NCBI GenBank assembly: GCA_013423385.1
Contig: BLZA01000013.1
Span: 718,528 to 782,527, forward strand
Length of the DNA: 64,000 nucleotides
Direction: 5' to 3'
From: Naganishia liquefaciens
Taxonomy: Eukaryota > Basidiomycota > Tremellomycetes > Filobasidiales > Filobasidiaceae
Shown: positions 1-64,000 of the stretch, piece by piece
Position numbering within the stretch: position 1 is the stretch's first letter
Layout of the letters: every line of letters begins with the position of its first letter
Program-made: the position numbers and the translations under genes
Notes under the pieces: generated by a model
Database searches by the model: none
What the model was told of the DNA's origin: nothing
Seen by the model: the letters and a program-made list of their open reading frames with translations, nothing else

Positions 1-1880
1 ATCACCAAGGGGCTGGTTTCGGAAGCGGAATGCAGAGAGCTATGGGAAATCTTTTTCTCCGGATGCCATCTGTTTATCCCGTTATTCGATCGCTCGTACG
101 ACGTCTTTGAATCGTTTGTGGTGCGGACGCCGTTCAGCTTTGACGGCATGATGGCTGTTGGCGCAAAAATTCGCGCGGGAAACGGCCCTCTGGATCAGAC
201 GTATCATCGCGCGTTGGAGGAGGCACAGGGAATCGCGCGTTCGACATTGTTTGGACCGGTCGTACGGAAAGAGGCCGTGATGGCAGTATTGATCCTCGCG
301 GCGTGGTCGCAAAACGGCTGGCTTCCAAGCGGACACGCGTTGCGAATGGGTCTGGACATGCATTTGCACAAGGCGTTGGAAAAGTTGAATGACAATAAGT
401 CATTGGCGGGACAGACGAGATCACAGTCCGAGGAGCGAGATCTGGGTGAGTCTTTCGAGCTCTACGACCGGGCTTTCCTGATTCAAGACCAGTCGTCTCG
501 GCGAGGATATGGCTCAACTGTTATCTTAACGACCATATGTAAGTCATTTCAGCAGGCGTTGTTCATCAACGTTGACGCCGATTCCTCATCAGGTTGAGTT
601 TGGGTACCGGGCGACCATTGATGCTCAAAGACGACGAGTCTGTTCGAGGAGCCAGAGTATTGCTGTGCGTGGAATTTTCCGACTTGCGGAAAAAGACCTC
701 ATAACTCCGTTGACAGAAATCACCCCATGGAATCGGAAACGGATGTGAGACTCATTGCATGTGTTGAACTCATGGATCACAAAGGTGGGCGACTTTTATC
801 GGCAGACATGCCTTCTTGTGTTGATCTTTCGTAGTGCGCGTGTGGGAGACCCTGCATCCTATGCGAGGCCGCATAGATTCTGCCGCCATCGACTTTGTCC
901 GACGTGTCAACAAGGATCTCCTGCTGTGGCATGAAGATTGGAAGGGCATTCACGTTGAGAAACTTGGCCAGACGCATGTTCTGCTGGAGATGCTGGATGC
1001 GGAGCTATATTACGCTCAGCTTTGGTGCGCTTGTGTCGCTCTTCGAGGCTGTCATTGGGAAAAGCTATCGCTGGATCAAAGAGAGTTGGCTTTCCAGGCA
1101 AAGGATGCGGCTTTAAAATGTTTGGGGACGTACAAGTCTCCGACTCTTAGGTAAGTGCTTCGCGGCCAACGTGTGCAGTCGACTGACGATATTCGTTCCA
1201 GAGCTTACATCAAGTATGCCGTTCACGAGACCATGGTGCAGTGCAGTTTTGCCGCCGTGTTTCTGCTCAAAATCGCAATACTGTTCCCGACGGAATTGCC
1301 CGCGAATGTTATATCCCTTCAAGTAGCCGAACTAGCTCACCTCTTGTCGGAATGCTCGGCCGAGAGGTACGCCCTCACGTTGCGTCTCATGCTACGAAGC
1401 TTCCGTAGGAAAATGGGAGAAAATACGATGGCCCCGGGTACCCCTCGTAATGGAGTCGCCAACCCGACGCCCTTTGTCGGTAACGGGCTCTCGGCAATGA
1501 CACCGCTCAATCAGGCTGGAATGCAGAGTCTGCTGTCGAATGGAGTGGGCGACGGTACCGCAGACAATAACATCATGAACGCAGCAGAGTTGAGCGCATG
1601 GATGGATGACCTGGGGCCCTTCAATTGGCCAGAAGACGGATTCAGCCCTTCGAATCTGCCGCCCTGGATTATGGATTCAGTGAGTCTTTCGGCGGTCCGC
1701 CCAAAACCGTCGTCGCTCAAAACTTCTACCTCTTTATAGAACGTGACAGATCTAGGTCTTCCATTCGAAGGATCCGATTCAATCTTTCTTCCGCCCGAGC
1801 TGGCAGACCTGTTCTTGGCGACGGGCCCCACGAATTGGCAATTAGGTGACAGTGCAGAACAAGGTGCAGAGGCTTGGTGA
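1..1880 (+). CDS. Fungal-specific Zn2Cys6-type transcription factor, 3' part (5' end outside window)
   Basis: The frame is open from base 1 and carries the fungal_trans (transcription factor middle homology) region: cysteine near LFDRSYD, then RTLFGP-like RSTLFGPVVRKEA, AAWSQNGWLPSGHALRMGLD, and after splicing VVSARIWLNCYL and LSLGTGRPLMLKDDESVRGARVLL. These are hallmarks of nuclear regulators with an N-terminal Zn2Cys6 DNA-binding domain, which would lie left of the window. I place introns near 446-498, 533-593, about 660-719, 780-835, 1151-1200 and 1680-1738; each joins in frame. A low-complexity Ser/Gly/Asn tail follows, with LGLPFEGSD near the C-terminus. The stop is TGA at 1878-1880. Target genes are unknown. 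It lies upstream of, and on the same strand as, an MFS exporter; regulation of that exporter is possible but not shown. Sure of the family, not of the exact exon borders. Confidence 0.82.
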
Positions 1881-2720
1881 AAGACTTTGGAATAGAAGGT
1901 TGTAAAAAACGCATTTATAGCATGCACTCAGACTTCAGTCGAAGACAGCAATGTCCAGCTAGCACGAATAGATGAACCGAAACGTCAAGGTTCCGCCAAC
2001 AACATCACAGCGATCAGCTGTGCATGCTCTTTACATCATGACGATGTTCCTGAAGTCGGGAATGTAATGCGATTATCGTCGCGCGACGTCAGGCAGCAGC
2101 ATACATGGTCTATGAACCTGAATTGGTTTGGATGAGGCGACAGGCTCGGCATCGGAGACCGTGGGAGGAGTGCTTGCAGCGATCCAATCTCCAGCCCGTC
2201 AATATTTGCAAGAGACGATTCAGCAGATTGTAGTCGTCAATGGCGAGTTTCGACATCGGACTTTCTACCCTCTGAAGAATTCTCCGCTCCGAGATATCGA
2301 GGCTTGCTGCAGACTCGAGACATGTACTATCGTCGTTGAAATCTTCGACATATCGACGACCCGCTCGAGTTGCTTCCCTACTTTCCTGGCTCAACGTTGG
2401 TGGTGGAGGTTTCGTATCGGTCCGAGCATTCGGAACGCGGAGAAACCATACTTTCGCCGATGGATTCATGAAGAGGATTGTGGTGGAGGGGGAAATTGAA
2501 CTGTCTCACCGACCGTCAGTAGAGGTCCCATATGCGTTTGTATTCGAAGATGATTCGCGGCTAAGTCCCAGTATCCGTACAAGAAGCAATACGGGAATGC
2601 AGCTGTATACATATGGGTTAATATATAGATATATTGTATACATATACATCCATCATTGAATATCCTGGCCGTAAAGCAAGACAAGACCTTTATCGTTTCT
2701 AGACACGAAATATCACCAGC
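1881..2720. other. Intergenic, no supported gene
   Basis: Holds the 3' flank of the transcription factor and the promoter of the exporter. Open frames on both strands near 2110-2500 overlap each other and show no recognisable protein. A strongly A/T-rich patch of TATA-like character lies at about 2605-2650, roughly 80-110 bases upstream of the exporter start. Confidence 0.5.
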
Positions 2721-5047
2721 ATGCTCACCGACAAAGACAAACCCACCAGCGACCCGCTTGGCGAGACCTCGTCATGCAAGTCTTCCGTGAACGATAATTC
2801 TAATCTTCCGCCAAATTCAGTCCACCCGTCTGCAGAAGCATTTCCACCGGCTTTGGAGGTCCTGCAACTGGAAGAAGCGCCAGAAAACGCAGCAAGTATC
2901 GGGGTCAGCAAGACGACGGGAAATCTCAAAACTACCAAGGGAGTGCTCATCGCGATCGTTACCTGTACAGCGCAGTTTGTCGATATCTGCTTGTCAGTTC
3001 AAAGGTCTTAAAGCCGGATTGAGCGCTAACACTGGGCTTTTGTTCCCAGCATGAGCTCCGTAAATATTGCCCTGCCGACAATGGCAAAAGAGCTCAACAT
3101 CGCCTCTGGCAATCTCCCATGGATCGTCTCTGCTGTGAGCCACGGCTAGCTGTGCTGTTCAGCGATCCACGCTGACGCATTTTCCCTCAGTATACCCTCG
3201 CCTTTGGCGGTCATCTCCTTTTGGCGGGAGTGCTGGCAGATCGATTTGGCAAGAGACCAGTATTCTGCGGTGGCATGCTATGGTTGACCATCTGGTCACT
3301 CGCCGTCTCGTTCGCAAAGAGCGAGGTCTCGTTGATAATCTTCCGGGCCTTTCAGGGTCTAGGCGCTGCCGCAACAGGTGAGGATCTGCCGAAAACACAT
3401 AATCAAAGCCATCGCTGACATCTCCACTCTGCAGTCCCTTCTTCAATCGGCCTGATCTGCACGTACTTTTCGGGCAGAGACCAGAATCTTGTGATGGTCG
3501 CCTTTGGAGGTACAGGAAGCTTTGCCTTTACGTTCGGAGTCGTCTTTGGCGGAGTCTTGTCTGGTAAGTCACAACGGCCTATGCGTTTCCGCACAATTCA
3601 CATCCCTCATGACAGGAAGCATCGGCTGGGTACGCGAACCTTGCAGAGACAGGTCTGGAAAGACTAACGACACATTCTTGACCTTGTTCTAGCGATACAT
3701 TTTCCGCATTCTGGCGTCTCTTACCGCCATTCTCGCCTTCTCTGGCTGGTTCATCTTCCCTGGGGAACGACAGACCTTGGCGAGCGAGCGCAAACCATCA
3801 TTGGATTTCGCTGGCGCGGGACTTGGAACCGTGTAAGGTGGAGATTGACGTTCCGCGGGATATCAGCTGACCTCCTGATTGATGGCCTAGATCCATGATT
3901 CTCCTCGTCTTTGCCTTTTCTAGCTCGGAGATGCATGGATGGAACAAGGTAATGATACAGACAAACCGACGGCTACGATCTATCCTGACGCCGCCGTCTC
4001 GCAGGCTATCGTTATCGCGCCCCTGGTCTTATCGGTTGTTACCCTGGGCGCATTCTTATTCGCGGAACGCAAAGTCAAGAACCCAATTATGCCGCTGCAA
4101 TTATGGAAAACACCTGGATTTGCGGGGACTTGGTTTACGGCACTGATTTTCCAAGCATGGTGAGCAACCTTTCTCGTTTGTTCATCGAAATATACGGCTA
4201 ACACTCATTATCAACTCAGGTGGGGTGCGTACACGACCGTCTGCCAACGTCTGGAATAGGTAATCTGACTGGGATTCACCGCTTCCCTTCATCTTAGGCG
4301 CTTGTCTATACTACTTGATTTTGATCGCCCAAGAGGTCTTGCTATACTCCCCGTTATCCACCGCGGTGAGATGCGTACCTTTGGGCATCGCATGTAAGCA
4401 GCAGAGTCCTCATAGGAAATACAGAGCTGACCATAGTGGTCATAATTCAGCTATTATCACGACATTCTTCGTTAGCTCCTTTGTGGAAAGATTCTCGGTC
4501 AAAATGTTGCTTTGCGCCTCTCTGCTCGTCGGCGTTGTCTCAAACGTTCCGACTGCACTGGTGAGGCCTGAAACAAATTACTGGGCTGTAAGTTACAGAA
4601 TTTCCGAAGGAGATGTACGATAAAGCCTACTGATATTCGTCTGGGCAGTCGATCTTCATTACCTGCGTCCTCGGTGGCGCATGCACTTCTGTCACTTATA
4701 ACGTCCTAGCCATAGCCCTTGTGGCATCCGTGCCTCCGAGCGCGAAGAGCTTGGCAGGTGAGTAATAGCTCGACACCAGTGCGAGAACCCGATCTCACGC
4801 TTGGAGATCAGGTGGACTTGTGAATACAGCATTCCAAATCGGAGTCGCCATCGGTTTGGCGGTGTGCAGCATTGTACAAAACTCACGGTCGCACGGCCAC
4901 CCGGACGAGACGGATCCGCTCGCCCGCGCAAGGAGTCTGACAGCGGGCTTGTGGATGGCCACGGGTTTTGCGGGATTGAGCTTCCTCTTAGCTTTGGCTT
5001 TCATCAAGCGCTCGATATCTGTTGCGGCAGGTCCGGTTACACGCTAG
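2721..5047 (+). CDS. MFS exporter, DHA2 (14-helix drug:H+ antiporter) type
   Basis: A plasma-membrane proton-coupled efflux carrier by family. After a soluble 75-residue N-terminus, helix 1 (GVLIAIVTCTAQFVDIC) is followed, after an intron, by SSVNIALPTMAKEL and the MFS signature GVLADRFGKRPVF; then FRAFQGLGAAAT, the antiporter motif C-like GTGSFAFTFGVVFGGVL, and later helices up to FAGLSFLLALAFIK. The ATR1/aminotriazole-resistance-like group has this order. About ten short introns interrupt it, for example 2994-3050, and the stop is TAG at 5045-5047. The ATG at 2721 is the first in frame. A second DHA2-type gene lies at 45143-47341, and a decayed copy of this gene's last exon and 3' flank lies at 7309-7590. 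Substrate is unknown. Confidence 0.85.
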
Positions 5048-5369
5048 AATCAGCTACAAATATTGTATGTTAAGAAGGCGTGTGTTGTACCAGTATTATG
5101 CCGCATAGCGAGAAGGCTTCACAACGAAATGCAATCGTGGAAGAGTTGGTCAGGCTGCTCTGGGGGTGATTAGTGCATGTGACGATGATGGGTGGTCGAC
5201 CAGTCTGATGACTGCGATGGACGTGCACCCGCGAGCCCAAGTAGGCCGGAAGCAGTTGGCTACTTGGCTGTCTCGATCAACTTGAGACCCTGATTCATAT
5301 AGAGATGAGCGGCCCAAACTCACAACTTCGGTTACTGGTTGAAGGTTATCGTCCGTGATTCGTTACCTC
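5048..5369. other. Intergenic between exporter and SET-domain gene
   Basis: Contains the 3' flank of the exporter and the promoter of the methyltransferase. The part up to about 5140 is the source sequence of the decayed copy at 7309-7590. Nothing else was recognised. Confidence 0.5.
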
Positions 5370-7154
5370 ATGTCCTCACGACCCGCGGAATATGACGACT
5401 CGCACAGAGGCGGGAATAGGGATCGCGACGCGGAGGCAGGTACAAGCTATCAAGAGCTCGCGCGGTCGCCTCAAGATGGCAAAAGGGGTCAGTCGCCGTT
5501 TCCCTCAAAGCTCGCGTTGCTCGACTGAGCGTCCGCTTCCTCAGTGCATCGCGGCAAAGATGGCGATGGGATCCGACAGCGATTCACGCATTGGTTCCGC
5601 CAGCACAGTGGATTCTGGCATGAAAGCCTTCAACCGCAAAGAGGCGAGTCCCCAGATACCTCTTGACTCTGCTTATCTGACACCTTAACTTAGATGATAC
5701 ATATGGCTCCTACTTTGCCACAGGTTCAGCCCTTCCCGCGAATACGCAAGTTATTGCATGTCCCGCTGCGCTAGTAATCACGAGGGGGACGGCACGGGAT
5801 GCACTTCGTGCGTTTGGGGTGGATGAGAGTGCGTCGCAGGAGCTGAATGAGCGGCAGCTCGTTGCGGGTTATGTCGCGATGCATCGTGCCGTGGGGTTGG
5901 AGAAGATCAGGGAGGACTCAGGGTGAGCACCGGAATACTCGCTTCTTGAAGTAGACCCTGATCGATTCGAAAGAATCGCCCGGCACTTGAAGCACGAGCC
6001 ATACATCTCTACGCTTCCCACAAGCGACGAGATCCTCACACCGCTTCAATGGAACGATACCGAACTATCTATCCTGGACGGCCTAAACCTTGGCCACGCT
6101 GTCCGTACGCGTCGAGAATTATGGAGACGGGAATGGAAGGAGACGGTTAGCTTGCTGGGCGACGCCAGCGGCGTAGAATTGGATTGGTGAGTCGTCCGCG
6201 ATGCTGCATCTACGCATGCTGATGTCTCGCAGGGACGCATACCTTCTTGCCAACACGTACATCTCCTCACGAGCATTTCCATCGACACTGCTCGACCCTT
6301 CATCATCACGGATCAACCCCTCCCACCAGCTGCCTAATGGGGATGCACCGCCCACAGACGTTCCAGCGCACGAGGTAACGCCGGCGTCATACCCCGTGCT
6401 TATTCCTGGACTGGATACGTTGAATCATCGCAGGAATCAGGCCGTGACCTGGGTGTCGGTTGCTCCCTCGGAATCAGGCGACAGTACAGAGCGCACCGTC
6501 GGGCTAGTCCTGCGGACTGACGTTCCGGCAAATGAACAGGTTTTCAACAACTATGGGCCAAAAGGTACGCTCCTCGATCGTTCATGCGTGCTCCGAACTT
6601 GATCCGTGCTCGAACAGGAAATGAGGAATTGATTCTCGGCTACGGTTTTTCCATTGTTGACAACCCCGACGACACGCTCGCCCTGAAACTCGGCATCCCG
6701 ACCGCGACGTTAACCCCAGACGTAAAAGACGCATTATCACGTTTCGATCCGAAGGCCTCCCCACTCGATAGAACATGGTACATCCCTCGTTCCGGTATAC
6801 TGCCCAACGACTTATACGAGATCGTTCGGATCGTCCTCTCCGCGCACGGCCCAACGAATGTAGACGAAGACCCGGACCTTGAGATGGACGTTGCGGGGTT
6901 GTTACTCGAAATGGTACAGACGAAACTCGAGCGGTTGAATCAGATCCTCGAGCGGAATGAGGGGATCATCGAGAGTGGAGGTGTGCGGGAGGCGGTCTGG
7001 AATATGGTGCAGGATTACGTGGCAGGTGAGCTCGCAAACTTATCTGTCGTGGTAAAGTACTAATGCCCAATCAGGTCAATTGGATATCTTGACTGCGTGT
7101 AACGAGAAACTCGAGCGGCGAATGGATGACTTGGAGGAGGCGATGGGGGGTTAG
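5370..7154 (+). CDS. SET-domain protein lysine methyltransferase (LSMT/RKM class)
   Basis: Family role: S-adenosylmethionine-dependent lysine methylation of non-histone targets such as ribosomal proteins. The N-terminal part reads FTHWFRQHSGFWHESLQ, then DDTYGSYFATGSALPANTQV (start of the SET fold), an inserted helical region (EPYISTLP, LQWNDTELS), YPVLIPGLDTLNHRRN (equivalent of the core D-x-x-N-H), FNNYGPKGNEELILGYGF (the NYG substrate/SAM motif), and a C-terminal Rubis-subs-bind-like helical domain. I start at ATG 5370 because removing an intron from GTCAGT near 5491 to the AG before 5546 keeps this frame. The second intron (5644-5693) appears to use a GC donor. Later introns lie near 5925-5977, 6189-6233, 6566-6617 and 7027-7074, all GT-AG. 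The exact substrate cannot be read from the sequence. Confidence 0.85.
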
Positions 7155-7745
7155 TCCGCATCGTGCTGACCGTATCATCTTGCATGAAAAGTGTGGTCAT
7201 GAAGCTTGTCGCAGTACAATGTCAGCATTACGCTCGGGCGCCCTCTCACGAGGCAGGAAAGACGAATTCTTCTGCCCTACATCGACCTTGAGAGAAAGCC
7301 CCTCGCAATCGGCATTCCAATTCGGAGTCTCCATCGGTTGGCGGTGTGCCGCATTGTATAGATTTCATGCACGCCGATCGCACCTTGACGGTGTAGATCC
7401 GCATGCCTGTGTGAGGAGTTTCACAGCGAGCTTGCAGTTGGCTTTGTGTATCCGGGATTTCTTAGCTCCAGCGCTCGTTACGCAACATCAGGTCCGATCG
7501 AACGCTGGCAATTTGAGTACAGTTGAATGATGCAGCATGCATAGTATTATTCGGCCGCATTGCGAATAAACTCTACAACAAATTAATAGCAAAAAGATGT
7601 AAATAGAACGCTTTTGACTAGCTGTGTCTCAGAACAGGCCTCTTAACGAAATCGAAGGTATTGGTAGGCGACGATGACCACATATATGTAAAGGAAAGGG
7701 GGAAGGCTAGCATCAATCGTCGTCGGCGTCCATCTAATATGCAAT
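7155..7745. other. Intergenic, contains exporter relic
   Basis: Between the SET-domain gene and the convergent AT-hook gene. Its right part, 7309-7590, is a decayed duplicate of the exporter's 3' end. The left 150 bases show no feature I can name. Confidence 0.5.
7309..7590 (+). pseudogene. Decayed duplicate of MFS exporter 3' end
   Basis: The stretch from about 7309 matches 4829 onward in the exporter: GCATTCCAA, TCGGAGT and TTGGCGGTGTG blocks recur in the same order and spacing. Translated, SAFQFGVSIG faces TAFQIGVAIG of the gene, and later RSHLDGVDPHACVRSFTAS faces RSHGHPDETDPLARARSLTA. A one-base loss at the position of GGTTTGGCG breaks the frame. Similarity continues past the stop codon into the 3' flank (AGTATTAT, CCGCAT, ACAACAAA), so a DNA segment and not a processed transcript was copied. 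No start, no intact frame, no upstream exons were seen. Confidence 0.75.
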
Positions 7746-9528
7746 TTAGCACTCGCCCTTCCTCGAGACCCTCGGAAAACCCACCTGCTGCTGAATTTCC
7801 GCCCAATGCTGACGGAACACAATCTTGCCCGCCTGGTTCTTGGTCAAACCATCCTTCAAAAGGTCCCGGAAAACGAGAATCGACTGAATATGGGTGTCCC
7901 GCTCAGCATTCTTATCCTTGATCTTCATCTGTTCCTTTTCCAGCTCAAGCTTTTGCCGAATCTGCAGCTTCTCCAGCTCCCATTTCTCCTTTTCACGAAG
8001 CACCTTGAGCGATTCGGCGTCATCCATGCCCAAGAGGGGGAACTTGGCCAGACCGGTTCCGCTGGTGCCGCCGGCCTGACGACGCTGTGACTCTTGATTG
8101 AGAAGCTGATTGGCCCATGAAGTAACGGCGAGAACCTCGGACTGTGACGGTTCCGTCATTGACACGCCTGTGAGCGCCGGATCAAGTGCATCGTCAATTG
8201 CGTCAAAGTCGTTCGAGGTACTGGCATCGTAGGCACTCAGCACGCCGTTCAGCTGGTGAGGGAAACGAGCGGGCAATTTGGAAACGTCGGGTTTAGGTTG
8301 TCGAGGCGGTCGCGAGATGGGCATGGGTACTTCAACATTGGCAACAATGTCTTTCAGCTTGGCATAAAATGGCCACGAGTGTTCGATGAAGGCTGCGCCG
8401 AAATCAGTTTGGCTATCTGTGACAATGAGATGGCAGCATACCTTGTCCCGGCGTAAGGCCCCTGTTGACGAGGTAGGATACCTTGGTTGCGTTGTAAGGT
8501 GTCAAAGGCTCATTCATTTTTTCCTTTTCAAATTTCTTTGCCTCTTCGCATCCACGCTGAATGAACGTGATCTAGGAATAACCAGTCAGCTTGGTGAAAC
8601 ATGGTGACAGCCTGCTCGACGCACCTGCTGCTTGATCGAAACGCTATCCCGATCCAGCATCCCATGCGACTTCAACTCATTCCGCAATTCCACCGCCACC
8701 TCATTCCGCTTCTCCATCGGCCATTCCAACCAATCCGCGAAATTGGTCCCCGTGGCGAGCCAATTGACGACAATATCTCGCGCTGTCATTGCGTCGGGCT
8801 TGGAGCTATCGTAGTTGCCATAGTCCATCTGGTAGTGCAGGTATGGTCGACGTTCTTCCTTTCTGGCGACGCCTGCGCCAAGGTCTGCGCCATCTTCGTC
8901 GTTCCTGGATCGCTTGCGACGAAGGTATTCCGCAGCGCGGCGGGATTCATCGTCAAAGTATTTTCGAGGTCTGCCGCGCTTCTTGGCTTGACCGTCTTCC
9001 ATCGAGTGCAGGGTAGGGAAGGGCGAAACCTGGTGGGTTTGTTGCTGAGACAGCTGCTGCTGCTGCTGTGTCTGCTGTTGTGACTGCTGCTCGGGCTTTT
9101 GCTGAGGTTGCTGCTGGACATTGTGCGTCGAAATGTTTACAACCGGATTAGGCGCCAACGAAGGGGATACACTCGATTGGAAGCCCGGTGAACGCGATAC
9201 GGAAAGCGGCGGTGGTACGGGCAGATGTGTATGCTGTGGATCCGACTGACGCGGAGCCAGCTCGCTCGACGTCTGCCATGTTGCAGAATTTCCAAGAATC
9301 GGCGCTGGAGGTGCTTGGGCAGACTGAGGCTGCGCGGAGGAAGCAACAGAGGACAAGGTTTGACTGGCGGGATGTCCTTGGGGTGTCTATTCGCGACGAC
9401 AACATGGCCTGTGATCAGTACGAGTCTCCATCAACGGACACATGGCGACAACACACCTCGAGGAAGGAAAAGTCTGATTCGTTGACGGCGGTGGACGCGA
9501 GATGCTGCAGTGCGTTCTGCAGCGCCAT
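7746..9528 (-). CDS. AT-hook protein with poly-Gln tract, conserved but unassigned
   Basis: I read four exons: start ATG at 9526-9528 (MALQNALQHLAS), a long exon from about 9387 to 8627, a third from about 8574 to 8446, and a last one ending in TAA at 7746-7748. All splice in frame (for example KQQ to ITFIQRG and LTPGQ to AFIEHSW). The product has a Gln-rich tract, then an AT-hook KKRGRPRKYF, which binds the minor groove of A/T-rich DNA, so a chromatin or transcription role in the nucleus is likely. The second half contains NEPLTPYNATKVSYLVNRGL and a highly charged coiled-coil region (EKWELEKLQIRQKLELEKEQ) near the C-terminus. I do not recognise a catalytic domain. A plain start at the methionine of the large exon is possible but would drop a well-fitting first exon. 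Confidence 0.7.
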
Positions 9529-11733
9529 GATGTCGATAAGAGCGAGCGAGGGTCTGTTGTTTACGATATCAGGACAAGTGGACCCGACGACGATCAACCA
9601 GTAGAAGTGATGATTTTGGCTCGTATCTCGCAAAGTCACGACGTTTGGCCCCTTTTTGTCGGCGATTTCCCTATATGGTGGCGCGCAAAGGGGTGCGCCC
9701 GGAAGAAGATGAAGCGATTTGTTGATTTTACAGCATGACGGCATTTAGGCCCGCGCGGCGACGGGCCACCCAGGATGTCTGGCATGACTGATGCGACCAT
9801 GTCATCAATGTCCGTGGAGCCTCTGGCATCCAGGTAGTGTCTCCAAGAGGTCTCAATGCATGGATCCGTACAGGTAACAACACAGCTGTTCTGGAGGTCT
9901 CCTTATCTTGCAAGCCTTGGCGAATATCGGGCGCGGGAGGCGAGGGTTTCGCAGATTGTGGAACGTCATTCTGACCCATTCTGGAGGAACTGGACAACCC
10001 GCTAGCACCCGACGACACTGCTATGTTGTTGCATTCCGGTGGAATCCTGGAGGGCGAAAAGAAAGGCAGCAGAAGGCAGTGGTATCAAGCAGCGAGCTCG
10101 AATTTGCTTGTGGCTGTGCGTTTTCTCCTCAACATGAGTTTCCCTTGTGCAGGCATCATCAGGCATCTATCCATTTCGAAGAATTCCGCGGCCCCGTAGA
10201 TGCCTTCAGTGGCTCTATGTACGAAACCAAGAGCTTTGATCGCCTCCTTCTCAAGATCTCCGGTCGTCTCTCATGGACTTATCATTTACTGGCTTCGAGT
10301 TTCTCGGGCAAATTTTGAAAACAAGCATGGGCTTACTTAGCATGGGCCCATATCTATCATCATCGAAATGCCAGACTCTCAGAGCTGATGTGATCCCGAA
10401 GGGTCTGTGTTTGAAGGCAAATCATCTGTTTTATCGAGAGAATGAGAAAGGTCGCTGCGTGATACCAGCGCCGGTTTGAATCTATCGAGAGCGAAGACGA
10501 GAAGAAGTTCAAGGGCTAGAACTTGTTGAAGGATGCCGAGTATTTTGGACTTCGATATCTCAGGCTGCTTGTCAGATGTATCCGCGCTTGCCACAAAGTG
10601 TCACTTCTTACTGACAATATTAGCTACAAGATCTGGGTTCTTACTAATAGGACGACGTCGTCCGCTTCTCAGACGGCGACCTCTCTTATCGTGCTTCATT
10701 TCTAGTGCTGCTCCAATGAGAGCATGTCCGTAACATTAAAGTTAATTTGCCGCTGAGACGTCCCATACAACCGCGCCAAAGCCAAGGTACTCAAAAGATA
10801 ATGATGCCGCGCAATGCACCGGAGCGCGACTCAACAGAATACCATTCCGTTTTCAAATGTCTCGACAAGGAAAAAACCCAGTGATGTATGCCTGCCATGC
10901 TCGAATATTTCCTCGGGCTCTAGCTAGGACGATATCAAAACTCGCTGCTATTCATCGTAATACCATATCACCATTGCATCGCACGAGTATGAAAGTGTCA
11001 GGCAGTGTCTGCATTTGCGCTCGAGAATGGCCAGCTCTCGCCTGCTGGATGCTCCTATTTCGGGCCTGACCGTCCGCGTGTGAGCGAGATGATGCGTCGA
11101 TCAAATACTCGTTTCCCTCCGCAGTACCGCTATACCCGGCATTTTACAGTTATAGTTCACCATCAGGAAGCTCAAACTGGCTGCAGAATCTAAAAATCAG
11201 GTCGCCTTCAGCTGCTCCTCCTGAAGGATTACGGAGCATTCCCGGCAGTACCGACTGCGCCGAGACCGGGAAATCGTGGACGAGTGCAATCGGCATACAG
11301 GATCTGCAGATAACCCAGGTCACATACACGAAGCGAGCGAGTTGCGTTGTCATTCCTGACGTGTAGGCTCATCGAGACAGAGTAGCAGTGAAAAGTCTCC
11401 GTACTGGAAGCGGATGCCGATACGGATGCCGATACCGTATTCTAGAGGATCTTGCGGAAATTCTTCGGTCGTGTGACTGGCCGATGCGTGATCTGTGAGT
11501 TTGTCTGTGATAGCGATCACTCCGGAGCGTATGGACATTGTCTAGTTTTCACTACACAAGTGCTCCTTTGCGTCGCGTCAACCCGCCTCCAGACCGCCTT
11601 TTGTCAATGTTTCTTCAGGAATACGCGGTTGATATTTCGCTCTGCCCCTTTGTAGTTGATCCCTCACCTGAGCTCGCTGCCGAATCTGGCGTCAATCCTT
11701 CCTTCAACAGAAATCCGGAGAAAGCATTCGAAC
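9529..11733. other. 2.2 kb without a convincing gene
   Basis: Several open frames of 60-136 codons occur on both strands, none with recognisable motifs or matching splice signals. It probably contains the divergent promoters of the AT-hook gene and of the MAPKKK gene and perhaps a long 5' leader of the latter. A short direct repeat with the core CGGATGCCGATA lies at about 11410-11433. Confidence 0.4.
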
Positions 11734-14700
11734 ATGTCTCAACGGAAATCACCAGTCGTGCAACATACCCTTACGGGACCACGCGGCCCCGTCTCTCGTG
11801 GACGCAGCCATCGTCCGCAATCAAAAGGCAATCTATACATCGCGAATCCCGATAGCGACAGCGACAGCGATGATGCTCAGCGGAGGAACGGCTTAGGCAC
11901 GATGCCAGCTACTGTCCATCCGTTTGGGACAAGATCATCTGCCAAGTCTGATGGTCTTGGATCGCGGAACGAGATACCCGGATCTCAAGCTGGTTCGAAT
12001 ACGACCGATCAAGGTCACCTTCCGATCACAAGCGTGACTACACCCCGTCCGCCTTTGATGGGTCCGCAAGATCGAGAATGGCAACAGCAGAGACAGCAGA
12101 TTGCCCGAGGATTGACGGTCGTAACGCAACCCAAAACAAGTGGAATGACTGGACTACCTGGATCGGATGCTCATCGAGATCATGTTCCGGATGATTTGGC
12201 GCAGCAGCAGTACATGGGAGTAGCTCCTTCTGTCATGACGGGCATGCCGTTGGGTCCGACATCTCTGCGTCACGATATTTCTTTACAAAATGGCGAAAAT
12301 GCTGTATCGGCTACAGCCCAGTCCAGTAAACCTAGTCCGCCGTTGTCTTCCGCGTCTTCCAGTGTTCCGCCAGCTCTTCCGCCGCGGCCTTCTACTTCCC
12401 AGCAGTCTGTGCAGCCAACCAATCACCAGCAATCGACAATCAACTCTGGGCCAACACTTTCTTCAAATGGAAGATTTCCGTCTTCGGCAGCTCTGCCGAG
12501 AATGAATCCCACCGTAGCCAGTGTGGCCAGCCCAATCTCACTTGGAAGCGTCCCGTCTCCGATTCAGTCTTCCAGTCCGTCAAGTCCTTCATTTACATAT
12601 CCAGCCACAAGACGGATAAGCAAGGCCCAGCAAGGCGTCGGCGGTTCCCCTGTTACGACACACGCGCTTCCAGCCATTCCGCAGCATTCTCACTCTACCG
12701 GATCTCTACCGTCTTCGAAGTTAGGCTACGTCAGATTGCAAGTCACGGTTGACAACGAAAATTTCTCCGTGGTTGATGTGTCCGGCGTCACGAGCTCCGA
12801 GGCCATCATGGAGAGGGTATTCGCCAAACTGCGATTCAGAGATGACGACTACCCAAGCTTAACAATGTTCCGCACTGATATTGGGGAGACACCTGACGTG
12901 GAACCGATCGGCAAGGAGAAGCTGTTTGATGTGTGCAAGGCGGAGGGTGACTCAAAAGGTGGCTTGAAGTTTCTGGTCGTCCAAACATCGGTCTTGCCGT
13001 CTCCTTCGAGCATGGTTGTCCCACCCGCAATCTTGCATGCTGGGGCGCATCAATCTTTCTCCCATCTGGGCAGTCCCGTCGAGTCATCGAGAAGAACGTT
13101 CTCCGCAGGATCCGCAAGTCAACAAGGCGATAGAGAATACTCGCATCACCAAGCCGAATCAACGCATTCTCATGGGCATTCTCATCACGGGCCTGCGCAA
13201 GGACAAGGCGGATATGCCCCTTATCCAGTACACGGCCATGCACATGCCCTTCATCACCAACCACCCATACAATACCATCCCTCGTCAGCATTGGGCCAAT
13301 CCATGAACATCACCCCAGGCAGCAGACATTCCAAAGAAGGGAGCGTGTCCAGCGCAAGTGCAGCGGAGAGCGGTTCTGCCGGTATGCGGCATAGCGCTCA
13401 GTCGAAACCCGACCATACAGTATTCGAAAGCAGTCCGGCTGACGTCATTTCGCACAATAACCTCTTTGGAGGTTCTACTTCCAGCACTGGTGGGGGAGTC
13501 AGTTACTCGAGCCGCAATCAGGGAATGACGTCGAGACGACTTCCGAGTACAACTACCAGCCGCGGGTCGCAAAGTCCGGCGGAAGAAACGAGAGTCGGCA
13601 CGGTACGTCGAATCAGCGCGACGCCTCCTACCGACGGTACAGGCACAAGTCCGTTCCCGGGTCCGCCACCACCCTTACCGCCTTCTCGAGACGCACAGCA
13701 ACACTCTTTTCTCGGTGGAACGGCAACTCCGACTATGGCGCAATTCGGGGATCTTCAAGCAGCGGATCTACCGCATCCCGCACGCACACCTCGTGCCCTT
13801 CCTGTAAGTCAAGCAGCCTCTCATGCATCAAGTCCAGAACGCAATACGGCCCATCAATCAGTCCGCTCAAATAGTAATAGGGTGCCAACGGGTACAACTC
13901 AACGACCAGACAGCTCGTCATGGGAACGCTCTCCGAGTGAACCGACGGAAGCAGATATGGCAGTCATTATGCAGCTAGAATTGCAAGATGCTGAACGGGA
14001 GAAGGAGAAGAAAAAACAGATGGAGGAAGAAGACAGGAAGGTTGCGATGCAGGAGCAGCAGAAAGAGCACGCTGCCTGGGAGGCGCAGCGCAATGCAGAG
14101 CGAGAGGCTAGAAATAGACAGATCGAGGCAGACCGCCTGACTGCCGAGTTGACTGTAGGTAATGTCTCACAGCCGAGTTCTTGTATTGATGAAATCCTAT
14201 CTCCAGGTCCAGCAAGAACGCGAGCGAGCTCAGAGAGAGCAACGAGAGATTGAGCAGCTCGAAGAAGCAAGAACGAGACAGGTAGCCAAAGAGCGTCGCG
14301 AGAAACGTCAACAGTGGGAGAATCGAAGTCAAATGATTGACCGCTTGCGAGATACGGAAGGTCTCGCAACCATGTCTCCAGAATGGCTTTATGGCCAAGA
14401 AGGTTCAACTTTGCGGCCCGGAACGTCTGTTCTCCCACCAGATATCACGTCGCCTCCGCCCCGGCAATCTTCTGTCCAAAACAATGCTGGTCCTGACAGC
14501 CTCAGGCCTAGTCGACAACAGCCGACAAGCTCGAAGACCCCCATCCGATCGCCACACCCTACTGCGATGCAATCACATGCCTATGAGGACGCGTATGAAG
14601 GCTTGGCGCCAGGTGATTCCTATGGCGCGTATCAGGATCCGTTCATGGACTATCGGCGCCATTCGCCGGAACCTCGCCGGCGGTTGCCGCAATCTCAGGC

Positions 14701-17142
14701 AGCCAATGTCAGCAACATTGGACATCCGAATGACGCCAGGATGCCAGCCGATGGAAGCAGACGACAGGCAGCATCTGTACTCGAGCTTACTTCCTCGACA
14801 CGTCCTGGCCCTGGCATGGTTGAAGACAGTATCTACGAGGACGACGCTATGGCCCGTCGCCGTTTACAGTATTCTTCCCACCCCTCTGTCGCTCTAGGTT
14901 CAATGGACCGCGACGTCCAGCGAAGTTTAGCTGATTCTCGACTTGCGGCGGGTTCTGCGCCCGTTGGTCGCATTCCTTTCCCAGAGCCCAGAATACCAGG
15001 ATTCAGAAACGATCGTCGGGGATCTGAAAGCGTCCTGTACGAAAATGATTCACCTTCCGTACACCCAAATTCGCGCCGCAAGGCATCATTGGCAGACATT
15101 TACGACAGCCGCCCTGAAACACCTGGGGCGATGTCCTCAATGCCTCACAATGATCAAGCACCCGCCAGTGATGGCACCTCGGCTGCGTCAGGCTCAACTA
15201 TAGTGGCGGGCAGAGGGCGACATCCAGAAAGACAGCGGAGCGAAATCGATGACAAGGACGACGATAGCGGCGGCACTGCTAGAGCAGATCAGTGGGCGAC
15301 TGAAATCAGGCAGATGTTTGGCGGGCAGCCAGACGCCAAGGCAGATGGTACTCTGCGACCCAACCAGCAGACGGGCGATGTTGAAGCGGCCGAAGAACCG
15401 GAGGAGACCCTGTGGTTTGTCCCGCCATCAGCAGGTACCGTCATACGCAATGAACCGCAATCACCAACCAAACCGTCTCTACATCTCAACATCGCTGCCC
15501 ATCTTGGAAACGATGTCGCGCCGGGTTCAGCCTCTTCCGCCGGGGAATCAGATCTTCCGACAGCTCCGAGTGCCGTTGACTCGCATGATGGCTTGGCTAA
15601 GAGCGCGCGCGTCCAACGGACAAAGTCTTTTGCCAGAACCAAAGATCAATGGAATGAACGGCCAAATCCGGAACTGGTGTATGACCATTTGGAGGAATTC
15701 TTCCCTAAAATCGACCTCGATCGGCCTGTTCTGCCCGCCGCTCCGGTTCAGCTTTCGGTCTTTGATGCGGCTTCTCCAAGGACAGAATCGCCCGAGCCAC
15801 TCATTCATGGTCATCATCCGTCGCCAGGGAAAACCAGATCTCAGTTCAACCGAGCAGAGAACCGCAAAAGTATCCGTATTGTCGCCGAAGATCGCAAACG
15901 ACATCTCAGCAGGATTGCGCCTGCCGCGGAATTTTCCACAACCTCGTTGGAGCGGAAGCGCAGTTCCAGCATGTGGGGTCATAAAACCATTGAAGTAACT
16001 CCGGCAAAATTGAAGCGGGGTCAAGTTCCGGGTGTATCTGCGGAAGCTGTCCTTCCCGATGGAAAACCAGGTGAGTCCTCCCATTGTCATCACACGGCAG
16101 CAATGCTGAAGAATCGTTGGCTTCAGAAACCATGACATGGATCAAGGGTGATTTGATTGGCCGAGGCACTTATGGTCGAGTCTATCTGGGATTGAATGCC
16201 ACTACTGGTGATATGATGGCTGTCAAGCAAGTAGAGCTGCCGACCACCGATCGCGATCGCCAGGACAAGCGTCAGACCAGCATGATCAAGGCCCTGCGGG
16301 ATGAAATCGAACTGCTCAAGCATCTGGAACACCCGCACATCGTTCAGTATCTGGGATGGGAGGAATCAGGAGAACACATATCCATCTTCCTGGAATACGT
16401 CCCCGGTGGCTCTATCGCATCTGTGTATCGCAAACATCAGAAGTTCGAAGAGGCGGTCATCAAGAATTTCACCAAGCAGATCCTCGAAGGTTTATCTTAT
16501 CTGCACGCTAAAGGCATCTTGCACCGGGACCTGAAAGCCGATAACATTCTGGTAGACTCTGACGGTACCTGCAAGATCACCGATTTTGGTATCAGCAAAC
16601 AAGCTGGTATGTCTATGCTTCTTCAACATGAGATTCTGGCTTACCACAGGACATCTTCGCAGAGGACGCATACGCTTCTGCTGGAGGTACGAACCTAAAG
16701 GGTTCAGTCTTTTGGATGGCGCCAGAGGTCATCCGCAACATGGGACGGGGCTACTCGGCAAAAGTCGATATCTGGTCTCTCGGTTGCCTCGTGTTGGAAA
16801 TGTTTGCGGGCAGGCGACCGTGGGGTGAGGACAGTGTCCTGACCACCATGTTCAGTGTAGGTCGAATTCTACGTGATCATACTCCAGCTGATGTCGTCTG
16901 CTTGCCTTCAGGTTGGGCAACACAACAAGCGGCCCCCTGTCCCAGACGACGTGGTCTTGTCCGCGACCGCCAATGATTTCATGAACGAAAAGTGCCTTGC
17001 GATTGAACCCAACGAAAGACCGACAGCTGAAGAACTCAAACGGCATCCTTTTATCGTGGATTGCGACCCAACATGGACCTTTGCGGATAGTAATTTAGGC
17101 AGATTGGTCAATGCCGGCGCGGCAAAAAGAAGACAACAATGA
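11734..17142 (+). CDS. bck1: MAP kinase kinase kinase of the cell-wall-integrity pathway (Bck1 type)
   Basis: About 1,734 residues in five exons: 11734-14154, 14207-16070, 16112-16606, 16663-16856 and 16912-17142. The N-terminal two thirds is Ser/Pro/Gln-rich and regulatory; around residues 328-420 lies the conserved Bck1 ubiquitin-like/RA-like segment (LGYVRLQVTVDNENFSVVDV), followed by a His-rich stretch and a Glu/Arg/Gln coiled coil near residues 780-870. The kinase domain starts near residue 1436 with IKGDLIGRGTYGRVYL (glycine loop), MAVKQVE (lysine), IVQYLGWE, FLEYVPGGSI, LHRDLKADNILV (catalytic loop), TDFGISK (DFG) and FWMAPEVI (APE). In yeast Bck1 relays Pkc1 signals to Mkk1/2 and Slt2. 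The ATG at 11734 was chosen over a longer non-ATG frame. Very sure of the kinase class. Confidence 0.92.
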
Positions 17143-17431
17143 GGTTGTCAGAATTGTGGTCATCAGGGCAACCAGCATATATTTCACGAATGAAACATCA
17201 TATATGGCGCATGTGTGAGAGGCAGGAGCGATGAAGCGATGGTGCACGGCTTTTGTCCTGCCATGGTGCTCTATGGGATCCCGCTTCATTCGTAGCATGT
17301 ACGCCATGTTACCGAGCATCTCAAGTGGAATGACAGCGGGGTCTAGACGGAACTCGCAAAAGTTGTCGGACTTGTTCGATACAGAGCATTTCTAATGGAT
17401 ACAACGGCAGACGCGCATTACGAGAATAAGA

Positions 17432-18679
17432 CTAGCCGATAGTCATCGGCTCAGCTTCGGTTGAAATGGAGGTAAGTTCCGCTCGAGAGGGTCCCTGCAT
17501 CGTCAACAGCGCTGTGGCATCGACACCAGAGATGGGTACGCCCTTCGACTCGAGCGCATCCTCGGTCCACGCCATAAGCTTCACCAGGCCCGACAGCTTC
17601 GTCTCTTGCCCTTGTCCTTGACTGTCAAGTATCGCCGCATTCAGTTCCTTCGCAACGGTCGTCCGATGCTCTTTGCGCATTAGGCTTCCGAGCGTCGACC
17701 AGGCCGGAGGTGGTTTCGCTGTAGGTGGAGCAGAAGCGGAAGCTGTCGCCAAGCGCTCGACAAAGGTGTCATCGTCTGCATCATCCCCGCGTAGTCGATC
17801 AAAGGACGCCAACTCGGGGAACGCTAGCAATGCCATCGTCTTCTCCAGTTCTGCCAAGAACTCCGGATTCTGAGCACCCCGTGGCGCAAGCTCTTCTGAC
17901 GCGAATCGCAGTGCTTCTTGCGTCTTGTCGTGCCGTATCAGTTCGATAAACGATTGAAGCTGTAGATGAAAGAGAAGGGAAGCGTTGTTGTCAAGGATCT
18001 AGTGAATTGAACAAAGATCAGCAAGGCGAACGCAATAAGAAAACTGCAATTCCGTCTGCGTCTTCGCAAAACACATGGTATTTGTGGCCCCTCATATCAG
18101 GTCTGTGATATAAGTTTCGGGATCACCATAGCCTTGTGAGCATAAGAGTGGTGCATGAAACGTTCTAATCTTTGGGGTCCCACCATGTCTTGCTCGCACG
18201 CAGACGCAAGAGGAAAAGACGCTCACCTCTGGCTCCAGCTCATTTACGCGCCGAACAGCTTCGTCAACGTGCCCAGCTTCGACGGCATTACGTATCAACA
18301 TGCGTTCCTCGATCGACTGGTAGTCGACGCTAATATCGATTCCTGCTTCCTTGGCAAATTCCACAGCCGCATCACAGTACCCTTCGATAATAAGGTAGTC
18401 GAGAACAATTCGATTCAAATCCCTGAAGAGAACAATGATGTCAGTTCCACTTCGATGATTAATGATTATAACGCAACAGCGACGAGGAGAAAAGGATCAG
18501 AGAGCAAAAGTAATTATGTTGTCCTTCAATGTTTTTTAGGAGAGATTCCCACTTTGCAATAAGATCTCATCAGAGATATGGGCAAGGAGAGGACGGGATA
18601 GGGAGACCACGCAGGTGACACGAGGTAACACTTACTGCTTATCCGCTTGTACTGCTGATTTACGCTTTTCGAAATCCAT
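17432..18679 (-). CDS. gid8: GID8/TWA1-type subunit of the GID/CTLH ubiquitin ligase
   Basis: Starts MDFEKRKSAVQADK at 18679, then LNRIVLDYLIIEGYCDAA (LisH motif) and IEERMLIRNAVEAGHVDEAV with NELEPE (CTLH). After an intron of roughly 220 bases, LLFHLQLQSFIELIRHD, EALRFASEELAP and NPEFLAELEKTMALLAF form the CRA domain. This LisH-CTLH-CRA order and about 250 residues are typical of Gid8, the scaffold that joins the substrate receptor and the RING pair of the complex, which in yeast degrades gluconeogenic enzymes after glucose addition. The stop is TAG at 17432-17434. A TATATAAA box on this strand lies at about 18866-18873, some 190 bases before the start. The gene converges with bck1, 289 bases away. 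Confidence 0.9.
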
Positions 18680-19394
18680 TGTGTGGGTGAATACCTAGAA
18701 GAAAGCAAGTTCCCGAAACATAGGTGTGGTTCGATCATCGGATGACAGGGTCGATAGCGAAGGCATAGCAAAGGCAAAGGAAGCAGCAGATGTCCTTGTG
18801 TGAGCGCATGTCGGTGCCTTGATGGGATGCAAGCTCTTACCAGCAACCACCGGTGGAGGTATGCTTTATATACGCCGCACCCAGCAGAGGCAGAATTTGG
18901 AAAATTTCGAGCGACGGGCCAGGACCAGGGTCGGCCAATCGACGAACGCCCTACCCCTGCGCTAGACCGAGGCAGATAGAGGCGCACAGGCTGACATAAG
19001 CAATCATCGGATGCAGATTCCCGGACTGAGTGCTCGATCGTTCACGTTTCAGGGGTCGTTTCAGGCTGTAACGCGGGCCGCGGATCTTGACATGGCGATG
19101 TTGATGCATGCATCACTGCCTTAGCAGTGCCACTATCAACTGTATTCTGACCATATAGTGCAGATGGCAGCATAGTGATTGCCCATTCTCCACGATTTCA
19201 TCCCTGCCATCAAGATTCTCTGCCTGAAAATACTTTCACGTTGTTCCGTCCTATGTATGAGAAAATAACACTGTCATACAACTTGAAAAATAGGACGGTG
19301 CTTAAATTTAGCCTTCCTTTATCTCGCACCTGCAATATTGCCCTTTGACGGGAGCGCCGGTGATCTCGTCCCTTTATAGCAACCATTCAGCGCA
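18680..19394. other. Intergenic, divergent promoter region
   Basis: Separates GID8 from the membrane-protein gene, which run in opposite directions. A TATATAAA box for GID8 is visible at about 18866-18873. No RNA gene or ORF of note was found. Confidence 0.45.
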
Positions 19395-21122
19395 ATGTCA
19401 GTCAATCCAGCCACCAAAGCCGTAGCAAAGTGCTCTCATCGAGTTGATCGTTCACTCGATATCTACTCAGAACATCTCCCGACGGCCATGTCGCTTGATT
19501 TCAAGTTTACCGGCAGCTGGCACTCCAGTCATGACATGCATTCCAAACCTTATCGAAGAAAGACTCGTTTTTCATCCAAAAGTTTCTCGTTGATGCTCTT
19601 CTTGGCCGCGACTTTGGACTGTATCCCCAAAAGCCGAGCGTAAGCCTTTCCTTCTTGACACTCCTCGGTTCCAGTTGTTCAGGTCCTCTGTCCCCTCCGG
19701 AATCTCAGAGAGCAGATTTACAGAGGTCCAAAGGACCCCCGAGACGACTACCCACTGTGCATGGCAAGCTGGACAATCACGACATGCAAGATCGTCACTT
19801 ACTGTGCGTCGAATCTCCCGCATATCCCTGCGAGATTAGACTGTGTTCATCTTGCTCACTCTTGCCAGCTGTAATCGCCGCTCTCATTCTCATCATGCTT
19901 GTTCCCTTCTTCATCATGTGCTACAGACACCGCCAATCTATGTCCCAATACAACCGCAACCTCGCTACCATCCAATCGAAACGCCAAGAGGACGCCCTCC
20001 GAATCGCTCAGCTCGCGCGAGAAGAACCCGAAAAGCTCACTCGAGCGGAACGGGCAGCAGTTGAAGGAAAGATGGCGTGGAGGGATAGCGTGGCGCGCTG
20101 GGAGGCAGCCAAAAATCAGGGGCGGGACAGCGTCGATAGCATCAATTCTTCAGCTCGAGGACCGAGGGACGTATCTGGCCTAAAATGGAACAATGGGTCT
20201 GGGTCAAGTTTACACCATGCAGGAGATATGGAAATGACGGTGTCGTTACATCGGCGTATACCCGCTCCGATGGAGAATACGTCAATCGATGTCACGGCAG
20301 CAATTCGCAAACCAATCTTTCAGGTTGATCTCGAGAGTTCGAGATCTACGCAGGCGAGCAGGGCGCAATACAGACCTGCGGAAGAGATTCCTTTGCACGA
20401 TCTAGACAGCACTTCTGGCTTGACTACTTCTCAAGGCGCTATGGATATCCATATCGACCTGGGTGCGGATGGCAATCCTGCAGATAATCTCCAAAAGCAG
20501 ACTATCATTATTGACGATACTGCTCAGAGTCCAGACACCGTTGTGCCGTCCAGCACACGTTCACCGATGACGCAAAATTTGACGCCCACACTGTCTTATG
20601 GCTTTCACCTTCCCCGCCCCCAAGCGGGCCAAGCGTACACGATGAGCTCAAAGCCAGAGGCTGTCGGGACTGAACGACTTCCACCGGAAGGTATAGAGTC
20701 GCTCCAGCAAGATGTGTCTGGAAACGGACACATGACCATTGACACAAGATGGATTTGCCCGGTACAATTGGCTGTCCATTCGCCAAGCTCGCTCTCTGGC
20801 GTTTTAAGCGAAGGCGACACGCCGGTGATCGTTCCCCACGTGCCGCAACCTTTGCAGCGTCGTTCGGCGCATGTTCGTCGAGCTCGCTTTGGCAGCCTCA
20901 AATTGTTTGTCCACGAACAGGACCCCACACAAGCGGTCATTTTTAGGCCATCAAATGGAATTCCCCTTCGTTTCCACTGACAATCTTCAGGAACTCGCGG
21001 AAGTCATGCAGACTGGTCCCAGATGGCACCAGGAACGCATGAAGCAGTTGCAGAATTCAGTGAGCATGAGCGATCTGTCGAGAACGAATGCACATGCTGT
21101 CGATGGAGAAAGGCGTCCATGA
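19395..21122 (+). CDS. Single-pass membrane protein, unknown function
   Basis: Middle and end are clear, the start is not. A reading with exons joined at about 19640/19681 and 19803/19870 gives an N-terminal part with several cysteines (LYPQKPSVLCPLRNL, YPLCMASWTITTCKIVTY) leading into one hydrophobic helix, VIAALILIMLVPFFIMCY, followed by RHRQ and a basic, coiled-coil-prone stretch (REEPEKLTRAERAAVEGK). The long tail is acidic, Ser/Thr-rich and without a known domain. Removing a phase-0 intron (about 20937-20990) continues the protein to ELAEVMQTGPRWHQERM and a TGA at 21120-21122; without it the frame ends at 20980. The topology suggests an outside N-terminus and a cytosolic tail. ATG candidates are 19395 and 19488. 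No function is proposed. Confidence 0.5.
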
Positions 21123-21202
21123 GTACCGAGCTATTCTATGTATTCCATAGATGCTATTGTTATTGGGCTGTAAGTACAAGCTGATCCGCTGATTTTGCCG
21201 AA

Positions 21203-24137
21203 TCATCGTCTCTTCCCGCGACGTGTGCCAATTCCCTCTACAAAGTATGTGATTGACTATGATGAACGTCAGCTTGATGATCATTGGTCGAACGAGTGAT
21301 TTACCTGTTCGTCTAAGTACTTCTTTAAGGCATTCTTCCAACCTCTATCAATCAAGCCCCGTCCGGTCCCTGCGGCTACCAGATCCTCGAAGTAAAAGGG
21401 CTGTCAAAGAGATCAGCGAGCATGTCATCAGGGTCCGTTACCAACCTACCTCGTATCGAAGAACCTTGATATAGTTGTCCGGTTCCAGCATGATCTTCTG
21501 GAATTCCGCATTAAGCTGATCCAATGTGAGAGCCGCCGGCTTATCAATCTTCTTTGTAGCACGCTTCTTCTTGCCGGCGGCAGCTTGGTGAGCCAAAGAT
21601 TCTTCTTCAGATGATTCGCTCTGCGTCGTGGTCGTTTTCTTCTTTCGCGTCACAGCAGCCTTGGCTTTACTTTTTGCCTTGGTCGCCGGCTTCTCGGGAT
21701 GTGTCGCTTCCCAGCACTGCTGGAGCTGTTTGACCATGGTAGAGGCAATCTTACTTGACTTGATGCCATACACCTTGACCGCCGTCTGTCAAGCACGGGA
21801 GACGGTATTAACGACCGTCCGAAAATGAATTGTTGGACACGTACCTGCAGATCCGGCAGATCCCACGATGCGTAGTCTGGCATCCCGCGATCCAGCAACG
21901 TCTGTATTCGATCTTCGGCCGCGGCAATTTCAGGACTGATTGGAGCGTCCGCCCTTGGCGTGCCGGGAGGGGCAACCATTCGAGATTTCGGCGGAGCGGT
22001 CTCAGCTTCGGCCCGTGTAGCGACGTCAGGCGACCCATCAATGCATGTTGACAGAGGCGACGACGGAGGCGGGAAACTCGCCTCTAGCGCACTTCCAAAC
22101 GTCCCAACCCGTGCATCTTGCGAGCTCGCGCCAGACGCATTCCACTCCAACATGGCATCCTCGCCCCACCGGTCTTGCTCGTCTTCCCACGCATCATCTG
22201 CATCGCTCAGCCCGTCTCGACGAGGGCCATGCGCCATTGGCACGTCGGCGATATGCGGTACCTGCGGGGACGACATTGATGACCTGGCCATCCGTTTGGC
22301 GAGACAACTTAACGCCGGCGAGTCAGCGTCTAGCGGCTCATCGGCATCCATCGTTCTTTTCAGGGGTGTAATCGACGCGGGCTCTCGTCTTATAGGCGTC
22401 GAAGGCGGTGGCGGCGGACTCGACGCAAACGGAAGCTTGTCTTCGAAAAACGACTTTTCTGCCTCTTCATCCACTTGCATCTGCCCTGGATCCACGCCCA
22501 CGTTATAATCCACTCGCGGCTGCCCAGAGTGACGGTCGGTGGACCACTCCCCCCTCAACTCGCGCACAAACTTGATCTCTTCCGAGTCCGAACCGCTCGT
22601 CGCGCACAGATTCGATTCCACACGTTCCGTCGGTCGTACCGGTGCCGTACTTTCTCCGCTTGAGACCGCGATCGTCTCGGCCCTGCTCTGTTTCGTCCGT
22701 CGGGGTTGTCTTGATGTCAGCGCTTCGGAAGGAAGATCCGACAACGCGATCTTCCTCCCCGCTTCGAAAGGGCTGTTCACTCGGCGGTATAGGCGCACTC
22801 TCCGCTTCGAACAAGCCGCGTGACGTGCTTCGTGACTGCATCCTAGCCTGTAGACTCGACTCGCCAAACGCCTGAGTAGCCGGCAATGGTACATCCTCAT
22901 CCGACGCTGATGACTCTTCCACCGCACGATGACGCTGCAGCGCTCCCTCATACTCTTCCGCAAACTCTTCATCTAGCATCCCACGAATATCTTCGCTAAG
23001 TCCAACACCACCTCGACTCTCGGCATCCACACCTCGTATACGAACGTCCATCTCATCCCGTCGCCCGGCCAACGCCCTCTTGCGCGCATTCAGTCGCGCA
23101 CGACCGCTCCGCGATGGGTCAAGGTGCATCTCGACGGGCCCTGCCGGGAGGTTGCTTGCGCTCGTCTTGTCGCGGGGGAGCGGCCGAGCGTGATCGAGCG
23201 CGACGGATTGAAGGAGAGTCGTCTGCGTGGCAAGGGCTGGTTGAAATGTGTTTCGTGTCAACTTGTCGAGCGCATGAGTGATCAAGGATGGGAGATCAGG
23301 TGGCGGATCATGTGGCTGGTGTTCGGAAGGGAAACAATTGACCATGTGTTGCTATCAAGCAAAGATGAGCACCTCTTGGACAATACAGCGTAATTGAGAA
23401 GACTCACCCATCGCGTCTTGGCCGTTTTGCGTCTGTCAAACGCCACCGCACACACGACACACGCATCCAGCTCTCTCAACTGCTCCGGGGCGACCGGCAT
23501 CTCGGGAAGTGCTAGCTTGCCCGTGGTGGCAAAGATTTTGCTGCGGATGACACTCTTCTTGCTGATCGCCGAAGATGGACCAGCCACGGCGGTTTCGCTG
23601 GCGGCGAGTGTGGCTCGGGCCTTGATGGCTGCGACGGCGGCGCGCGAGGTAGGGATCGGAGCTTCGCGCGCGGGACGTGTGTATCTGAATTTCGCCAGGT
23701 TGGCACGAAGTCCGGACGGCGCTCCAACATCTGTCGAGGTGTTGCCATTGACAATGTCTTTCTCTCTGGCGGACTCTGCTGCTGAAGAGACCGACGTCGG
23801 CGCACGCAGAACTGGTGCGGAAGGCACAACACCGATCACCTCAATCTCCTCGTCCACTTCGACCCTCTCCATTCTCCGGCCAAGCTTTGCACCAAGAAAC
23901 CTCACTGAATCCTCCTCCTCCATAGACACTGCTTTCCCCGCAGCACCAGGCCCACTACAGCTCCCACTCCCACCGCCACTCTGACTCGTCCGTTTCTGGA
24001 TTTTCCGCCTTTTGCGCTTCTCCCGCTGAGCGAGGTAGAATTCTTGACGTTCTTCTTCCGAGTCGAGGATCGTTTCGGGACTTTCTGAGCGGTTGATGGG
24101 TGCGTCTTGGGATGAGATGAGGATGGGCTGCGTCATG
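21203..24137 (-). CDS. slx4: SLX4-type scaffold of structure-specific endonuclease
   Basis: Roughly 880 residues. The start MTQPILISSQD (24137) is followed by an acidic/basic region and a zinc-finger-like C-x2-C...H-x3-C (CVVCAVAF, then QHMVNCF across an intron), comparable to the ubiquitin-binding finger of SLX4 proteins. Next come HALDKLTRNT and a long disordered region. The C-terminus is diagnostic: YASWDLPDLQ joined by splicing to TAVKVYGIKSSKIASTMVKQLQQCW, the conserved SLX1-binding C-terminal domain. Further exons give FYFEDLVAAGTGRGLID and DEQSITYFVEGIGTRRGK before TGA at 21203-21205. SLX4 activates SLX1 to cut Holliday junctions and flaps in DNA repair. An intron of about 61 bases, near 22600, switches between two overlapping open frames. 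It shares a 418 bp divergent promoter with the amidase gene. Confidence 0.85.
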
Positions 24138-24555
24138 CTGATGTTGCGTAAATGGATGGGCGATTGATGGGATCGGGCGATGTGACTCGTCAAGCGGCAA
24201 ACGTATGGCCTGATTGTTGACAAGAAGTGCATTCCTCGTCGCGTCCTGCCACCACACCATGGACCCGACCTGTACCGTCGTGGCTGAGCATAGACTTGTA
24301 TCGCGAAATCGCCACCTTGCCAACACATGCGCCGATATCGACCGGGACGAGATTGTCAACAAACGGATTTACGCCCCTTTTCCGCTTTTATTTTCTCGAC
24401 TAATCGACCGTCGGCCACCTCCGGCCCGCAATTCGAGCGGAGAATCACCGTCGGGCTATGAGGCGTCCTCTCCTCTTCAACCCATCCCCCATCCCCCATC
24501 CCCCATCCCCCATCCCCCATCCCCCCATCGTTCATCTGTACTGCCCACAACAACC
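24138..24555. promoter_or_regulatory. Divergent promoter between SLX4 and the amidase, with C-rich heptamer repeats
   Basis: The 418 bases between two start codons must hold both promoters. The right part contains about six CCCATCC-like heptamers in tandem at 24478-24528, ending some 30 bases before the amidase ATG. No TATA box is obvious on either side. Confidence 0.55.
24478..24528. repeat. Tandem heptamer (CCCATCC)n minisatellite
   Basis: Six to seven near-perfect copies of CCCATCC in a row, the last with an extra C. The complementary strand is a run of GGGATGG units and could form a G-quadruplex. It lies within what is probably the 5' untranslated leader of the amidase gene. Confidence 0.85.
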
Positions 24556-25971
24556 ATGGCCGCCATCACAGCACGTCCATTCAAGCTCGCTCTCGTGCAG
24601 CTCGCGGGACTCGGCAAAGACAAAGCCAAGAACCTCGCGGTTGCAAGCGCCGGCGTGCGCAAGGCCGTCCAAGAGGGGAAAGCCGATATCGTTGTCTTGC
24701 CCGTACGTCTTTCCTCCTCCGTGTGCCCGAAATCTCCCAATCTTTCCGCTGATACACCCCTCCGGCAGGAAATCTTCAACTCTCCCTACGCTGTGACCGC
24801 CTTCCGACAGTATGCCGAGCCTATCCCCTCGACGTTTCCCGTCCGGGCAGCAGACATTGTCCACTTGGGCGGGGAATCCGAGAGTATCGTCGCGCTCTCA
24901 GGCATGGCCAAGACGCATGGCGTTTGGCTCATTGGCGGTTCGATTCCCGAAATTGAAAAGCAGACGGATAAAATCTATAACACGTGTACGGTATATAACC
25001 CTCAAGGTAGGTCCCCTCCCGTTCCCTTCAAGCTCGCCCGTCAACGCAAAATGCTGAAACCGCTTCGCCAGGCGACCTCGTCGTCAAACACCGTAAAGTC
25101 CACCTCTTTGACATTGATATCCCCGGCAAACAAACATTCAAGGAGAGCGAGACCTTGACGGGTGGAACGACGCTCAACACGTTTGACACGCCGTTCGGCA
25201 AGATTGGTCTCGGAATATGCTACGATATTGTGCGTGGTTTCCCGTTTGCTTTCTCCCATCATCCCGTTCTGCGCTCACTCCCTTTCCTCGTAGCGGTTCC
25301 CCGAGATGGCGATGATCGCCGCGCGACAAGGCTGCATCGCCATGATCTACCCATCCGCATTCAAGTAACGCATTTCTTTCCCCGTTTGTGTTTGTACTGC
25401 TCTGACCCTTAACAGTACGACAACAGGACCCCTATACTGGACGCTCCTTCAACGGGCTCGGTAAGCGACGGATCCTCCCCTCCCCTTTACACCTTCACCG
25501 GAAGGACCTGACGTACGAGCACAATCCCTTGTTGCCCGCAGAGCCGTCGATAACCAAATCTACGTTGCCATGTGTTCACCCGCTCGTCACCCGGACGCCA
25601 CGTACCAAGCTGTAAGCCAATCTCCAATCCCCATGTCAGAGTATAGCGTGCTGATAGTAAGAGCAGTACGGACACTCGAGTGTCGTTAGCCCCGCGTGCG
25701 TAGTCCCTTCCTACGGCGGCCTTGCAAACAGCTGACCCAGGATTATTGCTTTTCCAGTGGACAAGTCCTCGCAGAGGCAGACGAGCACGAAGCGATCGTC
25801 TATGCCGATATCGGTCAGTCCCTCGTCTTGCGCTCGTGATTTCCGGAAGTGCGATTTTCGCTGATCAGGCACGCGTCGACAGATCCGGAATTCCTCGCAC
25901 AGACGCGCAGGGGTTTGCCCGTGACCATTCAACGGAGGTTTGATGTATACCCGGATGTATCCAAGGCATGA
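24556..25971 (+). CDS. nit2: Nitrilase-superfamily amidase, NIT2/omega-amidase type
   Basis: About 300 residues spread over some eight exons. The nitrilase catalytic triad is visible: Glu at the exon joint VVLP|E (IFNSPY), Lys in [11 protein letters not shown] and Cys in [12 protein letters not shown]. Also present are KLALVQLAG at the N-terminus, [22 protein letters not shown] and [11 protein letters not shown], in the usual order of the family, and the end [16 protein letters not shown]2 enzymes hydrolyse 2-oxoglutaramate and 2-oxosuccinamate, closing the transaminase salvage of glutamine and asparagine; they are cytosolic or mitochondrial. The ATG at 24556 has the context AACCATGG. The last exon is reached through an acceptor near 25881. 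The stop TGA is 25969-25971; only 77 bases separate it from the end of the convergent neighbour. Confidence 0.88.
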
Positions 25972-26048
25972 GCGTGTCCTACATTGCATTGCCCGCCACA
26001 TTCAAATAAGATATGCATATCCTCGAATACAATCTCGTCTCGGCAGCA

Positions 26049-28115
26049 TCACCGTCTCTCTTCAAAGTCGTACTCGACGACCCGAACGGCACCTTGCTCG
26101 TCCAACGGCACATCCGCCGTCATGGGAAATACACTGCCTCCCAGCCGTCTTCGCGACGTCGCCCGTCCCTTCTTGTGCCCCGTCCTGCCAACCGTCCCCG
26201 CGCCCGTTGTCAAACCCGCTCCTTGCTCCTGCACTCGCGCCTCTTGTTCGCGCTGCCGCCGAGCCTCACCGATCTCACGATCAATCGCGATCCCTAGCCC
26301 GCGTGCGCCGCGACCGACGATGGAAATCTCATCGACGACGGGTGCCAGCGTCGTGTCTTCGAGCGAGGGCGCCCATAGTGAGCGGGTCGTTTGTGCCCAT
26401 TGCAGCGGACGCGTGAGGTAGGCCGTCAGTGCTCCGGGGATGTCATCCATCGGTAGCTATTCGGCAGCGCTTCATCAATACGTGATGTGGGCTTTCCCTC
26501 TTGATCGAACGACTTACCGGCTTGGCCGTCATACCATCGAGAATCGTCACATTTGGCTCGCTCTTGCCCGTGAGCCCGTTTGCGCCTCCGGAGGGATGGA
26601 AAGGACACCCCTTGAGTGCCTGCCGGAATTGAAAGACGGCGCCGCGCATGATGGGTGTGTGATAAGGGCACCTGGAAAGAGGGATCAGTCTACACGCCGC
26701 GCGAAAGACGGGCGGAACTTACGGCATGTGCAGATCCATCACGGGCGTTGCGAGTCCGCCTCCGCGAAGGCGATCGATAATCTTGATGACGGCTCCTTTT
26801 GTTCCCTACGAGTAAATCAGCCGAGGGATCACCTTTGCGCGCAGCGCCTGTACTCACAGAGATGACGAGCGATCTCGGCGAATTGATCATCGCCTCGCCC
26901 GCCCATTCGCGCGTTGACCAGTCTCCGGCCTCGGCAACGACGCCATACTCTTCGTCCTCGCGCTGCGCACACATCGGCAACAAGTTTTCATTCCATCCTT
27001 CGTGTTCCTGCATATCCCGAATCACCTCGAGCACGTGCGCGAGCGGATACGATGACGATGCTGCAGACGAAGGCGAGGAAGGGTGATGGTGTATCGCGTC
27101 CGAGAGCGAGTACTTGCGTGTGCGCGAGGTATCGTGGGAAAGCGCCAACAGCGTCGTCATCCAATGCCGTGTCGTCCCCTTCCCGGGCTCTTCTCCCGGT
27201 GACACCTCGTGCGGCGGCAAGCTCGCGTAGATGCATGCGAGGCGAACGGCATCTTCGAGCTTGACCTTGTCGGTTGCGACGAGCGCCGTGAGCGTACCAA
27301 TAAAGCCGTACCCGAGCAGGTGAGTAACGTCTTGTGGCAGGAATGACGATGTCGGTTCTGCGTGGGCCTGAGCCGAGGCGAGGATGGCGAGGTTGGATGT
27401 GAGGACGTACGCAGCCTTGATGTCGGGTCTGTCCATCAGTTCGTTCTGTACGACCAGATGCTTATCAGTCAACAACGCAGGCAAGCAGCAAGACCGCTAC
27501 GTACGATACTCCTATTGCCGACCCATCCCCTCAGCCAGCCTTTGTTCCACCTCCTCCACAACGCCGGGTCCATGCCATCACCCATACTCCCCTTCATGGC
27601 GCCCTTCTCGACGTCGATCGTCCGCGGGACGTAACCAATTGCTTCGCACGGCGTGACGAGCGCCTCGGATGCGCGTTCCCAGAGACGAAGAGATGCATCG
27701 GTCGGCGATGACGGTTGATGTGGGTACGATCCCTATAGTTCATCATGTATGAGCTTCCGTCCGGAAAAGATCATTCCCAAGGGAAACTCACCAGTCCGGC
27801 AAAGACCAGCGCCCGTTTACGCTTCCTCGTTACCATGCCTTTATCCCCTTGCTTTTCCACCTCCTGCCCTTGCCCCTGTCCCAGCTGCAACCCTCGCTCC
27901 CTATTGCGCGCACCAACGGTGCCTGCCTTGAACGCCCTCCAAAATCCACTTTCCACCGGTCGCACGACAACGTCATCCCTGACGAGCGTCGTTGCGGTTG
28001 ATGGTCCTGCCGCCGCGCGGGAAAGAGGTGCCACGACGGCCGTGGCCGCAGCGGGAAAGGAAAAGAGCACGGGATTGGCGATGAATGATGCACGGAGGTG
28101 ATGATGCGGTGCCAT
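26049..28115 (-). CDS. Malonyl-CoA:ACP transacylase-like protein lacking the usual nucleophile
   Basis: A mitochondrial-type N-terminus (MAPHHHLRASFIANP, Ala/Arg-rich) leads to KRALVFAGLGSYPH, which aligns with the FPGQGSQ start of acyltransferase domains. Then KAAYVLTSNLAILAS and LLGYGFIGTLTALVA occupy the place of the nucleophile elbow (normally GHSLGE): the serine and neighbouring histidine are both replaced. The second catalytic histidine region is kept (PYHTPIM), as is LTRPLQWAQT near the C-terminus. Exons join at about 27785/27737, 27449/27391 and two or three further places; the stop TGA is 26049-26051. In the mitochondrial type II fatty acid pathway Mct1 supplies malonyl-ACP. This copy may be inactive or altered. 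Confidence is fair for the fold and low for the activity. Confidence 0.6.
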
Positions 28116-28420
28116 GGTGGATGAGCGAGTCAAGAGAGAACGACTCGACTCGACTCGACACGACTCGACACTCTCTGTTCTGTCTTTGAAGAAATCCTCG
28201 CGCGCAGCTGACTCGACTCGACTCGGCTCGATTTCCGCCCGCCGCTTCGGCCTTATAGCCGGCCCGAAGCCCACGGCGCTCCGGACGGGGAAGGGGGTGC
28301 GCCCGGACAGGAAAAACGCACTCGGACATGACGGCCTATTAGATGCTACAGTACAAGTAATCCCGATACAACCCGTTCTCCTACGTATGCCCCTTCCCCG
28401 TTCCCGTCCCGTCGTCCGGC
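28116..28420. repeat. Intergenic with GACTC/CTCGA pentamer tracts
   Basis: The 305 bases between two same-strand genes contain two tracts of tandem pentamers of the CTCGA type, at about 28140-28172 and 28209-28232. They lie upstream of the transacylase-like gene, within its presumed promoter or leader. Confidence 0.7.
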
Positions 28421-29851
<1,431 letters not shown>

Positions 29852-30174
29852 GGTGGCGCTGGGGTTGGGCCTGGAATGAACGCTACCAACGAGGGAATCG
29901 AGATGAAGCAGCTATAGTGGACGCTCTCTAGAAATCATTCCGCGCACGTGACCCGTAATTCGCCGGGGGGACAAACTTGGTGAAAATAAACGATCGGTTT
30001 TGCGCGACTTGATTATTGTTCATTTCCGCCCTCGTTTGGTCGCTCGCTGGTATCTGATGACGTCAGGCGAGACAAGAGCATCGGCAGATCGAGCTGGGAA
30101 ACCATATATATTGCATACAGAATGTCCTTGTCTCCTCTCTCTGGCTGCCTCGTCCTCAGCTACAAGTACACAAC
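29852..30174. promoter_or_regulatory. Divergent promoter between DIM1 and a small mitochondrial-type gene
   Basis: Both genes start outward from this 323 base gap. A TATATATT element at about 30103-30110 lies some 70 bases before the right-hand ATG. No corresponding box was seen for DIM1. Confidence 0.5.
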
Positions 30175-30543
30175 ATGTCTTCAATCGCACGCACCACTCG
30201 TCGAACGCCCGCCTTGGTTCGTTGCCTCGGTACAACCCCGGCTCGTCGATTCCCCTCCGAGACGCTCGACAAGCCCGGCAAGCCCGCCTCCATGAAGTCT
30301 CCGTACGTCCTCGTTTTCCCTGATTTTTTTTTACATTTCTAACAACCCTCATGTATCCATAGGCAAGACCCTCAAACTGTTGAAAAGGGCAACGAGCCCG
30401 CCAATGATCTCGAGCTCGACCCGAAGAAATCGAGCGAAGGTGGCGCGGCCGGATCGGCGTCGTTTGCGAGGAGCACCAAGGAGCCGGATGCGGCCAAGAA
30501 GCCCGTCGGGGGTTCGGCTCCCGGTAGTAACAAGCTGGACTAA
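30175..30543 (+). CDS. Small protein with mitochondrial-type presequence
   Basis: Two exons joined by an intron from GTACGT (about 30301) to AG at 30361, in phase, give a protein of about 100 residues. The first 30 residues (MSSIARTTRRTPALVRCLGT, then TPARRF) are rich in Arg, Ser and Thr and without acids, as in matrix-targeting signals. The rest is hydrophilic, with Lys/Glu/Gly/Ser and no helix of note (DPQTVEKGNEPANDLELDPK). I do not recognise the family. The splice fit and TATA element support a real gene. Stop TAA at 30541-30543. Confidence 0.65.
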
Positions 30544-30906
30544 TGAGCGAGGAATGTACTAGCGCAGAAGGCAGTTTCAAGCAAAGAGAGATTTAGAGAT
30601 CCAAAGTTGTAAAAGTCGAGTCAAGTAAAAGTGAACATGAAGCCACCAGAATGCCATTACACTGGAAAGTATCGCTCCACAGGCGTAAGCCTTGCCATAG
30701 AAAGAGATGAAAGCGGCTGAAGAGCTACCGCGTACAAGGCGACTTGAACCGCAAAGCCGACCACTTCAATATGCTATCTTGGACCAGCAAGGATATGCGG
30801 CACAGGGAACCGAACATGGACCTGTCACGTATTCGTGCCGTTTCTCCATAGCGCTCCAATGCGCGTGTATTGAGCAAAGCGATTACCCTTGGTTCATCGA
30901 TATCAA
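30544..30906. other. Intergenic between convergent genes
   Basis: 363 bases between two stop codons. Nothing recognised apart from the two 3' flanks. Confidence 0.45.
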
Positions 30907-32520
30907 TTACGACCTCTCCAACAACCACGTCTTCCAGTCTTCGAGCACCGCCGCATTCTTGGCCTCGTCCGCCTCTTCGCTTCTTCCATCGACAACCTTG
31001 ACCATGACATGCTGGTAATCCTCGTAAATCTTGATGGATTTGTCCGCACTCGTCACGTTTTCCATGTAGGTCATGCTAGCCTTGTGCGATGTTGTGCGAT
31101 CCGCGTCGCCGTGCAAGAGACGGATGGCTTCGAAATATTGCAGTTAGCGTGAGCTTCGCAGTAACCGTTGGACCTACGAGTTTTTGTGTTCGCAGCGTTG
31201 TCAATCGTCTCGGTGAAAGCATTCAGAAATGCGAGTCCCGTGGCGATCCGCAGTTTACCAGTGTAGTTCATGGCTGAAAGACGCGATCAGCGGCACCGTC
31301 CACATTTTTCAACACGTTTGTGCTGACGAGTGAAGACTTACGATCCGCTCGGAATTCCGCCGGAACGCGCTCATCGTCGCTAATATGATCTGCAAGAGGG
31401 ACCTCTAAGTCACGTCTTCCGCGGCAATCGGTGTCTTTTTTCCTCACCCAGCGGTCCGCTATCCAGCAGCGGGACCTTTCCGGCAATCCGCGATACGACT
31501 TTCGCAAGCGCCGTGACTACGGCATTCGGTCTGTCCGGTACTGTCCGTCAAGAATCAGCAACGGAAAGTTTCCACGGAAGCTGCAGCACATCCGAGTCCT
31601 CACCGTCGAGCAACGGACACATGGCGAACGCGCCATGGATCGGCGGCATCTTGGCTCGTGTTTCCTCGTCAAAGCGATCCGAGACCGTGAGTGCGTACAA
31701 GACGGTCAGACCGCCCATCGAGGACCCTGTCAGAAATGTCTTGCGTGGAGTAGAGGAGGGAGAGGTCGTACGGAGGTCTTGCAGGACTGTGAAGACCGCG
31801 TCGGGGAGGGAGCGGGCGTTGAGGAGGTAGCCATGGACGCTGTGCGTAGACTGGTCAGTTGACGGAGGATGGAGGGGGTGGGATTCGCCGAGGAAATCGA
31901 CCTACCCAGTGGAACGGCCGTGCTGAGCGAAAGGGACGAGATTTAGCGACGGACGCGAAGCAATGCCGATTGGATTCTCTGCTTACTCCGGGCATATCGG
32001 CAACGATGACTCGGAACCCCGCTTTGAGGATCTCGCGGCATTGGAAGGCGTATCGACCGCTATCAAGGAGGGTCAGATTGAGGCATTCCGTTTTGACAGT
32101 AACGCTGCAGACTTGCCCATATTCCCGATAACCTGTTGCGATGATCAGCAGAGAAGAGTCACTCGACCAGAGCAGACATACCATGAACATATAATACGTC
32201 TACTCCTCTTCCCCTCTTGTCTTCCAAAAACTCCTCCTTCATTTCCCAGACTTTATAGTATATCCATTCATCATCCGCCTTGACGCCCTTCAACTCGTCC
32301 GCTGTCAACGTGACATCTTCCCCACGAACGATCCGCGAGGAGCTTGTGACGGGAGCATCTGGACGGAAGAAGACTCTGCGTTGGTGTGTGGTGATCTCCG
32401 GCGACGAGTCGAGCGCTTTCTCGACAAGTTGCGTCGGGATGAGGTATCTGCCGTGCGCTGGAAATTGGTTTTTAGGTCGAGTGCCGGGGCCTGACGATGC
32501 CACTCACTAGGATCGGTCAT
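30907..32520 (-). CDS. Serine hydrolase of the monoglyceride lipase type (alpha/beta fold)
   Basis: Family role: cleaves monoacylglycerols or related esters. The short first exon MTDP is followed by HGRYLIPTQLVEKAL. After VLYVHG (oxyanion motif) and YREYGGRYAFQCREI come GFRVIVADMPGHGRSTGVHGYL, FLTGSSMGGLTVLYAL (nucleophile elbow G-x-S-x-G, here GSSMG), CPLLDG, LRIATGLAFLNAF, TPIRLLHGDADRTTS (acid Asp) and IKIYEDYQHVMVK (His), ending EDWKTWLLERS at TAA 30907-30909. The triad Ser/Asp/His is intact. One intron (32060-32116) has a GC donor with the strong context GG|GCAAGT; the others are GT-AG. A small DNA transposon sits 169 bases upstream of the start codon, in the likely promoter. Confidence 0.85.
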
Positions 32521-32680
32521 GGTCTGGATGGCGAGCCGAGAGGGAATAAAGATGCTTGGGGCTCACGGATGTACCACCATAAAGGCAAGTTTGGTTGAAC
32601 AGCTGTCTTATATCGGAAGCGCGGAACCTGAACAAGTGAAACGAGCCGGCTACTCATTATCCGGTGAGTCACTCGCGTGG

Positions 32681-32688
32681 GATCAACG
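32681..32688. repeat. Left target-site duplication GATCAACG
   Basis: Eight bases identical to 33402-33409, directly outside the inverted ends of the 713 bp element. Confidence 0.8.
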
Positions 32689-33401
32689 AGGACCGGCGAC
32701 ACACCATACAGAGGTGGGTGTCAAAATTAGCAGTAATTTTCGCCGTCTGAAGGTCTATGTCGGTGTCAAATTAGCATCCTTTTTGCCCTTCGAACGCGAA
32801 GGTCGGTACCACATTAGCATCTTTTTTGGGCAGCCAGAGAGACTGGCTCGAGGGCCGAAGTCCATGTTCTAGCAAGTCGGTCGCATTTGTTATACGTTAT
32901 CCTGCTTGCAGATACTGTCTGCGAGAGTACTTGACAAGTGTCAGTTGAGTCCAAGTTCTAGGACACTCCGGACGCTCGGAGAAAATGGCATAGCAAAAGA
33001 GACGACTCGGACGTGACGTGAAAGGTAAACTACCAACGTTCTCGTAAAATGGGCACGGGAGAGCAAGCTCGCGCAAAAAAGGTAAAAAGCCGCAATGGGG
33101 CATCGTGCTGTCGTATAGTCATGAAGCGCAAGCAATTCGCACTCTAACCACTAAGCCAAAATCTGCTTCTCTCTTCGTCGTGGCCGCGTTTGCATAATAT
33201 TTGAATCCCGGTACTGAGGTCTCTGTTGCCTCAGACCAATCTGGCAAAAATGACGTCAGCAAAACCCGACTTGTGTAAGCATTCTATGTCGACGTCAATC
33301 TAGCATCTTTTTTCATCAAAACGCCGGAAGCCTAGCAGGTCTTTTCGTCAAAATTGCTCGTTTCATGACGCCCACCCCTCTATGAAAGTGTCGCCGGTCC
33401 T
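32689..33401. mobile_element. Non-autonomous DNA transposon (MITE-like), 713 bp
   Basis: The left end AGGACCGGCGACAC (32689-32702) is the exact reverse complement of the right end GTGTCGCCGGTCCT (33388-33401). Inside, the inverted similarity continues imperfectly: CATACAGAGGTGGGTGTCA on the left faces CATAGAGGGGTGGGCGTCA on the right (16 of 19). The element is flanked by an 8 bp direct repeat, GATCAACG. There is no transposase frame. The interior holds three or four copies of a T-rich motif with the core TAGCATC followed by a run of T. An 8 bp duplication is typical of hAT transposons; if the next A is counted the duplication is 9 bp, which would suit Mutator-like elements. Confidence 0.85.
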
Positions 33402-33409
33402 GATCAACG
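33402..33409. repeat. Right target-site duplication GATCAACG
   Basis: Direct repeat of 32681-32688 flanking the small transposon; the next base (A) also matches the base after the left copy. Confidence 0.8.
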
Positions 33410-34060
33410 ACGTCCGCCTTTTCAGGGCTCTTTTGTGACCCGTTGCTCTGAGAGAAAAAATCGGCATCTGGCTCGTTGCAATGGCTCCCTATCCTCCTAT
33501 CCTGTCATCCGCCAGCGGACTGAACACGACAGCTTTTCCAGACAGTCGTTGCTGATTGAAGATTAAGATTTCGGCCGCTGTTTCAGTAGAGATAACCATC
33601 TATGACAGCATTGTCTCTGCTTGTCGCCTTTGCGTGTCCGATATTTGCATCGGAAAGCACCATTGATTCCGGAAGGGCTGTATAGCAGTATGCTATTCGA
33701 GCGAGTTGGAAGCTATCTGTGGCGAACGGTCAGCCCAGATTGCCATTCCCATCTGAATCTGGTTGCGAATTCCAGCTCGGATTCCTGGCTTTGTTTATCT
33801 TGGCTCGCTCGCTTTTAGCGCGTCGTGCCGTGACATTCCTACGAAAGTGCAAGCAGCAGATAGCATTCACTCACGCAGTAATCAATTCGTGACTCTTTAC
33901 ATCTCGCAACCTGCAGTCGGCAGTAACTCGGTCCTTTCTCTCCAACTCGGCACCTCGTATCGTCCTTCTTTTGCGCACACACCGCGCGCTCGATACCATT
34001 TGCAAAGTCAGACGACGCGAAAGCTGCCTCGATTCCGCCGGACTGGCGTTCCCGCGGACG
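33410..34060. other. Promoter region of the RasGAP gene
   Basis: No gene supported. Short open frames occur at 33621-33818 and 33763 onward, but they carry no motifs and the second overlaps the start of the next gene. Confidence 0.4.
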
Positions 34061-37000
34061 ATGTCATCGATTCTCAACCTCTCAGACATCAGTCTCGAGG
34101 AAGATCGATTCGAGGTGGATTGCTGGCGATATGTCGGTGAACCCGTGGTTTCCGGATCCAGGGCGAATGCAAAGTCCTCCCCGGCGAGAGGTCTGGATTC
34201 GGGCAAGAGCAGCGCGGGTTCGACAAGCGAAGGGTGGTTTGGTGTAAGCTGCCAAGTTGCACGGGTATCGGGCGCAGCGCTGACAACTGTTACCTCAGCT
34301 TTCCAAGCACAAGCGTACCCGCACAATATCTCTGCAAAGGAAGCCTCGCTCCGACTCCAGCTCTGCGAATCTGCCCCCTCCTCCACCTGCTACCCTGGGT
34401 TCTTCTTCCGGCCAACAGTCACACCTGCATAAACAGAGAGGGGTCTCTGCATCAAGCACGTCTGGAAATCTCTCATCTGCTTCATCCGCTTCATCGTTTG
34501 CGAGTGCGGGGTCAGGACTGAGCTCTGCCGAATCTGGTCATAGCCTTGGTTTGGCGCCTATTACGAAGAAAGCCTCAAGAGGCAAGAAGGGTGAGAAACT
34601 CGAAGATTGTGAAAGGAACGGCACTGATCGGTCATTAGACAAGTCGTCATTCTTCGGGCTGGGTGTCGGCAACCGGAGAAGCCGAAAGGAAGAAGTCGAG
34701 TCGTGGCGCAGGGCAAAGCTGATATGCCAGGGAGACCTTCGAGGGGATGAATCGATTGTGACTGTCTACGATGTAAGTCTCTTTCTGCCCATGCATCAGC
34801 AAGGCTGACCTAGACAATCGCTAGGGAGACGTTCCCCTATATCAGTTCCGTCCGCGTAATCTCCAGGCGACGGACATATCAGTTCCTCACAAGTCGCTTT
34901 ACACCGATCGACCGTGCATTCGCATTGTCAACGTTGGCAAAGCCATGATTCAAGACCCGGGAGATCTTACGCCGATGCCGTCCAAGGAGCTGGAAACTAA
35001 GCGGTCCTTCTTCCAAGGCTCGTCTCCCAGCTCGAGCGGCGCATGTCCTCCGCGGGCGAATTCGTTGGGAGAAGTCAAGAGAAAGACATCTTCGACGCCA
35101 TCTTTGCGCAGCTTTGCTTCATCACACTCGCTCTCAATTGGGTCGCGAACGCCTTCCGTGCCGCCTGTTGACCGAAGTCACAAGCAGCCAACAACCAGTC
35201 CCTACCCTCCCCAGATTTCGCCGAGAGGTGCCGACCTTACGCCACTGACAGGTCCCTGGCTGTCGCCCGTTAGTTCCAACACATCATACGCTTCTAGTCA
35301 GTCAACGCAGTCGGGCACGTCGGTGTATTCTACGGCACGAGAAGAGGAAGCGCAGGACGCCTTGTCACCGCTCATGGGGTATTCAACCCTCCCCGATCCA
35401 AGAACAGGCAAGCTCGAGCGAACGCGGCCCGAGGATACCACGCCCAAAGCGACGCGGACGTATCATCGAAAGCCAAACACCATTTCGCGCCAAAGCGACG
35501 AGACGATACCGACGATATCTCTGCACGCCGCCCAGCCTAGCTCTTCTCCGACATCGAGCACGCTTGAATCCCTTCAGGAATTGGCCTTTGTCTTTGAGGA
35601 TGCATCAATACAGCAGGCCTGGTATGGTCTTCTCAAATCGTTGGCAAGGCCGGAGATCATTAGCGACTTTGGAGGATTTACTGGAAGGACGGAATTAGTG
35701 GATCCATTCCACAGCCTAGCGAAAAGGAAACGGTTGCACCGGATACTGGAATTGACAATCCACGACATCAAAGAGTTCAAGCTAAACCCGCGAAATGACT
35801 TGGCTGAACCCAGGAAGAAGGGGATCATGAGGAGCATATCGTCGGGAATCGGACAAACAATCAAGGGGCTTGCGGAAGATGACCGCGAAGATCTAGAATC
35901 AGATCAAGTGGACTCGTTCTTCTTCGAAATGTGGGTGTGAGGGATGAAGCGGTGCTGGCGTACTGACTGTCTCGATCAGACGGCTTGACAACGAAGTGAT
36001 GGCTAAGACGTCGGTCAAGGCGCTTAATCTTGGCCTGATCTGGTCGGAAACGTTTCAATTTTCCGACTTGCCAGAGTGGCATCGCCTTTGTAAGTTGCTC
36101 CGATAGCTATGACGCTCGCGCCTGACAGCTTGCAGCATTTCACCTGTTTCGTAGCAGTGTGGAAGCTCCTTCTACCAGCATGTGCTCTATTTCCATCTTA
36201 GCGTCGGATCTTGAACCTGGACGCGCTATTGAAGGGCGATATCCTTTCTCCAATCTGATGGACGAGGCTTCCGGCGAGTTGCGATTGAAGCTGCGAAGTG
36301 TTGTTATGCATCTTGGAGATTCCAATAATTACGACACGGTTCACACCGTAAGTGGACAATATCTCTTGGATGTCTCGCGCTCACATACTCGTTGAAAAGG
36401 CCCTCTGCAATCCTTCCAAAGACAATCTTTACATCCCAGTTCATGGCACCTCGCTACCCGGGGGTAGCGTTAGCCTTTGTTATGCCGCAACTGCCTTATG
36501 CTCACTGGATGAGCTTCTTCGATGCCTGATTGACGAGGAAGTTCAATCGCGTAAGTCAGTTTGCAAGGACAAATCGTTTACCACTGAACATTCTCCTCAA
36601 CAGCGGCTGCCACACTCTTTCGTGCCAATACACCACTTACTAAGCTGTTAGAGACTGTGATGAGGATATACGCCTATGAATATGTCAGATCAGCCGTGGG
36701 GCCGACAGTGACGGAGATCATGGAGCGCGGACTCGTGTTGGATGAGCCTGTCGGAAGGGATAGCGGGACGGCTCAGCCAGATACACTCAGTCCGTTCGTG
36801 AGTAAGCTTTGGAATGACATTTATCGTAAGTCTGCAAGATAGAGTTGCCGACACAGCTGAACAACAACACCATATCTTCCAGTGTCACGCCAGAATTTCC
36901 CTCTGTGAGTCGCTCGGATCAAGGATCTATAGTTTCTAATCTCGGCGTGTCGTAGTTTCTTGAAAAAAGTCCTCAATCATTTGATACTCGCGGTGGGCAA

Positions 37001-37943
37001 GCAGCACAAGAATTCCAAGTATGCTTTGCCGCTGTCGCATCGCCCCCCAATACTGACGCCGCATGTTGTAGAAAGTTGCAATTCCAGGCGGTATCGTCTT
37101 TTCTGTTTGTCAGTATAAGCCTGTGCCGTTTCAGCGATGCACTGAATGCCTTTCTATAGCTTCGATGCATTGGTCCCGCGATCATGTTTCCCAATTATAC
37201 CGCTCCACCTTCAGTCGCGGTGCAACGGACACTCAAAGCACTAGCCAAGCCCATCATGAGTCTTGCGTTCTTGGTAGAAGGCTCGGAGCAAAATCAGCAG
37301 GACAAAGCCACGAATGATTTTGTCGAGGTCGGTCCAATTTTACCTCCAGAGGTCGGAAGGCTGACTTGCTTTCGCGTCACAGGAGAACTTGACGGCCATG
37401 ACAGACTTTCTTGATGCGTGCGCGACGGTTGATGCCGATGATCCCGTCTTTGCAATCGATCAGCGGACGGAGGATATCGCGGCGGCGTTAGTGAAACGAA
37501 AGTCATCACTTCGAGGTGCCGAGCAGGACGCCGTCTACGTCTTGTCTGTGATTGGCGCGATCGACTTGGTCAAGGAGTTGGCCATCATTAGTGAAGGGCT
37601 GGCGGATCGTCCGCCGAGCGCTTCAAGACAGTCTGTTGGGGCAGACGTCCGTCCGATGCAAGATCGGCGGAATGGAGCGGCAACATTGGATGACGAGCGC
37701 AAGACACGGGACAGCGACTTTCCCATGTGAGTTGCGCCCGACAAAGACAGGATACCAAAAACTGATGTTTGTGGTGCTAGTGTACTAACGCTCGGCAAGG
37801 CCATCACCACGCCACCTGCCCCAATGGAAGCAGACGACCGATCGTCAACCAAGCTACGCCGGCACACACGACTCGCTGATCTGGGAACTCCAAATATCAG
37901 TAAGCGAACAAGTAGTCTATCTGGTGGTCCGGCCCTCGATTAG
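34061..37943 (+). CDS. Ras-type GTPase-activating protein (RasGAP domain; possibly Bud2-like)
   Basis: About 1,100 residues in roughly 13 exons. The start MSSILNLSDISLEEDRF opens a Ser-rich region, then a beta-rich segment (WRRAKLICQGDLRGDESIVTVYDG, DVPLYQFRP) that may be a PH- or C2-type membrane-binding domain. A Ser/Thr/Pro-rich stretch follows, then a C2-like region (WHRLSFHLF, GELRLKLRSVVMH). The RasGAP domain is clear: ATLFRANTPLTKLLETVMR (FR-x-N-T with the catalytic arginine), AYEYVRSAVGPTV, LSRQNFPLFLKKVLNH, FQAVSSFLFLRCIGPAIMFPN and RTLKALAKPIMSLAF. The length and order resemble the yeast bud-site regulator Bud2, but another RasGAP subfamily is possible. Such proteins switch off Ras- or Rsr1-like GTPases at membranes. 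Stop TAG 37941-37943. Confidence 0.85.
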
Positions 37944-38694
37944 GACAATGCGTTGTTGGTGACTGGCCGGATAGGGAGATGTGTCACGGCATTCATAAAT
38001 CCGTCGCCGAGCTGGAGATCGTAGCAGACTAAGCGGTTGTGGCAGGGCGCTGTAGCTTGTCGTCTGGACACAAAGTAATGCACAAATGGCTCCTGCCTTG
38101 GCTTTCGTTTCTTGACAGAATGGTGGGCGTAGCGCGCATTCATTATTGTATAGGTTTGGCGCTTGCTGCGACACGCTGAATGGGAGCGGGTAAATGCAGC
38201 CAACGCCGTCCGATTCCATGTATTATTTGGCACGATATGTCATTGGCTGTCCAGCTGACAGCTCTCCGTGGAGGATATACCCCCCACGGTGCACTTGGAG
38301 CTGAATTGCCCATTATTTCACTATTATAGATCGGCTCCTCTGCGGACCGAATCCCTCTGTGTACCTCGTGGTAGCCAGGGTGACTGTCGATCTCGGCTTC
38401 CCAAGCATACCCGACACCCGGCAGTTCACGGAGGCAATCTGCCATGTCCGAAGGGCGATAGAATTCTTATTCTTGCTTTGGCGATAGCCGATGGGTCGAT
38501 AGCGCGCGCGGCGCGTCTGCATTCCCCGGCGCGAGAACAATCAACCCGCGGGCACATGGGGTGTGAGGTGGGACGACTTGTAGAGAGCGATATACAAAAG
38601 GCATTCAATCCGGCATCTCCCCCGCCAGAGTCGAGTCGTGGACCAGATCATCAACAATCTTTGCTTTGAACCATCAAACCTAGAAATATCAATC
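37944..38694. other. Intergenic, no supported gene
   Basis: 750 bases between RasGAP and GST genes. Overlapping short frames on both strands are not convincing. It must contain the GST promoter. Confidence 0.45.
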
Positions 38695-39920
38695 ATGGCC
38701 GCTACTGAGCAAAAACCCGAGATTGTCGTTCACCACCTGAACAACTCTCGTTCCGAACGAATCTGTGAGTGTCTCCACCTCGCAGAACAAGACTGCTGCT
38801 GATCCCGATCTGGTCATCAGTCTGGGCTTTCGAGGTGAGCCCTCTCCGGTTCACGTGAGAGGTTACCCGTGCACTGAACCCTAACCCACAAGGAATTGAA
38901 CGTGCCATACGATGTTAAAGTCTACCTCCGGGACCCCATCGCGGCGCCCAAGGAACTCAAAGAGGTCCATCCGCTTGGCAAGGTAAGCTGTCCCTCAATT
39001 CGTCATGCGTAGTAAAGTGTAGAATGCTGATGTTCAACGGTGATTTGGGATAGTCGCCCGTGATCACCGATCATGGGAAGACCATCGCCGAAAGCTCGAC
39101 CATCATCGGTACGTTTGCGCGGGGTTTTGCTTTGCGTCAACCTGGCCCCTGACCTTTTTAACTGGACCACAGACTACGTGATGCATACGTATACCCCGGC
39201 GGGAACGGACACGCGGGAATTCAATCTCGCGGATTCTTACTGGAGCAATTATAGCGAAGGCTCGCTCATGCTGTTCCTGCAGATGACGCTCGTCATGATG
39301 GTTTCAGCGCAGCAGGCGCCATTCTTGGCGCGGACGGTGATCAACAAGTTTGTGGATGGGGTCAAGGTGCGTGCCATGTGCGGTGGCTGGTGGTAGAGAA
39401 AGGGGCTAAGGATGGGAGGATAGGCTGCATATCTGTTGAAGCAGATCCAGACGAGTGTTGATTATGTGAGTCGAGGAGACGGTATGAGCCCGAGTATTGT
39501 CACGAGGTTGGCTGAATGCACAATCGGTGGGCAGATTGAGAGCGAATTGGGCAAGACCCCCTCGGGATGGTTCAGCGGTAAATCCGAACCGGGCGCAGGC
39601 GACGTGAGTTCCACACCGCGAGCGCCTTGGGTACTACCCTCGTCTTACGCTGCTTGCATGGCCCCGCTGCCGACAGTTTATGATGTCCTACCCGATCAAC
39701 ACGCTCGTCAATGGCGGACGCATGCCCGAAGTGAACGTGGGTCCCAACGTCCGTAAATGGATGGCCGCGGTGCAAGCTCGGTAGGTCGTTTCTCCTTTCC
39801 ACCTTTTGGCGCGGTGGCAGGCTGGCTGACGGGGATCCTCTTGGTAGACCGGCGTACCAGAGGGGGATGAAGAGAATCGAGGAAGAGGAGGCAAGGGCCA
39901 AGGCTGCGAAAAAGGCGTGA
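38695..39920 (+). CDS. Glutathione S-transferase
   Basis: Soluble enzyme that conjugates glutathione to electrophiles. The N-terminal thioredoxin-like domain reads VVHHLNNSRSERIFWAFEELN, YDVKVYLRD, APKELKEVHPLGKSPVITD and KTIAESSTII, containing the cis-proline (SPVI) and the ES glutathione-binding pair. The all-helical C-terminal domain includes YWSNYSEGSLMLFLQM, SELGKTPSGWFSG and MMSYPIN, ending in a charged helix IEEEEARAKAAKKA. At least seven introns, several about 60 bases. The ATG at 38695 is preceded by CAATC and is the first in frame; stop TGA 39918-39920 (an alternative last intron would give the same two final residues). About 250 residues, normal for the family. Substrate class cannot be told. 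Confidence 0.88.
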
Positions 39921-40400
39921 GTCTGCTAGCGTTGGGGTAGGGAAGAATGCGCACTGATGGGGGTGTGGGTCAGGTAGGAAGCTGTAGTGACTGGGTTGGA
40001 TGTGCGCGTCTGGGCCCGGGAGCATGAACATGGTGGACGATGTATACGAGATGATGATGGGCAGATGGATGAAGAGAAAGTGCAATGGTGCGAGATAAGA
40101 TAGCCCTCCAAGCTGCCCTCCACCTCCCTTCATGTGCCGCGCGAGATGCCCCCCCCTCCCCCACGTGATCGACATGCGCGCTTTTGATTGCCGACTCTGG
40201 CCGGGGGCTGATCTTTGCCCCGCAGTCAGTCATGGGAATGACGACACTCGTCGGGTGACGTCACGGGTCGGGCGTCGCGGCATGATGACGATCCCCGCCC
40301 CGCTCTCTCGAGCTGCCGTATATAGCAGCGCGTGGCTTCCCTGCTCGGCTTCCTTCCCCCCCTCCGATCCTATTCATCACACACACACACACACCACAAC
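39921..40400. promoter_or_regulatory. Promoter region of the Gly/His-rich gene, with TATA box and CA repeat
   Basis: A TATATAG element lies at about 40319-40325, some 77 bases before the next start codon. A (CA)n tract of about eight units follows at 40378-40394, just before the ATG. No gene was found in the rest of the gap. Confidence 0.55.
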
Positions 40401-42208
40401 ATGTCCACTCACAACGATAACAACAACAACAACAACAACCTCGGCAACACCACACGAGGCCTCCAGGACCTGTCGCTCGGCGCACCTATTGGCGGCGGCG
40501 GCGGATCCTCTACGGCGCCTACTCATTCTTCCCACATCCAGACATCGTCGACCTCGGCAGGAGCGCCCTCCGCCGGCGTCGGATCCGGATTGGGTCACTC
40601 CCATCATTCGCATGATGCGTCGCATGCCCACTCGCACGACCACCACTCGCACGGCATGGGCGCGGGCGTCCTGTCCTCGGGTGAACGAAACACCACGTCG
40701 GGCGACCAGGGAATCGGACGGGGCGCAGGCGGTCCGACGGCGTTTGAGTCTGATGCTTCAAGGGTTGGAGAACACGGTCATCACCACCACGAGCACGGCC
40801 ATGGCCATGGCCATGGATTGAGGGGAGAGGGTGCCGCGACGGCAGCGGGGTTGACCGGTGCCGGTGCTGGTTTGACGGGACGAGGAAACGACAGGAACTT
40901 GGCGTCGACGACCGGTACGGGATCCGGGTTGACGGGTGCCACCACCCACGGTACTGGAGCCGGCTTGACCGGTCGAGGTATCGATGACCGTGCCGACAAG
41001 GAACACGGCCACCAGCACGACGTCAAGGACCACAAGGGAGACTTGACCGGTATCTCGGACAAGGGATCTCACGGTCTGGGCAAATTGCACGGCGAGCGGG
41101 ACTTGGTCAACGAGAGCGGACTGGAAGGTCGTACGTCCTCCCACCCCTCTTCTCTCGCTTTTCATTCCGTGTATACTAATAGAATTCCGTGGTTAGACGC
41201 CAAGGAAGCTCGGGAATACAACCGACACGAGGGAACCGCTGTCGGAGCCGGTGTTGGCGCGGCCACGGTCGGCGCTGGAGAGCCCAAGGTTGCGCACGAC
41301 TTGCATGCTCGGGATGCCCACCACGGATCGACCACGGGAACGGGCTTGACGGGCGACCGCCACGTCGGATCCGGGTCCGGCTTGACGGGTGACCGCCACG
41401 TTACGTCTGGCCTGACTGGCTCGAACACTACTGGATCTGGTCTGACTGGCTCGCACGGTACCGGATCTGGCTTGACTGGCTCCAACACCACTGGATCCGG
41501 CTTGACTGGTTCGCACGGTACCTCGTCCGGCCTGACTGGCGCACACACCGCTGGTTCTGGTTTGACCGGTTCGCATGGACACCACGGTGCCGGTGCTGCC
41601 GCTGCTGGTGCCGCCGGAGTGGCCGCTGGAGCGGGAGCCGTCGGATTGACTGGTCGTCAAGGTACGTTGTTCTCCTCCCCGCCACTCTTGATCCACATGT
41701 TGAGGGAACCCCCTCAGCCAACCGAATGGACGCAGACGGTGTCATTCAGGACTCTGTAACCGGCCAGACCCACTTTGTCGAAGGCCAGTCCGGTCTCGCC
41801 GGCCAGCAATCCACCACCCGCGGCGCCTCCGGTCTCGGCGCTGGTGCCGGTGCGGCAGGTTTGGCCGCGGGCGGTGCCGGTTTGGCGCACGGCGGTCACC
41901 ACCAGGGTCAGGGCGCTCACGGGTTGAATGAAAAGGTGCGAGACGAGACGGCCACCCGGGGTGCCGATGACGGACCTTTGGCCGGCATCAAGCAGGAGCT
42001 CAAGGCCCACGAATGTAAGCTTGCACCCTGTGTCGCGCGCGTGGAGAGGTACTGATTCTTGCGGGTTCCTTTTGTAGCTGGCGAAGCCGGTCACTCGGTC
42101 GAACACCCCGAGTCCAAGGGACCGCACGGATTGGTATGGCACGACGGCAAGTACGTGCACGAACGGGAGATTTCCGGCCACGGCTCGACGGGTGTGCCCT
42201 TGCGATGA
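40401..42208 (+). CDS. Gly/His-rich repeat protein, hydrophilin-like
   Basis: A very hydrophilic protein with three introns (near 41129-41197, 41664-41718 and 42014-42078). After an Asn run (residues 6-13) come His-rich clusters (HSHHSHDASHAHSHDHHSHG, HHHHEHGHGHGHG) that could bind metal ions, then many G-x-GLTG elements. The core at about 41406-41585 is six tandem ten-residue units of the form SGLTGSNTTG/SGLTGSHGTG that partly alternate as 20-residue pairs. The C-terminal part is conserved-looking: IKQELKAHE, GEAGHSVEHPESKGPHGLVW and HDGKYVHEREISGHGS. Composition is that of stress-induced hydrophilins/LEA-like proteins, an inference from composition only. A TATA box and strong codon bias suggest high expression. 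Confidence 0.7.
41406..41585 (+). repeat. Six tandem 30 bp coding repeats (SGLTGS units)
   Basis: Each unit encodes ten residues beginning SGLTG. Units alternate between an Asn-Thr-Thr-Gly and a His-Gly-Thr ending for the first four, then diverge. Synonymous differences between units show that they are not very recent copies. Confidence 0.85.
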
Positions 42209-43520
42209 GGCGCAGCGAGTGGAACGTGATTGTGTACTCAGTGTGACTGTATCTTATAATCCGCCCGAATGAAAAGAGGCAAAGTCAAGATGAAATAGTA
42301 TTGTATGATCCCATGAATGTCGAGGAAAGAAACGTTGCAATCCCGGTCGATCGAAAATGCGCGTTAGGGGAAGGGCGAGATAGTGCCTTGAGTGTACACT
42401 CTCGTACACCTCGTCGGCCGGGTCGCCGGAAGTTTCTCGTAATTTGCATCAATGTGTTTTGCTCTGGTCAAAATGGTCCGTTCGTAAATTCTGTCCCGTA
42501 TTACATGGTCGCGGCTTACAAGAAGGCGATAGGTTCGAGGCGCTCAGCAACTCGGTGCTGCGCAACGTTCCAACACCTGTTAAGCCACCAGGTAAAGAAA
42601 AACTCTGGTGGGGCATCGCGCATCTACTGCAACTCTCTGCAAGGCATCCTCGTTGGAACCGTGATCAGAAGCGCTACCAGATCAAACGTCTTCGGAAACC
42701 ACGCGCGCAAAAAGCTCTTCGACTCGTCAGCCGGTCTGACGTTCGAGGAGCTTTTGCAACTTGGTTTTTCAGAAGGAACACCAAGTAAATCTATGCTGGT
42801 CTGACCAGAAGCGAATTTGGCTCTTTGACAAGAGAGACATGCATAGTCAGACAGGTACACTCTTAGGCATGACCGACTCAATAACGGTTTGAGAAACCAA
42901 TGAGCGAGCTTACACCTGGCGAAATCTGCCTTCTCTCGATGTCATCATCTCACAGGAGAGCTCGACATGCCTCGATATCCGACGCGACGGGCTGTGTGGT
43001 GCACAACAAGTAACCTGCAGTCAACTGTTATATAAGCTTCCCTTCCAGGAGCGCTGACTAATGTAGCTGATCTGCTTCACACTACCCGCTCTGATGTTTA
43101 CTGGGAAACGCAGCGATTCAAGAAAAGGGAAATGGCTTGACTAGACATTGCGAAACTCCCAAGTTGGCCGACACTTTGAGGATCTCACGCCGCGAACTCG
43201 GTCGCATATTTTTCCCGTCGATAACTGGATTGCAAGCTGATGCGACTCTATGAGAGACAAGCACGACGGTCAATGCTTATTACAAGGTGCAGATCCGTGC
43301 TGTCTGACGTATCGGTCTGTCAGTCGTGTCAGTTGGGAGCCTCACTAATGGGATCCGTACATCTTTTGCTCAGATGTAAGCCCATATGAAGGGCCTGATT
43401 CAAGGGTCTGTTACAACTTGGTGGCAAGATTGCATGGGATATCGACCCCGGTTCTAGGAGCTCTGAGGCGGTTGTCGATACGTTTTTTCGCAGAAACCAG
43501 ATCTCCGGCAATCTGTCATT
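42209..43520. other. Accessory stretch with a gene relic
   Basis: Apart from a possible relic at 42597-42804, I see no coding sequence here. Frames between 42850 and 43520 are short and on both strands. Confidence 0.4.
42597..42804 (+). pseudogene. Possible relic of the small module family
   Basis: The frame ending KKLFDSSAGLTFEELLQLGFSEG and stopping with TGA at 42802-42804 resembles GLSFDEIVDEAVKKG of the gene at 43521 and HLNFTELVALAVRRG of the gene at 47823. Upstream sequence does not continue the similarity in one frame, so this looks like a broken or rapidly evolving copy. The similarity is short and could be chance. Confidence 0.35.
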
Positions 43521-44443
43521 TCAAGACCCAAAGAACAGGTAGACCCCTGAAAGCGATTTGTGTATCACTCCTTTCTTGACGGCTTCATCTACTATCTCAT
43601 CAAATGATAGCCCATCCTCCATTTTGAAACGATCGTGCAGAATCATTCCGGAGAAAATCTCGTCCACATGGACACCGTTCAGGTTCGGATCGCTGATTCT
43701 GTTCTGTTTTGCGATGATGGCCATTTCGCGAAGAAGTCCATCCACGGATCGTGGTCTGCGATGCCAGAATTTCGCGATCAGCGGCAATTGCAATACCCAG
43801 ATATGGCTTGATATTGCATCACAGCTTCTTGTCTTGCGATCCGCTTTCTCCGCTGTCCAGCCGCCAAAGAGTCAGTCATTGGCCATCCTGTCAGATCATG
43901 ACAAACTGGATTTACTTTGAACGCGAGGCAGCAAACCCCTCAATTGTCTTTTGCAAATCTCGAATTTGCTGTTGCAATGAATTGACAACCCCTGCTATCG
44001 CGACAAAATCCCTGCATAAGCCACAGCTTGATCAGAATTCATGCACCCATCAAGCAAAGCAACAGACAGCTTACTTTTTCAAGCACTCTTCATTCCCTCT
44101 CACTTCCGACCAGATTTCCGAAAGTTCCTGACGGACCCGGGAATCAACCGTCGATCCGACTTGCCTCGCAAAGTCTCCTGCGTAACGGGTGGAAACGTCA
44201 ATACTGATGCGGGCTTCCGCACGGTGAAAATCCTTCGAGCTTCACCATATGGGATGTAGGCAGGTTGCTGGGAGACATCGCGTTCGGTGAAGCGGGTCTG
44301 AGATCCGCCGGACTGCTGTACGCCGAAGCGGTCTGATAAAATGCAGTCAACATTTGCACAGCCGAAAATTGAGAACCCAATGTCAATGAATTCCCCTTGA
44401 CCACCACCACTCAGAGGAACCGACCTGGTGGAGTGGATGTCAT
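43521..44443 (-). CDS. Small coiled-coil plus module protein, unknown function
   Basis: Read on the minus strand, an exon giving VRQELSEIWSEVRGNEECLKK joins by a GT-AG intron (about 44067-44006) to DFVAIAGVVNSLQQQIRDLQ, then KTIEGFAASRSK. A further intron with donor GTAAAT (about 43920) and acceptor near 43844 would connect in frame to SCDAISSHIWVLQLP, RPRSVDGLLREMAIIAKQN and the end module DRFKMEDGLSFDEIVDEAVK, KGVIHKSLSGVYLFFGS, stop at 43521-43523. If that intron is not used, there are two genes. The first exon is uncertain; MTSTPPG at 44443 is a candidate start. The middle is a likely coiled coil. I do not recognise the family. Confidence 0.45.
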
Positions 44444-45142
44444 TGTCTGACAAGCCTTGTGCTTGCGTTGAGAACAGACGTTAATGACTTGATGGTGGAG
44501 TCTGGTCACCTGGGAGAGCGAAGGAGTGGCGATGAATGGGCATGCGAGGTATAAATTGGTGGCTGTTTTTGATGCCTGCCGAACACATGTCAGCCGATGC
44601 GAGGTATTGTTCGAAAACAATGAAGGCGGGTTTCCATGAACGATTCTGATCGGTGTTCTTTGGAAGCTTCCATCAACGGGTTGTAGGAACTTATAAAAGA
44701 ATGAGGATGACATCTTGCTGACACTGGTTCGCGATTTGCCTGCTCGAAACGATTCAATGATGATTGGCGAGACTCAAAGCTGAAGTCGACCTCTTTCGTC
44801 AACCATTATCGAGGAAGCGAACATTCGCGATCTGGACTCTAGTGCAATAGGCTCAAGGCGCGAACGCTTTAGCGGTCGCCAAGAGCGAGAGATCACCGAA
44901 ATGGGAAATGTGCTATGAGGATGTTGCTAGTCTGCATCACAGGGCAATTTGAGCCATTTCATAAAGTGCCTGCCGCCCCGTGTTCAAACCCATACAGGTC
45001 GGGCATAGAACACGGACCCAAAAGCATGGGACTGACGCCCTGCGTGAGGACACGAGCAGAATCGAGATCCTGATGATCTGCTCTGGCCTACTTGACATGC
45101 GGCATCTGACATATCTTGCGGCGGGTCGGTTGTCGTCATTGT
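44444..45142. other. Intergenic, no supported gene
   Basis: About 700 bases between two minus-strand genes. Short frames only. Confidence 0.4.
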
Positions 45143-47341
45143 CTACAACACATCTCTTGTACTTTCAGGGTCATCTGTCCCCTCGTTGCGATCTCGAGAT
45201 TCCCTAGGCTCCGGTTGCATCTTCGGCAAGAAGATGACTACTAGCACCATCGCAACCGCAAGACAGCCGATCAAAAAGTAGAAACTGTACTGATTGCCTC
45301 TCCAATCGGCGAGACCGGCTGGAACGGCAGTATACAATGCTGCTTGTACCGATGCGCCGATGACGATCCCTGCCGATGGAGATCGTCGGGTCAGATGCTG
45401 AAAAGAGGTGTTGCCGAAGAAATCGCCTACCCGTCTGAGCGCACATCTGAAAGACGGAACTTGCAATCCCGCTGTATCGCGGAGGTGCGGCTTGAATGAT
45501 GCTAACATTGCAGACTTGAAAGACAACGCTAAGCAGTCCAAAACCGATGGGATGTAAGTATGGTGTGTCCCGGCCCGATTCAGAACCACTCACACCATGC
45601 CGATAGCTCCTATCACGTATCCAGGGCAAATAAATCTCCAATAGTCCATTCCCTTGCCTCCTCGACTGAGGACGAGCAGGAGTATGCCAGGCACGATACC
45701 GAGCACCATTCCACCGAGAAGTCGATAGTGCGCGGGAATAAATTTGGAGATGTAGAATGTATGAATTAGCCCTCCGATGATGGCGCCGACGACTGAAGGT
45801 GAAATCAGTATGCAGTAAGAACGATGGCGGTGCTAGACGACGACGACGACGGACTTTGGGCTGATAGCTTGCCCGCAACGATGATCGATGAATCATCCAA
45901 TACGTCTTGAAAGTATCGCGAAGGTCCGAGTTCTGATGTACAATGGGATCAGCGAGTGTAATCTAGCTAGAAGCCGGGTAGATACGAGTCACCGTGAAGA
46001 ACATCTCCGCACAAAGACTGGGAAGACGCATGACCGGATCTTTTAGCTCATTCTCAAGGAGAAGTCCAAACCAACATACCCGGTAAAGCACAGGACTAAG
46101 AAGGACGCTTGCTTCATGATGGCTACTGGAATCATCGCATGGCGCTCGTCCAGCTTTAGCTCCCACAGGCAGAAACAAGGAAGAAGGACGAGGCTGATGA
46201 TAAACGGAGCGATGAAGGTGGGACTGTGCCAACCATAGACAGTCGCGCCTGAAACGGGATAATGGCAAAGTCAATTGACACAATTTTAACAGAAATGTTG
46301 ACTCACTGGTCAAGCCCAGACTGAAGAGCAGGAGTACACTCATGATCAAGAAAACGCCGAACAAGTCGAACCGTTTGAGTTGCAACAAAAGCGACTTCCA
46401 ATGATCATTTCCCGTCAACAACGAACTTGTACGAGCAGCAACCGGCATGAGTAGCCATCCAAGAAGTCCGCCCGCGCCGGCGGCGCATGCTAGAAAGCGA
46501 AAGATCCACCGCCAATGTGCGAAAGACAGGACGCCACCGCTGTTTCATAGACATCATCAGCGACAGATCGACTGACCGCGAACACACGAACAAGATGAAC
46601 CCGCTGATTGTACCCAATGACCAGATAACGGAACATCCGATCAATCTCGTCCTCTGCTCAGCCTTGTTAGGAAACATGTGTACGACCATAGAGCTAGTAT
46701 TGCAGTGATCAAAATGCAGAATATGAGTTGCACCTAGTAGAGGCAGGAATTGTGGGCATACAATCCAGAAGGCACAGTCAAGGCTGCGCATATACCCTGG
46801 AGTGCACGAAAGGCCAAGAAAGCTTTCCGCTCGTTTACTACGTTCATAAGAAGTGAGTGATGATTCCGACGCCGATGCAATCAAGGCTGAAGACACTCAC
46901 CAAAACTGTTGCCTAAAGTCAACGCGCTCATTCCCGCAAATCCTGACAGATACCACCATTGCGGCGGGAAGACATCACATAACCTCCCTCCGAGTGGAAT
47001 GCAGGCAGCGAATGCCATTGCGTATGCGCTAATGATCCAGATCGCGTTACCACCTTGCTCCAAGTCCATATCCCGAGCAACGGCTTCCGTGGAAACGAAA
47101 AGACACGACGTGCCGATGGTGTCCGTCGTGATGGCGACGATAACGACGGTGAACAGGAGGTTTTTACGAAGGCGAGAGAGCGTGGCAAATGCAATGGCAT
47201 CGGTAGACAACGGTGGCGTACCCGTTTGTCCAAGATGAGGTGTTTCATCATTGATCAAGGCTATCATACCATCTTGCTTTTCCCTCAGCAACTTGTTTGA
47301 TTCATTTTTGGGGTAGGTTTTGTCGGGGATGTGCTGGTCAT
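45143..47341 (-). CDS. MFS exporter, DHA2 (14-helix) type, second copy class
   Basis: Start MNDQHIPDKTYPKNE at 47341, with a soluble 60-residue N-terminus, then LRKNLLFTVVIVAITTDTIG (helix 1), IWIISAYAMAFAACIPLGGRLCDVF (with the motif-A equivalent GGRLCDVF), LSGFAGMSALTLG, and by splicing FVNERKAFLAFRALQGICAA and SGL. Later exons give RTRLIGCSVIWSLGTISGFILF (antiporter motif C region), WRWIFRFLACAAGAGGLLGW, LFGVFLIMSVLLLFSLGLTS, and a last helix FYFLIGCLAVAMVLVVIFLP before a charged tail ending TRDVL at TAG 45143-45145. It is clearly different in sequence from the exporter at 2721-5047. Exons are many and short. Located in the accessory part of the window; substrate unknown. Confidence 0.78.
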
Positions 47342-47822
47342 TCATTCGTGAACGTGGAGGAGGGAAATTGAATAGCAACAGACGAGGAGATGAAGGGCAA
47401 GGCAAAGGCAGAAAGCACTCTTATAAGTCAGGTTTGTGACTTTGCAGAAATCGATCGAGACTTAAACCTCCTATCCCTTTGGCATCAAAGCCTCCTCCTT
47501 TGATCTTTGATCTCCGTTCTCTACATTCCTTTCCTCCATCACGCAACCCATTCGCCATTCCTCATCCCTCCCATATCGTTAGGCAAATCCACGTCCCCAT
47601 CACGAGCTCGCTTCCAAAAGGCCTGAATCAGTCGAAGTCCATCAAAGCGTCGAATGGGAAAGTCGGAAAGGAGATGCCCGGGAAAGAAATCATCTGTGGA
47701 GGCATTGGTGGTTGTTACAAAATCACGTCGGATGATGTTCTACCACAGAAGGCGACGCGGTCAAGGATCAATTCCGCCAAGGCAGGCCAATGTATTATCG
47801 ACAACATTCGGTAACTAGTACT
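47342..47822. other. Divergent promoter region
   Basis: Between the exporter start and a small plus-strand gene. An open frame of 111 codons from a non-ATG start at 47479 has no recognisable content and was not called. Confidence 0.4.
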
Positions 47823-48414
47823 ATGACCGAAGACGGTGAATACGATATGTAAGTCTGCTACCGAATGAAGTCGACAGACTATCTTTGCTGATGCTATCGA
47901 TCAGCAAAGATGTAAACAACGCTTCATTGGAAAGACCGGGAACTTACAGACGCACAGTAGGCTGCATATCCACATCGGTCAGATCTTTCGTTTCGTTGAC
48001 GTGCACTTACGACACCTTTCCAGATGCGAGCAGATCGATCATTTGATGTACACCATCATGGACCTTCGCGCCGAGGAGAACAAGACGCCCAATCCAACTC
48101 AAGTCAACCGAGCCATGCTCGCGGACAAACGGTTCTCCTCCAAGAGTCATCTTAACTTCACCGAACTCGTCGCGTTAGCCGTCCGTCGTGGTTTCGTCAA
48201 TTACATCCGCGACAAGGACGCCTTGTACGTGTGCCCATTCAGATTCGACCCAGAGGCACAGATTGGGCAAAGCAACCACATCCCAAGGATGTGTAGTAAC
48301 ATCGGACGATTGCTTCGAATGCGGGGCGCGGCGCCGTTGCGGTTGATGTGGCATGTTGCGCAAGCCGGCCATGCAGAGAGCTATGAAGATTGCATACCGT
48401 TTTTCATTTGGTGA
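47823..48414 (+). CDS. Small protein with shared module, unknown function
   Basis: A probable first exon MTEDGEYD at 47823 ends in a good donor (GTAAGT). The main exon, entered near 48024, reads CEQIDHLMYTIMDLRAEENK, then NPTQVNRAMLADKRFSSKSH, LNFTELVALAVRRGFVNYIR and DKDALYVCPFRFDPEAQIG, ending at TGA 48412-48414. The block from LMYTIMDL to ALYVCP aligns by eye with LLREMAII to GVYLFFG of the gene at 43521. Its helix-helix-wing appearance is compatible with a winged-helix fold, which is only an impression. The middle splice junctions could not be made to fit cleanly, so the model is partial. Confidence 0.45.
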
Positions 48415-49392
48415 CAGATGACCACTGATTCAGCTTCAATCACTCACAAAAACTCCAGCTTAAATCCCACACTACCATGTTGATCTGTATATCTATCACG
48501 TATCACCGACTTGACTTTAATGATCATCAGCTTCATGACGAATCACTTGTCGCGCGTTCAAGCATGAGGTTTCAGATTGGAGTCCGCGACAACCATTCGC
48601 AGGACAGCAGGACGAAGACCCACATAAGCTGCCACATGATAGCCCGCCATAGGCTAGCTGGAGCTTTTCATGTATCCGAGTCAGTCTGGTGTCTATGCGG
48701 ACGTGTTACAAAGCTCCCGGATGAGGGGGCGAACGCGCGCGCTTGCAGGCCGGATCAGTAAGGCTGTCATTGTCCGCGACCAGCTATCACCCCTCAAAGG
48801 TCCTTCGTCCGGTGCTGCAGGGTTCACCGGTACTGAACTCAGCAAGGCAAAATCGAGCCTCGCACAGTCATGGTCGAATTAGACTATTCCCTACAGTCGG
48901 CTAAATCTCCGTGCTCGAATAACCAGCAAGCTATTGTATTTTATCTGCTTTACTTTCGCGTAGCCAGGCGCACATATCATCTGACCAATTGTACATATGG
49001 TCTCAGTCGAAATCAATGCCCTTTCATCCGAGCAGCCAGGGACCGGCGGATGCGGGACCCAACCACAGACATCGATAGCATGATGCCATTCAGCCGGCAA
49101 TGTTGAATATTATCGTGCACGCTGAAGGCCGGACCGCGCCAGCGAGCGATGGCAGAAGACGGTTCGGGTGTAATCCGGTCATGTGATGGCTTGGTGAAGG
49201 GAGCATGTAGTGGCAGCCATCGAGATGATGAGATGTGATACAATGTCGGTGATATAGGCTGAGCGATTCGTCATAATGCCACAAAGCGAAACATCTGGGG
49301 ACGTTGAAAGCGTCAGAGACGGAAGCGCCACAATGAGGACGAGTTGCATTTTTACATACCACGTATTGTCATGAGCCCAAAAGACCCGCGCT
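48415..49392. other. Intergenic, no supported gene
   Basis: Nearly 1 kb with only short overlapping frames. No repeats or RNA gene recognised. Confidence 0.4.
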
Positions 49393-50260
49393 TCACAGTC
49401 TCCAGTCAAAGAACCGCACGGCCACCGTCAGCCCGACGCAAAGCATCGCCGCAAGACCTAGAGCTTTCCAAGAGACCGCTACGTCCGGCGAGATTGACCG
49501 TATCAGCCGAACGAACCCCGGGCTGAAGAGAGGAAAACGTACCTCGAAACCGACGTCCTCTACCCTGCGCCTCGAGATCCCACGCGCGCTCCTCGTCCCC
49601 GACAGCCTCGATCCTGATCAGCCGCAAATCAAACTCGCCTTCTTGTCGTCCAAACGCGCTCCGGCACATGACACTCATCTCGGCGATCCCACCGCGTGTT
49701 TTACCATTCTCGGTAGTACTTCCCGGGTCGAGCGGGATGTATTTCGGGTCCGTCGCCGGCAGAGGGCGGCCGCGGTAGGTTGCCTCGAATGCATGCCAGG
49801 GGATGACGAGTCGGGTGGGCGCAGTAAGGCTGCCGGACAAGGGAAAGGTGTGTTCGTACGAGATGGTGGATTCGCGGCGTCCGTCCGGGCGGAGGGAGGG
49901 AGTGGAGGTCTTGAGCGTAAGAGTATACTCATAGGGCTCGACAGGTCTTGGCTTTTCGGTCGATGCCGGGTGGTGCGGTGCTGGTTGTTTGGCAGAGGGC
50001 GCCGAGAAGGTGATCGCGAGCCCCGCGTACTCGTCCTTTGGTAATCTTAACCTGTGCTCGAACGCATGACATTGACTCGCAAAGCCGGCGCCACCGAGCG
50101 TTTGCGTGTCGAGCGTGCCCCAGAAACGGACCGCGCCGGCGGACGACGAATCGGCAAGCGGGTCGAGGTGCGAGACGGAGGAGCCGCCGCGGATACGGTC
50201 GTCTACGGCGCGCCAGGATTTGTGAGGGTGGAAGGGCGGGAAGAGGATTTGTGTTGGCAT
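49393..50260 (-). CDS. CIA30-domain protein with C-terminal membrane segment
   Basis: Starting MPTQILFPPFHPHKSWRAVD at 50260, it contains the CIA30 (complex I intermediate-associated protein 30) beta-sandwich: WRAVDDRIRGGSSVSHL, GAVRFWGTLDTQTLGGAGFA, YEYTLTLKT, RLVIPWHAFEATYRG, and IAEMSVMCRSAF with FDLRLIRIEAV near the end. CIA30 proteins help assemble respiratory complex I, although fungal homologues also occur elsewhere. An intron from GTACGT near 49542 to the AG before 49477 changes the C-terminus to AVSWKALGLAAMLCVGLTVA and VRFFDWRL, a single membrane helix, ending TGA 49393-49395. Without that intron the frame ends near 49406 with a polar tail. The spliced form looks better. Confidence 0.75.
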
Positions 50261-51228
50261 GGTGGGTTGTGGGGTGTCTTGGGGAGCGGGGAGACGAGAT
50301 GGGGGACGGCGTCGTACATTCGTGTCTGATGCACGAAATTGGCTGCGGCGATGACGAATGCAGTTCGATCGTCGCCGGGAATCCCCAGCGTTGAGCGTTT
50401 GACACCACGGCAGCGGGTAGTCAAGGTCCAATGCCAACAAGACAACGATGGATTTCAAGGGCGACGCAGCAGCGCCAGCAACAATAGCAGAAGGCTCGTT
50501 CGATTGATTGCGTTGTAGAGATTGTACAGGTGACAATGCATTGGCAACTCAACACCACGGATCTGACACCACAAAGCCAATCCCGTCGTCACTCCTCGAG
50601 CCATCCGCTTCTCCATACACCGCATGTACCGTCGATCTAATTTCGCGAATCCCACGGAAAGACGGCACTGAGCGTGCCGCCAGAAACCAACGAACTCAAG
50701 ACCCGATATGATCCCCTCCCAAGAGGGAGAAGGATCGATCCCTCTGCCAGGGCGTTGACCTCTGCTTCTGCTCCTCGAGGAAACAGCGTGCGAGGCGAGA
50801 GACGGCGAGCATAGGGGGTGCAGCCAGAGATGGCTGATGCGTCGCGTCGTCGTCGAGCCGGTGGACGAGGAACATTATCATGCGAGCGGTAGACACATCC
50901 AAGGGCGGGGGTATATAAGGGCGACGCGACGGACGCGTCTCTGGGGGCCCTCAGCAAAAAGAACAAAAAGAAATGCTTTTCCCCTAGTTTGATCGATTTG
51001 CGCTTTTGTCATACACGCGCCTCCTCCAAGCGCGCAGGTTGGCTGTTCGCTCCCCCGCGGCGGCTGCTCGCTCCGTCGTCACCGTCCCCCTCGCCGACGA
51101 CACCACCACCATCAACAACGTCCTCACCACCGCCCGCCTCCACCTCGTCCCTGCTGCCCCGCGCACACGTCAAAACTCCTCAAGGAAGCCACACGTAGTC
51201 CCACCCTCCGACCTTCAAGCATATCAAA
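50261..51228. promoter_or_regulatory. Divergent promoter of CIA30-like gene and RPL5
   Basis: 968 bases. A TATATAAGG box at about 50912-50920 lies 310 bases before the RPL5 start codon; pyrimidine-rich stretches follow, as in ribosomal protein gene leaders. Overlapping frames at 50455-50966 are not convincing. A 5' leader intron in RPL5 is possible but was not resolved. Confidence 0.45.
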
Positions 51229-52223
51229 ATGCCTTTCGTCAAGGTCCAGAAGAACTCTGCCTACTTCTCTAGGTTCCAGGTCAAGCCTAGGCGAAGGAGA
51301 GAAGGCAAGACCGACTGTGAGTCGCGGCTGGGATAGAGAGAGAGAGAGAGCGTTGGGAGAGCTGGCAGGGCGCTGACACGAAGCCTTTCCGCCTCGCAGA
51401 CTACGCCCGAAAGAGGCTCGTCGCCCAGGCCAAGAACAAGTACAACTCGCCCAAGTACAGGCTCGTCGTCCGATTCACCAACAAGCAGATCATCGTCCAG
51501 ATCGTCTACGCCAAGTTGCAGGGTGACTTTGTCTTTGTTCACGCCTCGTCCAAGGAGCTCCCCCGATACGGTATCAAGCATGGATTGACCAACTGGACCG
51601 CCGCCTACGCGACCGGTCTCTTGGCCGCCCGACGAGCCTTGACCAAGCTCGGTTTGGCCGACAAGTACGAGGGTGTCTCTGAGCCCGATGGAACCATGTC
51701 CTTGACCGAGGCTCTCGGTGAGGGCGAGCCCCGACCTTTCAAGGCCTTCCTCGATGTCGGTCTCAAGCGAACCACCACCGGTAACCGAATCTTTGGTGCC
51801 GTCAAGGGTGCCTCGGACGGTGGTATCTACATCCCCCACAACGAGAAGCGATTCCCCGGTTACGATGTCGAGTCCAAGGAGCTCGACGCCGAGGTCTTGG
51901 AAAAGTACATCCACGGTGGCCACGTTGCCGAGTACATGGAGTCGCTCGAGGAGGAAGACGAGGAGCGATTCAAGAAGCAGTTCGCTACCTACCTCGAGGA
52001 CGGTGTCGGATCCGACGACATTGAGGAGATCTACACCAACGCCTACGCTGCCATCCGAGAGGACCCGGAATTCAAGCCGACCGAAAAGGACGTCGGCAAG
52101 TGGAAGTCCGAGTCGGCCAAGCAGAGGCCCGGAAAGCTCACCCACGCCCAGCGGGCCGAGCGTGTCCAGGAGAAGATTGCCGCCTACAAGGCCGGTCGTC
52201 TCGATGCCGAGGACAGCGAGTAA
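51229..52223 (+). CDS. rpl5: 60S ribosomal protein uL18 (RPL5)
   Basis: Two exons (51229-51316 and 51400-52223), 303 residues, the usual length. [19 protein letters not shown] is the family's N-terminus; then [79 protein letters not shown] and [15 protein letters not shown], with a basic C-terminus. uL18 binds 5S rRNA and, with uL5, forms the 5S RNP that joins the large subunit. The intron starts with GTGAGT and contains a GAGAGA run. Codon use is strongly biased (Arg mostly CGA, Leu CTC/TTG), as expected for a highly expressed gene. A long antisense frame over this gene is a shadow of that bias. Confidence 0.97.
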
Positions 52224-52907
52224 GCGGTTCGGTCGGATCGGCGTGCGTCTTGCGCTGCTTGGCAAGGGATCTGCGTCGTGTCGGGCGAATGCTTGTTCGG
52301 GGGTGGATGGTCGGTGGAGTCTTGTAATCTGTAGCGCCAGATGTCATTCGACTGTTCATCCATTGTCGGCGCCGTCAAGCCGTGATTTGCGCCGGATTGC
52401 CGGTCGTTGCGCGATTGGCGATTCTGACGGTGTTCCCGTTGTTAGTATTGCTATTCAGGCCGAGTCACTCGTACACAGAAACGTGTGCAATTAGAATGCA
52501 GCAACTCGCCAGACATTGCTATACTGTCAAGAGCTTGTTATTGGGCAGGGCCAATGCATCAAGTGTCATCGGTCTCGAGCACGGCAAGTGACGGTCAACT
52601 AAGCCCAGTACGAGTGCCGCAGGCGTCGACGACGACGATGTTCTGCAAATCTACAGTCCGCTTTCTATGGCGGTTCGCAGTGGCGGACTCGCAAACCCTG
52701 CAGAGCAGCGCAGTATTACCCTGCATCGTTCTCGGTAGCAGAAACACGCAAATGCTAATCACAACGGAACGTCCAATTCGGCAAGATGGATGACATTGGA
52801 TTTACAGGCACAGCCGTACAACGAAAGTACCTTGTCAACCCTACCCCAAACCACACGCCTAGCTAAAGAAACCGAATCACATCCAAACCTATACGTCAAC
52901 GAGACGT
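52224..52907. other. Intergenic between convergent ribosomal protein genes
   Basis: 684 bases between the stop codons of RPL5 and RPS20. Only short frames; no terminators or RNA genes recognised. Confidence 0.45.
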
Positions 52908-53468
52908 TTAGGCAGCGAGGGTGACTTCGACCTCCACTCCGGGCTCCAAGGAGATCGAGGTCTGCAAAGGCGGGAAAGGGGCAGTAAGCAGAGTGCAAAA
53001 AAAGGCAAGGCGCAGGTCGGGACTCACGATCTGCTTGACGACTTCGGAGGACGAGTGCAAGTCAATCAATCGCTTGTGGATTCGCATCTCGTATCGGTCC
53101 CAGGTCTTGGAACCTTCACCACAAGGGCTGCGAGCGTGGGGGAGTGGGTAAGTCAAGGCGCCCGTGGAAAGGGACGAGAACAAGGCAAGTACGTACGACT
53201 TTCGGGTGGTGATCTTCAAGACCTTGGTGGGCATTCGGACGGGGCCCTTGACACGGATGTCTCGGTCCTTGGCTCGGGTGATCAAGTCACCGCAGACTGC
53301 ATCGGAATAGGTAAACCGTCAGCTCTCCTGAGCTTCAATGATCAAGAGCCCTAGGTGATACTGACACTTCTCCAAGTTGGCGACGTTCCTCGAGGTCAAG
53401 GTGATTCGGATCTTGTGGAGCTGGGCGGTAGCGCCAGACTTTTCAAAGTCGTCCTTGGTGGTGGCCAT
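52908..53468 (-). CDS. rps20: 40S ribosomal protein uS10 (RPS20)
   Basis: Starts [20 protein letters not shown], then [67 protein letters not shown] and [13 protein letters not shown], ending [16 protein letters not shown] at TAA 52908-52910. This is the full uS10 fold at about 120 residues; it sits in the head of the small subunit near the mRNA entry side. Three introns interrupt the coding region. A further 55-base GT-AG intron (53526-53580) lies in the 5' leader. Confidence 0.95.
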
Positions 53469-53525
53469 GATTGCAGAGACTAGCGACTTGTAAAGTGGTT
53501 GAAAGAGGGGGCTTTACAGCGGTGA

Positions 53526-53580
53526 CTGTGGGGACAAGAGGTGAGATGCGTGTTGATGATCACGGACGTGTGGGACGTAC
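53526..53580 (-). other. Probable intron in the 5' leader of RPS20
   Basis: On the minus strand the sequence reads CAG|GTACGT ... CCCCACAG|TCACC, with good donor, pyrimidine-rich acceptor and typical length, 58 bases upstream of the start codon. Confidence 0.6.
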
Positions 53581-54621
53581 CTGTTTGCAACACTTGGTGG
53601 GGAGCAAAGGGAACGGCCGAGTGCAGCGCACGAGACGAGGTCGACAGACTTGAAGCCGCCAGGCAGACGGCCACGCGCGCTCAGCGAAAAACCGCCAAGC
53701 GCGCGCGCTTTTGCGAGCGCAAGCAGTTTCGCATCGCGAGTCGGAAGCTCGGCCGCCGGATTCTCGCCACCGTAATGGGGTATAGGCTGGACGGGCTGGA
53801 CGGACATTGCTGCCCTTGGGCTGTACGGATGGGTCGACTGCCTGTGGCTGGCCTGAATTCTGTATGCAGTAGATCCGGCAAGATGACCAGGCCCACGATC
53901 ACTGGTTGTAACGCGAACGCGTGATGGGTTACTTGGCGGGATATGCCCGGCCTTGCCATCCGGCATCCGCCATCCGCCAGTATCGATGGCCTCGGGAATC
54001 AGCGTAGACAAACGGAGCGATCATGCATGTCATTCGTTTCGCTGCTTTGCCTTGGCTCTTGATCATCTTTCGAGAATGCACGGCATGGATCACCCTGTCA
54101 CTTGCCGATCGAGAATGATTTTCATGATTGAGGCTCACTGTCGACTCGGCTTCACGGCAAGTCGGGGCACCGAAGCCCGTACATGGGGCTGGTGCATCCA
54201 CTTTCGGCAGGGCTGAGCGTCAAGTGTAGAGGCGGCGATCGTGGTTGTGAAGGACTGCTGAAAGGATTGTCGCAATTCGCGCTTCCCCAGTCACACGTTC
54301 TGACTGTGGCCGTGGGGTGTTCAAGATATGTACGATCTCCTAGCTGGCATGCCGAACCCAAGCGCCGTCTGGACACTGGTGATCCTGCACCACGGGTCCT
54401 TGCGATGTTGGCAACTCGACATACCTTCTACAACGTCCAATGGGCCGTTCCCCAATGCTGCCCCACAGTGGCAACAAGCTTCGAAAAGAAAAAGGGTCTT
54501 TTTGATTATCAACTGATACAACGCCCCTGCGCGCCGCGCGTACGTCGCAGTATATACACGTTCCGCACATCCATGCTTGCGAAAGTAGAATCAAGACGCT
54601 CCGTCCTGTCCGTCCCGGCGT
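53581..54621. other. Intergenic, no supported gene
   Basis: Just over 1 kb between the RPS20 leader and the 3' end of SUMO. Open frames on both strands lack motifs and splice support. Confidence 0.4.
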
Positions 54622-55494
54622 TTATTGAGCACCTCCGACCTCTATCAAGCGCAAACACGTTAGCTTCCGAGCATGTCAAAGGGAGCGGTGTGCCCAGACG
54701 TACGTTCGAGCTGAACCTCGATGGCGTCACCTGAGATTATCCGGATATCAGCGTAGCCGTAAGCGAGTGGCCGGGGTCACTCACCGTCCTCGAGTTCGAG
54801 CGACTCGGGCGTATCGTCGTCCAGAACCTTGCGTCCCTCGTAGAAAAATCTGTCTCATGCTCGGGTCAGTGCCTTGTTGGTTGGGAGGCGCAGCGCGAAA
54901 ACGCACCGAATAGCGTTCATCTGCTTGCCGACCCGCTCGGCGTAGGCGGTCTTGAGCTTGTTGAGCTTGGTGGTGCGCTTGATCTTGAAAAAGACTTCGT
55001 TGCCGTCTGTATGGGAGATGAAGGCAGGGAGAGTGAGTGAGGGGGAGGGCATTGGGGGAAGAGCAGTGGACGTACCGGTCGATGTAACCTGTGATCGGGG
55101 GGGATGTGCAGATAGCGCGTCTATATCAGCGCTTGATGTCTTGTGTATGCGGTATGGTGGCGTGGGTCGTGGCACTGGGATGGCGTGTGACTCGTTGATC
55201 GCGCGGGATATCGCTTGCGGTCTCTCCTATCGCCACATGCTCGATATCTCTCGTCCCCTCGATCGCCTGCATCCAGAAAACACGCCCCATCTTGCCCGCC
55301 GTCCGTTTGCCAATGCCACACAGCAGCGCCACCTCTTGAACCGATTCTCACCTTGATGTTCATAGAAGCTGAAACAGCACGACACCCGGAAATCAGCATT
55401 ATGCATTCCCGCGGCGCCATACCGCCGCCGACGTACTGTTTTCGGGCTTGACCTCTGGCTGGGCCGCCGGGGAACCTTGCTCATTGTCAGACAT
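54622..55494 (-). CDS. smt3: SUMO (ubiquitin-like modifier, Smt3)
   Basis: Spliced from at least six exons into 99 residues. The first exon gives MSDNEQGSPAAQPEVKPEN, a flexible tail; a 17 nt exon (55352-55368) gives TSMNIK, a 13 nt exon (55076-55088) gives VTST, and the next gives DGNEVFFKIKRTTKLNKLKT and AYAERVGKQMNAIR. Then FFYEGRKVLDDDTPESLELE, DGDAIEVQLE, and a last exon giving QVGGAQ at TAA 54622-54624. The processing site is the di-glycine; the two following residues (AQ) would be removed by a Ulp-type protease. If the last intron is missed, the frame reads past the di-glycine site into unrelated residues, so that intron is needed. One intron of about 255 bases separates the two micro-exons. 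Confidence 0.92.
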
Positions 55495-55770
55495 TTTCGG
55501 GCGGTGTGGCGGGAATACGTTCTGTGGGAGGAGAAGGGGGGACTGTGGCGACGAAGACGACGATGATGCAGAGTTGGACTCCGAGACCCGCTGTTGACGC
55601 CATCGGAGGAGGGAATTGGGCGCGAGCTGAATGGCGTGGCATTCATTTAGCGCGCGCACAGGGAGGGAAGGAGAGCGATTTCTGACGAATTCAATGCAAC
55701 GTGCCTTCTACGACGACCCGGTCACCCCACGGCCATCCTCCTCACCACGCCCGCCACCACCGCCGCCACC

Positions 55771-57349
55771 ATGAAGCTGTCCGACAAGCAGCTCCAGGGC
55801 CTCAAGCTCTACAAGTACTCGGGCGTCGACAAGTCCATTCTCTCAAAGACCGTCCTCACCCCGTACTGGAACAACCTCGTCAAGCTGTTTCCGAAATACA
55901 TTGCGCCGAATACCATCACTCTCATGGGTCTCACCATGATCTTCATCAACGTTGCCACGCTCCTGTGGCATGACCCGCAGTACGAGGGATATGCGCTGCC
56001 GAGCTGGGTGTACTGGTCCTTCTCGATCGGCCTCTTCATCTACCAATCCATGGACGCAATCGACGGCAAACAGGCACGGCGGACGGGCATGGCAGGTCCG
56101 TTGGGAGAAATGTTTGATCATGGATGCGACGCCATCAATGTCACGCTCGAGGTCATTCTCGCGCAGGCGGCGTTCGGGTACTCGAGGTCGTGGTGGACGA
56201 TTGCATCTCAGGCGGCGGCCATCTCCAACTTTTACCTGTCGACATGGGAGGAATACCATACCGGCACGCTCTACCTCTCGGCCTTTTCGGGACCCGTCGA
56301 GGGCATCTTGATGATTTGCATCATGTACGCCATCACGGCGCTCAAGGGTCCGGCCATCTGGGCAACACCCATCATCCGGGCGATTCCGTACGCTTGCAAC
56401 ATGGTCGACGCGCGCATGGCCCGGTTCGGGGTCAAGCCCAAGATGATAGACCTCACCGCGGCGGGCAAGGGCGTGGTCCCTGTGCTTTCGTTTGGTCAAC
56501 TCGGAGGTCAGGCGTACACGGCGCTGTCCAAGGTCGGATGGCTCAGGGACTTGTCGGTGCGCGAGGCATTCATGTGGTTTGGCGCCGTCGGATTGCTGGG
56601 GAACATTGCCAATTCGTACGTACTATTCGGGATCGTTCTCTTCGTCTGCTGACATTCGCCGCAGCTACGCAAACGTCATTGCCGCCAAACGAAAGCAGGG
56701 CTTGCCCCTCTTGCCGCCCTTGCTTGGCCTCGTTCCCTTTCTCGTACACGTTGCCCTCCAGGTCGCATGGCTCGCCGGCTCCATCGAGATTGTCGACTCG
56801 ACGCGAATGCTTCCTTTCATCTTGTACTGGGGCGCTTGGTATGTTCAGCGACTTTGACAAAACCGTCTGTCTGCTGACGTGCCGGAAAGCTTTTCGTACC
56901 AGGTCAGCAAGCTGATTCTCGCGCACGTCACCAAGAGCCCATTCCCGTACTGGAACGGTATGATGCTCTGGACGGCTATCGGCGCGATCGATGCCAATGC
57001 GCCGCTTCTCTTCGGACGGTGAGTTCGGGATAGCGTCGTAACAGGTGTCAAGCTGACGAGCATCGTTCGCGCAGAGCTCCGTTCATCCAAAACACGGAAC
57101 AACATGCCACGTACTTTATCGTCTTTTCAATGGCTGTCGCCGTTTTGAACTACCTTCGATATGCCAAGAGCGTCATCTGGCAAATGTAAGGGCAAAGTCG
57201 AAACCTCTCCGCTCGCGGTTACTGATCGGGATCCTTCTTGCAGTACCGACTTTACCGGACTCGCCTGTTTCACTGTTCGCCACAAGGATGCCCAGGGCGG
57301 ATGGGTTGACAACACACAAGCGACCGAGGACAAGAAGAAGAACCAATAG
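55771..57349 (+). CDS. CDP-alcohol phosphotransferase (choline/ethanolaminephosphotransferase)
   Basis: Integral ER/Golgi enzyme that makes phosphatidylcholine or phosphatidylethanolamine from diacylglycerol in the Kennedy pathway. The signature D-x2-DG-x2-AR-x8-G-x3-D-x3-D is complete in DAIDGKQARRTGMAGPLGEM followed by FDHGCDA (near residue 100). The N-terminus LKLYKYSGVDKSILSKTVLT and WNNLVKLFPKYIAPNTIT is typical of CPT1/EPT1. Seven to ten hydrophobic helices follow, with later exons QVSKLILAHVTKSPFPYWNG and VLNYLRYAKSVIWQ. Four introns near 56619-56663, 56838-56889, 57020-57073 and 57188-57241. The ATG at 55771 has the context CCGCCACCATGA. Choline versus ethanolamine preference cannot be decided here. 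Confidence 0.92.
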
Positions 57350-57961
57350 ACCGAGGACGGACGGGGATGGTGGGATGCATACGTCGGGGGTATTGAAACA
57401 CGGGTATGCCTGCGACGTTTCGCATAGCGGCTCACGTATAGAATTCATAGAGGAAGTATAAGAGATATTGTAGATCAAATGAAAGGACAACATGCGATAC
57501 CGGCCCGAGGACGAACGAAGCCACACACTCCCTGAGGCGGCCGCTACGACCCGCTTTGGCCTGTTGGCTGTCGGCATTATTAGATGCAGCTCATTCGCTG
57601 TCGATTATAGACGATGCGGCCCAGCGCCGTTGTTCTTTCACGATACAGCCCATCGGCCGGTTCACACATAATTGTGTTTATGCCATCGTTATCTACAGAA
57701 GGTAGCTAGTCCTTCTTCTACAGCTCTCAAGCTGTGTCTCTCGGTTCTACATTAGGCTGCCATCTGAATAGAAGTCTCTCATACAGCTTACCCGCGCCCA
57801 CTCTACAGAAAAGCAAATGTCGTGTGCGTGCTTGCGAGATATTGTACAGTCGTCGGCCGCGTCAATTCAAGCACTTCTCTTCCGCTTGTAGGCCGTTTGC
57901 TTCTCTTCGCCGATATCTCTATTCGCTTGCTGGCTGTCTTCTCTCGGGGTTGATTCGGCGC
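57350..57961. other. Intergenic between convergent genes
   Basis: 612 bases, no gene supported. Plus-strand frame at 57734-57988 has no motif. Confidence 0.4.
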
Positions 57962-59514
57962 TTATTCTTCACCGTCTCGTGTCGATAATTCCGTCAACGA
58001 GCTACTGCGACTCCGCGAGGGCCCGCTCACTCTTGAGACCGGAGTGTGAGTGTGGTCATAGAAGGGTTCTCTTCTTTCCGGATCAGCTAGAGCCGGTTCT
58101 CGTGAGCCCCGACCATTGAAGGTCCCCGCTGGATACCAGATGGGACTTGGGGATCTGGCAAGGGTTTCGTCCACCTCTTGCATTTCGGATCGATCTCGCC
58201 CACTGGAACCGGTTTCTGAACGAGATTCCACGGCACCAACCGGGTGACTGCTTTTCTGTGCTGCCGAATGGCGTACATCCTCACTTCGAGACGAACCTTC
58301 GGTAGCCTTCGAGTTTCCGGTCGCCTCTGAGCCTTCTTCCGTGGCCTCTGAGCCTTCTTTCGTAGCCTCTGAGCCTTCTTCGGTTGCCTCTGTGCCTTCA
58401 GTCGCCTCGCAGTTTATCGAGCTCGGTTGCGTCTTCGTTGACATCGAGACGCCGCCCGTTCGATGTTCCATGTGGAAGGTAGATGCCATTGTGATATCTC
58501 GAACCCCGGCGCAAGCTTTTGAAGTGTCAGCATGTGATGTAGTGGGCTGGACATTTTCTTCATTGGGCAATGGTAATCTTATGGATGGAGGCGCTAGGGA
58601 TGTAGCTGCCGCCTGTGTGATGATAGATTCTTTATCCATCGTTGAGGCTTGACTCCCGCCGCAAGCCGGTGCAGCCGCGACCGCACCTGTCGAAACCGAA
58701 CGATCGGCGCCGAAAGGCAAAACCGCTGGCGCCGGATAGCCTAGTAGAGCCGTCAGCGAACGCAGTCGCATCGATCTCGACTCTGTCTCGCTTCTACTCA
58801 CCTGATACTACCGGCTGCCCCGGATACATGCCGAAGAAGGGTGTAGAAGCCGCTGGATTCATGCTTCCCAAGGTCGAGTCTGTCAGACGAAGTGCACCAT
58901 TAGTGAAAGACCTGGTCGCTCCTTTCTCTGCAAAGACTTACTCATTCCCGCAAAGACACCGCTAGGACCCACTGGCCATATCATTGGACCGATCGGCAGA
59001 CCATACGGGCCTTGTGGTAGCCCATACCCAGGCTGTGCAAAAAACACCGGCCCCGCGTATGGCCAACCCTGCGATGTTGAACTGTACGTCGTTTGCCATT
59101 GCGCCGGATTGGCGTACCCCGATTGTACGGGAGCAGTGTACTGGCTTGGCCGTAGTGCGAAGGCTCCGGGGTGGTGAAGTGGTGGCTCAGACGTCTGTGT
59201 GGACATCTGATCGACCTGAAACTTCCCTGCGGCTGTCCTCAGTCCAACGGCCCTGGTCAATTGATGTTCGTCATGGCATGAGCTGGAAGCTTACTCGTCG
59301 ACAGATGTACTTGGCGTCCTGATGAACGCTCAATGCTCATGCCCTTGCGAATCGCTACTCGTGATGACAGTCATTCAACTGATTTTCCTTTCGGTAGGTT
59401 CTGTACTTACCCCGAGGATGGTCTGGCCTCAAGGGTTTTCTCACCCTTTTCTTCTTGCCAGGCCTTGTGCTCACTGATAGGAGGCGTCATTTCCTGGCCC
59501 GTATTGCGTTGCAT
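57962..59514 (-). CDS. Low-complexity protein with acidic repeats, unknown function
   Basis: Exons joined in frame give MQRNTGQEMTPPISEHKAWQ, then GTPSTSVDEAVGLRTAAGKF, QVDQMSTQTSEPPLHHPGAF, and a Pro/Gly/Tyr-rich stretch (GWPYAGPVFFAQPGYGLPQG, PYGLPIGPMIWPVGPSGVFA). Next, NPAASTPFFGMYPGQPVVSG and YPAPAVLPFGADRS, then a Ser/Glu/Thr-rich tail with about six imperfect eight-residue repeats of the EATEEGSE type (about 58285-58405). The end RSSSLTELSTRDGEE precedes TAA at 57962-57964. The composition suggests a disordered nuclear or RNA-associated protein, which is a guess. The start at 59514 is the best-fitting ATG but an upstream exon is possible. Confidence 0.6.
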
Positions 59515-60633
59515 GACATCGCACCTTCTCGATCAGCCAGGTCGAGTTTTTTTTCCACAACCAAAGTCGGGCCTCGCATTGGCACTGCCATCGTTTTCAT
59601 TCGTGCTACATTGGATTCGACCGTTGACAGTTCATCAGCTCTAACACACAGTCTCGTCCAGAACGTCCCGACTCTCCCAGCTCCCTGCATGCTCGATACC
59701 ACGCCAATTTGCAGCGTTCGACTTACTGCAGTTCACATTTGTCTGCGGCATTCCAAGTCCTGACAATCCCCACGAGCTGCTTGGGCCTAAGAGCCTGTAT
59801 CAGCAAGACGTGGGTCAGCAGCCTTCGCTCAACACAAGAGACCCACCGACAGATCGCGGTCCACTAATACTCGCTGATCGACTTTGCTTCCGTCACGCGT
59901 GTCTCCGGTGAAATAGGGGGGTTCACATACCACTGGGCGTCAAACCTTAGTAGAATCGGGCGCGGCTACGCGTGTTTTTACAGCATGTAGCGCTTTTGTC
60001 GGCAAAATCAGCGATGGTCCGATCTCATTTGAGTAGCGCACATGCTGCGCATCTTGTACGTCATGTAGATAGATTCGTAGGGCGGTGTGTTACATTATGC
60101 GTGGCTTTGGAAACACAAGGTGTACCGCTCAATTCTCCGCCGCGTCAGAGTCGGTCTACGTGCTTCGTACACCGTGTCGCATCGCGTCTACAGATCAATT
60201 TACCTGCTGTCAGCCTCGTTGTACTTGGGTTCTATCTCACGGAGGCTGATGCGTAGCGCTCAACGTTCTAGAACTGCCACCGGGCTGCCCTGTACCAGTC
60301 GCGGCCTGGCAGGTCACCCATGACGTCTTTCTTTTTGTCGTCATGTAACCAGCATAGCCAGCATCCCCATATATACATTCACGCAATCCCCACAGGCCAC
60401 ACTTGCCTTACGACATGGTCTTCCTTATGGAAAATCTCCCTTGCTTGCCCATTCGCATCCAGCTCTCGACCCCTGGTTCCGTCATTGGTTGCCTACCATC
60501 CTTTCAAGTACTCAGGTTCTGTTCGATCCCATGGTCAGTCAACTGCACGTTTCTTGTGGCGTCGAACACAAGCTTACACTAGTGGACTTCGTAAATCTGA
60601 ACCGGGATCCATAGCCTTCCAAAGGCCCTTCCC
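59515..60633. other. Subtelomeric stretch, promoter of the telomere-proximal gene
   Basis: Over 1 kb without a firm gene. The first exon(s) of the next gene are probably at about 60415-60630 (ATG at 60415 followed by FLMENLPCLPI) but splice joins could not be settled. A TATATACA element lies near 60369. Confidence 0.4.
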
Positions 60634-61946
60634 TCGCCGAACTCACCAAGCAAATCACCGAGCTCAGGCTCGCTGTCGAAGCAATGGATAGCATCAGCCC
60701 CAAGGTCGCCCGACTAGAAACAGCTATCGACAATATTGAAGGAATTCAAATCGCCGCCGCGGTCAACAACCAGATCGAATTAGCCAAACAAGAGATAATC
60801 AGCACGGTCGACGATAGACTCAGGGCGCAATTCGCCGATCCGGACTTACAGTGTCAACTGCACGCTCGATCTTCGCAAGAAGATTTCCCAGAGCTCACTT
60901 TGACAGAGCTGAAGTATGGATTGCTTCAGGTTGTGCGCCAGGAAGTTCGTGACCAGCTTAGTCAACCCACCTTCCTAGTGGAACTTCGAGACAAGTTACA
61001 ATTGTCCGGTTATGATGGCGACTCGGAAAGTAACGATCGCATCAAGAGTCGGAAGACTTCCGGAAGAACTAGAAATATTTCGCGCGAGGTGAGTGCAACA
61101 ACGCCTCCCACCGTCCCACGTGGTAGTAGCTCACCCATTCGCACGGAATAATAGCATCTCATCCATTATCACTTCCACTCATTGCTCAAGAAGACCAATC
61201 GCCGAAGCTGCTATTGGCCTGAGCTGTCGTATGTCACCGAGGAGCCAGGAAGCGTTCATCACTGGCCCCGTCCCGTTGGCCCTGATTTCGAGCAGCCCGT
61301 CAGCCTTCTCATCAGCGACGTGCAAGAAGAGACTCGCCTAATCGAACGGGCTATCAACAGGGGCGAGGATGTGAAATGGGATCCCACAGCTGACGAGAGA
61401 ATTGTGTCAGCCTCTGACGTAGAGATGAGCCCGCTCAACGCACCGGTGAATCGAGCTACAGTGTGGCGACCGGACTTTTTGCATTCCAGAGCCAGTTCGT
61501 GAGTCATGACAACCGTATTCTCCAGCTCCGGACAATTGAATGAGAGATCTTTAGATCTCATGCGTTCCTAATCAAGGTTTACGAGCTCTGCAAGGCCACC
61601 TTGCTCGCCTCGCAGAACTCAGGCGCCGGCGAGCTGACACAGCTGGAGAGCCAATGTCTCAACCAGGAGATCTCTATATATTGGGACAATGTGAGGAAAG
61701 AGTATCTCGTCCAAACGCATATCGATCGTCGCACTGCCAAAGTCGCTCAACAACGCCGCGATAGGCGGAACCAGCGGACTGAAAGGGTAAGCTCACCATT
61801 TATCACCTTGTTCGAAAAGTAATGGACTCTTCCTCAGGCCTTGAAAGATCGTTATGACAAGTTCCATTTGTCTCCACTTCAGGGCATCCATAGATGGGAG
61901 TGGTTGAAAGCAGCGGGGTTAGGGGTTAGGGGTTAGGGGTTAGGGG
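60634..61946 (+). pseudogene. Coiled-coil gene truncated by telomeric repeats
   Basis: Exons: SLAELTKQITELRLAVEAMD, then ISPKVARLETAIDN and STVDDRLRAQ (heptad-rich, coiled-coil), LTELKYGLLQVVRQEVRDQL to ISRE; after an intron (61088-61189) KTNRRSCYWPELSYVTEEPG, WDPTADERIVSASDVEMS, NRATVWRPDFLHSR; after a second intron, FLIKVYELCKATLLASQN and CLNQEISIYWDNVRKEYL; after a third (61790-61839), ALKDRYDKFHLSPLQG and HRWEWLKAAG. The frame then runs without a stop into TTAGGGG repeats and ends inside them (LGVRG stop, TAG around 61933). All joins are GT-AG and in phase. So a real gene lost its 3' end when a telomere was added. Family unknown; probably a subtelomeric repeat gene. Confidence 0.65.
61915..61946 (+). 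repeat. Interstitial telomeric tract, about 4.6 units of TTAGGGG
   Basis: Starts GGGGTTA at 61915 and continues perfectly to GGGG at 61946. The G-rich strand runs 5' to 3' toward the right edge of the window, the orientation of a right chromosome end. It now lies about 2 kb inside. Confidence 0.95.
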
Positions 61947-63980
61947 TGTATCAGATACCAACATTGAACTAACGTATACATTCAAAGACTAATCTACCAA
62001 GATCAAAAACTCCAATTCCTTCGATATTCGCACCCATCCAAGTTCAAGATCCTCCTCTCTCCTATCCTTCCGCCTACAGAACGAACGATCTCGCGCGTGC
62101 CTTCAATAAGATCAAAGATAGCTGTTGGCACAGGGTCGAAAAGGCCGCAGGAGGCATCGTGTCCTGCCACAACTTCATTACCTCCACCGTCCCCTTATCC
62201 ATCATACCTCCGACGGTAAAAACCAGCGGCGTGAACGGAATGCCGTTGCGCGGTAGCCGTCGGATCTTGTCGTTTGCCTTCGAATGCAAGAATTTCGCAA
62301 TCAAGGCGTAACACCGCTCGGTCGGCTCGTCGGGCGCGAGATTGGGTGGGATACGAGTTTCCATCGAGTCCCTGGTAGACAACGAGACCACTGTGACGTC
62401 GTATTCATGACGCGCTACACCGGATGTGGGATTACCGGTCACCCGAATATCGTTCCGTCGGGCGGTTCCTCCGATAAGGGGCTCCACTACGACCGCTACT
62501 CCTGGAATTTTACTGAGCGCAGACGCGATTGCCCGTTTCACTTGTTCGTGGCGGGCCGTATTCCACTTCTGGCGATGGACACACACCTCGGCATGGCCAA
62601 CTTCTAGTGTCCTGACGCCGCAGTGCCGGCAAACTCCTCCAGGTGTGGGAAGGAGAGTTTTCACATGTAAACCTGCTGAGACTTCGAAGTCGGAAAGGCG
62701 CAACGATGCGTGAAAAGGTACAATAGAGAGCCATTTCTTTCCAAGACCGGTCGACGATTCGAGTATGGTTTTAACTTGTTGGTCGGTCAGGTTGGAAAAA
62801 AGCTCATTTCTTGTAGCTTCAAACACTTTGTCGCAGCGTTCTCGTTGTGGAATGATTGAGGTCAAATCGTACGGGTTGGACAATTCGTCGGATACTTCTC
62901 CAGAGCCCAACAAAGGCTCTAGAAGAAGGTCCGCCACGTCCCGGGCCGCGCTGTGTGCCAAAGGAGCGCATGTTTCGTACGACAAGAGCCCCACTCCTCC
63001 CATTCGGACTGGTAGGGAGTACAGGATGTCGGAGATCTTGGCTTGAGATTCGGTGATGTCGTCCGTTTGGGCTCCCCGGAGATCGTTCGCGGTGTTCCAC
63101 ATCGCTCGGTCGAGTCTCTTCCAGACGTCGGTCAAGTCGTCGCTCGGCAGACTGCGTTGAAGGTGCCGAAGTTCTTGCTGCAGACATTGACGTAGCAATA
63201 GCAAGCTGTGCTGCCGGGGCAGTCCTGCAAGCCTTGTCATTTTGGCCTCTAGCTTTTCGACCTTTTCTTCGAGGAAACGTCTCCTCGCTGGAGCCGATCC
63301 GAGGCAAGAGCCCAAGATTCCGATGCCGTTGGACTTTGCTTCTGCCAGGGGGATGATCGACGTCTTCTCGTTGTTGAGTTGCAGAGTGGCGTCAACGTTG
63401 CCGAAGAAATCCAGGACATGTTGCAGCGTGTCTTCGGACTCGCTGAGGATGTACATGTCATCCAAATAGGCGAGAATAGTGGTATTGCCGGCAAGACGGG
63501 ACCCAAGCTTTTCGATCATCCGCCGAATTCCTATGGAGAACAGGAGGGGACCCAATGGATCGCCTTGCCGAACGCCCTGGCTCGACAAGATCACCTCGGG
63601 AGCGTCTTCAAGGCCACCGAAAACGAGGTTGGATGGCTCGTTGTACGCCCATTTCGCCACCTTCCAAAGTCCAGGAGCGTATTTCTTGATCGCCTTGGCC
63701 ATGTCCCCCCGATTCAGGGTATTAAACGCGTTTCGGAAATCGAGCGAGGTGACGTGCGTGAAAGTCACTCCCCAAATGGGACCTTCCATGGCTCTTTCGA
63801 CGGCCCGGATCACAGGTTCGACGCCGCTTCGAGTGCCCACCCCGAATTGGTTAGGGGATAAGCTGTCGGGTCGGAACGAGTGTCGGAGGATGGTCTTCGT
63901 ACACAGTCGATAAATGAGTTCGCCAACTGCAATTGGGCGAACTCCGCCATCCGGCTTGTCCAATGCGATGAGTTTTTTGA
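61947..63980 (-). mobile_element. 5'-truncated CRE-type non-LTR retrotransposon between telomeric tracts
   Basis: About 2.03 kb occupying the space between two TTAGGGG tracts. Its coding strand is minus, so its 3' end abuts the inner tract and its 5' end points to the chromosome terminus, as in telomere-directed elements such as Drosophila HeT-A, Magnaporthe MoTeR and Cryptococcus Cnl1. The 3' untranslated part is about 127 bases and lacks a poly(A) tail, ending TGATACA before CCCCTAA. The 5' side begins inside the reverse transcriptase domain and is fused directly to telomeric repeats. Everything N-terminal to that is missing in this window. Confidence 0.85.
62074..63980 (-). CDS. Reverse transcriptase plus restriction-like endonuclease, N-terminally truncated
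   Basis: 635 residues, open to its broken 5' edge. RT motifs: LIALDKPDGGVRPIAVGE (motif 1), SLDFRNAFN (catalytic Asp, about residue 75 from the TTG at 63963), SSQGVRQGDPLGPLLFSIGI, and ILAYLDDMYILS (YxDD, about residue 166). The thumb follows. Near the C-terminus a zinc knuckle C-x2-C-x8-H-x3-C (CRHCGVRTLEVGHAEVC) precedes the endonuclease core with ARRNDIRV and HEYDVTVVS, the R-x-D and Asp elements of the PD-(D/E)xK-like nuclease of CRE/R2-type elements. No frameshift or stop is visible over the remaining length, so the copy was inserted recently. The element lacks its N-terminal DNA-binding part and cannot move by itself if this is its full extent. Confidence 0.9.
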
Positions 63981-64000
63981 GGGTTAGGGGTTAGGGGTTA
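63981..64000 (+). repeat. Terminal telomeric tract (TTAGGGG) reaching the window edge
   Basis: GGGTTAGGGGTTAGGGGTTA. The first unit has three G, the following ones four. It may be the true chromosome end or the start of another element beyond the window. Confidence 0.9.

Follow-up and report, generated by a model that had tools for sequence, protein, structure and literature searches.

Layers of retrotransposon and telomere repeat at chromosome ends have already been described for MoTeR, FoTeR and CNL1, together with a telomerase step for MoTeR. The accounts of MoTeR1/2 in Magnaporthe/Pyricularia oryzae report copies with their 5′ side toward the tip, short inter-element tracts and truncated copies capped by telomere, and propose truncation followed by new telomere formation (PMC7367193, PMC8381367), a course of sequence loss and re-capping that was called relatively rare (PMC7367193). 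The sections covering FoTeR of Fusarium oxysporum describe RT and REL, ~3–8 telomere units behind the 3′ ends and 5′ VNTRs, and give no 5′ junction rule (PMC12857005). CNL1 (Cnl1) of Cryptococcus neoformans is reported to form telomere-associated arrays that include truncated insertions, and its precise sequence specificity is stated there as still undefined (PMC12810828). SART1/TRAS1 of the silkworm, the Penelope-like Athena and HeT-A are likewise telomeric retroelements, from other lineages, and SART/TRAS are described as inserting at other repeat positions (PMC7265360).

The window analyzed here is a stretch of 64,000 nucleotides from Naganishia liquefaciens (G000:C7:718528-782527) at the right end of contig C7 (C7R); its position 64000 is the last base of the contig (782,527), where the assembly stops. 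A gene at 55771-56628, whose relatives are named ethanolaminephosphotransferase or similar, is 82% identical to its counterpart in N. vaughanmartiniae, 81% in N. albida and 62% in Filobasidium floriforme, a species whose contig ends are described as carrying the TTAGGGG repeat (PMC9210288). A search with 11656-14253 gave no named match. From the inside to the tip, the last 2.1 kb comprise single-copy subtelomeric DNA, a telomeric tract, a minus-strand element, a filler and a second tract (Table 1), which confirms the original prediction of a truncated RT/RLE element lying between two TTAGGGG tracts with its 3′ end adjoining the inner one. A two-unit telomere pattern gave four matches, versus none in all of 100 shuffles.

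Table 1 Features of the chromosome end at positions 61915-64000 of the window
Feature	Position	Strand	Detail
Inner telomeric tract, GGGG(TTAGGGG)4	61915..61946	+	32 bp
5′-truncated family-A RLE non-LTR retrotransposon	61947..63972	-	~2.03 kb
Conserved element 3′ terminus, ending GGTATCTGATACA	61947..61990	-	Alignment of 28 family-A ends
Element 3′ untranslated region	61947..62073	-	
Stop-free ORF (RT, thumb, linker, RLE)	62074..63972	-	Stop codon 62074-62076
Reverse transcriptase domain PF00078	63352..63960	-	YLDD at 63457-63468
Zinc-knuckle and restriction-like endonuclease motif	62398..62631	-	Motif pattern; R2 structural match
Filler TTTTTTGA between truncated element and outer tract	63973..63980	+	8 nt; comparison with C27R, C14L
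Outer telomeric tract GGGTTAGGGGTTAGGGGTTA	63981..64000	+	20 bp, at contig end

On its inner side, the inner tract is joined to single-copy subtelomeric DNA (..GAAAGCAGC|GGGG). The flank 60000-61916 matched only itself in a search of the genome; the window's own break therefore has no unbroken site for comparison. Single-copy open frames at 60615-61914 reach the inner tract and may belong to a gene that the chromosome end truncates; a Pfam scan of the two ORFs adjoining the tract gave no match above the cut-off. Elsewhere, the window contains a (CCCATCC)6 array, a 60-bp repeat and a 21-bp repeat (24481-24525, 41406-41575, 58315-58399).

The element's ORF can be read as 638 aa on the minus strand (63990-62074), its initial codons deriving from the outer tract and filler, and it matches the PF00078 reverse transcriptase with an E-value of 9e-18. 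The predicted structure of 62077-63945 (mean pLDDT 87.4) matches R2 over its full length, through RT, thumb, linker and RLE, with the alignment extending to residue 623. By sequence and by fold alike, the top PDB matches are R2 proteins (silk moth, bird and turtle structures), at 14–19% identity in the structural alignments. R2, whose own target is 28S rDNA, shares a common fold with the element, which we assign to the RLE-type (R2 superfamily) non-LTR retrotransposons on the basis of an RT with YxDD and a LINE-type fold, a C-terminal CCHC knuckle and a predicted PD-(D/E)XK-like nuclease; motif and predicted fold agree on this type, as had been proposed. Purifying selection acts on both the RT and the nuclease. 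The RLE motif, CX2CX8HX3CX9RHE-X20-EP-X7-RND-X16-D, is spaced like the consensus given for CRE/SLACS/FoTeR, but with RHE, RND and X16 (PMC12857005). The label ‘CRE-like’ would denote this motif spacing, as set out in the FoTeR sections of that source, together with nearest named relatives from Cryptococcus. Among these is P0079, which we infer from host and motif to be CNL1: it is 39% identical over the full query and has the RLE motif, including RND. CNL1 differs in its protein (37–39% identity) and in the order to which its host belongs, and in that at least three families coexist in the Naganishia genome.

The 5′ truncation of the window copy falls in the RT region, and its sister copies at C27R and C14L extend further upstream. 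Two long copies are open in a single frame over 1,168 and 1,193 codons from stop to stop (C27R, 1,193), with an N-terminus that is rich in C and H, where zinc fingers may lie, and that the window copy lacks; the longest copies reach ~5 kb or more. Two long copies carry repeats, of 84 and 120 bp, upstream of the ORF, a feature by which FoTeR is likened to them by description. The likeness to MoTeR, whose intact 5′ ends are described as bearing TTTGGG-type repeats, is also one of description (PMC7367193, PMC8381367).

Three lineages, A, B and C, can be told apart among the copies across the genome; their 3′ ends differ while their junction register is identical, and at least three telomeric element families coexist in this genome. 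In a tree of 54 rows (relatives from the protein search plus own copies), each lies beside relatives from other sources; family C is identical over 630 residues to one relative's protein and 92% identical to a Naganishia albida protein. Family A, to which the window copy belongs, is the commonest, and the last ~40 nt are its most conserved part (28 ends aligned). In all three families (C7R, C1R, C22R), the motif TGTATAYGT was seen by eye 34–38 nt upstream of the 3′ terminus, the rest of the 3′ ends being different. The 5′ regions of a family-B copy (C1R 52-441) and a family-A copy (C27R 1131-1521) are 90% identical although the proteins differ by ~40%; this region has been either shared or exchanged.

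A protein search with the RT gave at least 36 genomic matches, and none of the 36 listed is more than 12.6 kb away from a contig end, each having its 5′ side outward. In the window, the element's 3′ terminus starts at 61947 (TGTATCAGATACC on the plus strand, ..GGTATCTGATACA on the element strand). Its exact 14-base sequence occurs at 44 sites, none of them farther than 16.6 kb from a contig end, so that, contrary to the possibility that the element resides mainly at non-telomeric sites, these copies are confined to chromosome ends. The 5′ side points to the tip and the 3′ side inward in 43 of the 44. The next bases are CCCC in every case (CCCC(C)TA in 43, CCCCTGA in one), two termini carrying one extra A, and the 3′ junction of the window thus recurs throughout. 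With up to one mismatch, the terminus was found at 51 sites, versus six for a reversed control; three of the seven additional sites are element ends (C6, C13 and an internal relic at C17:1165500) and four lie inside contigs. Element sequence is present on 34 of 56 contig ends by hand tally (at C13L, not until 6 kb inward of the tip), and eight further ends carry a tract without element sequence. In the fetched ends, what lies tip-ward of an assembled non-tip tract (≥2 units) is a complete or degenerate element 3′ end, C22L and C3L 2102 being ambiguous. These results support the proposal that the element uses the chromosome end as its target.

There are two exceptions. The sole inverted 3′ end, at C17:1613905 (C17:1613826-1613918, L063), faces the tip and is 16.6 kb away from the contig end; the other exception is an 84-bp family-A 3′-end relic some 465 kb into C17. 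At C17:1165440-1168475 (L051, L052, L058), ~462–465 kb inside the contig, TTAGGGG and CCCCTAA tracts stand head to head 3 kb apart; together with the 84-bp relic, they represent either a fossil telomere–telomere fusion or an assembly join.

The fixed 3′ junction, the restriction to ends, the purifying selection and the R2 fold make insertion by target-primed reverse transcription at telomeric repeats, as in Cnl1, MoTeR and FoTeR, the most likely route, as judged from sequence; target-site duplications are invisible within telomeric repeats. The tracts behind element 3′ ends are short (7–54 bp, median 21; 51 rows, one of them false), a range that may partly reflect sampling because tracts longer than ~50 bp may be lost from the assembly. 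Such lengths, and the telomere-like 3′ ends of families B (CCCATAA) and C (CCCATAT), would suit an element that copies its inner tract from a CCCCUAA tail on its own RNA and whose RT caps broken ends without telomerase. We consider this improbable: the commonest family, A, has no telomere-like end, the nuclease is conserved, and in CNL1 the CCCCT comes from the target, because the target duplications reported in FRR1 contain CACCCCT (PMC12810828). In any case, longer tracts may interrupt the assembly or, by the argument made for MoTeR (PMC7367193), may lack stability. Spread mainly by break-induced replication or by recombination between interstitial tracts, known from the MoTeR arrays described in the same source (PMC7367193), could explain why the copies at C7R, C14L and C27R share ~98% of their DNA sequence. 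We rate it as slightly less improbable than RNA-tail copying, since copied arrays would have boundaries and flanks in common, whereas the 5′ boundaries of 17 elements differ, as do the inner flanks of these three copies.

We compiled 63 boundaries between a tract and the other DNA inward of it; sampling was restricted to contig tips and to positions behind element 3′ ends, and the boundaries were counted individually, shared ancestry being disregarded (C12L 2331 was excluded as a false row; C13L 6149, CCCCC, was included). Read on the G strand, 25 of the 63 have the form C|TTAGGGG, versus ~5% in a random-phase, random-site simulation (p ~1e-16), and C is the preceding base in 25 of the 26 boundaries in TTAGGGG phase (p 2e-11 versus one third). 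Starts inside a G-run (≥2 G) account for 36/63 and are not enriched, the simulation giving ~58% as the sum of its listed classes; single-G starts, simulated at ~19%, are absent (0/63), and two boundaries lie outside both classes (T|TTAGGGG at C18L, C|TAGGGG at C16R). The proportion of C|TTAGGGG is alike at element ends (7/17) and elsewhere (18/46; Fisher p 1.0), in a comparison where a moderate difference would be undetectable at such numbers and at least one boundary is misfiled (C16R 5135 is an element fragment), while the reference set used for sorting allows self-matches of the element rows C7R 20, C1R 51 and C2R 90. Close unbroken homologs (≥88% identity over 60 bp, with their own upstream side not tract) were present among the fetched end sequences for 22 boundaries, 13 in elements and nine in other DNA. 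The C is native in 11/11 C|TTAGGGG cases among these, and overlap with the tract is low (mean 0.86 nt), which is weak evidence alone. The breaks at C5R and C6L lie 34 bp apart in one sequence that is continuous in C1L.

Truncated elements therefore appear to have been joined to telomere repeats in the same way as broken chromosome ends, and the like signature at both favors healing of truncated ends by a telomerase-type activity, with telomerase itself as the probable maker of the healed tracts. For the window copy, the original prediction of a broken 5′ end capped by TTAGGGG and resealed by telomerase holds in part. The outer tract is present, although it does not adjoin the element directly: the intervening filler resembles neither telomere nor the near-identical sister copies at C27R and C14L. 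The likeness of junction signatures between element ends and other boundaries favors resealing by a telomerase-type activity. The sequence does not show that a 5′ end was first present and then lost, truncation at birth being at least equally likely. Both courses fit, and birth seems the likelier because short copies dominate: the 17 elements with both ends assembled measure 112–3,825 bp (16 lengths, median 605; hand-compiled), and two of 200 bp start at different bases. New CNL1 insertions in FRR1 are reported to measure between 180 bp and 3.5 kb, a spread ascribed to an early stop of reverse transcription (PMC12810828).

Ordinary target-primed reverse transcription within a longer tract, in which a nick is followed by joining of the truncated cDNA to the pre-existing distal tract, would dispense with telomerase at the outer junction. 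Target-primed insertion into the tract is what the FoTeR authors favor in the sections concerned (PMC12857005); it accounts for a fixed 3′ junction with scattered 5′ truncations, and filler bases suit end joining. A non-random 5′ register that is alike in elements and other DNA would be unexpected from end joining, and we regard this explanation as rather unlikely, if the strongest of the alternatives. An assembly artefact is a very improbable explanation for the outer tract. The tract is short and sits at the very end of a contig, and contig ends often stop in tracts or at element 3′ ends, but the arrangement of tract and truncated element recurs elsewhere, assembled with sequence on both sides. 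The outer tract may not be the present tip and may itself precede another element, as assembled tracts away from the tip nearly always do.

We consider it likely that the element is a telomere-targeted RLE non-LTR retrotransposon coupled to telomerase-type healing, and that the window records one such cycle. A chromosome end, sometimes broken, bears short TTAGGGG repeats, which are seen in the sequence and would be made by telomerase. The element protein would take the G-strand 3′ end in the phase ..TTAGGGG-OH, which either its nuclease or natural erosion could supply, and prime cDNA from the element 3′ terminus toward the tip, as the invariant 3′ junction suggests. An early stop of synthesis would leave the 5′-truncated copies that are observed; the end of the truncated cDNA would become the new chromosome end and gain TTAGGGG, probably by telomerase to judge from the junction signature, and the new tract could accept the next element, giving the arrays that are seen. 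Against this model stand the filler at the window's outer junction, the assignment of both window junctions to the G-run class and neither to C|TTAGGGG, an outer tract of just 20 bp at a contig end, G-run junctions no commoner than simulated, and the inverted and internal 3′ ends on C17. The shortness of the tracts behind elements also means that telomerase alone is insufficient as an explanation.

The excess of C|TTAGGGG was the least expected result, and no mechanism for it is sure. We tentatively suggest, as a possibility somewhat short of even, a start rule whereby tracts begin after a native C or inside a run of at least two G, at retroelement and other ends alike. If true, it would report how telomerase (for example, through a template with G beside UAA) or a helper seats a non-telomeric end, and on the template reading a telomerase RNA template ending ..CCCCUAAG would be expected. 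A search for the telomerase RNA gene with the pattern TAACCCCTAAG gave 26 sites, all but ~4 of them at tracts (reversed control, nine), and no candidate; Telomerase_RBD was matched by two stretches. One element copy, at C25L 3059 (L036), has an interruption whose join carries TAACCCCTAAG, resembling what the insertion of telomeric bases during repair of a break would leave.

An open-licence literature search combining Naganishia with telomere and retrotransposon terms returned no title on such elements, and within it we found no precedent in print for the host, the coexistence of families, the 44/44 register or the C|TTAGGGG excess. The present data extend telomere-targeted RLE retrotransposons to a Filobasidiales yeast in which at least three families coexist, and give one register in all 44 3′ ends, where the specificity of CNL1 was left undefined. 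Fixed 3′ junctions, differing 5′ junctions and the unbroken homologs of 22 breakpoints allow insertion and healing to be read separately. Should the start rule be true, truncated retroelement copies would preserve dozens of chromosome-healing events as a natural archive, and the rule itself would be a concrete prediction about telomerase in this Filobasidiales lineage.
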